Source of the DNA: Halorarum halophilum
Lineage (GTDB): Archaea > Halobacteriota > Halobacteria > Halobacteriales > Haloferacaceae
Assembly (NCBI RefSeq): GCF_013401515.1
Contig: NZ_CP058529.1
Coordinates: forward strand, 3,596,001-3,660,000
Length of the DNA: 64,000 nucleotides
Reading direction: 5' to 3'
Below are positions 1 through 64,000 of the stretch, piece by piece. Position 1 is the first letter of the stretch, and each line of letters starts with the position of its first letter. A program made the position numbers and the translations under genes. The notes below the pieces were generated by a model. That model made no database searches and was not told the DNA's origin. It saw only the letters and a program-made list of their open reading frames with translations.

Positions 1-74
1 GCGAAGGTCTGCTCCGTTCGGCCGGACGTACACTGAGGTTCTAGCGGACGCTGTCCTCGCGACGAGAGACACAC

Positions 75-82
75 GTTTTACC
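75..82 (+). promoter_or_regulatory. TATA-like box for DUF309 gene
   Basis: The T-rich GTTTTACC lies about 26 nt before the GTG start at 105. This is the usual archaeal TATA-to-start-site spacing, so the message is probably leaderless or nearly so. Assigned by position only. Confidence 0.4.
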
Positions 83-104
83 GGACAAACCCGAACTCCG
101 CACA

Positions 105-743
105 GTGACCGAGTTCCGTGCCGCGCTCCGGGCCGGCGTCGCGCTGTACGACGCCGGGGAGTTCCACGCCGCACACGACCCGTGGGAGTCGGCGTGGCTG
201 CCGCTCGAATCCGGGACCGACGACGAGCGGCTGCTCCACGGGCTCATCCAGTTCACGGCGGCGCTCCACCACGCACACGGACGGAACTGGAGCGGCGCCG
301 TCGGCCTCGCGGGGAGCGCCCTCGGCTACCTCGCCGACCTCCCCGCGGAGTACCGCGGTGTCGACGTGGCGGCCGTTCGGACGTCCCTCGGAGCGCTGGA
401 ACGCGACCCGGAACGCGTCGAGCGCGCGCCGCCGCCCGTCCTGACCCACGAGGGCGAGGCGCTGGCGTACGCCGACCTGGATCTCGAGGCGGCGTCCGTC
501 GCCGCGGAGGTGCTCGCCGAGGAGTACGGCTTCGACGAGGAGGTGATCGCCGACGCGGTCGACTACGCCGGGGAGGAGTTCGGAACGGGCCGATCACGGT
601 TCGCGGCGATGCTGTTCGATTTCCTCGACGGGGAGCCGACGCGGGCGTTCGTGTTCGACCGGCTGGAGAAACACGTGGAGCGGAAGCGGCGCGAGGAGGA
701 GGACGTGGCCGGGCTGTTCGAGGAGCGCGAGGCCGAGCGATAG
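105..743 (+). CDS. DUF309 family protein
   Basis: A 212-residue soluble, acidic protein of the DUF309 family, whose biochemical role is unknown. The family signature is visible in two blocks: HAAHDPWESAW at residues 21-31 (the usual H-x2-H-x2-WE pattern) and LLHGLIQFTAALHH at 43-56, an alpha-helical, His-rich region. The second half (about 115-212) is a haloarchaeal extension ending in a charged helix. GTG at 105 is chosen because the family starts just before the first helix and a TATA-like box sits 26 nt upstream. It is monocistronic, converging on the epimerase-like gene that follows. Family assignment is firm; function is open. Confidence 0.8.
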   Translation: MTEFRAALRAGVALYDAGEFHAAHDPWESAWLPLESGTDDERLLHGLIQFTAALHHAHGRNWSGAVGLAGSALGYLADLPAEYRGVDVAAVRTSLGALERDPERVERAPPPVLTHEGEALAYADLDLEAASVAAEVLAEEYGFDEEVIADAVDYAGEEFGTGRSRFAAMLFDFLDGEPTRAFVFDRLEKHVERKRREEEDVAGLFEEREAER

Positions 744-835
744 CGAGGCCTCGGGAGACGACTGCGGGCTCGTGGGCGGGCCGCCGAACTGTTGTGTAAC
801 ATGAGACGGGGCGGCGTTCCGCAGGAGAAGCTGAC

Positions 836-1624
836 TCAGACGCCGTCCTTCGGGTCGCCCTCGAAGGTGAACTCGGCGGAGTTGTCCTGGGGCTCGTAGC
901 CGAGGACTTCACGGGCGCGGTCGATGGAGTAGTACTTCCGGTCGTTGTCGGAGATGCCGAAGACGATCTCGTAGCCGTACTCCGCGCGGAGGCAGCGGTC
1001 GAACAGGTGCGCGCAGTCCCGGTGTGAGAGCCACATCGCCTGCCCGCGCTCGTACTCCTTCGGCGGGTGGCCCTTTGTGAGGTTCCCGATGCGGACGCAG
1101 GCGACGGAGATGCCGTGCTCGTCGTGGTAGAACCGCCCGATGATCTCGCCCGAGGCCTTCGAGACGCCGTAGAGGTTCGACGGGCGCGGGAGTTCGCTCC
1201 CGTTCAGTTGGTACTCGTCGTCCGCCCGGTACATGTCCGGCGTGCGCTCGTCGGTCTCGTAGGCGCCGACGGCGTGGTTCGAGGACGCGAACGCGACGCG
1301 CTCGACGCCGGAGTCGGCGGCCGCGTCGAACACCGTGTGCGCGCCGTCGATGTTGTTCCGGAGGACGGAGTCCCACGGGGCGGTCGGGCGGGGGTCGCCG
1401 GCGAGGTGGATGACCGCGCCGACGCCGTCGACCGCCTCCCGGACGGCCTCCTCGTCGGTCACGTCGCCGATCACCACGTCGTCGTCGGAGACGCCGTCCG
1501 GGATGTCCTCCTCGGCCAGGGGCTCGCGGTCGAGCAGTCGCCAGTCGTACTCGGAGCCGATGCCCCCGAGGATGGCCTGCCCCACGCGGCCGCCCGCACC
1601 CGTTAGAAGCACCGGATCGTCCAT
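836..1624 (-). CDS. azf: NAD-dependent glucose-6-phosphate dehydrogenase (Azf-like) / SDR epimerase family
   Basis: A 262-residue extended short-chain dehydrogenase. The Rossmann nucleotide-binding motif GAGGRVG is at residues 9-15, an acidic residue (D32) ends beta-2 and favours NAD+, and the catalytic YxxxK is Y152/K156 with S114-S115 upstream. The blocks HLAGDPR, SSNHAVGAYE and RIGNLTKGHPP match what I recall of haloarchaeal Azf, which oxidises glucose-6-phosphate with NAD+ in an archaeal oxidative pentose pathway. The related family is uronate dehydrogenase/UDP-glucose 4-epimerase. ATG at 1624 is chosen because it begins directly before the nucleotide-binding strand; the frame stays open upstream only through GC richness. 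Function as Azf is by recalled similarity. Confidence 0.75.
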   Translation of the reverse strand: MDDPVLLTGAGGRVGQAILGGIGSEYDWRLLDREPLAEEDIPDGVSDDDVVIGDVTDEEAVREAVDGVGAVIHLAGDPRPTAPWDSVLRNNIDGAHTVFDAAADSGVERVAFASSNHAVGAYETDERTPDMYRADDEYQLNGSELPRPSNLYGVSKASGEIIGRFYHDEHGISVACVRIGNLTKGHPPKEYERGQAMWLSHRDCAHLFDRCLRAEYGYEIVFGISDNDRKYYSIDRAREVLGYEPQDNSAEFTFEGDPKDGV

Positions 1625-1759
1625 TCGGCCGGGAGTGGGTCGGGCGGGGGTAAATATGGGTCGGTCGCTATCGGGAGTCGGAACCGGGCATCGCGGCATG
1701 CGGCGTCGTCCGTCGTGGCGGCCCGGTACGCCTTTGGCGCCCGATACGTAGGGCGACCC

Positions 1760-2122
1760 ATGGTCACGGACGCCCAGCAGGCGTGCTTCGAGGCGGGGAT
1801 CAAGTTCGGGTCGCTGTACCACCAGTTCGCCGGGACGCCCGTCTCGCCCGACAGCGCCAGGTCGCTGGAGCGGGCGATGGCCGAGGCCATCGAGAACCAG
1901 CCGCACTGCGAGTCGGTCGTCGTCCGCATCGACGACGTGGCCGTCGCGGACGCGATCGACCACGAGAACGGATACACGGAGCTGACGGGCCGCCTGATGG
2001 AGGTCGAGATGCGCATCCGGTATCGGGGTACGACCGTCCGCACGCGCATGGAGATGGAGGAAGGCTACCCCTTGATGAAACTGATCGGCGTCGAGGGCGG
2101 CGACGGGGGAGAGACGACCTGA
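1760..2122 (+). CDS. mptD: archaeal dihydroneopterin aldolase (MptD family)
   Basis: A 120-residue protein of the archaeal MptD family (formerly DUF372). MptD cleaves 7,8-dihydroneopterin to 6-hydroxymethyl-dihydropterin in pterin synthesis. The N-terminal block FEAGIKFGSLYHQFAGTPVS (about residues 11-30) is the family hallmark, and a central ESVVVRID strand and basic RMEMEEGYPLMKLIGVEG end complete the fold. ATG at 1760 is preferred over an in-frame start 45 nt upstream because the family begins just before the FEAGIKFG helix. In haloarchaea the product feeds folate rather than methanopterin. An ArfB-like gene lies 0.5 kb downstream on the other strand. Confidence 0.8.
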   Translation: MVTDAQQACFEAGIKFGSLYHQFAGTPVSPDSARSLERAMAEAIENQPHCESVVVRIDDVAVADAIDHENGYTELTGRLMEVEMRIRYRGTTVRTRMEMEEGYPLMKLIGVEGGDGGETT

Positions 2123-2153
2123 GCCGCCGCGCTTCACTTTCACTTTCGGGCGA

Positions 2154-2165
2154 CCGTTTAAACGG
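2154..2165 (+). promoter_or_regulatory. palindromic TATA region
   Basis: The perfect 12-bp palindrome CCGTTTAAACGG has a TTTAAA core 20-30 nt before the ATG at 2186. It can serve as the TATA element of a leaderless transcript, and its symmetry would also suit a dimeric regulator. Confidence 0.45.
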
Positions 2166-2185
2166 AAACGGGCCGAATAGCGTGT

Positions 2186-2629
2186 ATGGCACAGACCACG
2201 TTCGACGAGGACGAGCTGTTCGGCGAGGCGACCGAGGAGGCCCGCGCGGACGTCGAGGAGCACCTCCGGAACGCCAAGGCGGCGCTCCCCACGGCCGACG
2301 CGGTGTGGGAGACCGACGCCGACAACGTTCTCGGCGCGCTGAACGGGCTCCGCTCCGCCCTCGACACGGGCGACGCCACCGAGGAGCTCCGCCAGGCGAA
2401 GAAGAGCTACGTCATGGGCGAACGCGCGGGCGCGTTCGAGGACGACGAGGAACTCGCGGCCGAGATCGAGGACGTGACGGAGCTCCTCGGGACCATCGAG
2501 GACGCCCACGAACAGGTGGGCGAACTCACGAGCACCATCCCCGGACTCCGGAGCCAGCTCGAGGAGGCGCACGCCGAGGGCGCCGACGCGGAGGCGGACG
2601 ACGCCGACGCGGAGGAGGCGGAGGCGTAG
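2186..2629 (+). CDS. haloarchaeal DUF5790-like acidic coiled-coil protein
   Basis: A 147-residue, highly acidic, Cys-free protein with no membrane segment. It is mostly helical, with heptad-like stretches from about residue 15 to 125 and an Asp/Glu/Ala tail (about 128-147). I associate it with the haloarchaea-restricted DUF5790 family, whose function is unknown. The start is supported by a TATA-like palindrome about 26 nt upstream. It stands alone between mptD and a convergent ArfB-like gene. Nothing in the sequence points to a catalytic role; a structural or regulatory helical-bundle protein is more likely. Confidence 0.65.
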   Translation: MAQTTFDEDELFGEATEEARADVEEHLRNAKAALPTADAVWETDADNVLGALNGLRSALDTGDATEELRQAKKSYVMGERAGAFEDDEELAAEIEDVTELLGTIEDAHEQVGELTSTIPGLRSQLEEAHAEGADAEADDADAEEAEA

Positions 2630-2653
2630 TCCCCGCGCCGCTCGACGTCCGGT

Positions 2654-3373
2654 CTACCGCTCTCGCACCGCCGCGAGCACCTCGGTCAGTGCGTCGCTCG
2701 CCCGGTCGAGCAGCTCGCCACCGAGCGCCGCGTCCCCCGCACCCGGGTCCCCGACCACGCCGTTCCCGGTGAACTCGTCGCTGTCGTGCGCGAGGTTGAC
2801 GCCGCGGACCCACTTCCCCCACCGATCCGTCCCGCCCTCGCGCGCCTCGTCGATCCGTTCCTCGCGAACAAGTCCCGGCGCCACGTGTCGGAGCATCGCG
2901 GTCTCCAGTTTCCCGCCGTGGCCCATCTCCGCGGAGTGCTCTCCGACGGCCCTGAACCAGGTGAACGAGACCGCGTAGGCGCCGGTCGACCCGTCGCGCG
3001 AGACGCGGCGGGCGACCTCGGCCAGTGCCTCGAGGTTCCCCCCGTGACCGTTCACCAGCACGACCCGGTCGATGCCGTGGTACGCGAGGCTCTCCACCGT
3101 CTCGCGGACGTACGCGCGGAAGGTATCCGGCGACACCCAGAGGGTCCCGTCGAACGCCCGGTGCTCCTCGGCGACGCCGACGTGGACCGGCGGGGCGACG
3201 ACGACCCCGTCTCCGGCACGGTCCGAGGCGGCGTTGGCGACGGCCTGGGCCGTCAGCGAGTCGGTTCCGAGCGGCGCGTGGGGACCGTGCTGTTCGGTGC
3301 TCCCGACCGGGAGGAGCGCGGCGTCGGGCGCGGCCGCTCGCACCTCGGTCCAGGTCGCCTCGGTCAGCTCCAT
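2654..3373 (-). CDS. arfB: creatininase-family amidohydrolase, ArfB-like FAPy deformylase
   Basis: A 239-residue creatininase-family metal hydrolase. The metal ligands are visible: E27 and H29 in STEQHGPHAPLGTD (25-38), D38, and the NGHGGN loop at 108-113. In archaea, members of this family act as ArfB, removing the formyl group from the pyrimidine nucleotide made by ArfA, an early step of riboflavin and F420 biosynthesis. Start at ATG 3373, directly before the first helix; the upstream in-frame extension is low-complexity and is rejected. Other creatininase-type amidases cannot be excluded from sequence alone. The nearby mptD also belongs to pterin chemistry. Confidence 0.7.
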   Translation of the reverse strand: MELTEATWTEVRAAAPDAALLPVGSTEQHGPHAPLGTDSLTAQAVANAASDRAGDGVVVAPPVHVGVAEEHRAFDGTLWVSPDTFRAYVRETVESLAYHGIDRVVLVNGHGGNLEALAEVARRVSRDGSTGAYAVSFTWFRAVGEHSAEMGHGGKLETAMLRHVAPGLVREERIDEAREGGTDRWGKWVRGVNLAHDSDEFTGNGVVGDPGAGDAALGGELLDRASDALTEVLAAVRER

Positions 3374-3509
3374 GGCGGCCGTGGGGCCCCGACCGACTTG
3401 TAGCCCGGCGGTCGTCTGTGTCGACCGTTCGGATTCACGCGCCCCCTCCGGCCGGGGACGCCGCTCGCGACCCGTGGGCATTATGACCGACCGGTGAGAA
3501 CTCCCGCCA

Positions 3510-4187
3510 ATGGGAATCCTCGAGGACAAGGCCAGGGCACGCCTGTTCTACAAGTACTTCTCGAAGATCTACGACACGGTCAACCCGTACGTCTGGGACG
3601 ACCGGATGCGCAATCGGGCGCTGGAGTGGTTCGACGCCGACCGCGACGACCGGGTGCTTGACGTCGGCTCCGGTACCGGCTTCGCCACCGAGGGCCTGCT
3701 CAACCACGTCGACGAGGTCCACGCCCTCGACCAGTCGATGGGGCAGATGGAGCAGGCGTTCGCGAAGTTCGGCAAACACGGGAAGGTGCGCTTCTACCGC
3801 GGCGACGCCGAACGGCTGCCCTTCAAGGACGACAGTTTCGACAAGCTGTGGTCCTCCGGTTCCATCGAGTACTGGCCGAACCCGGTCGACGCGCTTGCTG
3901 AGTTCCGTCGGGTCACGAAGCCAGGCGGCACGGTCCTCGTCGTCGGTCCCGACTACCCGAAGACGAGGCCGTTCCAGCGGCTCGCCGACGCTATCATGCT
4001 GTTCTACGACGCTGAGGAGGCCGAGCGGATGTTCCGCGAGGCGGGGTTCGCGGAGATGAACCACTACATCCAGCAGCGCCACGTCGGCACACCGCGGGCC
4101 ATCACGACGGTCGCGACCGTCCCGGAGGACGACCCGTCCGTCGAGGCAGATAGCGCGAAACGGGCGGACACGTCGGCCGACGATTGA
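3510..4187 (+). CDS. SAM-dependent quinone methyltransferase, MPBQ/MSBQ (VTE3)-like
   Basis: A 225-residue class I methyltransferase. SAM motif I is VLDVGSGTG (49-57), followed by the acidic HALDQS motif II (71-76) and GDAERLPF (98-105). The block SGSIEYWPNP (116-125), then VTKPGG and VGPDYP, is the pattern of the plant chloroplast enzyme VTE3, which methylates plastoquinone and tocopherol precursors and has been proposed to be of archaeal origin. In a haloarchaeon the likely substrate is demethylmenaquinone or menaquinone, giving MK-8 or its methylated forms. The last 30 residues are an acidic tail outside the fold. It is monocistronic. Confidence 0.7.
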   Translation: MGILEDKARARLFYKYFSKIYDTVNPYVWDDRMRNRALEWFDADRDDRVLDVGSGTGFATEGLLNHVDEVHALDQSMGQMEQAFAKFGKHGKVRFYRGDAERLPFKDDSFDKLWSSGSIEYWPNPVDALAEFRRVTKPGGTVLVVGPDYPKTRPFQRLADAIMLFYDAEEAERMFREAGFAEMNHYIQQRHVGTPRAITTVATVPEDDPSVEADSAKRADTSADD

Positions 4188-4235
4188 CTGGCTCGCCCCT
4201 CACACGCCTTCTGTCCAGGGTCCGCTTGCGCCCAC

Positions 4236-4709
4236 TCAGCCGACCGCCGTGAGCCTGACCAGCCGGTGATCGCCGGCGTAGACGTCGACCGTCACGGTCG
4301 CGCCCCGCACGATGTCCGGCGCGTTCGTCCCCGCCGGTTCCACGGTCGCACGCTCGCCGGCGGTCCACATCGGGTCCGTGGCCGCGTTGAACGGTCCGGT
4401 CGGTCCGGAGACGAACCCGCGCGCCGCGAAGAACGGTACCGGCGGCTGGTGGGTGAGGGCTGTTCCGTCCACTTCGACCTCCAACCGGAGGGTTCGGACG
4501 TCGAGCGCGTCGCCACCGCGATGGGCGAACGCGAGCGTCCCGTCCTCGACCTCCAGCGCGATGCTCGCTGTCGGCGGAGGGGACGTCGTGGCTCCGACCG
4601 TACCGAACGCGGCGGCTCCGACGGCGGCCGAGAGACTCACCGCGACGAGCAGGAGCAGTGCGACGCCCAGGGCGGGCGCGGAGGCACGACCGGACGACAC
4701 GGGGACCAT
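4236..4709 (-). CDS. type IV pilin-like surface protein
   Basis: A 157-residue protein with a pilin-like N-terminus: a short hydrophilic leader (SSGRASAP, residues 5-12) followed by one hydrophobic helix of about 25 residues (13-37). The rest is an all-beta extracellular domain rich in Val, Thr and Pro. This matches the archaeal pilin pattern RAVSPVIG plus helix, but the processing site is degenerate (SAPALG in place of SPVIG), so PibD cleavage is uncertain. It ends 33 nt after the start side of the 4743-6050 gene in the same orientation, suggesting co-transcription of two exported proteins. Confidence 0.6.
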   Translation of the reverse strand: MVPVSSGRASAPALGVALLLLVAVSLSAAVGAAAFGTVGATTSPPPTASIALEVEDGTLAFAHRGGDALDVRTLRLEVEVDGTALTHQPPVPFFAARGFVSGPTGPFNAATDPMWTAGERATVEPAGTNAPDIVRGATVTVDVYAGDHRLVRLTAVG

Positions 4710-4742
4710 GCCCCCGTCATCGTAGAAATGGGCTCGCCCTCC

Positions 4743-6050
4743 CTACGAGACGCCGTCGCTCGCGTTCGGCTGGTACGCGTCCTCGACGGTGAGCGGAGTG
4801 CCCGACGAGAGTTCGATCGTCGAGAGGTCGTCCGAGTCCTCGTCGATGGCGGTCACGACGAAGTTCCCGCGCGGGGCGACCGTCCAGAGAACCCCGTCGT
4901 CACCGGTCGCGCCGATCCTGGTGCTCCCTTGCCCGTTCGTCGCGATCCGGATCGCAGCGTCGACCGGTTCGTCCGTATCGGGGTCGAGCACCTCGATCCG
5001 GAGCGGACCGCCCGCATACGTTCTGTTGACCCGGAGCGTCAGGTCGATGGTCCGCTCCCGAACCTCGCCCGTCGACACGTTCGCGAGGTGAATGCGCTGG
5101 TGCTCCTTGAACACGCGTTCACTTCCGCCATCGATGAAGGCCGTGAGATGTCCGGCCGCGAACGGAACATCGATGACTGCTGTTCCCCCGGAGTCAGTGC
5201 TATCCAAACTGCCCGATTCGGCCCAGATCTCCGGGTAGCTCCGCGAGGTGATGTTCTCCTGGAGGTTGTACGGAATGGTGCTGCTTGACAGCGACCGAAG
5301 GTCGCCGCGATATACTTCACGCACGTACTCGCCGTCGATGACGGTCGTCAACACGATGCTATTCCGGCTCGCGGCGGCGTAGACACGTGTCGGTGGTTCG
5401 TTGCCACGGATCGCTCCGCTCGCACGCTGGCGAACTGGGCCGTCGAACTCGCGGAGTTGAAGTTTGAGTGCCGCGGTTCGACCACCGTCGATCGTGGTCC
5501 CCTCGGTATCCTCGGCGAGCGCGGTGAGTACCTCGAGTCGGTGTTCCAACGCATCGGCTTCGGCCTGGACTCGCGCCAGTCGGACGTAGAGCGTCCGGGC
5601 GTCGATGTTGCCCGCAGCGTACGCCGAGATGGCGGTCCGCTGATTCGACCGAAGCGTGACGGCCCGCTTTTCCAGTTCGTTCATCCCGTCGAGGATGCGA
5701 CGCTGCCGTTCGTCGTTCGTCTCGGCCGCCTCGACGCGCTGGCGGAGCGCGATGGTCTCCATTCGTTCTGCGGCGACGCCGGCATCGACGTCGACCGCGA
5801 CGCCGGCGTCGAGTCGTGCCTCGTCGATACGTGCGTTCGAGACGTTCGACTCGGGGAGCGAGAGGATGCGGTGCTGGCCGGAGACGTTCGTCGCGTTCGC
5901 GGTGACGGCGGTCACGCCGACGGTCCGTGAATCGGTCGGAGGCGTCGTCTCCGCGTCCGCACCGTCGTCTTGGAGGGTGGGGGCGACCCCTGCACCGGCG
6001 ACGGCGGAGCAGACGAGGAGGAGGGCGAGGACCACGGGGGCGACTCTCAT
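4743..6050 (-). CDS. secreted haloarchaeal protein (DUF7096-like) with coiled coil and beta domain
   Basis: A 435-residue exported protein with a clear Sec-type signal peptide (MRVAPVVLALLLVCSAVAGAG, written here in two parts: MRVAPVVLAL then LLVCSAVAGAG). A Glu/Arg-rich coiled coil follows (about 95-200, with ERMETIALRQRV and NELEKRAVTLRSNQR), then beta-rich segments and a C-terminal carboxypeptidase-regulatory-like repeat (about 345-425, LRIEVLDPDTDEPVDAAIRI). Several N-x-S/T sequons are available for N-glycosylation. I associate it with haloarchaeal DUF7096 proteins, function unknown. It is divergent from the membrane regulator at 6153 with about 100 bp between, a conserved-looking pairing that suggests a shared sensing or signalling role. 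Confidence 0.6.
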   Translation of the reverse strand: MRVAPVVLALLLVCSAVAGAGVAPTLQDDGADAETTPPTDSRTVGVTAVTANATNVSGQHRILSLPESNVSNARIDEARLDAGVAVDVDAGVAAERMETIALRQRVEAAETNDERQRRILDGMNELEKRAVTLRSNQRTAISAYAAGNIDARTLYVRLARVQAEADALEHRLEVLTALAEDTEGTTIDGGRTAALKLQLREFDGPVRQRASGAIRGNEPPTRVYAAASRNSIVLTTVIDGEYVREVYRGDLRSLSSSTIPYNLQENITSRSYPEIWAESGSLDSTDSGGTAVIDVPFAAGHLTAFIDGGSERVFKEHQRIHLANVSTGEVRERTIDLTLRVNRTYAGGPLRIEVLDPDTDEPVDAAIRIATNGQGSTRIGATGDDGVLWTVAPRGNFVVTAIDEDSDDLSTIELSSGTPLTVEDAYQPNASDGVS

Positions 6051-6152
6051 CGGGCGCGGCTTTCACCGCCAACATTAAAAAACCGCGTACCCCGTTCGTC
6101 CCTCTCTGGGCATGGAAAGCGTTTTGCCGGGGCGCCGTGACCAATTCCACGA

Positions 6153-7337
6153 ATGCGGCACGTAGCCCTCCTCCTCGCGGTCCTCTGCCTCCTCGCCCCA
6201 CTCACAGTCGTCGGCGCGTCCGCTGCCACCGACGGCGATGCCCACGACGCCCCGCGGCCGGCGGTCGCGACCCCGTTCGAAGCCACGGAGACGAGCTTCA
6301 CCATCTCGCTCCAGAGCGACGGCGATGCTCGTTGGACCGTCGCCGTCCTCTACCGGTTCGAGGACGAGGAGGCCCAGAGCGCCTTCGAGACGTACGCCGA
6401 GGAGTACGAGTCCGGCGACTCCTCCACCGGACCGTCGGCGGACGTGTTCCGGAACGCCGCCTCCGTGGCCTCGAACACGACGAATCGCGAGATGTCCGTT
6501 CGGAGCGTAAATCGGACCGCCGAACTGCGGAACGAGACGGCCGGCGTCCTCCGCCTCCGCTTCACCTGGACGGACTTCCTCGAGCGCCGATCGACCGGGG
6601 AGTACGTGCTCGGGGACGTGTTCGTCAGCGGGTCGGAGGAGACGTGGTTCCGGACGCTCGGGGCCGGCCAGCGAGTCGTCATCCAGCCGCCGCCAGGCTA
6701 CACCACGACCAACGTGTCGGTCGGCGACGCGCGCAACCGGATCGTCAATCGGAATATCGTCATCTCGGACCCGTACACGTTCGCCGACGGCGATATCGCG
6801 ATCACGTACGAGCCAGGGAGCCAGCCCCAGCCGTTCTGGCAGGACACACAGGTCCTCCTCGGATCCGCGGGGTTGCTCGTCCTGCTCGTGACGGCCGTGT
6901 ACATCGTTTCGCGTCGGCGGAACGGGGTTGGTCGCGGTCACACAGAGCACGGCGGGACGAGCAAGGTTCTCCCGCCCGGCGACTCCCCGGGCGAAGCCAG
7001 CGCGCTCGCCGCGAGTGCGGACGGGAACGACGGGGGCGACGGAACGGGAGGGGGTGGGAGCGGAGCGAACGACCCGGACGAACCGGCGCCCGAACCCGCC
7101 CCCGAACTCCTCTCTGACGAGGAGCGCGTCGAGCGCCTGCTCGACCGCAACGGGGGCCGGATGCGCCAGGCCGACATCGTGAAGGAGACGGGCTGGTCGG
7201 ACGCGAAGGTGTCACAACTGCTCTCGACGATGGCGGAGGACGGCGAGGTCGAGAAACTCCGGCTCGGTCGCGAGAACCTCATCTCGCTGCCCGACGAGGA
7301 GGGCGAGGACGGGGACCCGGACGGCGACGATCGCTGA
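6153..7337 (+). CDS. membrane-anchored winged-helix transcriptional regulator
   Basis: A 394-residue one-component regulator. It has a signal peptide (1-25), an extracellular beta domain with N-glycosylation sequons (about 30-225, DUF7345-type), one transmembrane helix (about 238-258, LLGSAGLLVLLVTAVYIVS) followed by RRR, a low-complexity Gly/Asp/Pro linker (about 265-310), and a cytoplasmic winged helix (about 315-380, with RMRQADIVKETGWSDAKVSQ as recognition region, DUF7343-type). The topology places the sensor outside and the DNA-binding domain inside. It is divergent from the secreted 435-aa protein, which may be its partner or target. Domain names are from memory; the architecture is read directly. 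Confidence 0.75.
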   Translation: MRHVALLLAVLCLLAPLTVVGASAATDGDAHDAPRPAVATPFEATETSFTISLQSDGDARWTVAVLYRFEDEEAQSAFETYAEEYESGDSSTGPSADVFRNAASVASNTTNREMSVRSVNRTAELRNETAGVLRLRFTWTDFLERRSTGEYVLGDVFVSGSEETWFRTLGAGQRVVIQPPPGYTTTNVSVGDARNRIVNRNIVISDPYTFADGDIAITYEPGSQPQPFWQDTQVLLGSAGLLVLLVTAVYIVSRRRNGVGRGHTEHGGTSKVLPPGDSPGEASALAASADGNDGGDGTGGGGSGANDPDEPAPEPAPELLSDEERVERLLDRNGGRMRQADIVKETGWSDAKVSQLLSTMAEDGEVEKLRLGRENLISLPDEEGEDGDPDGDDR

Positions 7338-7445
7338 CGACTGTCGACCGGTGCGGTCTCCCGGCGAATCGGGTGTTCCGGCCGATCGCGTCCGCCGTCC
7401 CCGGGGACGCGAGAAATCCGGGACGACGGGTGATGGGTTTCGAAA

Positions 7446-7454
7446 GGATTTACC
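7446..7454 (+). promoter_or_regulatory. TATA-like box of etfBA
   Basis: GGATTTACC lies about 28 nt before the etfB ATG at 7479, consistent with a leaderless etfBA message. Assigned by spacing and A/T content only. Confidence 0.4.
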
Positions 7455-7478
7455 GCCGACCGCGGCAATTCGGGTGTG

Positions 7479-8270
7479 ATGAAGATCCTCGTGACCGTGA
7501 AGGAGGTCGCGGAAGCCGCCGACGACTTCGAGATCGACGGGCTGGACATCGGGGAGCAGTACCTCGAGTACGACCTCAACGAGTGGGACGACTACGCCAT
7601 CGAGGCCGGGGTACAGCTCTCCGAGGAGTTCGACGACGTCGAGGTCGTCTCGGCGACTATCGGCCCCGAGCGCAGCGAGGAGACGATCCGCATGGCGCTC
7701 GCGAAGGGCGTCGACCGCGCCGTCCGTGTCTGGGACGACGACGTCGCCGCCGCCGACCTCGACGTGGCGGCGAAGACGCGACTCCTCGCGGCGGTCGCGG
7801 CGGAGGAGGACCCCGACCTGATCCTCACCGGCGTCCAGGCGAACGACGACGGCTTCGGCGCCACCGGCGTCTCGCTCGCCGACGAACTCGGCTTCGAGTG
7901 GGCCGCGGTCGTCAACCACCTCGAGATGTCCGAGGACCTCTCGACGGCACACGTCCACCGCGAACTGGAGGGCGGCGTCGACGAGGTGACCGAGGTCGAC
8001 CTCCCGGCGGTACTCACCATCCAGACCGGCCTCAACCAGCCCCGGTACGCGAGCCTGCGGGGCATCCGCCAGGCGCAGTCGAAGGAGATCGCGGCGAAGG
8101 GGCTCGACGACCTCGGCCTCGACGCCGACGCGGTCGCCTCGCCCATCGAGCGCACGAGCATGTACGAGCCGGAGTCGGAGTCCGACGCGGTGTACTTCGA
8201 GGGCGACGCCGACGAGCAGGCCGCGCAGTTGGCCGACGTGCTCACGGAGAAGGGGGTGGTCGGCGAATGA
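7479..8270 (+). CDS. etfB: electron transfer flavoprotein beta subunit
   Basis: A 263-residue EtfB. The family signature region VTVKEV at the N-terminus, the central ATIGPERSEETIRMALAKGVDRAVRV strand-helix (given in pieces: ATIGPERSEET, IRMALAKGVDRAV) and the LTIQTGLNQPRYASLRGI segment that contacts EtfA and the nucleotide are all present. With EtfA it carries one FAD and passes electrons from acyl-CoA and other dehydrogenases to the membrane quinone pool. ATG 7479 is preferred to the GTG one codon upstream. The stop overlaps the etfA start (ATGA), showing translational coupling. Acyl-CoA dehydrogenases at 61-64 kb are plausible electron donors. Confidence 0.93.
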   Translation: MKILVTVKEVAEAADDFEIDGLDIGEQYLEYDLNEWDDYAIEAGVQLSEEFDDVEVVSATIGPERSEETIRMALAKGVDRAVRVWDDDVAAADLDVAAKTRLLAAVAAEEDPDLILTGVQANDDGFGATGVSLADELGFEWAAVVNHLEMSEDLSTAHVHRELEGGVDEVTEVDLPAVLTIQTGLNQPRYASLRGIRQAQSKEIAAKGLDDLGLDADAVASPIERTSMYEPESESDAVYFEGDADEQAAQLADVLTEKGVVGE

Positions 8271-9223
8271 GCGCCGACGTGCTCGCCGTCGCCGAACACC
8301 GTCGCGGCGACCTCCGCGACGTGAGCTTCGAGGTGATCTCGGCGGGTCGCCAACTCGCGGACGCGCTCGGAGGCGAACTCCACCTCGCGGTCATCGCCGG
8401 CAACGTGGACGACTTCGCGGAGAAACTGAACCGCGAGGGCGTGGACGTCGTCCACACCGTCTCCGACGGTGCGGAGTTCAACCACGACCTGTACCACGGC
8501 GCGCTCGAAGCGCTGTTCGCGGACCTCGAACCGGCCGCGCTGCTCATGCCGAACTCGGTGAACGGCCTCGATTACGCTCCCGCGGTCGCGAACGCGCTGG
8601 GGCTCCCGTACGTCTCCGACGCCGTCGACTTCGACTACGACGGCGGGTTGGAGGCGACTCGCGAGATGTACGCCTCGAAGGTCGAGACGACCATCGCCGT
8701 CGAGGAGACGCCGTTCGCCGTCACGATCCGCGGCGGCGAGTGGAACCCGACGGAGGAGCCGGGCGAGGCGGCCATCGAGCCGTTCGAGTTCGAGTTCGAC
8801 GCTGACGCGGCGGGTTCGCGCGTCAAGGGCTTCGAGGAGGCCGGCGGCGGCGACGTCGACATCTCCGACGCGGAGTTCCTCGTCTCCATCGGCCGCGGCA
8901 TCGAGGAGGAGGAGAACCTCAAACTCGTCGAGGAACTCGCCGAGATCACGGGCGCCACGCTCTCCTCCTCGCGCCCCATCGTCGACAACGGCTGGCTCCC
9001 GAAGAACCGCCAGGTCGGCCAGTCGGGCAAGCAGGTGACGCCCGACGTCTACCTCGCAATCGGTATCTCCGGGGCCGTCCAGCACGTCGCGGGGATGAAG
9101 GGCGCGGAGACCATCATCGCGGTCAACACCGACCCGAACGCACCCATCTTCGACATCGCGGACTACGGCGTCGTCGGGGACCTGTTCGACGTAGTGCCGG
9201 CGCTGATCGAGCAATTCTCCTGA
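8267..9223 (+). CDS. etfA: electron transfer flavoprotein alpha subunit
   Basis: A 318-residue EtfA. The N-terminal Rossmann-like domain covers about 1-185 and the FAD domain about 195-318, with the signatures VSIGRGI, SSSRPIVDNGWLPKNRQVGQ (302-nt span around 8970-9030), GISGAVQHVAGM and AVNTDPNAPIFDIADYGVVGD in that order. The Arg in SSSRP and the ISGA-QH block contact FAD. Full family length. It overlaps etfB by 4 nt. A hairpin-chain repeat with a T-run begins 17 nt after its stop and probably includes the transcription terminator. Confidence 0.94.
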   Translation: MSADVLAVAEHRRGDLRDVSFEVISAGRQLADALGGELHLAVIAGNVDDFAEKLNREGVDVVHTVSDGAEFNHDLYHGALEALFADLEPAALLMPNSVNGLDYAPAVANALGLPYVSDAVDFDYDGGLEATREMYASKVETTIAVEETPFAVTIRGGEWNPTEEPGEAAIEPFEFEFDADAAGSRVKGFEEAGGGDVDISDAEFLVSIGRGIEEEENLKLVEELAEITGATLSSSRPIVDNGWLPKNRQVGQSGKQVTPDVYLAIGISGAVQHVAGMKGAETIIAVNTDPNAPIFDIADYGVVGDLFDVVPALIEQFS

Positions 9224-9237
9224 GGAACTTCTCCCAG

Positions 9238-9407
9238 GAACCTCTTTTTCACGGGGGCCTCCTCGCTCGCTTCGCTCGCTCGTCGACCCCCGCCAAAAAC
9301 CCGTTCATGCTGTGGGATTCCTTCGGAATCCCACTGCTGACGGGAAATCTTCGATTTCCCGTAATGCCAAAACTCCACGAGCGAGGCCGTCGGCCTCGCT
9401 CGCGGTA
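9238..9407 (+). repeat. hairpin-chain element, copy A
   Basis: About 170 nt starting with a T-run (CCTCTTTTT, 9241-9249) just after etfA. Three perfect hairpins follow. The first (9312-9334) has arms GTGGGATTCC/GGAATCCCAC and loop TTC. The second (9340-9362) has arms ACGGGAAATC/GATTTCCCGT and loop TTC. The third (9378-9402) has 11-bp arms CGAGCGAGGCC/GGCCTCGCTCG and loop GTC. The spacers are TGCTG and AATGCCAAAACTCCA. A near-identical but longer copy in inverted orientation lies at 20088-20327 and a divergent copy at 24014-24219. No gene is present. The T-run may terminate etfBA. Confidence 0.85.
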
Positions 9408-9518
9408 CTGACACTGGTGCAACACGGGGTCCTGGCTGTTACCCAGAAAATCCGACAAACCGATGACGACCGGCCGGAAACACGAAACCGCTGGCATCCC
9501 TCGTCCCGCGTACCACCG

Positions 9519-9911
9519 ATGGGAGACGACGACTCGACACCGGGGACGGGCGAGGCACCGATCGACGGCGCCGTCGCGGCGCGCGTCGTCGAGGAACGGC
9601 CGGTCGACGCGGACGCGCTCGCGAACGCGCTCGTCGAGACGAACGCGGAACTGGTCGGCCGGCACGCCGAACTCGAACGGTCCGCCGAGTACGTGACCGT
9701 CGACGGCGTGCGGGCGTACCGCGTCGACGAGGGAACGTGGGGCGAGTTGCTCGACGGGTTCGGGTTCGACGAGGACGTCGCGGCCGCGGTCGGGCAGGCG
9801 CACACCGAACAGGCGCGGCTCATGTTCGCGGACGCCGTCGACGGCGACGACCGGTTCGCCGCGGACGAGGTCGGCGTCGTCATCGGCGTCGACACGGCCG
9901 AGCAGTTCTGA
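9519..9911 (+). CDS. hypothetical haloarchaeal protein
   Basis: A 130-residue, strongly acidic, Cys-free, soluble protein that I do not recognise. It is mostly helical, with the more conserved-looking core ANALVETNAELVGRHAELER (about 41-60) followed by VDGVRAYRVDEGTWGELLDG, which reads as a small beta-alpha unit. ATG 9519 is chosen because in-frame codons upstream fall inside the hairpin-chain element and change composition. It is preceded by repeat A and followed by the remnant lipoprotein gene on the other strand. No function can be proposed from the sequence. Confidence 0.55.
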   Translation: MGDDDSTPGTGEAPIDGAVAARVVEERPVDADALANALVETNAELVGRHAELERSAEYVTVDGVRAYRVDEGTWGELLDGFGFDEDVAAAVGQAHTEQARLMFADAVDGDDRFAADEVGVVIGVDTAEQF

Positions 9912-9993
9912 CTGAACGGGGCAGCCGAGCGGGAGCGGCACGTGCTCGCTCAGCGATCCGTGGCTCGCTCACGGTACCAAGCCGGTGTCCCCG

Positions 9994-10509
9994 TTACGAC
10001 TCCCCCGAGAGCGCGAGTCGCTTTGAGGCGACGTGGCCTCCGTCCGGAGCGACGAGTGACACCGTCGTCGCCCCGTCTCGGAGTACCGGCTCGTCGAGGT
10101 CGAAGTCGTATCGTCGCCCGTATCGTGGGCACGACTCCGCCGTACCGGGGACCGAGGGGTTGCCGTACGTCACGAGGTGGACTGCCTCACCGGGAATCAG
10201 CGTAGGGTCCCCGAACACGTGGCCCCCCGACTCGTCGAATCCGACGCGGTACCCGGAGAAGTTCGTCGGACGCTGCGAGTCGTTGCGGAGGGTCACGTAC
10301 TCCTGCTAGCCGTCGGAGCCCTCCGAGGCGCCGTACCCGAACGCGACGCCAGCGTCCGACGGTTCGGAGACTCGCTCGTAGTGTCGTGGCGGACAGCCGT
10401 CCCGGGTGACCGTCACGCCGTCGGCGGACGTTACCGGGGAGAGAGCTGCACAGCCGGTGAGGGCGGCCGCCGAACTCCCGACGGCGGCGAGGAGGGCACG
10501 TCGTCACAT
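9994..10509 (-). pseudogene. Tat lipoprotein gene disrupted by two stop codons
   Basis: Read on the minus strand, ATG (10507-10509) is followed at once by TGA (10504-10506). The frame then continues as RRALLAAVGSSAAALTGC, a twin-arginine lipoprotein signal with lipobox L-T-G-C. About 45 codons later an in-frame TAG (10306-10308) interrupts it, after which about 100 codons follow (YVTLRNDSQRPTNFSGYRV and on) to the natural TAA at 9994-9996. The back half resembles a lamin-tail-like beta sandwich. Both stops are one C-to-T change from CGA and CAG, and the repaired reading would start MRRRALL. I read it as a recently inactivated surface lipoprotein. The last 300 nt remain open from a GTG at 10296. 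Confidence 0.7.
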
Positions 10510-10577
10510 ACGCCACCCTCTCGGGGTCGGCTGAAAAGCGTTCGTGAGGATCGGGAGGACGACGTCCGTCCTCCCGC

Positions 10578-11420
10578 TCACCGCTCCCGAACGACGACGA
10601 ACTCCGCCAGGTCGCGCAGGTACTCGGACGCCTCCGAGTCCTCGATGGTCGCCGTCTCCAGGGCCTCCAGCGCGCGGTCGGCCTCCGTGCGGGCGCGCTC
10701 GTCGGCCTCCTCCGGGGTGAGATCGGTCACCTGCAGCAGCGACGGTCGGTCCACAGCCTCGTCCTGTCCGGTCGGCTTGCCGAGTTCCTCGGCATCCGCC
10801 GTCGCGTCGAGCACGTCGTCGCGGATCTGGAACGCGATCCCGACGCGCTCGGCGTACTCGCCGAACGACTCCACCGTGAAGCCGTCCGCGTCGGCGGCGA
10901 CCGCCCCGAGTTCGGCGGCCGCGCGGAACAGCGCGCCCGTCTTCCGGCGGGCGAGTTCCATGTACTCCTCCTCGTTGGTGGGCCGGGCGACCAGTTCAGT
11001 TGCCTCCCCCTCGCCGAGTTCGACCATGGCCTCCGCCACGACCTGCATCGCCCGCTCGTCCCGCGAGAACAGCCCGAACGCCTCGCCGAGCATGCCGTCG
11101 GAGGCGACGATGGCGGGACCGTAGCCGAACTCCGCCCAGGCGCTCGAGGTCCCACGGCGGACGTCCGACCGGTCGATGATGTCGTCGACGACGAGCGAGG
11201 CGTTGTGGACGAGTTCCGCGCCGACCGCGAAGTCGACCGCGTCCTCCGGGTCGCCGCCGGCCGTCTCGCAGACGAGGAGCGTGACAGTGGGGCGGACGCG
11301 CTTGCCCCCCGCGAGCGCGACGTGTTCGAGCTCCGCCGAGAGCTCCGCCGGCTCGACCGACCCCGTCACCTCCGCCAGCCGGTCGTCCACCATCGCGACC
11401 CGGCGCTCCAGGTACTCCAT
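10578..11420 (-). CDS. idsA: isoprenyl (geranylgeranyl/farnesyl-type) diphosphate synthase
   Basis: A 280-residue trans-prenyltransferase. GGKRVRP (39-45) binds the pyrophosphate. The first Asp-rich motif is DDIIDRSDVRRG (about 78-89) and the second is QIRDDVLD (about 196-203), preceded by RRKTGALF. It condenses isopentenyl diphosphate with allylic primers to supply archaeal lipid and quinone chains. Chain length cannot be fixed from sequence. It is somewhat shorter than typical haloarchaeal GGPP synthases (about 340-350 aa), so it may be one of several paralogues. ATG 11420 is chosen over a start ten codons upstream. It stands alone. Confidence 0.82.
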   Translation of the reverse strand: MEYLERRVAMVDDRLAEVTGSVEPAELSAELEHVALAGGKRVRPTVTLLVCETAGGDPEDAVDFAVGAELVHNASLVVDDIIDRSDVRRGTSSAWAEFGYGPAIVASDGMLGEAFGLFSRDERAMQVVAEAMVELGEGEATELVARPTNEEEYMELARRKTGALFRAAAELGAVAADADGFTVESFGEYAERVGIAFQIRDDVLDATADAEELGKPTGQDEAVDRPSLLQVTDLTPEEADERARTEADRALEALETATIEDSEASEYLRDLAEFVVVRER

Positions 11421-11571
11421 TACACCGCCGTCGGGGTGGGGGACCAAAGAGGGTACCGAATGCGACTCCTCGAAGGCTCCCCGGACGAAGTGCGGCGTCG
11501 ACGGGATGGACTGGTGTGGCAGAATCGGGGTCGTACCGGGGGCGAGAAGGGTGGAGTTCGGGGTCTCGACG

Positions 11572-12693
11572 TCAGGGAATCGGGACCCAGCCGGCGGTCG
11601 CGAAGACGCCGGCGAAGTACAGGAGCGCGATGACGAACGTGGTCGTAACGATGGATGTCGCGGGCGGGTCCCAGTGGGTGTCGCCGTGCGCGTAGAAGAT
11701 GCGCTCGTACACCTCGCCGAGCAGGGCCCCGAGGATGCCGAACACCGTGCCGACGAGGAGCGCGCCGACGGTGACCTCGGGGTTCGACGGCCCGACCCAG
11801 ACGAGCGCGGCCGTGCTCGCGGGCAGGGTGATGTGGTGCGTGACGGGGATCTGGTCGACGCCGCAGTTCAGGAACACGAGCGTCGCGGCGCTGATGCCGA
11901 ACCCGAGGAAGTAGCTGCCCGTGACGAGCCCGATGTACGCGCCCAGGATGCCGACCGCGAGGCCGATCATCGCGACGCCGGACCACTTGTACTGGTGGGG
12001 GAGCCAGGGCTCGACCACGAGGCGCTGCTTGACGGCGGTTCCCCCGTCGGTCCGCGCGCCGCCGTCGGCGATGGCCTCGCCACCCTCCGCGGTCTGGCGC
12101 ATCTCGTCGCGCTCGAACGGGCTGAGGTCCATGATGCCGCCCGACCGGACGGAGCCGATGATGGAGTAGCCGAAGACGACGCGGTGCAACAGCGCCGAGA
12201 GGACGACGCCCATGGCGATGGGGTCCCACGGCGCGCCGAGGCCGGCCGAGGTCTGCCGGATGAGCATGCCGGCGATGCCGAACAGGCCGCCGACGGCGAG
12301 GACGTCCGGTTTCGTCCCGAGCGCATGGGCGATGTTCTTCGACTCGTGGTAGTCGAAGCCGGTGTCCATGTAGCCCTTCTTCGCCGCGTAGGCGGCCGCG
12401 GCGACGCCGCCCGCGAAGGCGACGTGGGGGCCGAACACGGGACCGAACCCGACGGAGCCGGTGATGCCGACGGAGAGCGCCTCGGTGCTGTCGATGACGC
12501 CGACGCCCGCGAGTTCGGCCGCCAGAACGTTCGCGGCCTCCCCGGCGATGACCATGAAGCCGGTGAAGATGAACGCGGGCAGCGCGCCGAGCGAGGCGCC
12601 GAATGCGCCCCCGGCGAACGAGGCGATGAGCAGGACGAGGATGTCCGTGGTCGTCAGTCCGAAGACGACCTGGAGGGGGGCGACCGCGACCAT
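11572..12693 (-). CDS. polytopic membrane protein, putative glycerol transporter
   Basis: A 373-residue integral membrane protein with about nine or ten hydrophobic segments and a hydrophilic central loop (about 180-225). Gly/Ala-rich helices such as GSVGFGPVFGPHVAFAGGVAAAA resemble channel or permease packing (written in full only to 20: GSVGFGPVFGPHVAFAGGVA). Its start is one base after the glpK stop, so it is co-transcribed and probably coupled to glycerol kinase. In other haloarchaea the gene at this position next to glpK has been suggested as the glycerol facilitator or transporter. It is not MIP/aquaporin-like (no NPA motifs). The transport role is inferred from context. Confidence 0.65.
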   Translation of the reverse strand: MVAVAPLQVVFGLTTTDILVLLIASFAGGAFGASLGALPAFIFTGFMVIAGEAANVLAAELAGVGVIDSTEALSVGITGSVGFGPVFGPHVAFAGGVAAAAYAAKKGYMDTGFDYHESKNIAHALGTKPDVLAVGGLFGIAGMLIRQTSAGLGAPWDPIAMGVVLSALLHRVVFGYSIIGSVRSGGIMDLSPFERDEMRQTAEGGEAIADGGARTDGGTAVKQRLVVEPWLPHQYKWSGVAMIGLAVGILGAYIGLVTGSYFLGFGISAATLVFLNCGVDQIPVTHHITLPASTAALVWVGPSNPEVTVGALLVGTVFGILGALLGEVYERIFYAHGDTHWDPPATSIVTTTFVIALLYFAGVFATAGWVPIP

Positions 12694-12694
12694 A

Positions 12695-14236
12695 CTACTC
12701 CTCCTCGTCGCGCGCCCAGTCCTTGGCGCGCTCGACGGCGTCGTCCCATCGGCTGTACATCCTGTCCGCCCGTTCGGCGTCCATCTCGGGCGTGAACTCC
12801 CGGTCGACCTGCCAGTTGTCGCGGAGCTCGTCGACGGTCTCCCAGTAACCGACGGCGAGGCCGGCGGCGTACGCGGAACCGAGCGCGGTCGTCTCGTCGA
12901 CCACCGGCCGGACGAGGTCCGTGCCGATGATGTTCGACTGGAGCTGACAGAGGAAGTTGTTCTTGACCGCGCCGCCGTCGACGCGGAGCGTCCCCATCTC
13001 GATGCCGGAGTCCGCCTCCATCGCCTCGGCGACGTCGCGCGTCTGGTACGCGATGGACTCCAGGGTCGCGCGGACGATGTGTTCCTTGCCCGTCCCGCGG
13101 GTCATCCCGACGATAGTGCCGCGGGCGCGCTGGTCCCAGTGGGGCGCGCCGAGCCCCGTGAACGCGGGGACGAGGTACACGCCGTCCGTGGAGTCGACGG
13201 ACCGAGCGAGTTCGGCGGTCTGGGCGGGGTTGTCGATGAGATCGACGTCCTCCAGCCACTCGATCGCCGCGCCCGTGATGAAGATCGCGCCCTCGAGGGC
13301 GTACTGGACCGGCTCGCCCGAGCGCTGGAAGCCGATGGTCGTGAGGAGGCCGTGGTCGCTCTTGACGGCCTCGTTGCCGGTGTTCATCAGGAAGAACGAC
13401 CCCGTGCCGTAGGTGTTCTTCGCGTCGCCCTCGTCGAAGCAGGTTTGCCCGAACAGCGCCGCCTGCTGGTCGCCGAGCGCGCCCGCGACGGGGACCTCGG
13501 CGCCGAGGAAGCCGTCAGCGTCGGTGTAGCCGTAGTAGTCGTCGTCGCTGGACGGGCGGACCTCGGGCAGCATCTCCCGGGGGACGTCGAACTCAGCGAG
13601 GAGGTCGTCGTCCCACTCAGTCTCGCGGATGTTGTACAGCATCGTCCGCGAGGCGTTCGTGACGTCCGTGATGTGGTTGCCCGTGAGGTTCCAGACGATC
13701 CACGAGTCGATGGTGCCGAAGAGGATCTCCCCGCTCGCCGCGCGGTCGCGGATGTCCTCCGGGCGCGACCGCTGGAGCTTGATGGGGTCCGCGTTGTCGA
13801 GCAGCCACTCGGCCTTCGTCGCGGAGAAGTACGCGTCGGGTTCGAGCCCGGTCTTCTCGCGGATCTCCTCGACGCGTCCGTCGTCCTCGAGTTCCTCGAC
13901 GCGCCTCGTGGTCCGGCGGTCCTGCCAGACGAGCGCGTTGTGGACGGGCCTGCCGGAGTCCGCGTCCCACAGCATCGTCGTCTCCCGCTGGTTCGTCACC
14001 CCGATCCCCTCGAGCTGGTCGGGGTCGAGACTGGCCTCACGGAGCGCCTCCGAGATGACGGACTTCGTGTTCTCCCAGATCTCGATCGGGTCGTGCTCGA
14101 CCCAGCCGGGTTCGGGGTAGATCTGTTCGTGCTTCTCGTACGCGTTGGCGACGACCGCCCCGTCGTGGTCGAAGACCATGAATCGGGTTCCGGTGGTGCC
14201 CTGGTCGACCGCGCCAACGTAGGTGTCCTGTGTCAT
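12695..14236 (-). CDS. glpK: glycerol kinase
   Basis: A 513-residue FGGY-family kinase that converts glycerol to sn-glycerol-3-phosphate with ATP. The N-terminal phosphate-binding DQGTTGTR is at 11-18. The glycerol-binding region has NQRET and WQDRRT, the hinge has GTIDSWIVWNLTG, and the C-terminal ATP domain shows TYGTGSFFLMNTG, GLGAPHWD and RVDGGAVKNNFLCQ. ATG 14236 is chosen because the family begins right before the first strand. Glycerol is a major haloarchaeal carbon source. The promoter region holds a TATA box at 14338-14346 (minus strand reading TTTTTATAA) and two inverted repeats. The transporter-like gene follows 1 nt downstream. Confidence 0.95.
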   Translation of the reverse strand: MTQDTYVGAVDQGTTGTRFMVFDHDGAVVANAYEKHEQIYPEPGWVEHDPIEIWENTKSVISEALREASLDPDQLEGIGVTNQRETTMLWDADSGRPVHNALVWQDRRTTRRVEELEDDGRVEEIREKTGLEPDAYFSATKAEWLLDNADPIKLQRSRPEDIRDRAASGEILFGTIDSWIVWNLTGNHITDVTNASRTMLYNIRETEWDDDLLAEFDVPREMLPEVRPSSDDDYYGYTDADGFLGAEVPVAGALGDQQAALFGQTCFDEGDAKNTYGTGSFFLMNTGNEAVKSDHGLLTTIGFQRSGEPVQYALEGAIFITGAAIEWLEDVDLIDNPAQTAELARSVDSTDGVYLVPAFTGLGAPHWDQRARGTIVGMTRGTGKEHIVRATLESIAYQTRDVAEAMEADSGIEMGTLRVDGGAVKNNFLCQLQSNIIGTDLVRPVVDETTALGSAYAAGLAVGYWETVDELRDNWQVDREFTPEMDAERADRMYSRWDDAVERAKDWARDEEE

Positions 14237-14260
14237 GGATTCTCCCGTGATTTCGATCGA

Positions 14261-14279
14261 GTCGGACGTCACGTCCGAC
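14261..14279. promoter_or_regulatory. 19-bp palindrome in glpK leader
   Basis: GTCGGACGTCACGTCCGAC is a perfect 9-bp inverted repeat with a 1-nt centre, 24 nt upstream of the glpK ATG. It could be an operator or an mRNA hairpin in the leader. Its function is inferred. Confidence 0.5.
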
Positions 14280-14292
14280 CGCGCAACCCGCC

Positions 14293-14323
14293 GTTTACTG
14301 TCGGGGGCGCGTTGACAGTAAAC
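14293..14323. promoter_or_regulatory. 10-bp inverted repeat, candidate glycerol operator
   Basis: Arms GTTTACTGTC (14293-14302) and GACAGTAAAC (14314-14323) are perfect complements separated by 11 nt, so the half-sites are 21 bp apart, two helical turns, on the same face of DNA. The repeat covers the expected glpK start site, about 25 nt from the TATA box at 14338-14346. This is the typical place for a repressor of glycerol genes. Confidence 0.6.
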
Positions 14324-14337
14324 AGTGTGGACTATCG

Positions 14338-14346
14338 TTATAAAAA
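14338..14346 (-). promoter_or_regulatory. TATA box between glpK and glpA
   Basis: TTATAAAAA on the plus strand reads TTTTTATAA on the minus strand. It is the strongest A/T-rich core in the divergent region and fits glpK, with initiation near 14312 and a leader of about 75 nt. Because the core is nearly symmetric it could also fire toward glpA. Confidence 0.55.
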
Positions 14347-14467
14347 TTCCCCCGCCGGTCAGCTCTATGGCACGAAATCGAGGGATTCACGACGAACCGG
14401 GGGAGGGGTGGAGCGGAGAGTTCCTGTCGTCCATTCTGAGTTACTGCCACAGGCCGAGTGCCGGTAA

Positions 14468-14475
14468 CGTTAAAG
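14468..14475 (+). promoter_or_regulatory. TATA-like box of glpABC
   Basis: CGTTAAAG lies about 33 nt before the glpA ATG (14505), giving a predicted start site 5-10 nt before the codon. Assigned by spacing. Confidence 0.4.
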
Positions 14476-14504
14476 TGAGCGCGGTTCCTCGTCGGAGACG
14501 ACGA

Positions 14505-16253
14505 ATGGCACAGGACACCGAGGTACTCGTCGTCGGCGGCGGGTCGACGGGCACTGGCATCGCCCGCGACCTCGCGATGCGAGGCGTCGACGTCACGCTC
14601 GTCGAGAAGGGGAACCTCACGAACGGCACGACGGGGCGCATGCACGGGTTGCTCCACAGCGGCAGTCGGTACGCGGTCTCCGACCAGGCGAGCGCTGCCG
14701 AGTGCATCGAGGAGAACCGCGTCCTCCGGGACATCGCGAGCCACTGCGTCGAGATGACGGGCGGCCTGTTCGTCAAGCGTCCGGAGGACGCCGAGGAGTA
14801 CTTCGAGGAGAAGCTCCGGGGCTGTCGGGAGTGCGACATCCCGGCCGAGGTACTCTCGGGCGAGGAGGCGCGCGCGGTCGAACCCTACCTCGCGAAGGAC
14901 GTCGAGAAGGCGATACGGGTGCCCGACGGCGCGGTCGACCCTTTCCGACTCTGCGTCGCGAACGCGATCAGCGCGGAGAACCACGGCGCCCGCATCGAGA
15001 CCCACGCCGAGGTCACGGACCTCCTGCTCGACGACGGCGACGTCACCGGCGCGCGCGTCCGGCACGAGTCCGGCAAGGGTCCCCGGACGCACGGAACGCC
15101 CGGGACGACCGAGGAGATCACCGCCGAGTACGTCGTGAACGCGACGGGCGCGTGGGCGGGCCAGCTCGGCGCGATGGCGGACGTCGACGTCGAGGTGCGG
15201 CCCTCGAAGGGCGTGATGGTCGTGATGAACGTCAGGCAGGTCGACACCGTCGTCAACCGCTGCCGTCCGAAGGGCGACGCCGACATCGTCGTCCCGCACG
15301 AGACCACCGCCATCCTCGGGACGACCGACGAGGAGGTCGCGGACCCCGAGGACTACCCCGAGGAGGGGTGGGAGGTCGACGAGATGATCGACACCCTCTC
15401 CGAACTCGTCCCCATCCTCTCGGAGGCGCGGACGGTCCGCTCGTTCTGGGGCGTCCGCCCGCTGTACGAGCCGCCGGACGTCGGGAGCGAGGACCCCACG
15501 GACATCACGCGCGACTTCTTCCTCCTCGACCACCGTGAACGCGACGACGTCGGCGGGCTGACGAGCATCGTCGGCGGGAAGTTCACCACCTACCGCATGA
15601 TGGCCGAGCAGATCAGCGACCACGTCTGCGGGAAGCTCGGCGTGCGCGCCTCGTGCGAGACGGCCGACGTCCCGCTCCCCGGGAGCGAGGACGAATCCGT
15701 GCTCGAGGACGCGATGGACGACTACGGCCTGCGCTCGCCGGTCGCGCGCCGGAGCAGACAGCGACTCGGGTCGCGCGCGGACGACGTCCTCGACACCGAC
15801 GGCCCGAACCCGGTCGTCTGCGACTGCGAGGGCGTCACGCGCGCCGAGATCTCCGACGCGGTCGAGCAGTCGGGCACCGACTTGAACGCGGTCCGAATCC
15901 GCACGCGCGCCTCGATGGGCAACTGCCAGGGCGGCTTCTGCTGTCACCGGATGGCGAACGTCCTCGCCGACGACTACGACGAACCGACCGTCCGGGCGTC
16001 ATGGGACGAACTTCTCCAGGAGCGCTGGAAGGGCGAGCGCCACGCGCTCTGGGGCGAACAGCTCTCGCAGGCCGCGCTCAACTACGCGCTCCACGCGACG
16101 ACGATGAACCGCGACCGCGACCCCGCGGACATGGACGCCGACGTGGACTTCTCGGCGTTCGACGCCGGCGAGGGGACGGCGACCCACCCCGGCAGCGACG
16201 CGCCGAGCCACACCGACGGGCGCCGGACCGGAGGCGAACGTGGCGATTCGTGA
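14505..16253 (+). CDS. glpA: glycerol-3-phosphate dehydrogenase subunit A
   Basis: A 582-residue FAD-dependent subunit that oxidises glycerol-3-phosphate to dihydroxyacetone phosphate and feeds the quinone pool. GGGSTGTG (11-18) binds FAD, and [26 protein letters not shown] and GGKFTTYR are GlpA/GlpD signatures. The C-terminal BFD-like [2Fe-2S] domain has CDCEG near residue 439 and [10 protein letters not shown] near 473, giving the four or five cysteines seen in anaerobic-type GlpA. The last 40 residues are a hydrophilic tail. It overlaps glpB by 14 nt. It is the first gene of glpABC, divergent from glpK. Confidence 0.94.
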
Positions 16254-17550
16254 CGACGTCCTCGTGGTCGGCGGCGGCCTCGCGGGCATGGTCTCCGCGC
16301 TCGCGGCCACACGCGCCGCCCCGGATGCACGCGTCCGCGTGCTCTCACACAAGGAGAGCACCCTCCAGAGCGCGAGCGGCCTCGTCGACGTGCTCGGCTA
16401 TCGCCCGGGCGACGACACCCCGGTCGCGACCCCGTTCGACGCGCTCGACGCGCTCCCCGACGACCACCCGTACCGCGTCGTCGGCGAGGAGGCGATCCGC
16501 GACGGCCTCGCGCTGTTCGACGACGTCGTCGGAGACGCGTACGCGGGCGGACACACCGATCGGAACGCGCTCGTGCCCACCCACGGCGGGACCGTGAAGC
16601 CGACAGCGCGCTACCCGCGGACGACCGCCGCCGGCCTCGCGAGCGACGACCGCGACGCGCTCCTCGTCGGCTTCCCCGCGACGACCGACTTCGACGCCGA
16701 GCGCGCCGCCGCACACCTCGAGAACGCGGGAGTTCCGTTCGAGGTCGACGGCGTCACCGTCCCCTTCCCGCTCGACCTCCGTGACGACGCGAAGGTCACG
16801 CGGTACGCGCACGCGCTCGACGCCGACGAACCGGTCGAATCGGACGACCGTTCCGGCGACGTGGGCGTTCGCGCCCAACTTGCTGCCGCGGTCGAACCCC
16901 ACCTCGACGGCCACGGGCGCGTCGGCTTCCCCGCTCTGCTGGGGCGGGACCACCCGACCGACGTTCGCGAGTCGCTCGAAGGCCACCTGGGCGTCGACGT
17001 GTTCGAGGTGCCGACGGGTCCGCCGAGTCTCCCCGGCCTTCGACTGCGTTACCGACTGCGCGGGGCGCTGGACGACGCCGGCGTCCGCGTCGCCACCGGA
17101 AATCCAGTCGTCGACTTCGACGCCGCGGACGGGCGCGTCGAGACGCTGTACGTCGAGCGAAACGGCGCGCGAATCCCGTACGAACCCAACCAGGTCGTCC
17201 TCGCGACGGGCGGCCTCGTCGGGAAGGGAATCCGGTCCGACCGCTCGAGGGTGGCCGAACCAGTCTTCGGCCTGCACGTCCCGCACCCCGACGACCGCTA
17301 CGACTGGTTCGCCGAGGGGGCGTTCGGCGACCACCCGTTCGCGCGCTTCGGCGTGCGCGTGGACGACGCGCTCCGACCGACGGACGCCGACGGAACCGCC
17401 GAGTACGAGAACCTCCGCGCGGCCGGCGCCGTGGTCGCGGGCGTCGACTTCGCCGCCGAGAAGTCCGGTGCCGGCGTCTCGCTGGCGACCGGCCACGCCG
17501 CCGGCACGCGGGCCGGCGAGGCGACGCGCGCCGACACCCCCACCGACTGA
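16240..17550 (+). CDS. glpB: glycerol-3-phosphate dehydrogenase subunit B
   Basis: A 436-residue flavoprotein subunit. [13 protein letters not shown] (about 11-23) is the nucleotide-binding motif, [11 protein letters not shown] follows, and [12 protein letters not shown] near residue 325 is the second FAD-contact strand. GlpB is thought to mediate electron flow within the GlpABC complex. The start is a GTG at 16240 inside the end of glpA, the only start that places GGGLAG at the usual distance; the 14-nt overlap implies coupling. Ends 5 nt before glpC. Confidence 0.9.
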
Positions 17551-17555
17551 TCACC

Positions 17556-18902
17556 ATGAGCGACGCACAGACCCCACCCGACGATCCGGCCGACGGAGAC
17601 GCGACGGACAGCCACGACGACTTCGACCCCGTGCAGGTGTTCCCCGAATCGGAGGACATGGACCTCCGGCCGGGAGCGGACTCCTGCTACAAGTGCTCGA
17701 CGTGCGACACGTCGTGCCCGGTCGCGGAGGTCGACGACGAGTTCCCCGGGCCGAAGTTCCAGGGCCCCGAGCAGTGGCGCCTCAAACGCAAGGGCGACCA
17801 CGACGTCGACGAGTCCGTCATGAAGTGCTCGAACTGCATGCGCTGTGACGGGGCGTGTCCCTCCGACGTCCCCCTCAGCCAGATGCACAACACGGCGCGC
17901 GCCGAGTACGTCGACGACCACGTGTCGAAGCTCTCGGTGGAGTACTGGCGAAACAGGGTCCTCGCGAACTACGGGAGGCTCGCGAAACTCGGGAGCGCGT
18001 TCCCCGGACTCACGAACGCCGTCATGGGGAACTCGCTCGTCCAGTCCATCAACGAGAAGGTCCTCGGCATCAGCGCGGAACGCGAGTTCCCGACGTTCGC
18101 CGAGCAGACGTTCCGGAGCTGGTGGGAGAAGCGAGGGGGAGCGAAGGTCCGGAGCGACGAGAAGCGCGTCGCGTACTTCCACGGCGACTACGCGAACCAC
18201 AACACGCCCGAGGTCGCGAAGTCGCTCGTCCGCGTCTTCGAGCACTTCGGCTACGAGGTCGCCGTGCCCGAGCAGCGCTGCTCGGGCACGCCGATGTTCG
18301 CGAACGGCATGATGGACGACGCCCGCCGCGCAGCGAAGTTCAACGTCGGGACGTTCCGCGACCTCGTCGAGGACGGCTACGACGTCGTCTGCTCGTGCAC
18401 GTCGTGCTCGATGGCGCTCCGCCAGGAGTACCCGGAGCTGTTCGAGTTCGAGGGAACCGCCGAGGTCGCCGCGTCGACGTACGAGGCAGTCGAGTACCTC
18501 CGGGTCTTCGAGGACCTCGACGGCGCGCTCGACGACGCGGACGACGTGGACTCCCCCGACCTCGCGTACCACGCGCCCTGTCACGCCCGGAACCAGGGGC
18601 TCGACGGCCAGGCCGTCGAGGTCGTCGACCGGCTCGACGGCGTCGACGCGCACGACGTCGGCGACTCCTGCTCCGGGATCTCGGGCACGTACGGCTGGAA
18701 GGCCGAGAACTACGACACATCTATGGAGATCGGTCGGGAGATGTTCGAGCACATGGAGGACGCGGACGCAGAGGTCGGCCTCACGGAGTGCCCGACCTGC
18801 GCGATGCAGATGGAACACGGAACGGGGTACGACGTCCGACACACGCTGGAAGTGATCGCCGCAGCGCTCGACGTCGACCGGGGCACGGCCGCGGGTAGCT
18901 GA
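17556..18902 (+). CDS. glpC: glycerol-3-phosphate dehydrogenase subunit C (iron-sulfur)
   Basis: A 448-residue Fe-S subunit that links GlpAB to the membrane quinone. Two ferredoxin-type clusters are visible: CYKCSTCDTSCPV near residue 44 and CSNCMRCDGACPSDVP near 91. Two CCG-type heterodisulfide-reductase domains follow, with RCSGTPMF near 241, CSCTSC near 280, APCHARNQG near 342, SCSGISGTYGWK near 371 and ECPTCAMQMEHG near 411. The first 45 residues are an acidic leader. It is the third gene of the operon; the Cdc6-like gene starts 12 nt after its stop. Confidence 0.93.
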   Translation: MSDAQTPPDDPADGDATDSHDDFDPVQVFPESEDMDLRPGADSCYKCSTCDTSCPVAEVDDEFPGPKFQGPEQWRLKRKGDHDVDESVMKCSNCMRCDGACPSDVPLSQMHNTARAEYVDDHVSKLSVEYWRNRVLANYGRLAKLGSAFPGLTNAVMGNSLVQSINEKVLGISAEREFPTFAEQTFRSWWEKRGGAKVRSDEKRVAYFHGDYANHNTPEVAKSLVRVFEHFGYEVAVPEQRCSGTPMFANGMMDDARRAAKFNVGTFRDLVEDGYDVVCSCTSCSMALRQEYPELFEFEGTAEVAASTYEAVEYLRVFEDLDGALDDADDVDSPDLAYHAPCHARNQGLDGQAVEVVDRLDGVDAHDVGDSCSGISGTYGWKAENYDTSMEIGREMFEHMEDADAEVGLTECPTCAMQMEHGTGYDVRHTLEVIAAALDVDRGTAAGS

Positions 18903-18914
18903 GGGGTGCAGTCG

Positions 18915-20042
18915 ATGGACCTGAGCGAACGCATCGCGCGACGACGCGATACCGTGGACGGGACCGACCTGATCGTCGATCCGCTCGCGTTCGATCCCAC
19001 GTCACACGTCGCCGAACCGGTCGACCGCGGTCCCCTCCTCGAGCGACTCCTCGACGACCTCGCCCCCGTCTTCGCCGACGAACTCCCGCCCAGCGTCGCC
19101 GTCATCGGCCCGTTCGGCGTCGGCAAGTCCGCCGTCGTCACCGCGCTGTTCGACACGCTCGACGCCACCGTCGGCCGCCAGCGGACCGCCATCGGCACCT
19201 CGACCCGCAGCCAGGTCGGCGGCGAGACCCGCTTCGTCTACGTCGACGCTCGTGGCACCGACAGCGCGTTCAAGTTCTACCGCGCGCTCCTGAACTCGCT
19301 CACGGACGACCCCGTCCCCGAGCGCGGCGTCGGCACCGACACCCTCCGCTCGCGACTCGCCGCCCGACTCGACGGCGACCGGCGCGCCGTCGTCGCCGTC
19401 GACCACGTCGACGAACCGGGCACGCTCTCGATCGACGACCTCGAGGACCACCTCGCCCCCGTCCGCGACGCGGTCGTTCCCTGGGTCGTCGCGCGGGATG
19501 CCCCCATGGACTGGGCGGGCCGCACCACCGCCGTCGAACCCTACCGTTCGCACGCGCTGGTCGACGTCATCACCGACCGTGCCTCCCGCGGGCTCGCCGG
19601 GAACGCGCTGGACCACGGTGCCGCCCGGTCCATCGCGGAGTGGGCCGACGGAAACGCCCACGACGCGCTCGCCGCGCTCTGCTGTGCCGCCACGAGGGCC
19701 GAGGCCGACGGAGCCGACGGCATCCGCGACGAGGACGTGGCGTTCGCGTTCGACGCCGTCCCCCGGGACGGCATCCACCTCGCCCGCGTGTTCGCCCTGC
19801 CGGAGAACCGGAAGCGGGTCCTCGAGGAGCTCATCGCGCTCGAGGACCCCGAGCCGACCATCGCGGACGCCGCCGCGGCCGTCGCCGCGAACTCGGACCT
19901 CGCCGAGGGTACGGTCACGCGGTTCCTGTACGAACTCGCCGAGGACGGCGTCCTCCGGCGCGTCAGCGACGACGGCCGGACGAGTCACCTCGAGGTGCCG
20001 TTCCCCGCCTGCGCCTTACGGCGACTCCGGGCGACTCGCTAG
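18915..20042 (+). CDS. Cdc6/Orc1-related AAA+ ATPase
   Basis: A 375-residue AAA+ protein. Walker A is GPFGVGKS (65-72) and the Walker B-like strand is AVVAVDHVDE (158-167). The C-terminal third (about 290-375) reads as a winged helix, with TIADAAAAVAANSDLAEGTV and RFLYELAEDGVLRRVSDDG. This order matches archaeal Orc1/Cdc6 initiators, but it is divergent: Walker B has DHVDE in place of the usual DEID, and no clear arginine finger or sensor-2 motif is seen. It may be a Cdc6-like regulator rather than a true initiator. It lies 12 nt behind glpC and is probably in the glp transcript. ATG 18915 is preferred to GTG 18906. No origin repeats were seen nearby. Confidence 0.65.
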   Translation: MDLSERIARRRDTVDGTDLIVDPLAFDPTSHVAEPVDRGPLLERLLDDLAPVFADELPPSVAVIGPFGVGKSAVVTALFDTLDATVGRQRTAIGTSTRSQVGGETRFVYVDARGTDSAFKFYRALLNSLTDDPVPERGVGTDTLRSRLAARLDGDRRAVVAVDHVDEPGTLSIDDLEDHLAPVRDAVVPWVVARDAPMDWAGRTTAVEPYRSHALVDVITDRASRGLAGNALDHGAARSIAEWADGNAHDALAALCCAATRAEADGADGIRDEDVAFAFDAVPRDGIHLARVFALPENRKRVLEELIALEDPEPTIADAAAAVAANSDLAEGTVTRFLYELAEDGVLRRVSDDGRTSHLEVPFPACALRRLRATR

Positions 20043-20087
20043 TCGCGAACGACGAATCCGACCGAAGAATCGGTCGACGCAGTTTCC

Positions 20088-20327
20088 TACCGCGAGCGAA
20101 GGCGCGACCGAAGGGGGCGCCCTAGCGAGCGGGATTTTGGCACTGACGAGCGAAGCTCGTCTTGCGGCCAGAAACCGTCGGTTTCTGGCAGCATTACGGG
20201 AAATCGAAGATTTCCCGTCAGCAGTGTGATTCCGAAGGAATCCCACAGCATGAACGGGTTTTCCGGGGGTTCGACGAGCGAGCACGCCGGAGGCGCGCGA
20301 GCGAGGAGGACCCCCGCTAAAAGAGGT
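20088..20327 (-). repeat. hairpin-chain element, copy B (inverted relative to A)
   Basis: Read on the minus strand it starts with ACCTCTTTT directly at the korB stop and follows copy A base for base over most of its first 130 nt. The hairpins, by plus-strand position, are 20224-20246 (arms GTGTGATTCC/GGAATCCCAC, one mismatch), 20196-20218 (ACGGGAAATC/GATTTCCCGT), 20167-20189 (GCCAGAAACC/GGTTTCTGGC) and 20145-20161 (GACGAGC/GCTCGTC). The last two form a 48-nt block absent from A. It fills the convergent gap between the Cdc6-like gene and korB and probably holds the korAB terminator. Confidence 0.85.
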
Positions 20328-21191
20328 TCAGTAGAACTCGCGAACGAGGTCCATCGCGCCCTCGGGGGCGCCATCGTCGATCTCGTGCATCGGCGAGTCG
20401 AGGCCGTGCTGGGACTCGTAGGAGACGGAGTCCTCGTCCTGGTAGAGCACGCCCATGTACTCCTTCTCCGCGTCGAGGACGCGGTCCTTCGCGGCCTCGC
20501 GGTCGTGCGGGTCGTAGTCCTCGTCCGCGAGGTCGACCAGCGAGTCGCGGAAGTAGTCGTACGTGTCGACGTCGTTGAACGTCACGCACGGCGAGAACAC
20601 GTTCACGAAGCCGAACCCGTCGTGCTCGATCGCCTTCTGGACGATCTCCTGGTGGCGTAGCGCGTCGCTGGAGAACGACTGGGCGATGAACGTCGCCCCG
20701 GACGCGAGCGCGAGCGCGAGGGGGTTGACCGGGGGCTGTTTCGGCCCTTCGGGCGTCGTCGCCGTCTCGAAGTCCTCGCGCGAGGTCGGGGACGCCTGGC
20801 CCTTCGTCAGCCCGTAGATTCGGTTGTCCATCACGACGTAGGACATGTCGACGTTCCGGCGGACGGCGTGGACGAAGTGGCCCGCGCCGATGGAGTAGCC
20901 GTCGCCGTCGCCGCCGGCGACCATCACTTCCAGTTCCGGGTTCGCCATCTTGACGCCGGCGCCGACCGGGAGCGCACGGCCGTGGACGCCGTGGATGGCG
21001 TAGCTGTGCATGTACGTGCCGATCTTGCCGGAACAGCCGATGCCGGCGACGACGAAGGTGTTGTCGGGGTCGTTCCCCGTCTCCGCGAGCGCCTTCATCA
21101 TGCCGTTCATCGTGCCGAAGTCCCCACATCCGGGGCACCACGTCGGCTGCTTGTCGGACTTGAAGTCCGTGAATCTGACCTGGGAACTCAT
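20328..21191 (-). CDS. korB: 2-oxoacid:ferredoxin oxidoreductase beta subunit (KorB-like)
   Basis: A 287-residue thiamine-diphosphate subunit. WCPGCG (18-23) supplies Cys ligands of the proximal 4Fe-4S cluster, IGCSGKIG (50-57) continues the site, and the TPP/Mg motif is GDGDGYSIG (93-101) with DNRIYGLTKGQ (121-131). It decarboxylates a 2-oxoacid-CoA substrate and reduces ferredoxin. The length and flanking sequence resemble haloarchaeal KorB (2-oxoglutarate) more than PorB (about 312 aa), a judgement from memory. The start overlaps the korA stop by 3 nt, so the two are coupled. Repeat B begins at its stop codon. Confidence 0.82.
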   Translation of the reverse strand: MSSQVRFTDFKSDKQPTWCPGCGDFGTMNGMMKALAETGNDPDNTFVVAGIGCSGKIGTYMHSYAIHGVHGRALPVGAGVKMANPELEVMVAGGDGDGYSIGAGHFVHAVRRNVDMSYVVMDNRIYGLTKGQASPTSREDFETATTPEGPKQPPVNPLALALASGATFIAQSFSSDALRHQEIVQKAIEHDGFGFVNVFSPCVTFNDVDTYDYFRDSLVDLADEDYDPHDREAAKDRVLDAEKEYMGVLYQDEDSVSYESQHGLDSPMHEIDDGAPEGAMDLVREFY

Positions 21192-22936
21192 GCGCTGAGG
21201 GTCTCCTTGATGTCCGTCGCCAGTTCGTCCGCCTTGAAGCGGACGCCGTTGTACTTGTTGATTCGTTTCACGCGGGTAAGCGTGTCGTGTTCGAGCACGT
21301 CCGCGAACTGCCCGGTCGCGTTGCACTCGACCACGACGACCTCCTCCGCGGCCTCGAACTCCTCGGAGAGGTCGGGTCGCGGGAAGATGTACGGAACGGA
21401 GAGCACCCGCACGTCGACGCCGTCCTCCTCGAGGAACGCGAGCGCCTCGACGAGGGCGCCCTCGTTCGAACCCCAGGAGACGACGAGGTTCTCCGCGTCG
21501 GAGTTCCCGAACTCTCGGGGGCTCCAGTCCTCGCGCTCCCGGGCGGTCTCGACCTTCCGGTCGCGCTTGTCGACCTGCTTCACCCGCATCTCGGTGTCCT
21601 CGGTCCGTCGCCCGAGCTCGTCGTGCTCGAGGCCGGTGGACATGTGCGCGCCGCCGGCCGTCCCCGGGAACGCGCGCGGGCTGACGCCGTCGTCGGTGAG
21701 TTCGTGCGGCTTGAACTGCTCCTGTTCGGTCTGGTGGTCGCCGATGGACTCCTCGTCCACGACGTTGCCGCGCTCTATCTCGACCGCGTCCATGTCGAAC
21801 GCGTCCGGCTCGAACGTCTGTTCGGTGACCGCGAGCGCGAGGTCCGAGGTGAGGTACACCGGCGTCTGGTACTGCTCCGCGAGGTTGAACGCCTCGACGG
21901 TCTTCCAGAAGCACTCCGCGACGGTCGTCGGGGCGAGGATGAACCGTGGGACCTCGCCGTGTCCGCCGTGCAACAGGGTGTTGAGGTCGCCCTGTTCCTG
22001 CTTGGTCGGCATCCCGGTCGACGGACCGGAGCGCATCACGTCGCAGATGACCAGCGGCGTCTCGGACGTCGCGACGAGGCCGAACGTCTCGGTCATCAGG
22101 TCGATACCGGGTCCGGAGGTCGCGGTCATCGAGCGGGCGCCGGAGCGTGCGGCGCCGAGCGCGAGGTTGATGGCCGCGAGTTCGTCCTCGGCCTGCACCA
22201 CGTGGCCGCCGAACCGCTCGATGCGGCCGGTGAGGTACGTCATCACGTCCGTCGCGGGCGTGATCGGGTAGCCGGCGTAGAACTTGCACCCGGCCGCGAT
22301 GGCGCCCATCCCGATCGCCTCGTCGCCGTTCAGGAGGACGTAGTCGTTGTCGGTCGTGTCGAGGTCGTAGTCGAGGTCCTCCTCGTCGTACTCCTCCTCG
22401 ACGTACTCGAGGCCCTTCCGGGCCGCCTTCTTGTTGTTGTCGACGATCGCCTGGCCCTTGTCGCCGAAGCGCTTCTTCAGCGAGGAGTCGAGGTTCTCGA
22501 TCGGGAAGTTCGTGACCGCGCACGCCGCGCCCAGCGCGACGACGTTACGCATGATGGCCCCGCCGGCCTCCTCTGCGAGCCCCTTCAGTGGGACGTTTAG
22601 ACCCACCATCCCCTCGGGGATCTCCACGTCCTGCATCGTGGTGCGCTCGCCGTCGTAGATGATGACGGAGCCCTCGTGGAGCTCGTCGAGGTTCTCCTCG
22701 ATGGTCCGGGGCGTGAGCGCGATGAGCACGTCGAGCCGATCCACCACAGACTGGATGTCCTCGACGGACGTGCGCACCTTGTAGGCGGTGTACCCGCCGC
22801 GGATACGGGACGCGAAGTCCTTCGATGTGAACACGTGTCGACCCGCTCGGGAGAGCGCCTGCGCGAAGATCTTCCCGGTGGAGTCGATCCCATCGCCGGC
22901 CTCGCCGCCGATGGCCCAGTTGAAGTCCGCTGGCAT
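21188..22936 (-). CDS. korA: 2-oxoacid:ferredoxin oxidoreductase alpha subunit, gamma-alpha fusion (KorA-like)
   Basis: A 582-residue fusion. The N-terminal gamma domain (about 1-185) has GGEAGDGIDSTGKIFAQAL and ASRIRGGYTAYKVR. The alpha domain (about 200-582) has NGDEAIGMGAIAAGCKFYAGYPITPATDV (cited as GCKFYAGYPITPATDV), the EDELAAINLALGAARSGARS substrate loop, TSGPGIDLM and the C-terminal RVLSVPYIFP. With KorB it forms the haloarchaeal two-subunit enzyme that replaces the 2-oxoglutarate dehydrogenase complex in the citric acid cycle. Pyruvate as substrate is the alternative. ATG 22936 directly precedes the gamma domain. First gene of korAB. Confidence 0.82.
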   Translation of the reverse strand: MPADFNWAIGGEAGDGIDSTGKIFAQALSRAGRHVFTSKDFASRIRGGYTAYKVRTSVEDIQSVVDRLDVLIALTPRTIEENLDELHEGSVIIYDGERTTMQDVEIPEGMVGLNVPLKGLAEEAGGAIMRNVVALGAACAVTNFPIENLDSSLKKRFGDKGQAIVDNNKKAARKGLEYVEEEYDEEDLDYDLDTTDNDYVLLNGDEAIGMGAIAAGCKFYAGYPITPATDVMTYLTGRIERFGGHVVQAEDELAAINLALGAARSGARSMTATSGPGIDLMTETFGLVATSETPLVICDVMRSGPSTGMPTKQEQGDLNTLLHGGHGEVPRFILAPTTVAECFWKTVEAFNLAEQYQTPVYLTSDLALAVTEQTFEPDAFDMDAVEIERGNVVDEESIGDHQTEQEQFKPHELTDDGVSPRAFPGTAGGAHMSTGLEHDELGRRTEDTEMRVKQVDKRDRKVETAREREDWSPREFGNSDAENLVVSWGSNEGALVEALAFLEEDGVDVRVLSVPYIFPRPDLSEEFEAAEEVVVVECNATGQFADVLEHDTLTRVKRINKYNGVRFKADELATDIKETLSA

Positions 22937-23278
22937 ACTAGTCGGTGCTACCCGCGGTCGGAGGAAAAGCCTTCTGAAAGGGGGAGACCCGGAGAACGCT
23001 CGAATATGCGGACGATTGACCCGATCGTCCAGGGCTCACCGAACAAACCCGTCCTCGTCGGCAGGGAACTCGACGTTCGTCCGTATCTGGGGCGAACAGG
23101 TCGCGCCGTCCCGCCGTCAGAACGACACCGACCCACCCCGCCGCGGACGGCCGACTCCGTGAGCCGGGCGACGACACCAGCCCCTGTTCGTTACCCGCCG
23201 AGTGCCTCCGGTTAGGCAGGTCCGTACCCTCGCGGAACGAACGACAGTTTTCCCTTCCCCCGCCCCGAATGAAGCCCC
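22937..23278. other. divergent intergenic region korA / flavin reductase-like gene
   Basis: This 342-bp gap holds the promoters of the two divergent genes. A T-rich CAGTTTTCCC near 23243-23252 fits the plus-strand gene. On the korA side only a weak GGCTTTTCC (minus strand, near 22965) is visible. A 69-codon open frame (23006-23215, plus) has no recognisable features and mixed composition; I do not call it. Confidence 0.5.
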
Positions 23279-23908
23279 ATGGACGAGACCATCACCGTCC
23301 GATCGGTCGCCGACGTCGGTCCGGACACCGTCGCGGTCGTCTTCGACTCGCCCGCCGACTTCGACGGGCAGCCGGGTCAGTTCGTCAGGCTCACGGCCGA
23401 GGTCGACGGCGAGGACGAATCGCGCTTCTACACGATCTCCTCGCCGGACACCGAGGGGAGCTTCGAGACCACCGTCGGCCTCGACGGAGGCGAGTTCTCC
23501 GAGCGCCTCGCTTCGCTCGAAGCGGGCGACGACGTGGAGATGACCGGCCCGTTCGGCGAGGAGTACTACGAAGGTGAGGCGCGCGCCGTCGTCCTCGCCG
23601 GCGGCCCCGGCATCGGCCCCGCGGTGGCGATCGCGGAGGCGGCGCTCGACGCGGGCAACGAGGCGGCGATCGTCTACCGCGACGACGAACCGGCCCACGA
23701 GGAACGACTCGACGCGCTCCGGGAACGCGGCGCGAGCGTCGTCGTCACGGAGGGGGGTATCGAGGACGCGGTCGCCGACGCGATCACCGGCGACGAGGGT
23801 GAACGCTCGTTCGTCTATGGCTTCGACGACTTCATCCAGGACGCCTCGGAGGCGCTGGTGGCCGCGGGGGGCGACGTCGAGGGCGCGAAGATCGAGAGTT
23901 TCGGCTAG
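23279..23908 (+). CDS. ferredoxin/flavodoxin reductase-like FAD protein
   Basis: A 209-residue ferredoxin-NADP reductase-fold protein. An N-terminal FAD beta barrel carries RFYTISS (49-55), the RxYS/T flavin-binding motif, and GSFETTV. The C-terminal nucleotide domain has AGGPGIGPA (107-115). The aromatic C-terminal residue typical of plant-type FNR is replaced by SFG. There is no ferredoxin domain or CxxC. It may pass electrons between NAD(P)H and ferredoxin made by the adjacent KorAB, but that link is inferred from neighbourhood. Monocistronic, followed by repeat C. Confidence 0.7.
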   Translation: MDETITVRSVADVGPDTVAVVFDSPADFDGQPGQFVRLTAEVDGEDESRFYTISSPDTEGSFETTVGLDGGEFSERLASLEAGDDVEMTGPFGEEYYEGEARAVVLAGGPGIGPAVAIAEAALDAGNEAAIVYRDDEPAHEERLDALRERGASVVVTEGGIEDAVADAITGDEGERSFVYGFDDFIQDASEALVAAGGDVEGAKIESFG

Positions 23909-24447
23909 GATCGGTGGAGGCTGGTGTTAGTATGGGCGTCTCGGGTTTCGGTGGGTTGTTCGAGACGACCTCGAAAGCCCCCGGTTTCTCGACTCGGTGC
24001 GGCCGCTGTCGTTCGAGAGAGCTTCGCTCTCTCGTGATGCTGTCGGATTCTGTCGAATCCGACCGCTAACGGGAAATATTTGATTTCCCGCAATGACGAA
24101 AGGCGCTTTGCGCCTTTCGAACCACGCTCCTCGGCCGCTCGCTCCGCTCACGGCCTGCGGTGCTCGTCGGTCCGCGCCTTCGTCGAGAAGCCGGCCCCTT
24201 TCAGTCCCACCCGTGGGACGGTCAGCCGTCATCGCGGTGGTCCCCGGGCCTCCCCGGCGGGCGTGGCTCGCTCCCGTCAGTCGCTCGCGGTGCGCCCGCC
24301 GCATCCCTCCGACCGTCGGCAGGCCAACCAGCAGAGCGGGAATGGCAGGGGCCGCGGGGGCTCCCACAGTCGTCACTAGGAGACGCTTCACGCAACAGCC
24401 AGCTTCCCGCCCGACTCCGCTTCGAAAAGCTGCCGAACCGACGAACC
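23909..24447. other. 539-bp convergent intergenic region
   Basis: The gap between two convergent genes is occupied mainly by repeat C (24014-24330). An open frame on the minus strand (24093-24391, 'MKRLLVTTVG...') runs through the hairpins and is probably an artefact of the element. No promoter or RNA gene is recognised in the remaining flanks. Confidence 0.6.
24014..24330 (-). repeat. hairpin-chain element, divergent copy C, with GC-rich structured tail
   Basis: Four hairpins in the same order as copies A and B. At 24014-24034 the arms are CGAGAGAGC/GCTCTCTCG with loop TTC. At 24043-24062 they are TCGGATTC/GAATCCGA. At 24070-24090 they are CGGGAAAT/ATTTCCCG. At 24097-24119 they are CGAAAGGCGC/GCGCCTTTCG with loop TTT. 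The spacers TGATGCTG, CCGCTAA and CAATGA match those of A and B while the arms differ in step. A GC-rich tail follows with GTCCCAC/GTGGGAC (24204-24219) and GGCGGGC/GCCCGCC (24256-24300). On the minus strand the tail reads CGGGTGGGACTGAAAGGGGC. Confidence 0.75.
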
Positions 24448-25794
24448 CTACACCAGCGACGCGCCGTCGAAATCCGTCCTGCTGTACTCCATCCCCATCA
24501 GGTCGAGGACGGTCGGCGCGATGTCGAGCAGGTCGGCGTCCGTGATGGTCGCCTCGGGGTCGTCCACGAACAGCGTCGCGTTCTCGAAGCTGTGCATGCC
24601 GTTTCGGGGGCCCTGCGAGAACACGCCGTCGTCGTGCGGCTTGAACTTCGACTTCAGGTCGAAGCCGTGGTTCGGGATGACGACGAGGTCCGGCGCGATG
24701 TCGTCGTGCTCGCCGCGGAACGCCTCCTCCTTCTCGACGACGCGGGCGGCGACCTTCTTCCCGTCCGGCCCCTCGAGCGCCTCGAGGTCGGCCTTCAGTT
24801 CGTCACGGACCGCCTCGTACTCCGACTCGGGCACGGACCCGCGGGGCTCGCGCCCCTCGAGGTTGATGTAGAACCGGCCGGGGATGAGCGAGTACGCCCG
24901 CGCGTCCTCGGCGATGTCGTCGAGGCTGTCGTGGTCGTCGTCCTCGAACTCGAGCCAGCCCTCGTCCTGGAGCCATCGGTTCAGTTCGACCTCGTAGTTC
25001 TGGACGGTGAAGCCGTGGTCGGAGGCGACGACGAGCGTCACGTCGTCCGCGAGCGCCGCGCGGATGCGACCGATGTAGTCGTCGATCTTCCTGTAGAACT
25101 CCATGAACGCGTCGTAGTTCTTCCCCTCCTCGGCGTAGTCCTTGAACAGGAAGTGGTTCACCCGGTCGGTCGTCATGAACACGCCGAAGAACAGGTCCCA
25201 GTCGTCCTCCTCGATGTAGTGGGAGAACGCCTCGAACCGCGCGTCGACGGTCTCGTGGGCGTTCTCGATGAACTCGGACTTGTCCTCCTTGTGTCCGAGC
25301 TTGGGGTTCGTGTCGATGCGGTAGTTGGTCCCTTCGAGGTACTCGCGGAGTTCGTCGGGGTAGGCCGCCTTGTCGACGCCCGGCGAGAGGAACCCCGAGA
25401 CCATCCGCTGGACGTTGCGCTGGGGCGGGAACGTCACGGGGACGTTCATCACCGTGGCGTCGAGTCCCTCCTCGGCGACCCGGTCCCAGACGCGGGTCGC
25501 CTGCACGTCCCTGCCCATCGGCACGTACGTGTCGTACGAGCCCACCTCGCGGTCCTGGAAGCCGTACACTCCCGTCTCACCCGGGTTCACGCCCGTCGTC
25601 AGCGCGGGCCAGCAGGCGGAGGACTCGGGCGGCACGATCGAGTCGATGGCGCCGCCGGCGCCCTCCCTCGCCAGCGCTGCGAAGTTGGGGAACTCCTCCG
25701 GGTGGTCATCGAGCAGCGAGTACGGCACGCCGTCGATGCCGATAAACGCGACGCGCGGGTTGTCGGCCCCGCGCAGCCGGTCGAACAGTCCCAT
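24448..25794 (-). CDS. alkaline phosphatase superfamily phosphodiesterase/pyrophosphatase
   Basis: A 448-residue member of the type I phosphodiesterase/nucleotide pyrophosphatase branch. Metal and nucleophile motifs are visible: IGIDGVPY with D21, PPESSACWPALTTG (55-68) in which Ser58 or Ser59 takes the place of the usual Thr nucleophile, TTDRVNHFLF near 190-200, ASDHGF near 255 and IPNHGFD near 375. No signal peptide, so cytoplasmic. The substrate is unknown; related enzymes hydrolyse nucleotide-linked or phospholipid phosphodiesters. It is monocistronic and converges on the reductase-like gene across repeat C. Confidence 0.78.
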   Translation of the reverse strand: MGLFDRLRGADNPRVAFIGIDGVPYSLLDDHPEEFPNFAALAREGAGGAIDSIVPPESSACWPALTTGVNPGETGVYGFQDREVGSYDTYVPMGRDVQATRVWDRVAEEGLDATVMNVPVTFPPQRNVQRMVSGFLSPGVDKAAYPDELREYLEGTNYRIDTNPKLGHKEDKSEFIENAHETVDARFEAFSHYIEEDDWDLFFGVFMTTDRVNHFLFKDYAEEGKNYDAFMEFYRKIDDYIGRIRAALADDVTLVVASDHGFTVQNYEVELNRWLQDEGWLEFEDDDHDSLDDIAEDARAYSLIPGRFYINLEGREPRGSVPESEYEAVRDELKADLEALEGPDGKKVAARVVEKEEAFRGEHDDIAPDLVVIPNHGFDLKSKFKPHDDGVFSQGPRNGMHSFENATLFVDDPEATITDADLLDIAPTVLDLMGMEYSRTDFDGASLV

Positions 25795-26024
25795 ACACCT
25801 CGCGTCTCCCCGGACGAATAAAGTCCTTCAGGTTCGATGCGGTTTTAGGCGGCTTCTATGACCATTGCAAACCCGGTCAGCGACTCGGTACCGGCGTCCC
25901 GTTCCCGCCGGCAACGTCGTTACCGAACGTGATCGGGAGCAGTTGAGCGTTACATCGTCCGATTCTGCCGTTTCGGCTCCCGATCACCCGGTACTCCACA
26001 GCCAGGCTCCGGGAGGACCCGAAT

Positions 26025-26032
26025 CGTTTACA
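26025..26032 (+). promoter_or_regulatory. TATA-like box of MFS gene
   Basis: CGTTTACA lies about 28 nt before ATG 26056, fitting a leaderless transcript. Position-based. Confidence 0.4.
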
Positions 26033-26055
26033 CGACCGCGTCCGAGCTTTCGGCC

Positions 26056-27426
26056 ATGTCTGCCGCGTCCGAGGCGGAGGGGGAACCCGAGCCGGATCCA
26101 CTCGACGCGTTCCGGCAGTTCCTCGCGCTCCCGGGCGACGTGCTCGTCCTCTCGCTCGCGATGTTCGCGTTCAGCCTGGGCTTCCAGATGACGGGGCGCT
26201 ACCTGCCGGAGTACCTCTCCGTGCTCGGCGCGGGCAGCGTCGTCATCGGCCTGTACGGCAGCGTCGGCAACCTCATCTCGGCCGTCTTCCCGTACCCCGG
26301 CGGCGCCCTCTCGGATCGCATCGGCTCCCGCTCGGCGCTCACGCTGTTCGGCGTCGCGTCTACGCTCGGCTTCGTCGTCTGGTGGGCGGCGGACCCGCTG
26401 TCGACCGTCCGGTTCGGCCCGACGAACCTCGCGGTCGTCGTGATCTTCCTCGGGCTGTTCCTCTCGCAGGCGTGGAAGTCGTTCGGACTCGGCGCGACGT
26501 TCGCCGTGGTGAAGCAGTCGGTGCCGAACGACAAACTGGCGTCGGGGTTCGCCGCGACCGAGACGTTCCGCCGGACCGCGTTCCTGCTCGGCCCGCTGCT
26601 CGCCGCCGGTGCGCTCTCGCTGTTCGAGTTCACCGAGGGGTTCCGCGTCCTCCTCCTCGTCGCCGCCGGCGCGGGCGCGCTCGCCACCGTCGCGCAGTAC
26701 GTCCTCTACGACGCCGCGAACGACTCGTTCGGCAAGTCGTTCGAGGGGCTCGGGACGGTGGTGAGCGACCTCCGGTCGCTCCCCTCGCCCCTCCGCCCGC
26801 TGCTCGTCGCGGACACGCTGGTCCGGTTCGCCAACGGGATGGTGTACGTGTTCTTCGTCATCGTCGTCGTCGACTTCCTCTCGGTCGGCGCGACGTTCCC
26901 AGTCGTCGGTCGACTGTCCCCGGCGGCGTTCTTCGGCGTCCTGCTCGGGATCGAGATGGCCGCCGCGCTGCTCACGATGGTCCCGGTCGCCCGACTGGCC
27001 GAGCGTGTCGGCCTCAAGCCCGTCGTCGCCATCGGCTTCGCGGTGTACGCGGTGTTCCCGGTCCTGCTCATCTCCGCACCGGCCGAGCCCCTCGTCGTCA
27101 GCGTTCCGGGTCTGGCAGGCGTCGGGGTCCTCGAACTCTCGCCCGCGGTCGTCCTCGCCCTCCTTTTCGCCTTCTCCGGGCTCCGGTTCGCCGGGCTCCC
27201 CGCGCACAAGGCGCTCATCGTCGGCCCGGCCGAGCGGGACGCGGGCGGGCGCGTGACGGGGACGTACTACCTCGTGCGGAACGCGGTCACGATCCCGAGC
27301 GCAGCGGCCGGCGGCCTCATCTACGGCGTCTCCCCGCCGGCCGCGTTCGCGACGGCGACCGTCGTGGGGATCGTGGGGACGGGGTACTTCCTCGTCCGCG
27401 GCGAGGAGTTCGCCGCCTACGCGTGA
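26056..27426 (+). CDS. MFS transporter
   Basis: A 456-residue major facilitator with about twelve hydrophobic segments in two halves separated by a hydrophilic loop near residue 215-250 (DAANDSFGKSFEGLG). The loop 2-3 signature region reads GGALSDRIGSRSA, the MFS G-x3-D-R-x-G pattern, and its counterpart in the second half is RLAERVGLKP. An acidic 30-residue N-terminus precedes the first helix. The substrate cannot be inferred. Start at ATG 26056 is supported by the upstream TATA-like box. It may be followed by the small membrane gene at 27513 in the same direction. Confidence 0.82.
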   Translation: MSAASEAEGEPEPDPLDAFRQFLALPGDVLVLSLAMFAFSLGFQMTGRYLPEYLSVLGAGSVVIGLYGSVGNLISAVFPYPGGALSDRIGSRSALTLFGVASTLGFVVWWAADPLSTVRFGPTNLAVVVIFLGLFLSQAWKSFGLGATFAVVKQSVPNDKLASGFAATETFRRTAFLLGPLLAAGALSLFEFTEGFRVLLLVAAGAGALATVAQYVLYDAANDSFGKSFEGLGTVVSDLRSLPSPLRPLLVADTLVRFANGMVYVFFVIVVVDFLSVGATFPVVGRLSPAAFFGVLLGIEMAAALLTMVPVARLAERVGLKPVVAIGFAVYAVFPVLLISAPAEPLVVSVPGLAGVGVLELSPAVVLALLFAFSGLRFAGLPAHKALIVGPAERDAGGRVTGTYYLVRNAVTIPSAAAGGLIYGVSPPAAFATATVVGIVGTGYFLVRGEEFAAYA

Positions 27427-27512
27427 GCGTCACGTGAGAACGTCGATCGACGAAAACCGGAGGCCGGGCGAAGTGCGATGGGGCTTTGGGCTCCCACCGC
27501 CAAACGCCGGCC

Positions 27513-27866
27513 GTGACGCGAGACACGTCGGAAGCCGGGACGGGGGACAACCCGGGCGCGAGCGCCGAGCGCGCTCCCGACGGCACACCCGACCGGCCCC
27601 CGCGGACCGCGTTCCTCGAGGCGCTCTCGGTGCGGCGGAACGCGCTCGCGGGCGGCGTGGTGGGGTTGACGCTCGCGGTGGTCGTCTACCTCGTTCGGGT
27701 GTTCGAACTCCTCGGACCGAACCTCGGCACCCGCGAGTACCCGGTGCTCGGTCCGGAGGGCTACTTCCTGCTGCTCGGGTTCGTGCTCGCGAGCGCGACG
27801 GCGCTCCTCGTCGCGACGGCGCTCACGGTCGTCTCGGCCGTTCGGCTGGCACGCCGCGAGGTGTAG
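27513..27866 (+). CDS. small two-helix membrane protein
   Basis: A 117-residue haloarchaeal protein that I do not recognise. The first 40 residues are hydrophilic (Ala/Pro/Asp). Two transmembrane helices follow, about 50-70 (LAGGVVGLTLAVVVYLVRVF) and 84-108 (GYFLLLGFVLASATALLVAT), with a short extracytoplasmic loop, ending in ARREV. The GTG at 27513 is chosen; an in-frame TTG 27 nt upstream is less likely. It lies 86 nt after the MFS gene and converges on the PhoU/RCK gene. No function is proposed. Confidence 0.6.
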   Translation: MTRDTSEAGTGDNPGASAERAPDGTPDRPPRTAFLEALSVRRNALAGGVVGLTLAVVVYLVRVFELLGPNLGTREYPVLGPEGYFLLLGFVLASATALLVATALTVVSAVRLARREV

Positions 27867-27878
27867 TCCGCCGCCGAC

Positions 27879-29102
27879 TCAGTCCTCGAACTCGCGCGGA
27901 TCGCCCAGGCGCAGGGAGAGCCGTTCGGCGCCCGCGCGGGTCCCCTTCGCGAGCACCACGTCGCCGACCCGGAGTTCCGTCTCCGGACCGGGCGAGATGA
28001 CCCACTCCCCGTCGTCCCTCTCGTCCGCCGGTCGCCTGACCGCGATGACCCGCATACCGGTCTCCTGTTTCACCCGGCGCTCCCCGAGCGTCTCCCCCGC
28101 GAGGTCCGCGCCGGGGGCGACCTCAAGGCGGACGATGACCTCGTCGGAGGCCTCGACCGCCTCCGCGATGACCGGGTGGGCGTCGATGCCGCGGAGGACG
28201 CCCTCGCTGATCTCAAGGGCCGCGTCGCTGATGACCTCCGTCGCGGACGCGAGGTGGACGAGTCCGCGGAGCGAAACCGGGTCGTCAACGCGCGCGGCCG
28301 CGCGCAAGGTCCACGCCTCGAACCGCGATTTCAGCGCGTCCACCTCCATCTCGAGTTCGTCGACCTCGCTCGCGACCGCCTCGCTGTTGAACAGCACCGA
28401 CCCGTACGCGAGGTCGACCGCCAGCTCGCTCATGTTCTTCATCAGCACTACCGAGTCGACGGCGCGTTCGAGGTCGTCGACGCTCGGCACCGACGGGTCC
28501 GGGCGTTCGTACGCGGTGCCGGTCGCGGTCCGGTACACGGCGCGGAGGCCGTCCTCGTCGCCGCGCAGGAACAGCGTGTCGTCGGCCCGGAGCGTCGTCC
28601 CCGCGTCGGGGTTGAGCAGCCAGTCGCTCCCGCGACGGAGGGCGATGATGCGGACGCCGGTCTCAGTCTCGACGTTCGATTCGGCGAGCGTCCGCCCGAC
28701 GTAGGTCGAGTCGGCGGACAGCTCCGCCCGGACCAGCGTTTCGACGGCCTCGGGCAGCGCGGCGCGGATGGCGTCGGGGAGGCCGACCTCCTCGAGCACG
28801 ACCTTCGCGATGTCGCCCGCGGCGTCGCTGATTTTCTCCGCGGCGCCGATGACGCCGAGCACCGGCGCGAGCTGTTCTGCGTCCTCGGGCGAGCGTGCGG
28901 CCATCATCACGCTCATCCGGGCCTGGAGCTGGAGTTCGTCCATCCGCGATTCGAGCTCCAGCACCTCCCCTGCGAGGTCGGCGCTCCCGTGGAGGACCGC
29001 CGAGTACGAGAGGTCGATGAGCAGCTCCGCGGTGTCTTTCATCTCCGCCAGCACGGCCTTCACGGAGGTCGGCTCGTACTCGACGCGCTCCTCGCGGGTC
29101 AT
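27879..29102 (-). CDS. tandem PhoU-RCK_C potassium regulatory protein
   Basis: A 407-residue soluble protein made of an internal duplication: PhoU-like helices (about 8-105), TrkA-C/RCK_C domain (about 118-195), PhoU-like helices (about 208-300) and RCK_C (about 315-398). Corresponding motifs are ETGVRIIALRRGSDW with TLRADDTLFLRGDEDG, and ETGMRVIAVRRP with ELRVGDVVLAKGTRAG. RCK_C domains bind small ligands such as c-di-AMP or cations in K+ channels and transporters. There is no pore or NAD-binding RCK_N, so it likely regulates a channel encoded elsewhere. It converges with the small membrane gene. The start is ATG 29102. Confidence 0.78.
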   Translation of the reverse strand: MTREERVEYEPTSVKAVLAEMKDTAELLIDLSYSAVLHGSADLAGEVLELESRMDELQLQARMSVMMAARSPEDAEQLAPVLGVIGAAEKISDAAGDIAKVVLEEVGLPDAIRAALPEAVETLVRAELSADSTYVGRTLAESNVETETGVRIIALRRGSDWLLNPDAGTTLRADDTLFLRGDEDGLRAVYRTATGTAYERPDPSVPSVDDLERAVDSVVLMKNMSELAVDLAYGSVLFNSEAVASEVDELEMEVDALKSRFEAWTLRAAARVDDPVSLRGLVHLASATEVISDAALEISEGVLRGIDAHPVIAEAVEASDEVIVRLEVAPGADLAGETLGERRVKQETGMRVIAVRRPADERDDGEWVISPGPETELRVGDVVLAKGTRAGAERLSLRLGDPREFED

Positions 29103-29258
29103 CGTTCGCCCATCGATTCGGCGGGTGGGTGGAAAAGGGTTGCTTGCGTCCTCCGGCGACGGGTGGCGCTCGCGGAGTCGCCCCCCGTCTGTGGCCGCGA
29201 ACCGGCAGGATGGAACGCGGGCCGAGCGTTAACAAGTCCAGCCGCTGAAACTGAGCCC

Positions 29259-29813
29259 ATGCCGAAAGTCGCCATCGTTGGAGGGGGTCCCGCCGGGTTG
29301 AGCGCCGCGCTGTTCACCGCGAAGAACGACCTCGACACCGTCGTCTTTGACACCGACGAGACGTGGATGCACAAGGCCCACCTCTACAACTACCTCGCCA
29401 TCGACGACATCGGGGGGACCGAGTTCATCGAGAGGGCGCGCGACCAGGTCGAACGCTTCGAGGCCGAGCTCCGCGTCGGCGAGGAGGTGACGGACGTCGA
29501 GCGGGACGGCTCCGGGTTCACCGTGCGGACCGACGACGGCGAATACGACGCCGAGTACGTCGTCTTCGCGACGGGCACGGACACCGAACTCCCCGAGGAG
29601 CTCGGCTGCGAGCTCACGGAGGGCGGACTCGTCGACGTCGACCTGAACATGCGGACGAGCGTCGAGGACGCCTTCGCGGTCGGATCGATGATCCGCGACC
29701 AGAAGTGGGAGGCCGTCGTCTCCGCCGGCGACGGCGGCGCGGCCGCCCTCCAGATCATGAGCGACGAGGCAGGCGAACCGGTCCACGACTTCGACACGCC
29801 GGACGAGGACTGA
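29259..29813 (+). CDS. short thioredoxin-reductase-like FAD oxidoreductase
   Basis: A 184-residue protein equivalent to the FAD half of thioredoxin reductase. GGGPAGLSAALF (7-18) binds FAD and VFATGTD (about 102-108) is the second nucleotide motif, followed by AFAVGSM near the end. It lacks the CxxC redox pair and the NADPH-binding insert of true TrxR, which are about 310 residues long. It is complete, not truncated, judged by the intact first and last FAD blocks. The electron donor and acceptor are unknown. The divergent gap to the PhoU/RCK gene is about 156 bp. Confidence 0.72.
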   Translation: MPKVAIVGGGPAGLSAALFTAKNDLDTVVFDTDETWMHKAHLYNYLAIDDIGGTEFIERARDQVERFEAELRVGEEVTDVERDGSGFTVRTDDGEYDAEYVVFATGTDTELPEELGCELTEGGLVDVDLNMRTSVEDAFAVGSMIRDQKWEAVVSAGDGGAAALQIMSDEAGEPVHDFDTPDED

Positions 29814-29866
29814 CGACGCGTGTAGACGATGACGGCGCCGCCGTCTGGTCCACCGCCGATTTTCGA

Positions 29867-30328
29867 CTACTCCCGGAACAGCCGATACGACGTCCGGCCG
29901 ACCGCGACGTCCTTCTCCTCGCCCTCGGGGTCGACGCTGGAGACGACGGTGTCGGTGTAGCCCATCGAGCCGCCGGCCCGCAGCACCTCGGCCTCGACGC
30001 GGAGGTCGTCGGTGGCGGGGCGGAGGTAGGTGACGTTCAGGTCTGTCGTCGCCAACGAGCCGTCCGTCGGGTCGTCGAACGTCGAGCGGAGCGCGAAGCC
30101 GGACGCGGTGTCGACGAGCGTCGCCGCGATGCCGCCGTGGATGGAGCCGACGGGCGAGCCGGGGTTCACGAGCTTCTCGTCGTACGGCACGGACATGACG
30201 ATCCGGCCACGGTCGAGGTCCTCGACGCGGAGGTTCAGCCACGAGAGGAAGCCGTGGCTCTCGATGAACGACTGCAGCAGGTCGACGTGGTCGGCGTCCA
30301 GCTCGGGAAACGGGTCGTCGTCGCTCAT
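29867..30328 (-). CDS. PaaI-family hotdog thioesterase
   Basis: A 153-residue hotdog-fold acyl-CoA thioesterase. The signature VNPGSPVGSIHGGIAATLVD (54-73) contains the N/H-G-G catalytic helix, with D73 at the position of the usual catalytic acid, and SLATTDLNVTYLRPA is the following strand. It probably clears stalled or aromatic acyl-CoAs. It is the only gene between the TrxR-like gene, on which it converges, and the DUF502 gene behind it in the same direction. The ATG start at 30328 gives normal family length. Confidence 0.82.
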   Translation of the reverse strand: MSDDDPFPELDADHVDLLQSFIESHGFLSWLNLRVEDLDRGRIVMSVPYDEKLVNPGSPVGSIHGGIAATLVDTASGFALRSTFDDPTDGSLATTDLNVTYLRPATDDLRVEAEVLRAGGSMGYTDTVVSSVDPEGEEKDVAVGRTSYRLFRE

Positions 30329-30386
30329 GTGGGAACGCGGGCCGCGCCGCTACTTCACCGTTCGGAAGTGCGCCGGGTCCGGCCCG

Positions 30387-31076
30387 TCAGTCCTCGCGCG
30401 CCGCGTCGCCCGTCCCGTTCCCGCTCGCTTCGCCGTCGGCGGCGGCCCCCCCGAGGTCGCTCGCGCTCACCGGCCCGCCGTCGCCCTCCCCGAAGCCGGC
30501 CGAGAGGATGCGGGTGAGCGCCTCCTCGACGCGCTCGTTGGTGTAGGTGACGTTCTCGGACTCGACCTCGAGGACGAAGCCAGTGGTGATGTTCGGCGCG
30601 GTCGGCATGAACAGGACCTCGCGACCGTCTTCCGTCCGCTTGCCCGTCTTGAAGGCGGTCATGCGCATCCCCTCCCAGGGCTCGATGCGGACGGGCGCCT
30701 GGAGCTCGTCGGTCCCCGTCAGGGCAGTCTCGACCGCGAGCTTCGAGGCGTTGTACAGCACCCGGAGGACGGGGACGCGGTTGATGGCGCCGTCGACGAA
30801 CCCCTCCGCGAAGCGCCCGGCGGTCGTCCGCATCATGTACCCCGCCGCGAACACGACGAGGACGAACACGACGAGGACGATGAACACCTGCAGGAGGTTC
30901 ACGACGAACACGACGAGCCAGTCGGCCATGCCCGGCGGCGGTGAATCCCAGTGGACTGTCGGCACGAACGGCAGCTCAAGGAGCTGCGTGTAGAGCCAGT
31001 TCGCGACGAACAGGATGACCAGCAACGGAACGACGACAACGAGCCCGCTGGCGAAGTCCCGCTTCCACGTAGACAT
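30387..31076 (-). CDS. DUF502 family membrane protein
   Basis: A 229-residue DUF502 protein, function unknown. Two transmembrane segments, about 9-31 (SGLVVVVPLLVILFVANWLY) and 52-80 (LVVFVVNLLQVFIVLVVFVL), are followed by the family core INRVPVLRVLYNASKLAVE, then a beta domain with MTAFKTGK and MPTAPNITTGFVLEV. A Gly/Asp-rich tail (about 195-229) is haloarchaeal. In bacteria and plants this family (LCV-like) is an envelope protein. 58 nt separate it from the thioesterase gene in the same direction. Confidence 0.82.
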   Translation of the reverse strand: MSTWKRDFASGLVVVVPLLVILFVANWLYTQLLELPFVPTVHWDSPPPGMADWLVVFVVNLLQVFIVLVVFVLVVFAAGYMMRTTAGRFAEGFVDGAINRVPVLRVLYNASKLAVETALTGTDELQAPVRIEPWEGMRMTAFKTGKRTEDGREVLFMPTAPNITTGFVLEVESENVTYTNERVEEALTRILSAGFGEGDGGPVSASDLGGAAADGEASGNGTGDAARED

Positions 31077-31228
31077 AGTTGTACTTGCTTGCCCCTGCGG
31101 GGCGGGGGCTTATCAGCGCTTCTACACGGAGCGCAGAGCGCGTATCGAAGCGTCAGCTCGCCGCGCTCCGATAACCCGTCCCGACTCGTGGGTCGTTCCG
31201 GAACTCCGTGTTCCGGCTCGTTCGGTGC

Positions 31229-32068
31229 TCAGACGCCGGCGACCGCCCGCATCGCGAACAGGAGGTTCTCCTTGCGCTCGCGCACGCGCCGGTAGAAGTA
31301 CGAGAGCCACTTGTCGCCGTAGGGGGCGTACTGCCACACCTCGACGCCCTCAGCCGCCAGCTCGCGCTGGGCCTCCTCGCGGACGCCCATGAGCATCTGG
31401 ACCTCGTAGTCGCCCCCGTGCTCCGCGTGGAGCTCCTTCGCGTAGGAGATCATCGTCGGGTCGTGGCTCCCCACGGCGATGCCGCCATCCCGCCGGCTGA
31501 ACAGGAGCTCCAGCCCCTCCCGGAACGCCTCGTTGACGTTCGCCTTGTCCGTGTAGGCGATCGACTCGTCCTCGTCGTAGGCCCCCTTCACCAGCCGGAG
31601 CTTTCCTGGCACGTCGTCGAGGCGGTCGAGGTCCTCGCGCGTGCGCCGGAGGTTCGCCTGGAGGCACTGACCCACGCCGCCGCCGTGCTCTCGTGCCAGG
31701 TCCTCGAAGGCGTCGAGCGTCGCGTCGGTGGTGGTGGCGTCCTCCATGTCGCACCAGACGAACACGCCGTGCTCCCGCCCGGCCTCGACGACCCGGCGGA
31801 AGTTCTCGCGGAACACGCCCTCGCCCACGTCGAGGCCGAGCTGGGACGGCTTCACCGAGACGCAGACGTCGAGGTCGCTGGCGCCGATGTCGGCGATCAG
31901 GGACTCGTAGGTGGCCGTGTCCTCGTCGGCCGGGACGCGCTCGCGGTAGTGCTCGCCGAGGAGGTTGAGGATGACGTTGACGCCGTCCTCGTTGGCCCGC
32001 CGCGCGTGGTCGAACGCCGTCGCCGGCGACTCGCCCGCGACGAACCGGCTCGCGATCGGGGGTATCAT
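31229..32068 (-). CDS. proline dehydrogenase
   Basis: A 279-residue monofunctional proline dehydrogenase (TIM barrel, FAD). Recognisable blocks are NVILNLLGEHY near 29, SVKPSQLGLD near 72, FVWCDMEDATTTD near 101, LQANLRRTREDL near 134, LVKGAYDE near 157 (the K-G-A-Y/F flavin contact), GSHDP near 199 and YAPYGDKWLSYFYRRVRER at 248-266, the substrate-binding RR motif. It oxidises proline to pyrroline-5-carboxylate and passes electrons to quinone. ATG 32068 is chosen; the longer in-frame extension is low complexity. No P5C dehydrogenase is adjacent. Confidence 0.88.
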   Translation of the reverse strand: MIPPIASRFVAGESPATAFDHARRANEDGVNVILNLLGEHYRERVPADEDTATYESLIADIGASDLDVCVSVKPSQLGLDVGEGVFRENFRRVVEAGREHGVFVWCDMEDATTTDATLDAFEDLAREHGGGVGQCLQANLRRTREDLDRLDDVPGKLRLVKGAYDEDESIAYTDKANVNEAFREGLELLFSRRDGGIAVGSHDPTMISYAKELHAEHGGDYEVQMLMGVREEAQRELAAEGVEVWQYAPYGDKWLSYFYRRVRERKENLLFAMRAVAGV

Positions 32069-32389
32069 CTGGTCGCACGCTTGCCCCCCTCCGGTCTTGA
32101 GTGTTGGCGGTTCCGATCGGTGGGGCCCCGAGGTGGCGAGTCTCCTGTCGACGCCTTCGTCTCGGTGCAAGCGTGGGTATCGCTAGTAGCGACCGCGAGA
32201 GCCCCCCGGCGCTCGGCTCCCGCGCTACGGAAGACGATCCTGCTCGCTCGCTCCGCTTGGTTCACAGACATCGGGGTTCTCGTCGTTGGGGGGGTTTCGA
32301 GGTGGTCACGGTCCCCGTCGACTCGAACGTCCGAGTACCCCTCACGAAAAACCGAAGAGACAAAACCCAACTGCGGTGACGGAACGCGT
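32069..32389. other. 321-bp divergent intergenic region proline dehydrogenase / carS
   Basis: No gene is supported. Short Ser/Arg-rich open frames on both strands reflect GC-rich CTCGCTC-type sequence (for example 32232-32250). An A-rich stretch (ACGAAAAACC, 32344-32353) upstream of carS could contain its promoter. I see nothing else. Confidence 0.5.
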
Positions 32390-32929
32390 ATGCTCGAACT
32401 CGTCGTGGGCGCGCTCTGGGCGATGCTCCCCGCCTACGTCCCCAACAACGCCGCGGTGCTTGCCGGCGGGGGCCGGCCCATCGACGGCAGGCGGACGTGG
32501 GAAGGCCGACGACTCCTGGGCGACGGGAAGACGTGGCGCGGCACCGCCATCGGCGTCCTCGCCGGCGTCGCCCTCGCGCTCCTCCTCGACGCCGTCGCGG
32601 AGCCGATCGGCGCCTCGCTCGGCATCGGCCTCCCTGGGTTCCCGATCGCGGCCGGGCTGGGGCTCGCGCTCGGCGCGATGCTCGGCGACATCGCCGCGTC
32701 GTTCCTCAAGCGCCGGACCGGCCGGGACCGCGGCGCCTCGTTCCCGGTGCTCGACCAGCTCGACTTCGTCGCCGGCGCGCTCGCGCTCGCCGTGCTGTTC
32801 GCCCCGGTGTGGTTCGCGGACACCTTCTCGCTGGCCCGGATCGCCGTCGTCGTCGTCGTCACGCCGCTGCTCCACGTCGGCACGAACGTCGTCGCGTACG
32901 CGGCCGGTCTGAAGGCCGAGCCGTGGTGA
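32390..32929 (+). CDS. carS: CDP-archaeol synthase
   Basis: A 179-residue integral membrane enzyme (CarS, DUF46) that makes CDP-archaeol from CTP and digeranylgeranylglyceryl phosphate, the branch point to polar archaeal lipids. Family signatures are PAYVPNNAAVLAGGG near 14-28, DGRRTWEGRRLLGDGKTWRG near 32-51 (the Gly/Lys-rich nucleotide loop) and GDIAASFLKRRTGRDRG with PVLDQLDF, the D-x-x-D-like metal site. Four to five hydrophobic helices alternate with these loops. Start at ATG 32390 gives normal length. No operon partner is evident. Confidence 0.92.
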   Translation: MLELVVGALWAMLPAYVPNNAAVLAGGGRPIDGRRTWEGRRLLGDGKTWRGTAIGVLAGVALALLLDAVAEPIGASLGIGLPGFPIAAGLGLALGAMLGDIAASFLKRRTGRDRGASFPVLDQLDFVAGALALAVLFAPVWFADTFSLARIAVVVVVTPLLHVGTNVVAYAAGLKAEPW

Positions 32930-33016
32930 GCCTCCGGGCGAGCCGACCGTGAGTTCTCAGGGCTGATACGCGGGCCGACGGGCTTTACCCTCCGCCGGGC
33001 GCCCGTCCCGACAGAC

Positions 33017-33511
33017 ATGGTGGAGTGGGACTTGAACGAGGACGACGAGGACGGATCGCCCAGCACGATCCGCGGTCGCGCCCGGGCGAACCTCCCGATC
33101 CTCGCGCTGGGGTTCATGCTCGCCTCCGCGGTCAGCGTGGCGGCGCTCGGCGGCGCGGTCGCGACCGGGTTCGGCGAGACGCCGTACGACGGGCCGACCG
33201 GGTTCGCGTTCTCGGTCGACCGCGGCGGCGACACTGCGGCCATCGTCATCACGCACGAGGACGGTCCCGTTCCGAACGCGGACCGCGTGTCAGTCGTCGA
33301 CGACGCCGGAACGGAGGTCCCGTGGACCGAACTCGAGACCGACCCCGGCGTCGCCGAGGTCACCGGCAGTTCCGCGGTCGCGTGCCCGAGCCAAGGGACG
33401 ACGATCACCGTCGTCTACGAGGGCCAGCGGGCCACGGAGACGGTCGACAGCTACGAGGTGACCGCCCCCATCCCGGCGAGCGTCGTGGAACGGTGTCAGG
33501 CGGCCGGCTGA
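33017..33511 (+). CDS. single-helix, pilin-like membrane/secreted protein
   Basis: A 164-residue protein. A hydrophilic acidic N-terminus (1-25) precedes one hydrophobic helix (about 27-51, [20 protein letters not shown]), followed by a beta-rich Asp/Thr domain ending in two cysteines (residues about 122 and 160, ACPS and RCQA) that could form a disulfide. The arrangement resembles archaeal pilin-like or exported proteins, but no clear PibD site is present. Function is unknown. It sits 80 nt before pyrE in the same direction. Confidence 0.55.
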
Positions 33512-33590
33512 CCCGTACCGCCCCCGCTCCGGGATCCCGGCACGACCCGGGACCGGCACCTTTTCGCCCCGAGCGGTCCGCGGTTCGCCC

Positions 33591-34127
33591 ATGACAGACG
33601 CCGACAACGCGGCCTTGCTCGCCGCGCTGCGCGACGCCGACGCGGTGCTGTTCGGGGAGTTCGAGCTCTCACACGGGGGCACCAGCGACTACTACGTCGA
33701 CAAGTACCGGTTCGAGACCGACCCGCGCTGCCTGCGGCTCGTCGCCGAGGCGTTCGCCGAGCGCGTCGACGGGACGAAACTCGCGGGCGTCGCGCTCGGC
33801 GGCGTCCCCCTCGCGGCGGCCACGGCCGTCGAGACGGGCCTCCCGTACGTCATCGCCCGGAAGGCCGCCAAGGAGTACGGCACCGGCAACCGGGTCGAGG
33901 GGGAACTCGCCGAGGGCGAGGAGGTCGTCGTCGTCGAGGACATCGCCACGACCGGCCAGTCCGCCCTGGACGCCGTCGAGGCGCTCCGGGAGGCGGGCGC
34001 CGTCGTGAACCGGGTCCTCGTCGTCGTGGACAGGAAGGAGGGCGCGACCGAACTGCTCGCGGACCACGACGTCGAACTGGATGCGCTGCTCACGGCCTCC
34101 GAGCTGCTCGCCGACGCCGAGGAGTGA
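33591..34127 (+). CDS. pyrE: orotate phosphoribosyltransferase
   Basis: A 178-residue enzyme of UMP synthesis that joins orotate to [18 protein letters not shown] (about 28-41) contains the orotate/dimer lysine region, [19 protein letters not shown] follows, [15 protein letters not shown] is the flexible catalytic loop, and [18 protein letters not shown] near 110-127 is the PRPP-binding motif. This is the gene widely used as pyrE2 in Haloferax. GTG/ATG choice is simple: ATG 33591. The regulator gfcR, which has the same fold, follows 130 nt downstream. Confidence 0.93.
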
Positions 34128-34225
34128 CCGCCTCGTCACTGCCGGGGAGTGGCCGTCTCGCCGCTGCCTGACGGGAGCCGAGGCCCTACACGTTTCTGCG
34201 CATCGGCCACACGCTCGAATCCGAA

Positions 34226-34242
34226 GTGTTCATACTTGCACG
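34226..34242. promoter_or_regulatory. GTGTTCA...TGCA motif upstream of gfcR
   Basis: GTGTTCATACTTGCACG lies 16-32 nt before the gfcR ATG and overlaps the expected TATA position (TTCATACT). A related GTGTTCACAAGCGTGCA occurs at 35084-35100 just before the purine permease start. A shared binding site is inferred. Confidence 0.4.
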
Positions 34243-34257
34243 AACGAGCATACCGTC

Positions 34258-34971
34258 ATGAACAGAGCCGAGAAGGCCGCCCTCCAGCTACAGGCGGTCG
34301 CCGTCCTGCGGACGCTGAAGGAGACGCGGACGTACGAGGAACTCGCCGCGGTCACGGGCCTTCCGGCGGGGGACCTGAACCGCTACGTCAACGGCCACGT
34401 CCTCCCGGGCGCCGAGCGGGCCCGCGAGGTCGTCGGCGGCATCGGGCGCGAGACGCTCGCCGAGGAACTCGAGGCGCGGGTCGCCTTCGACGACGAGGGG
34501 TACGTGGACAACTCGGGCGTCGTCTTCGACCAGCCGTTCCTCGACCTCGTCGCCCCCGTCGCCGCGGAGTCGCTGGCGTTCGACGCCCCGGACGTCGTGC
34601 TCACGGCCGCCACGGACGGCATCACGCTCGGCGCCGCGATGGCATCCCACTTCGACGCCCGCGTCGCGTACGCGAAGAAGTCGAAGGAGACCGCGGTCCA
34701 GGAGTTCATCGAGTCGCGCCAGCGGCTCGCCTCGGGCATCGAACTCACGTACTACCTCCCCGCGGGCGCGATCGACGCCGGCGATCGCGTGCTCGTCGTC
34801 GACGACCTCATCCGTTCGGGCGAGACGCAGGAGCTCCTGCTGGACATCGCCGCGCAGGCGGACGCGAACGTGACCGGCGTCTTCGCGCTCATCGCCGTCG
34901 GCGACGAGGGGACCGAGCGGGCGGCCGCGATGACCGACGCGCCGGTCGGCGCGCTGACCCGGTTCGAATAG
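34258..34971 (+). CDS. gfcR: transcriptional regulator GfcR (HTH-PRTase)
   Basis: A 237-residue regulator with an N-terminal helix-turn-helix (about 8-60, TRTYEELAAVTGLPAGDLNR and YVNGHVLPG) fused to a phosphoribosyltransferase domain (about 75-237). The PRPP motif VLVVDDLIRSGETQELL (about 178-194) is intact, so it can sense PRPP or a nucleotide, and RKAAKEYG-type catalytic residues are replaced by YAKKSKETAVQEF. In Haloferax the GfcR protein activates sugar-degradation genes. ATG 34258 is chosen; the in-frame upstream reading overlaps pyrE. It lies between pyrE and a purine permease, suggesting control by nucleotide supply too. Confidence 0.9.
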   Translation: MNRAEKAALQLQAVAVLRTLKETRTYEELAAVTGLPAGDLNRYVNGHVLPGAERAREVVGGIGRETLAEELEARVAFDDEGYVDNSGVVFDQPFLDLVAPVAAESLAFDAPDVVLTAATDGITLGAAMASHFDARVAYAKKSKETAVQEFIESRQRLASGIELTYYLPAGAIDAGDRVLVVDDLIRSGETQELLLDIAAQADANVTGVFALIAVGDEGTERAAAMTDAPVGALTRFE

Positions 34972-35031
34972 CCTGGTTCTGGGCACGAACGTGAGGGTAA
35001 TGGGGGATTCATCCCGCTCTATCCCGTAATT

Positions 35032-35049
35032 TTGCTCACACCTGTGCAA
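35032..35049. promoter_or_regulatory. imperfect palindrome upstream of the purine permease
   Basis: TTGCTCACACCTGTGCAA pairs TTGC-CA with TG-GCAA around its centre and sits about 25 nt upstream of the TATA-like GCTTAAGA (35073-35080). It may be an activator site; GfcR is a candidate ligand by neighbourhood only. Confidence 0.4.
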
Positions 35050-35072
35050 GGATGGTCGGTGCGGACCTAAAC

Positions 35073-35080
35073 GCTTAAGA
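35073..35080 (+). promoter_or_regulatory. TATA-like box of purine permease
   Basis: GCTTAAGA is about 27 nt before the ATG at 35103, so the transcript should start at or just before the codon. The GTGTTCA motif at 35084-35100 overlaps the predicted start site. Confidence 0.45.
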
Positions 35081-35102
35081 ATGGTGTTCACAAGCGTGCA
35101 AT

Positions 35103-36527
35103 ATGGCGTTGTCAGATTCGCTGTCGTCGTACTTCGACTTCGCTGAGAACGGCACGGACCTCCGGACGGAGGTCGTGGCGGGGATCACGACGTTCCTGAC
35201 GATGAGTTACATCGTCGTGGTGAACCCGAGCATCCTCGTCGGCATCCGGGAGGGCGCCGAAGGCGGGCCGAAGCCCGGCATCATCGTCCAGGGCGCGTCC
35301 TACGCGGAGACCGTCCAGATGGTCGCCGTCGTCACCCTCATCGCCGCCGCCGTTGCGACGTTCGTGATGGCCCTGTACGCGAAGCGCCCCTTCGGCCAGG
35401 CGCCGGGGCTGGGACTGAACGCCTTCTTCGCGTTCACCGTGGTCGGCGCGCTCGGCGTTCCGTGGCAGACGGCCCTCGCGGCTGTCGTCGTCGAGGGGCT
35501 CCTCTTCATCGTCCTCACCGTGGTCGGCGCCCGCGAGTACATCATCCGGGTGTTCCCGGAACCGGTGAAGCTCGCGGTCGGGACCGGTATCGGCCTCTTC
35601 CTCGCGCTCATCGGCCTGGAGGAGATGCACATCGTCGTCTCCGACCCCGCGACGTACGTCACCCTCGGAAACGTCGCCTCCGAACCGATCGCCATCCTCT
35701 CGGTCGTCGGGCTGTTCCTCACCTTCGGGCTGTACGCCCGCGGGGTGAAGGGCTCCATCGTCATCGGCATCATCGCGACCACGTTGTTCGGCTACGCCGT
35801 CACCGCGTTCGGGCCGGTCGCGGCCGACGCCGGACTGGTCGGGAACCTCTCCGCGAGCGCGACCTACGACATCACGCCGCTGGCCGGCGCGTTCGTCGGC
35901 GGGCTGACGAACGTCGACGCGTTCGCCTTCTCGCTCATCGTGTTCACGTTCTTCTTCGTCGACTTCTTCGACACGGCGGGGACGCTCACCGGCGTCTCGC
36001 AGGTCGCGGGCTTCCTCGACGAGGACGGGAACCTCCCGGACATCGAGCGGCCGCTGATGGCCGACGCGATCGGGACCACCGTCGGCGGCATGCTCGGCAC
36101 CTCGACGGTGACGACGTACATCGAGTCCGCCTCCGGCGTGGAGGAGGGCGGTCGGACCGGCATGACCGCCCTCGTCGTCGCGGCGCTGTTCCTCGCCTCG
36201 CTCCTCATCGTCCCGCTCGCCTCCGCGGTGCCGCTGTACGCGAGCCACATCGCGCTCGTCGTCATCGGCGTCGTCATGCTGCGCAACGTCGTCGAGGTCG
36301 CTTGGGAGGACCTCACCCACGCCATCCCGGCGGGGATGACGGTGCTCGTCATGCCGTTCACGTTCTCCATCGCCTACGGCATCGCCGCGGGCATCATCTC
36401 CTACCCCATCGTGAAGCTCGCGGCGGGCCGCGTGGACGAGACGCGTCCCGGCCACTGGGTGCTCGCGGGCGCGTTCGTCCTCTACTTCGTCGTCCGCACG
36501 GGCGGCGTCCTCACGTCGGCCGTCTAA
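35103..36527 (+). CDS. NCS2 (AzgA-type) purine nucleobase permease
   Basis: A 474-residue membrane transporter with about 12-14 hydrophobic segments. AzgA-type signatures are visible: TEVVAGITTFLTMSYIVVVNP near 23-43 (cited to 20: TEVVAGITTFLTMSYIVVVN), APGLGLNAFFAF near 100, AVGTGIGLFLALIGL near 158, and TFFFVDFFDTAGTLTGVS with STVTTYIESASGVEEGGRTG, the substrate-binding helices 8-10. The family carries adenine, guanine or hypoxanthine with protons. Its neighbours pyrE and gfcR and the shared upstream motif suggest regulation by GfcR-like PRPP sensing. Monocistronic. Confidence 0.88.
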   Translation: MALSDSLSSYFDFAENGTDLRTEVVAGITTFLTMSYIVVVNPSILVGIREGAEGGPKPGIIVQGASYAETVQMVAVVTLIAAAVATFVMALYAKRPFGQAPGLGLNAFFAFTVVGALGVPWQTALAAVVVEGLLFIVLTVVGAREYIIRVFPEPVKLAVGTGIGLFLALIGLEEMHIVVSDPATYVTLGNVASEPIAILSVVGLFLTFGLYARGVKGSIVIGIIATTLFGYAVTAFGPVAADAGLVGNLSASATYDITPLAGAFVGGLTNVDAFAFSLIVFTFFFVDFFDTAGTLTGVSQVAGFLDEDGNLPDIERPLMADAIGTTVGGMLGTSTVTTYIESASGVEEGGRTGMTALVVAALFLASLLIVPLASAVPLYASHIALVVIGVVMLRNVVEVAWEDLTHAIPAGMTVLVMPFTFSIAYGIAAGIISYPIVKLAAGRVDETRPGHWVLAGAFVLYFVVRTGGVLTSAV

Positions 36528-36573
36528 CCGGGAAGCACAAGAGTTTCATCCGACGCCGGCCCTTCCGGTATCG

Positions 36574-37983
36574 ATGGACCTCCGCTCGGTCTCGCGCCGT
36601 AATCTCGTGCGAGTCGTCGTGCTCTGTTGCGTTCTCGGACTGTTCCTCCCCGCGCTCGGCCAGGCGGTCGTCCCTGAGGAGTCCGGGACACCGGGCACCG
36701 TCGGCCTCGAACCGGGGACCGTCGAGTCGGAGGCGAACGGCTCGACGGTCGTCGGCATCCAGGGCTTCCACTTCGAGGGCCAGGGGTCGACGAAGAAGCC
36801 CGCGCGGCTCGTCTCGGTCGCCCCGAACGGCTCGACAGAGTGGGTGTACGACGGCACGAGCCGCGGAGCCGTGTGGTTCTACGACGTCGACCCGCTGCCG
36901 AACGGGAACCTCCTCGTCGTCTCCACGAACCCCCGCGGCACGACCGTCTTCGAACTCGACCCGGAGACGCGCGAGCGCGCCTGGACGGAGACGTTCGACA
37001 TCCACGACACCCACGACGTAGAGAAGCTCCCGAACGGCGACCTGCTCGTGGCGAACATGCGCCAGTGGAACGAGTCGACCGGCCGGTCGGACGACCGCGT
37101 GTTCGTGTACAACCGCTCGACCGAGGAGATCGACTGGGAGTGGACGTTCCGTAACCACTACCCCGAGTCGACCGACGGCGGCTACAGCGAGGACTGGACC
37201 CACGTCAACGACGTGGAGCGCATCGCCGAGGGCCAGTACCTCGTCTCGCCGCGCAACTTCGACCAGGCCATCGTCATCAACCGGTCGACGAAGGAGATCG
37301 ACTACCAGCTCGGCTCCGACGGCGACCACTCCGTGATGAACGAACAGCACAACCCCGACTGGCTGCTGAGCGAGGAGGGGAACCCCGTCATCCTCGTCGC
37401 CGACTCGGAGAACGACCGCGTGGTCGAGTACGAGAAGCGGGGCGACGAGTGGGAACGCGTCTGGGAGGTCGGGACGGATCAGCTCTCGTGGCCGCGCGAC
37501 GCCGACAGGCTCCCCAACGGTAACACGCTCATCACGGACTCGCTGAACCACCGCGTCATCGAGGTGACGCCCGAGGGGCGGATCGTCTGGGAGTACTACG
37601 CCACGTGGGGCCCGTACGACGCCGAACGGGTCGCCCACGGCGGCGGGTCGAACGGCCCGACGATGTCCGACCAGGGTGTCTCCGGCGAGTACCGCATCCA
37701 CGGGAGCGCGGGGCTGATCGCCGGAACAGGCGACTCGATGACGTTCTCGGCGGCGGTCCGGAACACCTTCGCAGGCACGCCGCTCTCGGGCGTCGCGTCC
37801 GAGTTCGCCACCACGTGGGCACACGTCACGCCGTGGATCCGCCCGGTGTGGATGGGTCCGTGGGCGTTCGTCTCCGCGGTACTCGGCGCGCTCGTGGTGC
37901 TCGGGTGGCTGGTCGCCGAACTCGTGCTGGCGCGCGGCCGCGTGCTCGAGGCGTTCGAGCGCGTCCGCGGTTCCTGGGGCTGA
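36574..37983 (+). CDS. membrane-anchored arylsulfotransferase-like beta-propeller protein
   Basis: A 469-residue exported protein: signal/anchor helix (about 12-32), then a beta-propeller (about 60-390) with repeated DPLPNGNLLV, EKLPNGDLLVAN, ERIAEGQYLVS and DRLPNGNTLITDSLNHRVIE blades, then a C-terminal transmembrane helix (about 425-450) with a basic cytoplasmic end. The blade pattern is that of the arylsulfotransferase/NHL family. The conserved histidines seen (DTHDVEKLP, THVNDVERI, NEQHNPDWL) match bacterial AssT-like positions. Real sulfotransfer is unproven; a redox or adhesion role is possible. 46 nt after the permease, perhaps co-transcribed. Confidence 0.7.
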   Translation: MDLRSVSRRNLVRVVVLCCVLGLFLPALGQAVVPEESGTPGTVGLEPGTVESEANGSTVVGIQGFHFEGQGSTKKPARLVSVAPNGSTEWVYDGTSRGAVWFYDVDPLPNGNLLVVSTNPRGTTVFELDPETRERAWTETFDIHDTHDVEKLPNGDLLVANMRQWNESTGRSDDRVFVYNRSTEEIDWEWTFRNHYPESTDGGYSEDWTHVNDVERIAEGQYLVSPRNFDQAIVINRSTKEIDYQLGSDGDHSVMNEQHNPDWLLSEEGNPVILVADSENDRVVEYEKRGDEWERVWEVGTDQLSWPRDADRLPNGNTLITDSLNHRVIEVTPEGRIVWEYYATWGPYDAERVAHGGGSNGPTMSDQGVSGEYRIHGSAGLIAGTGDSMTFSAAVRNTFAGTPLSGVASEFATTWAHVTPWIRPVWMGPWAFVSAVLGALVVLGWLVAELVLARGRVLEAFERVRGSWG

Positions 37984-38050
37984 CGTCCGGTCCCCTCCCC
38001 CGTCGATTCGCGTCCGCCCGCCGGACGGCACCGGGGGAGTTCCGCAAACA

Positions 38051-38060
38051 CCTTATACGC
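38051..38060 (+). promoter_or_regulatory. TATA box of the ATP synthase operon
   Basis: CCTTATACGC lies about 35 nt upstream of atpH (ATG 38092) in an otherwise GC-rich gap, giving a leader of roughly 5-10 nt. This is the best promoter candidate for atpHI. Confidence 0.55.
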
Positions 38061-38091
38061 AGGTCGTACAATCCCCAAACGACGAATACCT

Positions 38092-38424
38092 ATGCCGAGA
38101 CCCGAAGTTCTCGAACGCGTGAAAGAGGCCGAAGCCGACGCCAAGGACATCGTGGCGGAGGCGGAGGCCGATCGGGAGGAACGGCTCGCGGACGCCCGGG
38201 AACGGGCGGACGCGATCGTCTCCGAGGCCGAGCGCGAGGCCGAGGAGATGGAGGCTGAACGCCTCGCGACGGCTCGCGAGGAGATCGAACGGGAGCGCGA
38301 GGAGGTCCTCGAGGAGGGCCGCCGCCGGCGGGCCGAGCTCGTCGCGGAGGCCGAGGACAACACCGAGGGGGCCGTCGCGTTCGCGGTCGAGCGGTTCGAG
38401 GAGGCGGTACATGCTCAGACCTGA
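38092..38424 (+). CDS. atpH: A-type ATP synthase subunit H
   Basis: A 110-residue, Ala/Glu/Arg-rich coiled coil over nearly its whole length (VLERVKEAEADAKDIVAEAE and on). Subunit H pairs with subunit E to make the peripheral stalks that hold the catalytic head of the archaeal ATP synthase against the membrane subunit I. First gene of the H-I-K-E-C-F-A-B locus. Its last 14 nt overlap the atpI start, showing translational coupling. Confidence 0.85.
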   Translation: MPRPEVLERVKEAEADAKDIVAEAEADREERLADARERADAIVSEAEREAEEMEAERLATAREEIEREREEVLEEGRRRRAELVAEAEDNTEGAVAFAVERFEEAVHAQT

Positions 38425-40645
38425 GCGGATGAGCAAGGTCTCGGTGACCGGCTCCAAACGCGTCATGGAGTCCGTCATCGAGGCCGTACACGAGCTGAAC
38501 CTGCTGCACGTCACCGACTACAACGACTCGTGGCAGGGCTTCAGACCCGGGAACCCGGTCGAGGGCGCGGAAGCGGCGGCCGACAAGCTGGTGACCGTCC
38601 GCTCGCTCGAGTCGATCCTCGGCGTGGACGAGGACGAGGCCGGTCCGGCCCGCGTCCTCGACGACGAGGCGCTCGAGTCGGAACTCGCGGACGTCCGCGA
38701 GCGCGTGAACGAACTCGACGATCGACGCGACCGCATCCAGGGCGAACTCCGCGACGTGGAGGAGCGCGTCGAGGCGGTCGAGCCGTTCGCCGACCTCGAC
38801 ATCGACCTGGACCTCCTGCAGGGGTACGACACGCTGCAGGTCGCCGTCGGCGAGGGCGACCGGGACGCCGTCGAGCGCACGCTGCTCGAGGCGGACGCCA
38901 TCGACGAGTTCGAGGTGTACGAGGGCGACGGTACCATCGCCGTGTTCGCCCGGACCACGCCGTCCGCGGACGAGGGCGCGCTGGCCGACGCGCTGGTGAG
39001 CGCGGAGTTCGCGACCGTCGAGGTGCCCGAGGTGACGGGCGAGCGCGTCAGTCCCGCGGCGCACCTTGAGGAACTCGAGTCGCGCCGCCGCGAACTCGAG
39101 TCGGACCTCGAGGAGGTCGAGGGCGAACTCGAGACGGTGAAGCGGGACACGGCCGGCTTCCTGCTCGCCGCCGAGGAACAGCTCACCATCGAGGTCCAGA
39201 AGACCGAGGCGCCCCTCTCGTTCGCGACGACCGACAACTCGTTCGTCGCTGAGGGGTGGATCCCGACCGAGCGGTACACCGAGTTCGCGAGCGCGATCCA
39301 GGACGCGGTCGGCAGCCACGCCGAGGTCGAGGAGCTCGAACGCGCCGCGTTCGGCGCCGACGGCGAGGTCCAACTGCGCGAGGACGTCCCGACGGAAGCG
39401 GGCGAGCCGCAACACGCGGAGGAGCAGGAGGACGAGGCCGAGGAGGAGCCGCAGCGAGCGGTCGCCGACGGCTCCGGCGGCGCGGTCGTGATGCGGAACG
39501 ACCAGCCCCCGGTGGTGCAGGACAACCCCAGCATCGTCCGGCCGTTCGAGGTGCTCGTGCAGGCGGTCGGTCGGCCCCAGTACAGGGAGTTCGACCCGAC
39601 GGTCATCCTGTTCCTCACGTTCCCGGCGTTCTTCGGGTTCATGATCGGGGACCTCGGCTACGGGGCGCTCTACACCCTCATCGGGTACTACCTCTACAGC
39701 AACTTCGACTCGAAGGCGTTCAAGAGCATGGGCGGGGTCACGATCGCCTCCGGCCTGTTCACAATGCTGTTCGGGATCCTCTACGGCGAGGTCTTCGGGC
39801 TCCACCTGATCGCGGAGTACGTCTGGGGCGGCAGCGCGCCCATCCACAAGGGCCTCCAGCCGGCGAACATCTACTGGGCCCAGACGTGGCTCGTCGTGAG
39901 CGTCATGCTCGCGCTGATCCACCTCAACATCGGGTACGTCTTCGGCTTCATCGAGGAGCTAGAGTTCCACGGCTTCTGGGCGGCCCTGACCGAGAAGGGG
40001 TCGTGGCTGCTCAGCATGAACGGCCTCTGGCTGTTCGTGTTCAGCCGGCTGTTCACGAGCCGGAAGCCCGACTTCATCTTCCAGGTGTTCAACGAGGGGA
40101 GCGGCGCCGCGTTCGAACTCGGCTTCACGGGCTTCCCGGCCGTCGTCGGCTGGGTCGGCCTCGCGATGTTCCTGGGCGGCGCCGTGCTGCTCGGTCTCGG
40201 CGCCCCCGCGGAGCTGCTGGAGATCTTCGACGTGCTCGTCAACGTGCTCTCGTACACCCGGATCGCCGCGGTGCTGCTCGCCAAGGCGGGGATGGCGTTC
40301 GTCGTCAACCTCCTGTTCTTCGGCGTGTTCGTCACCGGCACGGGCGACCACGCTGAGTGGCACTTCGCCACGAGCCACATGTACCACCCTGGGGAGATGT
40401 ACCACGGTCACGAGGTGACGAGCGTCATGTTCCCCGGGCTCATGCACGGGGGCGTCGCGTCGCTCGTCGGCGGGCTGCTCATCCTGGTCATCGGCCACCT
40501 GCTGGTGCTGGCGCTGGGCGTCACGTCCGCCGGCCTGCAGGCCGTCCGTCTCCAGTACTACGAGTTCTTCACGAAGTTCTTCGACGGCGGCGGCACCGCG
40601 TACGAACCGTTCGGTCACGAGCGGAGCCACACCGCCGAAGAATAA
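38411..40645 (+). CDS. atpI: A-type ATP synthase subunit I (membrane a subunit)
   Basis: A 744-residue subunit homologous to V-ATPase a. The cytoplasmic half (about 1-370) is helical, with ELNLLHVTDYND, coiled coils (about 90-130 and 215-260) and an acidic Glu/Gln-rich insertion (about 335-360). The membrane half (about 390-740) has about eight helices: FLTFPAFFGFMIGDLGYGAL opens it and NVLSYTRIAAVLLAKAGMAF carries the conserved Arg needed for proton transfer to the c ring. ATG 38411 is inside atpH. A 158-bp gap before atpK contains a separate promoter. Confidence 0.92.
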   Translation: MLRPERMSKVSVTGSKRVMESVIEAVHELNLLHVTDYNDSWQGFRPGNPVEGAEAAADKLVTVRSLESILGVDEDEAGPARVLDDEALESELADVRERVNELDDRRDRIQGELRDVEERVEAVEPFADLDIDLDLLQGYDTLQVAVGEGDRDAVERTLLEADAIDEFEVYEGDGTIAVFARTTPSADEGALADALVSAEFATVEVPEVTGERVSPAAHLEELESRRRELESDLEEVEGELETVKRDTAGFLLAAEEQLTIEVQKTEAPLSFATTDNSFVAEGWIPTERYTEFASAIQDAVGSHAEVEELERAAFGADGEVQLREDVPTEAGEPQHAEEQEDEAEEEPQRAVADGSGGAVVMRNDQPPVVQDNPSIVRPFEVLVQAVGRPQYREFDPTVILFLTFPAFFGFMIGDLGYGALYTLIGYYLYSNFDSKAFKSMGGVTIASGLFTMLFGILYGEVFGLHLIAEYVWGGSAPIHKGLQPANIYWAQTWLVVSVMLALIHLNIGYVFGFIEELEFHGFWAALTEKGSWLLSMNGLWLFVFSRLFTSRKPDFIFQVFNEGSGAAFELGFTGFPAVVGWVGLAMFLGGAVLLGLGAPAELLEIFDVLVNVLSYTRIAAVLLAKAGMAFVVNLLFFGVFVTGTGDHAEWHFATSHMYHPGEMYHGHEVTSVMFPGLMHGGVASLVGGLLILVIGHLLVLALGVTSAGLQAVRLQYYEFFTKFFDGGGTAYEPFGHERSHTAEE

Positions 40646-40737
40646 CTTCGATCGGGGACACGTTTTCCGTCGCAGGTGCGGGCAGCAACTGCTCCTAGAC
40701 CCCCGTATTCGGCCGCCTCGGTCGACGTGATTGGGAA

Positions 40738-40746
40738 GCTTTATGG
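40738..40746 (+). promoter_or_regulatory. internal promoter for atpK
   Basis: GCTTTATGG lies 58 nt before the atpK ATG in the only long gap of the operon. A short hairpin (CTGTC at 40769-40773, GACAG at 40778-40782) sits in the resulting leader. An independent promoter would raise the supply of the multicopy rotor subunit. Confidence 0.5.
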
Positions 40747-40803
40747 CCTCCGTAGGTGCAAATTCCGACTGTCCGGAGACAGGCACACCGCCAAAACAAA
40801 CCA

Positions 40804-41058
40804 ATGATTGACACTATTCCCGAGTTGGCAAACGTCGTACTGCAGGACAGTGGAGCAGCAGCCATCCCGCCGACCGCAGCAGCCGCCCTCGCAGTCGGGC
40901 TCGCTGCCTTCGGTGCGGGATACGCCGAGCGCGGCATCGGTTCCGCCGCGGTGGGTGCCGTCGCGGAGGACGAGAACCTGTTCGTCACGGGCCTGATCTT
41001 CACGGTCCTGCCGGAGACTCTCGTCATCCTCGCGCTGGTCACCTTCTTCCTGGTGTAA
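40804..41058 (+). CDS. atpK: A-type ATP synthase subunit K (c-ring proteolipid)
   Basis: An 84-residue proteolipid with two transmembrane helices: about 17-40 (PTAAAALAVGLAAFGAGYAE) and 57-84 (FVTGLIFTVLPETLVILALV). The acidic residue of the second helix, Glu in LPETL (about residue 68), is the proton or ion carrier. One-hairpin form of about 8 kDa, as in other haloarchaea. ATG 40804 is chosen; the longer frame upstream lacks a helix. It forms the rotor ring, which explains its own promoter. 21 nt before atpE. Confidence 0.93.
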   Translation: MIDTIPELANVVLQDSGAAAIPPTAAAALAVGLAAFGAGYAERGIGSAAVGAVAEDENLFVTGLIFTVLPETLVILALVTFFLV

Positions 41059-41079
41059 CTCCCGACCACCTCCTTTACC

Positions 41080-41664
41080 ATGAGTTTGGATACTGTCGTC
41101 GAGGACATTCGAGAAGAAGCCCGCGCGCGTGCGGAGGAAATCCGCGGAGAGGGCGAGGACCGCGCCGACGAGATCGTCGCCGAGGCTGAGGCCGAGGCCG
41201 AGCGCATCCGCGAGGAGCGCGAGGCAAGCGTCGAGCGGCAGATCGCCCAGGAGCGCGAACAGGCGCTCTCCAGCGCGAAGCTCGAGGCCAAGCAGGAGCG
41301 CCTCGAGGCCCGCCGCGACGCGCTCCAGTCCGTTCGCGACGAGGTCGAGGCCGCGATCGCCTCCCTCGAGGGCGAACGGCGCGAGGAGCTGACCCGCGAG
41401 CTGCTGGACCAGGCGGCCGGGGAGTTCGACGGGGACGAGACCGTCTCCGTCTACGGCCGGGCCGAGGACGAGGAACTGCTCACCCGGATCCTCTCGGAGT
41501 ACGAGGGCTGGTCCTACGCCGGCGACCGGGACTGTCTCGGCGGCGTCGTCGTCGAGAGCGAGGAGTCCCGCGTCCGGGTCAACAACACGTTCGACTCGGT
41601 GCTCGAGGGCGTCTGGGAGGACAACCTCAAGGAACTGAGCGACCGACTGTTCGACGATGAGTAG
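41080..41664 (+). CDS. atpE: A-type ATP synthase subunit E
   Basis: A 194-residue peripheral-stalk subunit. The N-terminal half (about 1-105) is a long charged helix (EEARARAEEIRGEGEDRADE and on) that pairs with subunit H. The C-terminal globular domain (about 110-194) binds subunit B and has YAGDRDCLGGVVVES near 147-161, a family signature. Stop overlaps atpC by 8 nt. Confidence 0.9.
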   Translation: MSLDTVVEDIREEARARAEEIRGEGEDRADEIVAEAEAEAERIREEREASVERQIAQEREQALSSAKLEAKQERLEARRDALQSVRDEVEAAIASLEGERREELTRELLDQAAGEFDGDETVSVYGRAEDEELLTRILSEYEGWSYAGDRDCLGGVVVESEESRVRVNNTFDSVLEGVWEDNLKELSDRLFDDE

Positions 41665-42706
41665 CAGCGCCGGGACGTCCAATCCGGAGTACGTGAACGC
41701 CCGCGTCCGTTCCCGACGCGGCGCGCTGTACGACAACGACGACTACCGCAAGCTGGTCCGGATGAGCCCCGCGGAGATCGCCCGCTTCATGGAGGACTCC
41801 GCCTACGAGGAGCAGATCAACGAGCTGGGCTCCCGGTACTCCGGCGTCGACCTCATCGAGTACGCGCTGAACCGCAACCTCGCGGAGCAGTTCGAGGACA
41901 TCCTCGACTGGTGCGAGGGTCGGCTGTACGATCAGGTGGCCCGCTACCTCCGCAAGTTCGACGCGTGGAACGTGAAGACGGTGCTCCGCGGGCTGTACGC
42001 CGACGCGGAGCGCGAGTCGGTCGAGGCCGACCTCATCCGCGCCGGCGAGTTCGACGAAGCCCGGATCGGGCGACTGCTCGACGTCGGCACCATCGAGGAG
42101 GCCGTCGAAGTGCTGTCGGACACCCCGTTCGGTCCCGGGCTCGAGGACGCGTACAGCGACTACGAGTCCAGCGACGTGCTGGTCCCGCTCGAGAACGCGG
42201 TCGACCGCGCGTACTACGAACTGCTCTCGACGAGCGACCTCTCCGGCGAGGCGCTCGCCGAGTACCGCGAGTTCCTGGAGTCGGAGATCGACTTCCGGAA
42301 CGCCATCAACGCGCTTCGGCTCGCCCGGTCGGGCGCCGACGTCGACCCCTCGGAGTACTACATCGAGGGCGGCGTCCTGTTCTCGGCCGAGGAGCTACGA
42401 GTGCTCGCGAGCAACCCCGACGAACTCGTCCAGCGCGTCCGCGACAGCCGCTACGGGGAGGACCTGTCGGCGGCGTTGACGGAGCTCGAGGAGGCCGAGA
42501 GCCTCATCGGTTTCGAGCACGCACTGGAGGCCGCGTTGCTGGAGTACGCGGACTCGCTCGGCCACGTCTACCCGCTGTCGGTGACGCCCGTGGTGTCGTA
42601 CATCCTCGCGAAGGAGCGGGAGGTCGACAACATCCGCGCCATCGCCCGCGGGAAGGAGGCCGGGCTCTCCGAGGACGAGATTGAGGACGAACTGGTGATC
42701 CTATGA
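41657..42706 (+). CDS. atpC: A-type ATP synthase subunit C
   Basis: A 349-residue all-helical subunit homologous to V-ATPase d. It is the socket that joins the central stalk to the c ring. The N-terminal YVNARVRSRRGALYDNDDYR (about 9-28), then the repeated helical units with KFDAWNVKTVLRGLYA near 96, ending in VSYILAKEREVDNIRAIARG near 313, are typical. ATG 41657 sits in the end of atpE and its stop overlaps the atpF start by 4 nt, so the genes are coupled. Confidence 0.92.
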   Translation: MSSSAGTSNPEYVNARVRSRRGALYDNDDYRKLVRMSPAEIARFMEDSAYEEQINELGSRYSGVDLIEYALNRNLAEQFEDILDWCEGRLYDQVARYLRKFDAWNVKTVLRGLYADAERESVEADLIRAGEFDEARIGRLLDVGTIEEAVEVLSDTPFGPGLEDAYSDYESSDVLVPLENAVDRAYYELLSTSDLSGEALAEYREFLESEIDFRNAINALRLARSGADVDPSEYYIEGGVLFSAEELRVLASNPDELVQRVRDSRYGEDLSAALTELEEAESLIGFEHALEAALLEYADSLGHVYPLSVTPVVSYILAKEREVDNIRAIARGKEAGLSEDEIEDELVIL

Positions 42707-43038
42707 GTCAGGAGATCGCGGTCATCGGCAGCCCCGAGTTCACGACGGGCTTCCGGCTCGCCGGCGTCCGCAAGTGCGAGAACGTCGCGGACGACGAGAA
42801 GGACGAGCGGCTCGACGACGCCGTTGAGCGCACGCTCGAGGACGACGACGTCGGCATCGTCGTGATGCGCGACGAGGACCTCGATCACCTCTCGCGGACC
42901 GTCCGCCGGTCCGCCGAGGGGAGCGTCGAGCCCGTGCTCGTCACGCTCGGCGGCGGCGCCGGGAGCGGCCTGCGCGAACAGATCAAGCGCGCCATCGGAA
43001 TCGACTTGATGGCGGAGGACGACGAGGAAGACAACTAG
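42703..43038 (+). CDS. atpF: A-type ATP synthase subunit F
   Basis: A 111-residue central-stalk subunit with a CheY-like alpha/beta fold. EIAVIGSPEFTTGFRLAGVR (3-22) is the family signature and DDVGIVVMRDEDLDHL near 50 the central strand. It binds subunit D and modulates rotary coupling. The C-terminal EEDN tail is acidic. 4-nt overlap with atpC and only 3 nt to atpA. Confidence 0.92.
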   Translation: MSQEIAVIGSPEFTTGFRLAGVRKCENVADDEKDERLDDAVERTLEDDDVGIVVMRDEDLDHLSRTVRRSAEGSVEPVLVTLGGGAGSGLREQIKRAIGIDLMAEDDEEDN

Positions 43039-43041
43039 ACA

Positions 43042-44805
<1,764 letters not shown>

Positions 44806-44809
44806 ACCA

Positions 44810-46240
44810 ATGAAAGAGTACCAGACAATCACGGAGATCAGCGGCCCCCTGGTGTACGCCGAGGTCGACGAACCCGTTGGCTACGACGAGATCGTCGAGA
44901 TCGAGACCCCCGGCGGCGACACCAAGCGCGGCCAGGTCCTCGAGAGCGAGGAGGGCATCGTCGCCATCCAGGTGTTCGAGGGGACCACCGGTATCGACCG
45001 CAACGCGTCCGTCCGCTTCCTGGGCGAGACGCTGAAGATGCCCGTCACCGAGGACCTCCTCGGTCGGGTTCTCGACGGTTCCGGCCAGCCGATCGACGGC
45101 GGCCCGGACATCGTCCCGGACGAGCGGCGCGACATCGTCGGCGCAGCCATCAACCCCGTCTCCCGGGAGTACCCCGAGGAGTTCATCCAGACCGGCGTGT
45201 CGTCGATCGACGGCATGAACACGCTGGTGCGCGGCCAGAAGCTCCCCATCTTCTCGGCGTCGGGGCTCCCGCACAACGACCTGGCGCTGCAGATCGCGCG
45301 ACAGGCGACCGTGCCGGAGGAGGCCGCCGAGGAGGGTGAGGAGGCGTCCGAGTTCGCCGTCATCTTCGGCGCGATGGGCATCACCCAGGAGGAGGCCAAC
45401 GAGTTCATGGACGACTTCGAGCGCACGGGCGCGCTGGAGCGCTCCGTCGTCTTCATGAACCTCGCGGACGACCCCGCAGTCGAGCGGACGGTCACCCCGC
45501 GGATGGCCCTGACGACCGCCGAGTACCTCGCGTTCGACAAGGGGTACCACGTGCTCGTCATCCTGACGGACATGACCAACTACTGCGAGGCGCTCCGCGA
45601 GATCGGCGCGGCCCGCGAGGAGGTCCCGGGCCGGCGTGGCTACCCCGGGTACATGTACACCGACCTGGCGCAGCTGTACGAGCGCGCGGGCCGCATCGAG
45701 GGCCGCGAGGGCTCGGTGACGCAGATCCCCATCCTGACGATGCCGGGCGACGATGACACCCACCCGATCCCCGACCTGACGGGGTACATCACGGAGGGAC
45801 AGATCTACGTCGACCGCGACCTGCACAGCCAGGGCATCCAGCCCCCGGTGCAGGTGCTGCCGAGCCTGTCGCGCCTGATGGACGACGGGATCGGCGAGGG
45901 CCTCACCCGTGAGGACCACGGCGACGTCTCCGACCAGATGTACGCGGCGTACGCGGAGGGCGAGGACCTGCGCGACCTCGTGAACATCGTCGGTCGCGAG
46001 GCGCTCTCCGAGCGCGACAACAAGTACCTCGACTTCGCGGACCGCTTCGAGGAGGAGTTCGTCGAGCAGGGGTACGACACGAACCGCAGCATCGACGAGA
46101 CCCTCGAGATCGGCTGGGACCTCCTCTCGACGCTGCCGGAGGAGGAACTCAACCGCATCGACGAGGACCTCATCAAGGAGCACTACCGCCGGGACGTCCC
46201 GGGCGACGAGGAGTCGGCCGAGGAAGTCTCAGCGGACTAG
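44810..46240 (+). CDS. atpB: A-type ATP synthase regulatory subunit B
   Basis: A 476-residue non-catalytic nucleotide-binding subunit that alternates with A in the head. Signatures are [20 protein letters not shown] near 143-162, [16 protein letters not shown] near 184, [18 protein letters not shown] near 247, and [20 protein letters not shown] near 269-288. The Walker A loop is degenerate, as is normal for B. The acidic tail [12 protein letters not shown]-like ends the protein. T-runs (GGGTTTTTCG, CGGTTCTTTT) follow the stop at 46244-46267 and suggest a terminator. Confidence 0.96.
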
Positions 46241-46241
46241 T

Positions 46242-46268
46242 CGGGTTTTTCGCTTCGGTTCTTTTCGG
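46242..46268 (+). terminator. T-rich terminator after atpB
   Basis: Two T-runs, GGGTTTTTCG and TTCTTTTCG, occur within 30 nt of the atpB stop in an otherwise GC-rich context, the usual archaeal termination signal. Confidence 0.5.
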
Positions 46269-46410
46269 GTCGGCTCGATTCCTGGGGTGTTACGACGTCG
46301 ACAGGAACGGCCTGGAGGCATCTGTGGCCCCCTTCCATTCCCGCCCTCTGGATGGGACGTGGAGCGTCGCTCCCGGACTACGGAGTATTCTGCGGTCGTT
46401 GACCGTGTCG

Positions 46411-47675
46411 TCACTCCCCAGCGGGGCCAAACTCCCCGTCGCGTGCGTGCGTGAGGAGGTGTTCATGCTGTGGGCCGCGGTCCTCGACGACGGACTCCTG
46501 CTCGAACCCGGGGGGGAGGCCGACGGACGGGAGGTAGCTCGTACAGGCGACGCGATACGTCCGGTCCGGGTCGACCGCCTCGCCGTCGACGGCGACCGTC
46601 CCGTTCGGGTCGTCCCACCGAACGGCCGCTCCGGAGACGAACAGCCGGCCGTGGGTGTCGTCGAACTGCTCCCGACCGGCGCGGACGGCGGCGGCGAGGT
46701 CCTCCCCCCGGACCTCGAGCGTCTGGAGGTGCGAGGGGAAGGGGACGACGCCGAGCAGGTCGCCGGGAGGCCTCCCCGGACCGTCGCCGCGAGGACGACG
46801 CCCACGTCGGCGTCTCCGCGGGACCGGTACGCCTCGGCGACCGCCCGGGCCGTCTCCCCCTCCGGGAGCGGCGCGGGGAACGAGCACAACTCCGCGTCGA
46901 TGCAGGCGGCCTCGCGGCGATCGCGGTACTCCGCCGTGATCGCGCCGTCTGGCGGAGCGTCGACGACGTCGCGGACCTCCGCGGCCGGTTCCTCGCCGAG
47001 CGTCACGACCCCGAACTCGCCGGCCTGTCCGCCGCGTGTCCGGGTGACGAGCGTGCCCGCGACGACCTCGTTCACCCGCCCGTGGTCGTGAGCACCGAGT
47101 ACCGCGTCTACGTCGGTTTCACGGGCGATGTCCGCGTCCGCCTCGCCGCAGTGTGAGAGCACGACGACGCGCTCGGCGCCCCGCTGGCGGAGTGCGGCCG
47201 TCTCTTCCAGGACGGCAGCGACCGGGTCCGTGAACGTCAGCGCCCCGGCGGCGTGGCAGATCGTCGCCGTCTCGGGGTTGACGACGCCGACGAGGCCGAC
47301 TCGCACGTCGCCGACGTCGACGACGATGCCCGGTTCGAACGCGTCCGTGTCGAACCCGTCGAGGTTCGCCGCGAGGTGGGTTCCGGGCGTGTCGCGCGCC
47401 CAGTCGGCCGCCCACTCGATTCCGGGGTCGAAGTCGTGGTTGCCGAACGTGTCCGCCACCGGTTCGACGGCGTCGAGGAAAGGGCGGGCGTGGCCGCGGC
47501 CCGCCTCGGTCGCGAGCGCCAGCGACCCGAGCGCGGTGGTATCACCGGTGCCGACGACGATGGTGCGCTCGTCGCGGAGCGCCTCGACGGCGCTCGCCAC
47601 CCGGCCGACGTCGGCCGGCCGGTCGAACAGCGTCTCCAGGTCCGAGAGGTGGACCAGGCGGGGTGGAGGGGTCAC
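46411..47675 (-). pseudogene. UshA-like 5'-nucleotidase with a frameshift
   Basis: The N-terminal metallophosphoesterase domain is intact: HLSDLE (9-14), GTGDTT, TFGNHDFD, LSHCGEADADIA and GAHDHG in order. It reads in one frame to VVLAATVRGGLP (about residue 308), then turns into Ser/Arg/Pro-rich nonsense. The true C-terminal domain (GDLLGVVPFPSHLQTLEVRG and on, to DGEFGPAGE) continues in the next frame to a stop at 46411. Adding one G to the CCGG at about 46761-46767 restores L-P-G-D-L-L. Either a real inactivation or a sequencing error. GTG start 47675. It lies between atpB and atpD. Confidence 0.82.
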
Positions 47676-47883
47676 GGTGGTGGCAACTCCGTGTCACGCC
47701 GAAAAACCACCGTTCGGATGCTCGTCGAGATATGTTCGGGGCGATCGGCTCGGCAGCTCACGAGGGACCTTTCCAGGTCGTCATCGACCGAGTACCGGTG
47801 AACTCGGTGCCGTCCGGCGCGGCGAATCGCGGGCGGACTAACAAGCATTAACACCCTCCACGGGCTACCCTCCACCAAGAGCC

Positions 47884-48591
47884 ATGGCCGAGGACGTCAA
47901 ACCGACTCGCAAGAACCTGATGGAGATCGAGGACCGCATCGAACTCTCCGAGCGGGGCCACGACACGCTCGAACAGAAGCGTGACGGGCTCATCATGGAG
48001 TTCATGGACATCCTCGACCAGGCACAGGACGTCCGCTCGAAACTGGAGACCGACTACGAGTCCGCCCAGAACACCATCAACAAGGCCCGCGCGATGGAGG
48101 GCGACGTGGCCGTTCGCGGCGCCGCGGCGGCGCTGAAAGAGCACCCCGAGATCACAACGCAGTCGAAGAACATCATGGGCGTCGTCGTCCCGCAGATTGA
48201 GTCCTCGAAGGTGAGGAAGAACCTCGAAGAGCGCGGCTACGGCCTGCTCGGCTCCTCCGCGCGGATCGACGAGGCGGCCGACGACTACGAGGAACTCCTC
48301 GAGTCCATCATCCTCGCCGCCGAGGTGGAGACGGCGATGAAGAAGATGCTCACCGAGATCGAGACGACGAAGCGCCGCGTGAACGCGCTGGAGTTCACGC
48401 TGCTGCCCACGCTGTACGAGAACCAGGAGTACATCGAGCAGAAGCTCGAGGAGCAGGAGCGCGAGGAGATCTTCCGGCTGAAGAAGATCAAGGCCAAGAA
48501 GGAGGAGAAGGAGGCCGAAGAGGCCGCGGAGGAGGCCGCCCGCGACCCCGAGGAGGTTCTCGAACCCGGCCAGGTCAACGCCGACGACTGA
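47884..48591 (+). CDS. atpD: A-type ATP synthase subunit D
   Basis: A 235-residue central-shaft subunit made of two long antiparallel helices (about 8-75 and 120-205). Family signatures are [20 protein letters not shown] (5-24), [13 protein letters not shown] near 33-45 and [20 protein letters not shown] near 162-181, the last near the C-terminal helix that inserts in the head. Separated from the rest of the operon by the frameshifted nucleotidase gene on the opposite strand, with its own TATA-like AAGCATTAAC about 40 nt upstream. The Lys/Glu-rich tail (about 205-235) is acidic. Confidence 0.93.
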
Positions 48592-48706
48592 CCGCCGGCA
48601 GTTCCCCTCCCATCTCGATTCGCCGCCCTCGACTCCGACCGCCCACCTCGGCCGCCCTCCCGTTCTCACCCGCTCGCTTTTTCGGTCCCGCCCTCCAGCG
48701 TCGGGT

Positions 48707-49114
48707 ATGCCCACCTGTCCACACTGCGAGGTCGACCTCGTCGTCTTCGCCGTCCCCGAGTCGCTCCGCGAACACGCGCCCGACGGCGCCGCGGCGGCTG
48801 CCATCTGTCCGCGCTGTCTCCGCGTCACGGCCGCGGACGCCAACGGAGTCAACGCGGGGGCCGACACCGACGCCGCGTTCGGGCGCGTCGACGACGCGTT
48901 CCCGCGGGGCGAGGGCGGCGTCGCGTTCGCGCTGCTACTCGGGAAACTCCCGAAGCTCACCCTCGAGAAGCCGTCGATCGCGGAACTGCGCGAACGCGCC
49001 GAGTCCGCGGGAGTCGACGTCGCGCTGACGCTCGACAGGCTCGTCGGAGCCGACGTCGAGCCGCACTTCGAACTCGACCGGCGCGTCAGCCAGCTCGATT
49101 CGCTGCTCGGGTAG
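48707..49114 (+). CDS. DUF6276-like zinc-ribbon protein
   Basis: A 135-residue haloarchaeal protein. Two Cys pairs, CPHC (4-7) and CPRC (about 35-38), can bind one zinc as a ribbon. The rest is helical: FALLLGKLPKLTLEKPSIAE near 75-94, then ALTLDRLVGADVEPHFELDR. I associate it with DUF6276, function unknown. ATG 48707 directly precedes the zinc motif, and a T-run (CGCTTTTTCGG, 48674-48684) upstream is a plausible promoter element. It stands between atpD and the transporter in the same direction. Confidence 0.65.
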   Translation: MPTCPHCEVDLVVFAVPESLREHAPDGAAAAAICPRCLRVTAADANGVNAGADTDAAFGRVDDAFPRGEGGVAFALLLGKLPKLTLEKPSIAELRERAESAGVDVALTLDRLVGADVEPHFELDRRVSQLDSLLG

Positions 49115-49190
49115 CGCGGGGCCGCACCGGGGGCGAACGTCGGGTCGGTACCGGGGGCGATATACGTCGTCCCCGCATCGCCGACGACGG

Positions 49191-50087
49191 ATGGGTCGCC
49201 TCGACAGCCGGACCGTCGGCACGCTGTTGGTCCTCGTCTCGGCGGTCTGTTTCGCCACGCTCGGCGTGCTCGGCGAACTCGCTTTCCGCGCGGGGCTCTC
49301 GGTGCCGGCCGCGCTCGCCCTCCGGTTCCTCGTCGGCGGGGCCGTCGTCTGGGCGGCGCTCGGCACCCACCGGTTGCTCACCTCGCCACCCCACCCCCGG
49401 CTGCGGCTCCCGACGCGAGACGGGGTCGTCGCGGTCGCGCTCGGCGCCGTCGGCTACGCCGGCGTCAGCTACGGCTTCTTCGTCGGCGTCGAACGGACGT
49501 CGGTGGGGCTCGCCGCGGTGTTGCTGTACACGTACCCGCTGTTCGTCGTCGCGCTCGCCGCGGCATTCCTCGACGAGCGAGTCGGCGGCAGGACCGCCGT
49601 CGCAGCCGTGCTCACGTTCGCCGGCGTGGGCCTCGTCTCCTGGACCGGGGCAGCCGCGTTCGACCCGCTCGGCGCCGGAGCGACTCTCGCGGCCGCCCTC
49701 CTTTACGCCTGTTACATCACCGCCTCTCGGGTCGCGCTCCGAACCGCGGACGAGCGCGTGCTGACCGCCTACGTCGCCCCCGCGGCGGCTGCGTCGATGG
49801 GTGCGGTAGGCGCGGCTACCGGGACGTTCTCCCTTCCGACGACACCGTTCGGGTGGGGCGTCGTCCTCGCGCTCGGCACCGTCACCACCGCGCTCGCCAT
49901 CTTCGCGTTCTTCGCCGGGCTGAAACGGGTCGGCGCGAGCCGCACGGGCGTCGTCTCGACCGTGGAACCCGCAGTCGCCGTGGCGCTCGGCGCGGCGTTC
50001 CTCGGCGAGGTGATCACGCCCGAGATGCTCCTCGGGACGGGGTTGATCCTCGCCGGCGTCGTGCTGGTCCAGACTGCGAGAGAGTAA
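49191..50087 (+). CDS. DMT/EamA family transporter
   Basis: A 298-residue membrane protein with ten hydrophobic helices arranged as two EamA repeats (about 10-140 and 155-295). The first repeat contains FRAGLSVPAALALRFLVGG and SVGLAAVLLYTYPLFVVALA, the second ASRTGVVSTVEPAVAVALGA, the classic drug/metabolite transporter signatures. The substrate is unknown. ATG 49191 is supported by a TATA-like GATATACG about 30 nt upstream. Monocistronic, followed by an unrecognised beta-repeat protein. Confidence 0.85.
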   Translation: MGRLDSRTVGTLLVLVSAVCFATLGVLGELAFRAGLSVPAALALRFLVGGAVVWAALGTHRLLTSPPHPRLRLPTRDGVVAVALGAVGYAGVSYGFFVGVERTSVGLAAVLLYTYPLFVVALAAAFLDERVGGRTAVAAVLTFAGVGLVSWTGAAAFDPLGAGATLAAALLYACYITASRVALRTADERVLTAYVAPAAAASMGAVGAATGTFSLPTTPFGWGVVLALGTVTTALAIFAFFAGLKRVGASRTGVVSTVEPAVAVALGAAFLGEVITPEMLLGTGLILAGVVLVQTARE

Positions 50088-50194
50088 TCGGGGGACGTGC
50101 TCTGCCGGTCACTATCCGGCCACCGTTCGAACGTCATCCGTTAGATAAGGTTTCATGCCGGCGAATTCTGGAAATTAGCGGACGAACTACACCG

Positions 50195-50791
50195 ATGAGC
50201 GTGACCGTGAACGTCGCCGAGGACCGGACCATCCGCCTCACGGAGCAGGTCGTCGGGACGCGGCTGCCGGATACGATCGCGTTCACGGCCAAGGGAACCC
50301 TCACGATGACCGAGGAGTTGCTGGGGGCGTTCGAGGGAACGACGCTGACCCCCGGGGAGGTCTCGCTCTCGGTCGACGGTTCACGGACCGTCGACGTGGA
50401 CCTCTCGAACGGGGCATCGCTCCGGCTCGAGACCGTAGACGTGGGAGTGGAAACACCCGATCCGGACGATCTGGTTCCGGGCGCGGATTCGATCGGTTCG
50501 GCGGCGGAGGGCGCCCCGAACCCGGGTGACGCGACTCCCGGCGCGATCGCGTTCACCGTCGAGGGGGTGATTCGGGGCGTGCCGGGCGAGGCGTTCGCGG
50601 CGATCGCCGGCGGTACCCCGGCGATCGAGGCGCTCACCTTCTCGGTCGAGGATTCGGTCAGGAGCGACGGCGGGTCCGGCGACGACGTGATGTTCGAGTT
50701 CGCCCTCCTGGGGTTCGAGGTCAGCGTCCGTCGGAACGGGACCATCGCCGTCGGAACCCGCGGAACCTCGGTCAGTCTCGACACCCCCTGA
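50195..50791 (+). CDS. unrecognised two-repeat beta protein
   Basis: A 198-residue protein that I do not recognise. It is almost all beta-strand, with a single lysine, no cysteine and no signal peptide. Two similar halves can be aligned: IAFTAKGTLTMTEELLGAFE (about 30-49) with IAFTVEGVIRGVPGEAFAAI (about 113-132), each followed by a S/T-rich strand pair (VSLSVDGSRTVDVDL; LTFSVEDSVRSDGG). This suggests an internal duplication. A TATA-like TTAGATAAGG lies at 50141-50150. It converges on prf1. Function is open. Confidence 0.55.
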   Translation: MSVTVNVAEDRTIRLTEQVVGTRLPDTIAFTAKGTLTMTEELLGAFEGTTLTPGEVSLSVDGSRTVDVDLSNGASLRLETVDVGVETPDPDDLVPGADSIGSAAEGAPNPGDATPGAIAFTVEGVIRGVPGEAFAAIAGGTPAIEALTFSVEDSVRSDGGSGDDVMFEFALLGFEVSVRRNGTIAVGTRGTSVSLDTP

Positions 50792-50854
50792 CCGGGACGT
50801 GGCAGTGCCTGTCGAGCGATTATGCCCCCTGGCGTCGGGGAGAACGGTCCGCGT

Positions 50855-52117
50855 TTAGACGCCGGTCTGGTAGCGCAAGATACCCGCGATGCCGCCGAAG
50901 GCGTCCATGAGCTGATCGCCCTTCTCGAAGTCGGTGGAGATGAACTTCGTCTCGGTGCCGCGCTGGTCGGCGATGTTCATCAGGTGCTCGACCACGTCCT
51001 CGCGCTCGCCCGGTTCGGCCTCCTCGCCGCAGGTCGTGCAGGTGTGCTCGGGCGTCGAGTGGCGACGCTCGACAACCTCGTACTCGTCGTGGCCGTTCGG
51101 GCACTCGAACGGGACGACGTCGTGGTGGAGGTCCTCCGAGAGCAGCAGGCGGTCGACCGACCCCATCACGAGGTTCCGGCGGGTCTCGTCGAAGCCGTAG
51201 GTGGCCTCCTCGCCCGTGTGGAGCTTCTCGAAGAACTCCTCCATCTCCCGTTTGTCCTTGACGACCTCCTGGTCGGCGAGCACCTCCTGTGCGGCGTCGA
51301 CGATGTCGTGCAGGCCCGACTCGTCGGTGTAGGCCACGTCGAACTTGCCGAGCACCTTGTCCTGGAGCTCGTGGTGGAGGTAGCCGCCGTCGAGGAACTC
51401 GTCCTTCGTCGGGGAGGGACCGCCGACGAGCACGCCGTCGAGTTCGTGCCGCTTGGGGACGAACAGCTCGTTCGCCATCCCCGCGACCTCCTGGTAGAAG
51501 TTGTCGATGGCCTCGAGCCGCAGGCGGGCGAACCGCTGGGCGGACTGGCCACCCTTCCGCTGCTTGCCGGGGACGAGCGAGGAGGCCGACTTGACCGGCT
51601 CGACGCGTTTCCCCTTCAGCCAGCCGACGTTCGCCTCCCGGCGGTCGAGGACGACGAGCCCGAACAGGCCCTTGTCGGCCATCATGTCCTCGAGCGGCTC
51701 GGTCAGGAAGTCCGAGTCGCAGTGGTACCGGAACGACTGCACCGGCTCCGGTGGCGACTCCAGCACCTCGGTCACCATGTCGGTCTGGCCGCCGCCCGAG
51801 TTCACCGCACCCGAGAAGATGACGATCCCGTTCTTCGGCGGGAAGACGTCGTAGTAGCGGAGGCGGTCCTTGATTGAGGTGAGCGCGTCCTGGACGTTCG
51901 TCCGGGTCTGCTTCGACTTGATGTTGGACGCCTCGCTGTGCTCCTGGGTGACGTGGGCGACCACGTCGGAGATCTGTCTGTCCTCGGGGATGTAGATGGT
52001 GACGAGCTGGGTTCCCGAGCCCTCGTACTCGTCGAGCTCGTCGAGGACCTTCCGGAACTCGTACTTCCGTCGGTCCTCTGAGGGCGTGTCGCTCCCGTCC
52101 TCGGCGTTGCTACTCAT
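50855..52117 (-). CDS. prf1: peptide chain release factor aRF1
   Basis: A 420-residue translation termination factor. The stop-codon recognition loop is NIKS (65-68, in EASNIKSKQTR) and the peptidyl-tRNA hydrolysis motif is GGQ (189-191, in GKQRKGGQSAQRF). The C-terminal domain contains a zinc-binding mini-domain with CPNGH and TCTTCGEE. It recognises all three stops with aIF5B/aEF1A-type partners. Divergent from the MinD-like gene; a TTACTTACA on the minus strand near 52150 is its likely TATA element. Confidence 0.96.
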   Translation of the reverse strand: MSSNAEDGSDTPSEDRRKYEFRKVLDELDEYEGSGTQLVTIYIPEDRQISDVVAHVTQEHSEASNIKSKQTRTNVQDALTSIKDRLRYYDVFPPKNGIVIFSGAVNSGGGQTDMVTEVLESPPEPVQSFRYHCDSDFLTEPLEDMMADKGLFGLVVLDRREANVGWLKGKRVEPVKSASSLVPGKQRKGGQSAQRFARLRLEAIDNFYQEVAGMANELFVPKRHELDGVLVGGPSPTKDEFLDGGYLHHELQDKVLGKFDVAYTDESGLHDIVDAAQEVLADQEVVKDKREMEEFFEKLHTGEEATYGFDETRRNLVMGSVDRLLLSEDLHHDVVPFECPNGHDEYEVVERRHSTPEHTCTTCGEEAEPGEREDVVEHLMNIADQRGTETKFISTDFEKGDQLMDAFGGIAGILRYQTGV

Positions 52118-52270
52118 TACCTGATTATCGCCGGTGTGCGTGTAAGTAACTGTTGAATACCGCGGTGAGGGGTCGACGGCGGGGCAGCCGACTTCCGTCC
52201 CGGCGACTCGGCACGGAAACGGTCGATTTTGGCCGTCCGACGTGCGACCGCCCGGCAGTGGGACCCACCT

Positions 52271-52277
52271 TTATAAC
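52271..52277 (+). promoter_or_regulatory. TATA box of MinD4-like gene
   Basis: TTATAAC lies 24-30 nt before ATG 52301 in GC-rich surroundings, a strong match in sequence and spacing for a leaderless transcript. Confidence 0.6.
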
Positions 52278-52300
52278 GCCGTGCCTCCGATTCCTCGCAA

Positions 52301-53782
52301 ATGCCTACCACATACGCCGTCGCGAGCGCGAAGGGGGGAGTCGGAAAGACGACGACCGCCGCGAACCTCGCGGCCACGCTGGCGGCCGCGGGGTTCGAGA
52401 CCGTGGCCGTCGACGGCGACGTCGGGACGGCGAACCTGGCGCCGGCGCTCGGCGTCGAGGTGCCCGAGGACGGAGCGACGCTCCACGACGTCCTCGCTGG
52501 CGAGGCTAGCCCGGAGGACGCGACGTACGCCGGCCCGCACGGCCTCTCGGTCGTCCCCGGCGATCAGTCGCTCTCGGCGTTCCGGTCCGCCGACCCCTCC
52601 CGCATCCGCGAGGTGCTCGGCTCCATCACGAACGCCGACTACGTCGTCGTCGACACCGGCGCCGGACTCACCCACGAGAGCGCGCTCCCGCTGTCGCTCG
52701 CGGACGAGGTTCTGCTCGTCTCGACGCCGACCCGCGACGCCCTGGTGGACACGGGGAAGACGCTCCAGCTCACCGAGCGACTCGGCGGCGAGGTGGCCGG
52801 CCTGACGCTCACCCGCGTCGGTCCGGACGACGGGCTCGCGTCCGCGCTCGCCGCCGCGGACATCGATCCCGACGAGTTCGACGTCCCTGTGCTCGGGCGC
52901 ATCCCCGAGGACCCCGCCGTCGCCGAGGCCGTCGCGGCGCGGGAGCCGCTCACGGAGTACGCCCCCGGCAGCGACGCGGCGGCGGCGTACCGCTCGCTGG
53001 CCTCCTCGCTCACCGGCGAGCCCATCCGCCCGCCGCTCTCCTACGAGGTCGAGGAGGGTGAACAGGAGCCGACGAAGCCCGACGAGACGGAGGCAGAATC
53101 CGTCGAACCGGAAGCCGACGCGGGGGAAGACGAGGTCGAAGCGGACGAGGGTGAAGGGGATGAGATTGAAGCGGGCGAGGACGAAGCAGCCGAAGCCGAG
53201 GTTGACGAGGGTGAAGCGGCCGGGGCCGAGATCGACGAGGCGGAGGCGACCGCGGTCGACGCGGACGACGCGGGAGACGACGAAGCCGACGCGAACGAAC
53301 CGGAGACGGCCGACGCCGAGGAGGACGACGTCGATGAAGACGGCGAAGTCGAGGTGACCGAAGCCGAACCCACGACGGACGTGGGGGAACTTCCCGACGA
53401 GGACGACGTCGACGAGTCCACCAGTGACGGGGATGCCGAGGAACGGGAGGCGACGGGCGAGGAGGAGGCGGATAAGACGGGGGGGACGGAGACGGACGAC
53501 GCGGTCATCATCGAGAACGAGACGCCGGACGAGGAGGGGGCCGCCGCGGCGGCGCGCCGAACGGTGCCCGGCGACGACGAGTTCGAGGACGACGGTCCGG
53601 TCACCGTCGAGGACGCCGAGTCGGGCGAATCCGCCGAGATCGGCGACGACGTCATCCCCTTCGCCGAGCAGAACCGCGAGCGCTCCGAGCAGGCCAAGCA
53701 GGGGCAGGAGGGCGACGACGACGACGTGGACGAGGACGACAATGGGAAGCGCGGTGGCATCCTCGGTCGGCTGTTCCGCTGA
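52301..53782 (+). CDS. minD4: MinD/ParA-family ATPase with acidic tail (MinD4-like)
   Basis: A 493-residue protein in three parts. The deviant Walker A ATPase domain (1-about 245) has SAKGGVGKTT (9-18) with the signature Lys11, VDGDVGTANL at 44-53 and VVVDTGAG near 113-120. A tail of about 225 residues is almost purely Asp/Glu/Ala, an extended disordered region. The last residues, NGKRGGILGRLFR, form a short basic amphipathic segment like MinD membrane-targeting sequences. Haloferax MinD4, also close to prf1, has a long tail and oscillates to position archaella and chemosensory arrays. The assignment rests on recalled synteny and architecture. Confidence 0.75.
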   Translation: MPTTYAVASAKGGVGKTTTAANLAATLAAAGFETVAVDGDVGTANLAPALGVEVPEDGATLHDVLAGEASPEDATYAGPHGLSVVPGDQSLSAFRSADPSRIREVLGSITNADYVVVDTGAGLTHESALPLSLADEVLLVSTPTRDALVDTGKTLQLTERLGGEVAGLTLTRVGPDDGLASALAAADIDPDEFDVPVLGRIPEDPAVAEAVAAREPLTEYAPGSDAAAAYRSLASSLTGEPIRPPLSYEVEEGEQEPTKPDETEAESVEPEADAGEDEVEADEGEGDEIEAGEDEAAEAEVDEGEAAGAEIDEAEATAVDADDAGDDEADANEPETADAEEDDVDEDGEVEVTEAEPTTDVGELPDEDDVDESTSDGDAEEREATGEEEADKTGGTETDDAVIIENETPDEEGAAAAARRTVPGDDEFEDDGPVTVEDAESGESAEIGDDVIPFAEQNRERSEQAKQGQEGDDDDVDEDDNGKRGGILGRLFR

Positions 53783-53863
53783 GGAGGCGGCCGTAACGAG
53801 GGGACTCGAACACGTCCGAGGCGAACCGCGGCATTCTTCATCGCGCGGACTCGACCCGAACCC

Positions 53864-53980
53864 ATGAGTCGCGCCCAGAACGGTTCCGTTCCGCTGTGGT
53901 GGGTCATCGTCTTCGTACTGCTCGCGCTCGGTCTCGGCGCGTACGCCATCACGTCCTCCGGCGGTTCCCTCATCGCCTGA
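53864..53980 (+). CDS. 38-residue single-helix membrane protein
   Basis: A short gene of 38 codons plus stop: hydrophilic MSRAQNGSVP, one transmembrane helix (about 11-31, LWWVIVFVLLALGLGAYAIT), and the short tail SSGGSLIA. It lies 81 nt after the MinD4-like gene in the same direction and converges on argS. Codon choice is GC-rich like its neighbours. Function is unknown; proximity suggests a membrane partner of the MinD-like ATPase, which is inference only. Confidence 0.55.
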   Translation: MSRAQNGSVPLWWVIVFVLLALGLGAYAITSSGGSLIA

Positions 53981-54019
53981 ACCGCCCGGACGGTCCCAGT
54001 TCTACGCCGCCATCGGAGT

Positions 54020-55783
54020 CTACATCGACTCGGGAGCCGCGACGCCGAGCACGTCGAGCGCGTTCGCGACCGTCGTCCGCGCGGCCGCGACCAGCGCGAG
54101 GCGCGCCTCGCGGGTCGCCTCGTCCTCGGCGGTGAGGACCGGACACTCGCGGTAGAACGCGTTGAACGTCTCCGCGAACTCGCGGGTGTACGTCGCCACG
54201 CGGTGGGGTTCGAGGTCCTCGGCGGCCTCCTCGACGACGGCGGGGAGGCGTGCGATCGTCGCGAGCAGGGCCCGCTCCTCGGGCGTCGAGAGCGTGGACG
54301 CGTCTACGTCGTCCGCCGGGGTCGAGCCCTGTGCCGCGGCCTCGTCGAGGATGCCACAACAACGCGCGTGGACGTACTGGACGTACGGTGCAGACTGCGC
54401 CTCGAAGTCGAGCGCGTGGTCCCACTCGAACGTGATGGTCTTGGTCGGCTGCTTCGAGACGATGTCGTAGCGCACGGCGCCGACGCCGACCTGCTCCGCG
54501 ATGCGCTCGACGTCGGCCTCGGACAGGTTGTCGTCGCGGATACGGTCGTCCATCCGCGTCTCGACCTCCTCGCGGGCGCGGTCGATCGCCTCGTCCAGCA
54601 GGTCGTCGAGGTCGACGCCGGTGCCGCGGCGGGTGCTCATCCCCTCGCCCCCGGGGAGGTTCACCCAGGAGTAGAACATCGAGGTGAGCCGGTCCGTATC
54701 GTTGCCGAGGACCTCGAGGGCGGCCTCGAGCTGGCTCGCGTGCAGGCGCTGATCCTCGCCGAGCACCGTCACCGCGCGGTCGTAGTTGTCGAACTTCCAC
54801 TCGTGGTGGGCCAGGTCGCGGGTGGTGTACAGCGAGGTGCCGTCCGAGCGGAGGAAGACGAACTCCTTGTCGATGTCCCACTCGGAGAGGTCGAGCACCC
54901 ACGCGCCGTCGTCGATCTCGGCGTACTCGCTGTCCTTGAGGCGCTCGACCGCCTCGGCCGCGCTTCCGTCGCGGATGAACCGCGTCTCCTTCACGAACTC
55001 GTCGAACTCCGCGGGGAGCCGCGAGAGCGTCTCCCGCATCCCCGAGAGCACCGTGTCGACGACCTCGCTTACGCGCTCGTGGGCGTCCTCCTCGCCGGAT
55101 TCGAGCCCACGCATGATCGTCTCGATCTCCGCCTCGGCCTCGGTGACCTCGTCCTCGTCGCCCTCCTCGAGGAAGCTGTTCCCCTTGCGGTAGTAGCGCA
55201 CGAGGTCGTAGTCGGGCTTGTCGCGGTCCGGGTCGGGGAGGTCGGACTCGTCGAACGTCTCGAACGCCCAGGTGAACACGGCCATCTGCCGGCCGGCGTC
55301 GTTCACGTAGTAGTGGCGCTCCACGTCGTACCCGGCGTACTCGAGGGTGTTCGCCACCGCGTCGCCGACGATGGGGTTGCGCGCGCGGCCGACGTGGACG
55401 GGCCCGGTCGGGTTCGCGGACGTGTGCTCGACGACGACCGACTCCCCCCGGTCGGGGAGCGAACCGAAGTCGTCGGCGCGTGCGGCCAGAAGCGTGTCCG
55501 CGAGGTACGCGTCGTCGGTGAAGAAGTTGAGGTACGGCCCCGCGGGTTCGACGCGCGCGAGGTACTCCGTGCCCTCAACGTCGAGCGCATCCGCCACCTC
55601 ACCGGCGACCCGGGGCGGCGGGGCGCCCGCCTCCTCGGCCAGGCGGAACGCCACGCTCGAGGCGAGCGTCGCGTCCACGTCGCCCGGCGGCTCCTCGATG
55701 CCGAGGTCGTCGGTCGGGTACCCGAGGTCGGCGAGCGCCTCCGTCAGCGCCGCCTCGACGGCCGACCGGAACTGTCTGAACAT
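54020..55783 (-). CDS. argS: arginyl-tRNA synthetase
   Basis: A 587-residue class Ia synthetase that charges tRNA-Arg. The HIGH-type motif is HVGRARN near residue 125 ([17 protein letters not shown]), preceded by the Add-1 domain (1-about 110) that contacts the D-loop. The KMSKS-like loop reads GMSTRRG near 395. The C-terminal helical anticodon domain is complete, with [10 protein letters not shown] near 475 and [20 protein letters not shown] near 540. ATG 55783 follows normal family length. Divergent from rbkR across a 283-bp gap. Confidence 0.95.
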
Positions 55784-56066
55784 GCGCGGGGCTTCCGCGG
55801 CCGCCGATAAAGGGGTTTCCGAACCGTGCCGTCCGCGACGACTGCCGGGACCCCGCCGACCGTGCTTCCTGTGCCCACCGTGACGAACGCGTCGCCCGGA
55901 CCGACCCGACTAGTCCGGTCGTCCGCCGGTCGCCGCGACCCGGCGACTTTTCACGGCGGAGCGCCTCCGTATCGGTACGCTTCACGAAGCCGGGACGGTG
56001 CGTAACGATTCTGGAACGCGTCTCACCTTCGATACGCTTTAGTCCGTCGGGGCGGAATTTCGAGTA

Positions 56067-56834
56067 ATGGCAACCAGTGCGAGGACCGTCGGCCACGACG
56101 AGGTGGCCGCCCTGAAGACGGTCGCCCTCCGCGGCGGGCTGCGCGAGCCCGTCAAGGTCTCCTGTTCGGCGCTCGGCGAGCAACTCGGCGCGTCGAGCCA
56201 GACCGCCTCCCGCCGCCTCCAGCGGCTCGACGAGGCGGGCCTGCTCGACCGCGACGTGGTGAGCGACGGCCAGTGGGTCTCCGTGACCGACCGCGGCGAG
56301 CGTCGGTTACGCACCGAGTACGCCGACTACCGCCGTCTGTTCGAGGACGGTACCGGCCTCACGCTCACCGGCTCGGTCACCGGCGGCATGGGCGAGGGTC
56401 GCCACTACATCTCCCTCGACGGGTACATGAGTCAGTTCCGCGAGCGCCTCGGCTACGAGCCGTTCCCGGGGACGCTGAACGTCGAACTGACGGAGGCGTC
56501 CGTGCGGGCCGTCGCGGGGCTCGGCTCGGTGGACGGCATCCACATCGACGGATGGGAGGACGAGGAGCGGACGTTCGGCCCGGCGACGTGCTACCCGGCG
56601 CGCGTCGAGACGGGCGACGGCTCGTTCGAGCCGACCCACGTCATCGTCCCCGAACGGACCCACCACGACGAGGAGCAGCTGGAGATCATCGCGCCGCTGA
56701 AGCTCCGGGAGGAGCTCGACCTCGAGGACGGTGACGAACTCACCGTCATCCTTGCGGACGAGACCGACGGCGCGTCGTCGACCGGGACGTCGACGAACGA
56801 GGCGGACGCGTCCGGCCCGGGGGCGCACGAATGA
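56067..56834 (+). CDS. rbkR: CTP-dependent riboflavin kinase with HTH domain (RbkR type)
   Basis: A 255-residue two-domain protein. The N-terminal winged helix (about 8-85, [20 protein letters not shown] as recognition helix) is fused to the archaeal riboflavin kinase domain (DUF120, about 95-230), with [19 protein letters not shown] near 107-125 and FPGTLNVEL near 138-146. It makes FMN from riboflavin using CTP. Proteins of this form (RbkR) also regulate riboflavin genes. Its stop overlaps the ribB start by 4 nt, so it probably controls its own operon. A TATA-like CGCTTTAGTC is 25-35 nt upstream. Confidence 0.9.
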
Positions 56835-57508
56835 GCCGCAAGCAGGCGGCGCAGTTCGACCGCGCGCTGGCGGCGTTCCGCGCGGGCGACCCCGTGTTGA
56901 TCCACGACTTCGCGGACCGGGAGGGCGAGACCGACATCGTCTACCCCGCCGAGGCCGTCACGCCGGCCGACGTGGCGCGAATGCGCAACGACGCCGGCGG
57001 CCTCGTCTGCCTGGCGCTCTCGGACGCGGTCGCCCGTGCGGTCGACCTCCCCTTCCTCGACGACGCGGTCGACCACCCGGCGGCCGGCGACCACGACCTC
57101 GGCTACGACGACCGGTCGTCGTTCTCGCTCCCGGTGAACCACCGCGACACGTACACCGGAATCACCGACGAGGACCGCGCGCGCACCATCACGGAACTCG
57201 CCTCGATGGCGGACGCCGTCGACGCCGGCGTCGACTACGGTCCCGAGGAGTTCGCCGCCGAGTTCCGCTCGCCGGGTCACGTCCACCTCCTGCGGGGGGC
57301 GCCCGGCCTCCTCGCCGACCGGGTCGGCCACACCGAACTCGGCCTGGCGCTCGCGGCGGAGGCGGGGCGTGCGCCCGCCGTCGTCGTCTGCGAGATGCTC
57401 GACGACGAGAGCGGCGCGGCGCTCTCCCCGGACGCCGCCCGCGAGTACGCCCGTCGAACCGGCGTCCCCTACGTCGAGGGCGAGGAACTCGTCGAGGCGC
57501 TCTCGTAG
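56831..57508 (+). CDS. ribB: 3,4-dihydroxy-2-butanone 4-phosphate synthase
   Basis: A 225-residue RibB that converts ribulose-5-phosphate to the four-carbon precursor of riboflavin. Conserved blocks are [20 protein letters not shown] near 25-44 (metal and acid/base residues), [14 protein letters not shown] near 50-63, [19 protein letters not shown] near 102-120 and [20 protein letters not shown] near 155-174. Directly behind rbkR with a 4-nt overlap, so flavin synthesis and its regulator share one transcript. Confidence 0.94.
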
Positions 57509-57606
57509 GCCGCCCCGGTCGACTTCGATGCGGGCGCGGTGCTCCGGCTCCCGGCCTCCTCGACCCCCGTCCGACACCGCCAGTCCCACCCCGCGCGTTT
57601 CTCATG

Positions 57607-57616
57607 ATTTTAAGTC
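57607..57616 (+). promoter_or_regulatory. TATA-like box of ilvE
   Basis: ATTTTAAGTC lies about 27 nt before ATG 57638, consistent with a leaderless message. Confidence 0.45.
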
Positions 57617-57637
57617 CGGACGGGGCTACCCTCGCGT

Positions 57638-58573
57638 ATGACCGTCTTCGAGGAGATGGCGGAGGACGGGGTCATCTGGCAGAACGGCGAGTTCGTCGAC
57701 TGGGCCGACGCGACGACCCACGTCCTCACGCACGGCCTCCACTACGGAACGGGTATCTTCGAGGGTGTCCGCGCGTACGACACCGAACAGGGCACCGCGC
57801 TCTTCCGCTGGGACGAGCACCTCGACCGCTTCTACCAGTCGGCCAAGCCGTACGACATGGAGATCGAGTACTCGCGCGAGGAACTCACCGAGGCCACCCT
57901 GGCGACGATCCGCCGGAACGACCTCGAGTCGGCGTACGTCCGGCCGATCGCCTTCTACGGCTACCACAGCCTCGGCGTCTCGCCGGGCGACTGCCCGACG
58001 GACGTCGTCGTCGCCGCGTGGCCGTGGGGCGCGTACCTCGGCGAGGAGGCGCTGGAGGAGGGCATCGAGGTGATGGTCTCCTCGTGGCGCAAGCACGCCT
58101 CCAGCCAGATCCCGACGAACGCGAAGACGACGGGGCTGTACGTGAACTCGATGCTCGCGGGCGAGGAGGCTCGCCGCAACGGCTTCGCGGAGGCGATCGT
58201 CCTGAACAAGGAGGGCAACGTGGCGGAGGGTCCCGGCGAGAACCTCTTCCTCGTGCGCGACGACACCATCTACACGCCCGGCCTGAGCGAGTCCATCCTT
58301 GACGGCATCACCCGCGACACGGTCATCACGCTCGCCGAGGAGCGCGGCTACGAGGTCAACGACACCACGAGCATCTCGCGGGGCGAACTGAACACGGCGG
58401 ACGAACTGTTCTTCACCGGCTCGGCGGCCGAGGTCACGCCGATCCGCCAGGTGGACAACGTCGTGATCGGGAACGGGTCGCGCGGGCCGGTGACCGAGGA
58501 ACTCCAGCAGGCGTTCTTCGACCTCGTGGAGCGCCGGACGGACGAGCACGACGACTGGTTCACGTACGTTTAG
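57638..58573 (+). CDS. ilvE: branched-chain amino acid aminotransferase
   Basis: A 311-residue fold-type IV PLP enzyme that transfers the amino group between glutamate and the keto acids of Leu, Ile and Val. HGLHYGTGIFEGVRAY near 31-46 is the substrate loop, the PLP lysine is K163 (NAKTTGLYVNS), and KEGNVAEGPGENLFLVRD near 191-208 and TGSAAEVTPIRQVD near 262-275 are family signatures. Full length. It is monocistronic and followed by a 512-bp non-coding region. Confidence 0.94.
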   Translation: MTVFEEMAEDGVIWQNGEFVDWADATTHVLTHGLHYGTGIFEGVRAYDTEQGTALFRWDEHLDRFYQSAKPYDMEIEYSREELTEATLATIRRNDLESAYVRPIAFYGYHSLGVSPGDCPTDVVVAAWPWGAYLGEEALEEGIEVMVSSWRKHASSQIPTNAKTTGLYVNSMLAGEEARRNGFAEAIVLNKEGNVAEGPGENLFLVRDDTIYTPGLSESILDGITRDTVITLAEERGYEVNDTTSISRGELNTADELFFTGSAAEVTPIRQVDNVVIGNGSRGPVTEELQQAFFDLVERRTDEHDDWFTYV

Positions 58574-59085
58574 AGCGATTCGACTTCGAGGTTTTCTTCC
58601 GAGGTCTCGTTCCTCACTGGACTCCGCCAACGAGGAGTACCTGAAAGCCTCGGGGCCATCGCGTCGGGGACCTCGTCGTCGTCCGGGAGAGCATCGCTCA
58701 CGAGAACTCCGCCTCGCTCCCGTGGTGCTTGCTTCGCGACTGGCCGGGATACAGGTTCGGTCGACTTCCCGGATACCTGCCCTCGTACACGACGTTTCGT
58801 ACAGGGACGAATAGCTGCCTTCGAAGTTCGAATCCTCCGGCGATTCCGGTCGTCGATCCTGTACTATCCACCCTCACGCCGTCTCGGGCTCGTGTGTCCC
58901 TGGCAACCATCTATCTGGCGTATCATTACTCGGACCTAACCCCATCTTAGTCGTCCCAGACGAGGTAACTCCGCCGCACACGACGGGGTTATGGCGATCG
59001 TCATACCTCAATTTCAGTATATAAACCAACCACCGATTCGGCGTATCGGTCTAATTACAAAGCCGGTTAAGCCGGTAGATGCGGT
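58574..59085. other. 512-bp gene-poor, AT-richer region
   Basis: No supported gene. Frames are short, codon use is unlike the neighbours, and the A+T content rises toward 59020. One 73-codon plus-strand frame (58729-58950) has no recognisable motif. A GTTCGAATCC at about 58826-58835 looks like a tRNA T-loop, but flanking arms do not pair. The region may be a decayed insertion or simply regulatory. Confidence 0.5.
59018..59025 (+). promoter_or_regulatory. strong TATA box of ferritin-like gene
   Basis: TATATAAA is the best TATA consensus in the window. With the GTG start at 59086 it predicts a leader of about 40 nt, which contains the direct repeat AAGCCGGTTAAGCCGGTAG (59060-59078). Confidence 0.6.
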
Positions 59086-59892
59086 GTGGCTCTCGAAAAT
59101 CGAGACGACGAGCACGAGCAGACGCAACGATCGGAAACCGACGACGGCCGTCGACGATTTCTCACCGGTTCCGCAGGCGCGATCGGTGCCCTGGCACTCG
59201 GGAGCGCGTTCGGCGCCCAATCGGTGCTGGCTAGCGGCGACGATCACGGGACTGACACCGAAGAACAGACGGAGGATGCGTTCGAGGACGACGTCGCCAT
59301 CCTCAACTACGCACTGACCCTCGAGTATCTGGAGGCGGCCTTCTACCGACGAGCCCTCGACAATCTGAACCGGAACGACCTGCTGTCCGACCGCCTCGAC
59401 GAACTGCCCGAGTCGGTCCGAGAGCGGATCTTCGAGCAACTCACCGTCATCCAGGAACACGAGGAGATCCACGTCGAGTTCCTCACCGAGGTGATCACCG
59501 ACCTCGGTGGCGAACCCGCCGAGGAACCGGAGTTCGACTTCGGGTCGGCAGTCGAAGAGCCAGTCGAGTTCATCCGAACCGCTGCAGTGCTCGAGGACAC
59601 CGGCGTCGCCGCGTACGCGGGCGCCGCGCCATCGATCGAGGACGAGGATCTCGTCCCGCCAGCCCTCAGCATCCACAGCGTCGAGGCCCGCCACGCCTCG
59701 TTCGTGCGCGAACTCGGCGGACAGATCGGGTTCCCCGACGCGTTCGACGAACCCCTGCCCAGGGACGCCGTGCTCGAAGCGGCTAGCCAGTTCATCGTCT
59801 CCGACTCGTCCGAGGAGGACGACGGTGAGACGGAGACGGCAACGGACGACGACGAGACGGAGACGGAGACGGCAACGGACGACGGCCACTGA
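59086..59892 (+). CDS. Tat-exported ferritin-like (desiccation-related) protein
   Basis: A 268-residue exported protein. The twin-arginine signal is RRRFLTGSAGAIGALALGSA (22-41) ending near ASG (50). The ferritin-like four-helix domain (about 70-240) has LTLEYLEAAFYRRALDNLN and VIQEHEEIHVEFLTEV, where E and E-x2-H residues form the possible metal site, then VLEDTGVAAYAGAA and HSVEARHASFVREL. Related proteins are desiccation-associated (PCC13-62/Rds1). A 33-bp tandem duplication encodes ETETATDDDE-type repeats at the C-terminus. GTG start 59086; strong TATA upstream. Confidence 0.8.
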   Translation: MALENRDDEHEQTQRSETDDGRRRFLTGSAGAIGALALGSAFGAQSVLASGDDHGTDTEEQTEDAFEDDVAILNYALTLEYLEAAFYRRALDNLNRNDLLSDRLDELPESVRERIFEQLTVIQEHEEIHVEFLTEVITDLGGEPAEEPEFDFGSAVEEPVEFIRTAAVLEDTGVAAYAGAAPSIEDEDLVPPALSIHSVEARHASFVRELGGQIGFPDAFDEPLPRDAVLEAASQFIVSDSSEEDDGETETATDDDETETETATDDGH

Positions 59893-59959
59893 CGAGATCA
59901 GCTATCCGCTACTGGTTCACTGGGTAAGGAGCGTCGAAGTGTGGGCGTGAGAGGCCGAC

Positions 59960-61039
59960 CTACAAACCCTCCTCACCGTCGATGATCCGGAGACACCGTT
60001 CACCGAGCGCAGGAACGCCCTCCTCCATCTTCGGGTACACCGGGTCGTCGCTGTTCCCCTCCAGGTACCGCCGGAAGAACATCTCGCCGAGCGCCGCGAG
60101 CTTGTACACCGCGAGCGTCCGGTAGAAGCGGTCGTGGTCGTACTCGATCCCCGTCGCGGCCTCGTAGCGGTCCACCAGGTCGCGCCGGCGGGGGTACCCC
60201 TCGCGCTCCATGAACGTCGACCGCAGTTCGGGGGTCGCCGGCTCCGGATCGCCGGGGTCGCGCCAGAACGACAGCATCCAGCCGAGGTCCGTCAGCGGGT
60301 CCCCGAGCGTCGACAGCTCCCAGTCGAACACGCCCACCAGCTCCGGTGGCGTGCCGGGCCCGAACATGACGTTGTCGAGCTTGTAGTCGCCGTGGACCAG
60401 CGTCTCCGGGTGCGTGTCTGGGACGTGCTCCTTCAGCCACGTCGTCGTCTCGTGGATGGCGGGCACCTCGCGCTCGTCGGCGGTCACCTCGAACGCCCAC
60501 TGGAACTGCTTCGACCAGCGGTCGGCCTGGCGCTCGGTGAACCCGGCCGGCCGGCCGAAGTCGCCGAGGCCGACCGACTCGGGGTCGACCGAGTGGATCG
60601 CCGCGAGGGTGTCGACCAGTTCCTCGCCGATTCGGCGGCGGTGCTCGGGGGCCGCAAACCGCTCCGGCTCCGCGTCGCGCAGGACGTCGCCCTCGCTCCG
60701 TGCCATCACGAAGAACTCCGCGCCGAGCACCGACTCGTCCTCGCAGGCGCACACCGTCTCCGGAAGGGGAACCGGCGTGTCCTGCAGGGCGTCCATGACC
60801 CGGTACTCCCGGAGCACGTCGTGGGCCGTGTCGGCCGTCTCCCCCGGCGGCGGCCGGCGGACCACCAGGTCGCGGTCGCCGTGGGTCACGAACAGCGTCT
60901 CGTTCGAGTGGCCCTTCGGGTGGCGCTCGACCGCGAACTCCGCCGCGGGGCCGAGTTCGGCATCGAGGAACTCGCGGAGGCGTTCGGGGTCGACGAGCCG
61001 GGCGAGGTAGTCGTCGCGGCCGTCCGCTTCGTCGGTCAT
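59960..61039 (-). CDS. ACAD10/11-type phosphotransferase (APH family)
   Basis: A 359-residue kinase-like protein of the aminoglycoside phosphotransferase fold. GHSNETLFV (about 38-46), LVVRRPPPG, LREYRVMDAL, VLGAEFFVMARSEGDVLRD and LVHGDYKLDNVMF with FDWELSTLGDPLTDL match the N-terminal kinase domain of animal ACAD10/ACAD11 block by block; HGDYKLDN is the catalytic loop and DWE the Mg-binding motif. It probably phosphorylates a hydroxyacyl-CoA rather than an antibiotic. It is divergent from the acyl-CoA dehydrogenase at 61177. ATG 61039 is chosen over a start nine codons upstream. Confidence 0.82.
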   Translation of the reverse strand: MTDEADGRDDYLARLVDPERLREFLDAELGPAAEFAVERHPKGHSNETLFVTHGDRDLVVRRPPPGETADTAHDVLREYRVMDALQDTPVPLPETVCACEDESVLGAEFFVMARSEGDVLRDAEPERFAAPEHRRRIGEELVDTLAAIHSVDPESVGLGDFGRPAGFTERQADRWSKQFQWAFEVTADEREVPAIHETTTWLKEHVPDTHPETLVHGDYKLDNVMFGPGTPPELVGVFDWELSTLGDPLTDLGWMLSFWRDPGDPEPATPELRSTFMEREGYPRRRDLVDRYEAATGIEYDHDRFYRTLAVYKLAALGEMFFRRYLEGNSDDPVYPKMEEGVPALGERCLRIIDGEEGL

Positions 61040-61176
61040 GTGGGTTCGTTCCGCGGGCGGCCGCAAAAACGCCCGGGGTGCGTCCGTGGTCGAAGGGATC
61101 AGGCGTGGAACGGATCGCGGTTTCGACCGACGCGGTCCGGGGATACCGTTTTGTCCGGCCCGTCCGAGGCCGGCGT

Positions 61177-62397
61177 ATGGACATCAGCTACGACGACAGC
61201 GAGGCCGCCCGCGAACTCGCCGACAGGGCGCGGGAGTTCCTCGACGAGGAGGTGATCCCCGTCGAGCGCGAGGTCCTCGGCGGCGACCCGGTCACGGCCG
61301 AGCAGGTGGCCGACCTCCGCGCAGTGGCCCGCGAGTACGACGTCTACTGCCCGCAGATCGGCGAGGAGTTCGGCGGCATGGGCGTGGACTTCCGCGACGC
61401 GCTCCCGATGTTCGAGGTCGCCGGGCGCTCGCTGCTTGGCCCGGCCGCCTGCCGCGTCGACGCGCCCGACGAGGGGAACATGCACACGCTGGAGCTGCTC
61501 GGCACCGACGACCAGCAGGAGGAGTACCTCCGCCCCCTGGTCGCCGGCGAACTCTCCTCGGGTTTCTCGATGACCGAGCCGATGCAGGGCGCCGGCTCCG
61601 ATCCGAAGATGCTGAAGACCGAGGCGAGAGCGGAGGGCGACGAGTGGGTGATCGACGGCCACAAGTGGTGGACGACCGGCGGGACGGAGGCGGACTTCCT
61701 CATCGTGATGGCTCGGACCGACCCGGACGCGCACCCCTACGCGGGCTGTTCGCTGCTGCTCGTCGACGCCGACGCGGACGGGCTCACGGTCGAGCGCGAC
61801 ATCCCCCACCTCGGGGGCGGCGTCACCGGAACGGGCCACGCGGAGATCACGTTCGACGGCGTGCGCGTACCCGAGGAGAACCTCCTCGGCGAGTTGAACG
61901 AGGGGTTCCGACACGCCCAAGAGCGGCTCGGCCCCGCGCGGCTCACCCACTGCATGCGCTACTCCGGGATGGCCGAGCGCGCGCTCGACGTGGCGACGGC
62001 GTACGCCAGCGAGCGCGAGGGGTTCGACGGCCCGCTGGCCGAGAAGCAGTCACTTCGGTACGACGTCGCCGACGCGGAGACGCGGCTCCACGCCGTCCGG
62101 ACGACCGTACGCGACGCGGCCGACCGCATCGCCCGGGGCGAGGAGGCGCGCGTCCACGTCTCGATGAGCAAGACGTTCGCCGCAAACGTCGTCCAGGACG
62201 TGGTGGACACGTGTCTCCAGGCGTGTGGCGCCAACGGGATCGGGAAGGACCTCCCCATCTCGGACTTCTACGAGGCCGTCAGGCGGTTCCGGCTGGTCGA
62301 CGGCGCCGACGAGGTGCACAGGCGGGTCGTCGCCCGCGAGGCGTTCGCGGACGTCGATCCCGACGAGCTGGCGAACGTCACGCGCTACGACGGCTGA
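61177..62397 (+). CDS. acyl-CoA dehydrogenase, ACAD10/11-like
   Basis: A 406-residue flavoenzyme. FSMTEPMQGAGSDPKMLKT near 127-145 and WVIDGHKWWTTGG near 153-165 are the FAD and substrate strands; the C-terminal RRFRLVDGADEVHRRVVARE near 366-385 resembles the R-ADGPDEVH block of ACAD10/11 rather than short-chain dehydrogenases. It probably completes the reaction begun by the neighbouring kinase, or oxidises acyl-CoA, passing electrons to Etf. ATG 61177 fits the family start; the upstream in-frame extension is not conserved-looking. Confidence 0.85.
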   Translation: MDISYDDSEAARELADRAREFLDEEVIPVEREVLGGDPVTAEQVADLRAVAREYDVYCPQIGEEFGGMGVDFRDALPMFEVAGRSLLGPAACRVDAPDEGNMHTLELLGTDDQQEEYLRPLVAGELSSGFSMTEPMQGAGSDPKMLKTEARAEGDEWVIDGHKWWTTGGTEADFLIVMARTDPDAHPYAGCSLLLVDADADGLTVERDIPHLGGGVTGTGHAEITFDGVRVPEENLLGELNEGFRHAQERLGPARLTHCMRYSGMAERALDVATAYASEREGFDGPLAEKQSLRYDVADAETRLHAVRTTVRDAADRIARGEEARVHVSMSKTFAANVVQDVVDTCLQACGANGIGKDLPISDFYEAVRRFRLVDGADEVHRRVVAREAFADVDPDELANVTRYDG

Positions 62398-62478
62398 CCC
62401 GCGGTCCCGTCGTCCAGAAACCGTCGTGCGTTCCCCGCCCGCCGCCGGGCTGAAGCCCCTCGCCGTCGATGGTGTGGT

Positions 62479-63324
62479 ATGGACCATCACGACTGGGCGG
62501 ACGCGCAGGTCGAGAGGACCGTGGCGGTGGACCGACACGACCTCGACTACGCCGTCTACGAGGCCGGGGCGGACAACGACGGGCCGCCGGTCGTGTTCCT
62601 CCACGGCATCCCGACGTGGTCGTACCTCTGGCGGGACGCCGCCCCCGCGCTCGCCGAGCACCGGCACGTCCTCGCACCCGACTTCGTCGGCTACGGAAAC
62701 TCGTCTAACCGCGACGGCTTCGACCGGTCGGTGCGTGCACAGACGGTCGCGCTCGCGGACTTCCTCGCCGAGCGGCCGGGGAACGACGTCGACTTCGTCG
62801 CCCACGACATCGGCGGCGCCGTCGCGCTTCGATACGCCGCCGCCCGACCCGAGGCCGTCGGGCGGATGGTGCTCTCGAACGCCGCCTGCTTCGATTCCTG
62901 GCCGGTCGAGTTCGTCAACTCGCTGGGCGTGCCGGGCGAGACCGAGGGCTGGGACGACGAGGAACTGGACGACAAACTTGACTTCCTGTTCGCGGAGGGC
63001 GCCTACGACGAGGCCGACCCCGAGTGGCTCGCGGGGATGAAGGCGCCCTGGAAGCGCGACGGGGGACGGACGGCCCTCGCCCGGGCGGCGGTATCGACGA
63101 ACACGAACCACACCACGGAGATCGAGTACGGCGACATCACGGCGGACCTGCTCTGCCTCTGGGGCGGCGAGGACGTGCTCCAGCCGGCCGAGAACGGTGA
63201 GCGACTGGTAGCGGAGACGGCGGGCGACGGCGAGGTGGTCGCGCTCGACGAGGCGTACCACTGGGTCACGCAGGATAGACCGGAGGCGTACCGCGAGCAC
63301 CTGCTCGACTTCCTGTCCGACTGA
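62479..63324 (+). CDS. alpha/beta hydrolase, haloalkane dehalogenase-like
   Basis: A 281-residue hydrolase. The oxyanion motif is HGIPTWSYLWR (42-52). The nucleophile elbow VAHDIGG (107-113) carries Asp110 in place of Ser, the arrangement of haloalkane dehalogenases and epoxide hydrolases, with HAPDFVGYGNS near 65-75 and the catalytic histidine in EAYHWVTQD near 255-263. The acid is likely in LWGGEDVLQP near 226-235. The substrate is unknown; a lipid epoxide or halogenated acid is possible in this catabolic cluster. 81 nt after the acyl-CoA dehydrogenase in the same direction. Confidence 0.8.
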   Translation: MDHHDWADAQVERTVAVDRHDLDYAVYEAGADNDGPPVVFLHGIPTWSYLWRDAAPALAEHRHVLAPDFVGYGNSSNRDGFDRSVRAQTVALADFLAERPGNDVDFVAHDIGGAVALRYAAARPEAVGRMVLSNAACFDSWPVEFVNSLGVPGETEGWDDEELDDKLDFLFAEGAYDEADPEWLAGMKAPWKRDGGRTALARAAVSTNTNHTTEIEYGDITADLLCLWGGEDVLQPAENGERLVAETAGDGEVVALDEAYHWVTQDRPEAYREHLLDFLSD

Positions 63325-63416
63325 GGCGGAATCCGTGGGCGGTTCGCGGACACCATGGCGGCGCCAGTCACCCGCGCCGTCGACGATTACTTAGCATTGG
63401 AAAGTAACGGAGGGAT

Positions 63417-64000
63417 ATGAGGTTCCAGCTTACGAGCGAGCAGGAGGCGATCCGCGACGTGGTCCGCGAGTTCGGCGAGAACGAAATTAGGCTGGTCGCA
63501 CGTGAACACGACGAAGCCGGGGAGTACCCCCACGACCTCGTCGAGCAGGCGGCCCGGTACGACCTGGTCGCGCCGAGCATCTCCGAGGAGTACGGCGGCG
63601 CGGGGATGGACCTCCTCACATCCTCGATCGTCACCGAGGAGCTCTGGCGGGCGGACGGCGGCATCGGGAGCGCAATCGGCTCACGGGGGTTCGGGTCGAC
63701 GATGATCGAGGCGTTCGGGGACGAGTGGATGAAGGAGGAGTGGCTCCCCCGCGTCACGTCCGGCGAGTCGGCCACCTGCTCGTGCATCTCCGAGCCGGGA
63801 CACGGTTCGGAGGTCGCGGGTATCGAGACCACCGCGGAGCGGGACGGGAACGAGTGGGTGCTGAACGGGAACAAGATGTGGATCACGAACGGGACCGTGG
63901 CCGACGTCGCGGTCGTGATGGCGAAGACGTCGCCCGGCGAGGGCCACCGCGGCATCACCGCGTTCCTCGTCGAGACGGACCGCGACGGCTTCGAGCCGAC
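63417..64000 (+). CDS. acyl-CoA dehydrogenase (3' end beyond window)
   Basis: The first 194 codons of a second acyl-CoA dehydrogenase, still open at the window edge. The N-terminal helical domain begins RFQLTSEQEAIRDVVREFGE, the VAPSISEEYGGAGMDLL segment follows, and the FAD-contact strands read CSCISEPGHGSEVAGIETTA and WVLNGNKMWITNGTVADVAV. The catalytic glutamate region lies beyond the edge. GGAGGG at 63409-63414, 2 nt before ATG 63417, is an unusually close Shine-Dalgarno-like sequence. It extends the fatty-acid cluster. Confidence 0.88.
   Translation, partial: MRFQLTSEQEAIRDVVREFGENEIRLVAREHDEAGEYPHDLVEQAARYDLVAPSISEEYGGAGMDLLTSSIVTEELWRADGGIGSAIGSRGFGSTMIEAFGDEWMKEEWLPRVTSGESATCSCISEPGHGSEVAGIETTAERDGNEWVLNGNKMWITNGTVADVAVVMAKTSPGEGHRGITAFLVETDRDGFEP

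Follow-up and report, generated by a model that had tools for sequence, protein, structure and literature searches.

Two related elements within the window, by which we mean the whole 64,000-nucleotide stretch analysed here (C1:3596001-3660000 of a haloarchaeal genome of 4.28 Mb in 4 contigs), differ by a block of two hairpins, which raises the question of what this block is and whether it behaves as a unit that is gained and lost. An earlier note, made from the sequence alone, had described a 48-nt two-hairpin block present in copy B and absent from copy A, and had read it as a clean module, gained or lost at one junction, whose hairpins are interchangeable. The block was confirmed, copy A carrying one hairpin pair and copy B two, as were the positions given for its hairpins, GACGAGC-GAA-GCTCGTC and GCCAGAAACC-GTC-GGTTTCTGGC (Table 1), and the copy A junction, where the hairpin ACGGGAAATC...GATTTCCCGT runs through AATGCC into AAAACTCC without a break. 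The size was not confirmed: comparison of filled and empty sites shows that the added unit measures 51 nt, the figure of 48 having arisen because TGC(C) recurs at the junctions. On orthologous sites, the reading of a module cleanly gained or lost at a single junction held. The interchangeability of hairpins held only in part, since differing stems do occupy one junction but the unit is the hairpin pair and not the single hairpin.

On the minus strand the 51-nt unit reads C-TGCCAGAAACC(GAC)GGTTTCTGGC-CGCAA-GACGAGC(TTC)GCTCGTC-AGTG; it begins after AATG and ends in AGTG. It adjoins the first unit of copy B, whose hairpins (20224-20246 and 20196-20218) lie behind CATG (20249-20252). The surrounding host element comprises the T-tract AACCTCTTTT, a G5/C5 hairpin (20263-20317), the junction CCCGTTCATG^, CCAAAA and a GC-rich hairpin. 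Folded as single-stranded DNA, the four-hairpin array of copy B reaches -40 kcal/mol against -16.7 +/- 2.9 for shuffled sequences (z -8.2), and the genome holds about a dozen related copies in other places; the array is therefore not a chance structure.

Table 1. Coordinates of the hairpin units and host elements in the window (CM, covariance model).
Feature	Position	Strand	Evidence
Second hairpin-pair unit of copy B (the block of the earlier note), 51 nt	20141-20191	-	sequence; empty/filled comparison; length ladder 57 to 108; fold
Hairpin GCCAGAAACC/GGTTTCTGGC	20167-20189	-	sequence; fold
Hairpin GACGAGC/GCTCGTC	20145-20161	-	sequence; fold
First hairpin-pair unit of copy B, 57 nt	20192-20248	-	sequence; length ladder; CM match, 71.6 bits
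Single hairpin-pair unit of copy A, 57 nt	9310-9366	+	sequence; CM match 9304-9372, 92.8 bits
Host 3'-end element of copy A, 3' of a + strand gene	9234-9419	+	sequence
Host 3'-end element of copy B, from the PorB stop codon (20328-20330)	20078-20330	-	sequence; element also at this gene end in congeners and further genera
Third unit, 56 nt, nested at the TGATG^A linker of a different hairpin pair	24040-24095	+	sequence; CM match 24034-24101, 55.9 bits
Composite element, outer hairpins CGAGAGAGC/GCTCTCTCG and CGAAAGGCGC/GCGCCTTTCG enclosing the nested unit	24014-24119	+	sequence; empty outer pairs at L133 and L238

A consensus over 74 units, YGYY-hp1-TGCYR-hp2-RAYG, describes two adjacent hairpins within 51-59 bp, with conserved tags and linker. 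The commonest 5' tags are TGCT (27), TGTC (18), CGTC (11), CGTT (6) and TGCC (6), and the commonest 3' tags GATG (26), AATG (20), GACG (14) and ACTG (10), while the linker is TGCCA in many units of the sister genus g3 and TGCTR or TACTA elsewhere. Stems are mostly of 10 bp (7-11) and loops mostly of 3 nt. Twenty one-pair units could be aligned straightforwardly, with 98.6% of cells base-paired, and their stem covariation of 0.500 far exceeds that of shuffled units (0.175 +/- 0.017) or of slid partners (at most 0.095). Two-sided changes were found in 14 of 23 stem pairs, and a flanking C-G/T-A position beside hairpin 1 also covaries. The stems have diverged by compensatory change while tags and linkers stayed fixed. 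Units of the commonest type share the hp2 stem but not its loop, which reads TTC in 11 of them and the reverse-complementary GAA in 3 (L005, L010, L135, L140 and others); we infer that such a loop inversion could be a trace of single-strand or cruciform hairpin processing.

The same junction was found across copies with varying numbers of hairpins and varying stem sequences, which was the check that the note had proposed, and a fixed number and sequence everywhere, which would have refuted it, was not observed: among 98 distinct host elements from 4 genera, 56 carry no pair, 31 one, 10 two and 1 three, with inserts of about 0, 57, 108 and 164 nt respectively. Hairpins are added two at a time, which keeps their number even in every copy. 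Our first count used a length filter that could have hidden odd numbers; repeated without the filter, the scan agreed and gave no odd number among about 100 host elements, and the single hairpin was rejected as the unit. Apparent inserts of 27 and 60 nt, at L166 and at two-pair copies, proved to be pattern artefacts. At orthologous gene ends the number of pairs differs between close relatives. The PorB end carries two in the window's genome and none in either congener (G001 and G002), the EDMETDVSF end three in the window's genome, one in G001 and none in G002 and four others, and the DDELIY end one, none and two in the window's genome, G001 and G002, while the PorB end of H. gomorrense holds a pair with different stems. 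Units have been gained and lost repeatedly at these ends, although the direction, gain rather than loss, is an inference at most single sites. Pair units go in behind the CATG of the host element, and two-pair arrays of the window's genus nearly always consist of the same pairs in the same order (I-II).

In gene orientation the host element begins with the stop codon; after a gap of zero to about 20 nt come (G)AACCTCTTTT, a hairpin with a G5/C5 stem, CAAAACCCGTTCATG, CCAAAA and a GC-rich hairpin. A T-stretch with a TC/C is the confirmed intergenic terminator signal in Haloferax volcanii (PMC7237163); by this analogy the host element, a terminator-like 3' element with a T-tract, is likely to act as a terminator, although termination has not been shown. 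Exact matches to its anchor AAACCCGTTCATG number 10 in the window's genome and 9 and 16 in two congeners, against 0 to 2 for reversed patterns even with one mismatch allowed, and the anchor with its CAAAA partner occurs in 18 of 170 genomes and 4 of the 28 genera of the family. Comparison of the PorB protein places Halobonum tyrrellensis and Halobaculum (93-94%) closest among named organisms. Behind PorB the element was found in Halobonum, Halobaculum saliterrae, H. gomorrense and one MAG, and in more diverged forms in Halegenticoccus and Halobium. Since it occupies the same gene ends across genera, the host element has been inherited mainly vertically.

Units are not confined to this element. 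A covariance model recovers those of the window. It gives about 15 sites for the window's genome and a far larger number for relatives, mostly in genus g3; the raw matches (34 in the window's genome, 64 in G004 and 117 in G127) exceed the number of copies because palindromes match on both strands. The contexts found, namely the terminator element, another hairpin element and genes, have only the tag in common. The other hairpin element, GTCGTT[..]TGATGA[..]AACC, is itself repeated, and its linker holds nested units in the composite element of the window and at L160, L179, L186 and L189; at L133 and L238 the outer hairpin pair stands without a nested unit.

Within genes, units were found in genus g3, where they lie in frame in core enzyme genes; none was seen in the window's genome. 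Because many of the open frames that cross units in this GC-rich DNA are spurious, the count was restricted to genes backed by a Pfam or structure match. RrmJ of G127 has about 36 extra residues at about positions 103-137, absent from the orthologues of all 10 other genomes searched, and the underlying DNA reads GGCG, then TC-hp-GCCA-hp-GATG-TC-hp-TGCCA-hp-GATG, then CCGACGAG. In the aldo/keto reductase at L412, residues 3-89 and 109-274 match the contiguous segments 14-101 and 102-266 of 3d3f, an exact 19-residue insertion, and DapA of G004 and G127 share a 19-residue insertion that is gapped in 2yxg. Similar peptides occur in isopentenyl phosphate kinase, AroE, a TrpE-like enzyme, FAA hydrolase, arginine deiminase, a DUF58 protein and a symporter tail, each family being named by Pfam, with alignments less clean than for the three enzymes above. 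Comparison with uninterrupted homologues of RrmJ, DapA and aldo/keto reductase establishes intragenic insertion in frame at the level of sequence. The unit lengths of 57 and 51 are multiples of three. At L339, L354, L398, L412 and others, the in-frame units give a peptide like VDESRRLSSANQKSKISGD, which we found more surprising than the original block.

We consider it likely that the block represents a full copy of a small mobile repeat built of two hairpins (51-59 bp), comparable to dimeric REP or palindromic elements moved in trans. The module boundaries, the addition in pairs only, gain or loss at orthologous sites, the compensatory stem changes, the different insertion contexts and the in-frame insertions within genes of a related genus are directly observed, and what follows on movement is inferred. 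The unit would fold as single-stranded DNA into two adjacent hairpins, and an enzyme would recognise the unpaired tags, the linker and the folded shape rather than the stem sequence. Insertion would take place directly 3' of a short target ending in YG, such as CATG, GATG or GGCG, and because the unit itself ends in RAYG, the target would be recreated and pairs would accumulate in tandem arrays. In the window's genus most units lie in the spacer of the conserved terminator-like element. Single-stranded movement, the enzyme and, at most single sites, the direction remain inferences, and no population data record a recent jump. Y1 transposases (PF01797) are absent from all 3 genomes of the window's genus; g3 and genomes of genus g5 do have them, without unit-like pairs at their flanks. 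The enzyme is therefore unidentified, and the units of the window's genus may now be immobile or be moved by a different enzyme. The recurrence of the I-II array in one order leaves it possible that arrays were copied between elements, so that recombination between host elements may add to the spread within this genus. A bolder reading, which we hold to be less likely than not, is that these units represent an archaeal class of mobile two-hairpin elements whose enzyme reads shape and single-stranded tags, leaving the stems free to diverge with compensation while the unit keeps moving, builds tandem hairpin arrays in terminators and adds peptides of 17-19 residues to core enzymes.

Ectopic gene conversion or template switching between host elements would make the pairs mere internal polymorphisms in tracts bounded by AAAACCCGTTCATG and CCAAAA. 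The junction sequences on either side are indeed nearly identical in all copies, and the I-II order recurs at most two-pair sites of the window's genus; such exchange could explain part of the spread within it. We nevertheless regard this as unlikely to be the general explanation, as the same unit class stands behind TGATG in another element and within genes that lack the surrounding host element. Much less support was found for the idea that the hairpins are selected RNA modules, retained for a 3' UTR role in stability, termination or protein binding and not mobile as such. Their position just after stop codons behind a T-tract, the strong RNA fold and the compensatory stem changes favour it, but over half of the host elements lack any pair and units also lie within coding sequence, which makes it very improbable. 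No Rfam family matched in the window at the gathering score.

The units could also be terminal-only PATEs, that is, fused ends of IS200/IS605-type elements left after core deletion, as in Haloquadratum. The size is similar (52 bp there), and the two palindromes, the lack of a terminal inverted repeat and the insertion behind a short oligonucleotide (PMC3119063) agree. Yet the window's genome has neither TnpA nor TnpB, and the 3' hairpins (CCCCGCC/GGCGGGG-AGGATGTCA) at those TnpB loci that are clearest in relatives are unlike the units. We searched for TnpA and TnpB with matching end hairpins, found none and dropped this reading, which we hold to be very unlikely.

On the preferred reading, that of a trans-mobilised repeat, the closest known systems are the CGTC-tagged REP dimers that Di Nocera et al. 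2013 (PMC3733652) treated in bacteria, among them Rickettsia RPE-4 and RPE-6; that study found no transposase for the dimers, and its body text does not treat archaea. Both systems have paired palindromes with the tags outside (head-head dimers), heterodimers, in-frame intragenic copies and no dedicated transposase, the last fitting the lack of unit pairs at Y1 genes and of any Y1 gene in the window's genus. CGTC/TGTC-like tags and a CCA-type tail between the palindromes occur in part of the units only. The head-head arrangement is the sole one in about 100 haloarchaeal host elements. The differences are the archaeal host, the pair as exclusive unit in the host element, and nested and tandem insertion in a terminator-like element. 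REP stems measure 8-9 bp with loops of 4-5 nt, unlike the 10 bp and 3 nt that prevail here, and the CGTC-type tag is retained in g3 but has drifted in the window's genus (mostly TGCT/AATG); we therefore do not file the units as members of that family, although they work like one. Rickettsia palindromic elements likewise insert in frame within unrelated metabolic genes, as units do in g3, but are bacterial and reviewed as about 150 bp long (PMC10969869) against 51-57 bp. The PATEs and SMRs of Haloquadratum walsbyi (PMC3119063) are haloarchaeal, transposase-free and small, with 52-bp two-palindrome forms, insertion into the palindromes of other elements and unexplained mobilisation. The units differ in having no relation to IS605 ends that we could find and in lying inside genes in g3, which the relevant sections of that paper do not report; SMRs have terminal inverted repeats and measure about 110 bp, or 80 bp in one case, so the units do not qualify as SMR-A. 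GTAG REPs and BIMEs with RAYT share hairpin dimers near gene 3' ends, but the units have no GTAG tag and flank no RAYT or other Y1 gene. RepRanger (PMC12306157) counts archaeal REPs in intergenic regions without mentioning haloarchaea by name. No such family was described for haloarchaea in the open-access literature searched, and an earlier account elsewhere cannot be excluded.

That literature reports CGTC-type REP dimers and RPE-like in-frame palindromes for bacteria, where their movement is an open question (PMC3733652). The near-fixed unit length, the empty and filled orthologous sites, the turnover between congeners and the dozens of copies in some relatives offer a system in which to seek the mobilising enzyme, and the g3 insertions show one way in which conserved archaeal proteins acquire short peptides.

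Unit turnover also makes orthologous gene 3' ends structurally unlike between close species. Other irregularities of the host element were seen at single loci. At L132 and L134 (G001) the terminator heads (AACCTCTTTTGCGGGGGTCCTGACCTGAACCTCTTTTGCGGGGG) are duplicated ahead of the first hairpin. At L133 and L238, on the minus strand, another hairpin pair (GGTT[..]TCATCA[..]AACGA) lies within the first hairpin of the host element and not at CATG. At L164 (Halobonum, G020:C59), near position 3052, the host element breaks at CATGC into unrelated DNA resembling an inserted element.
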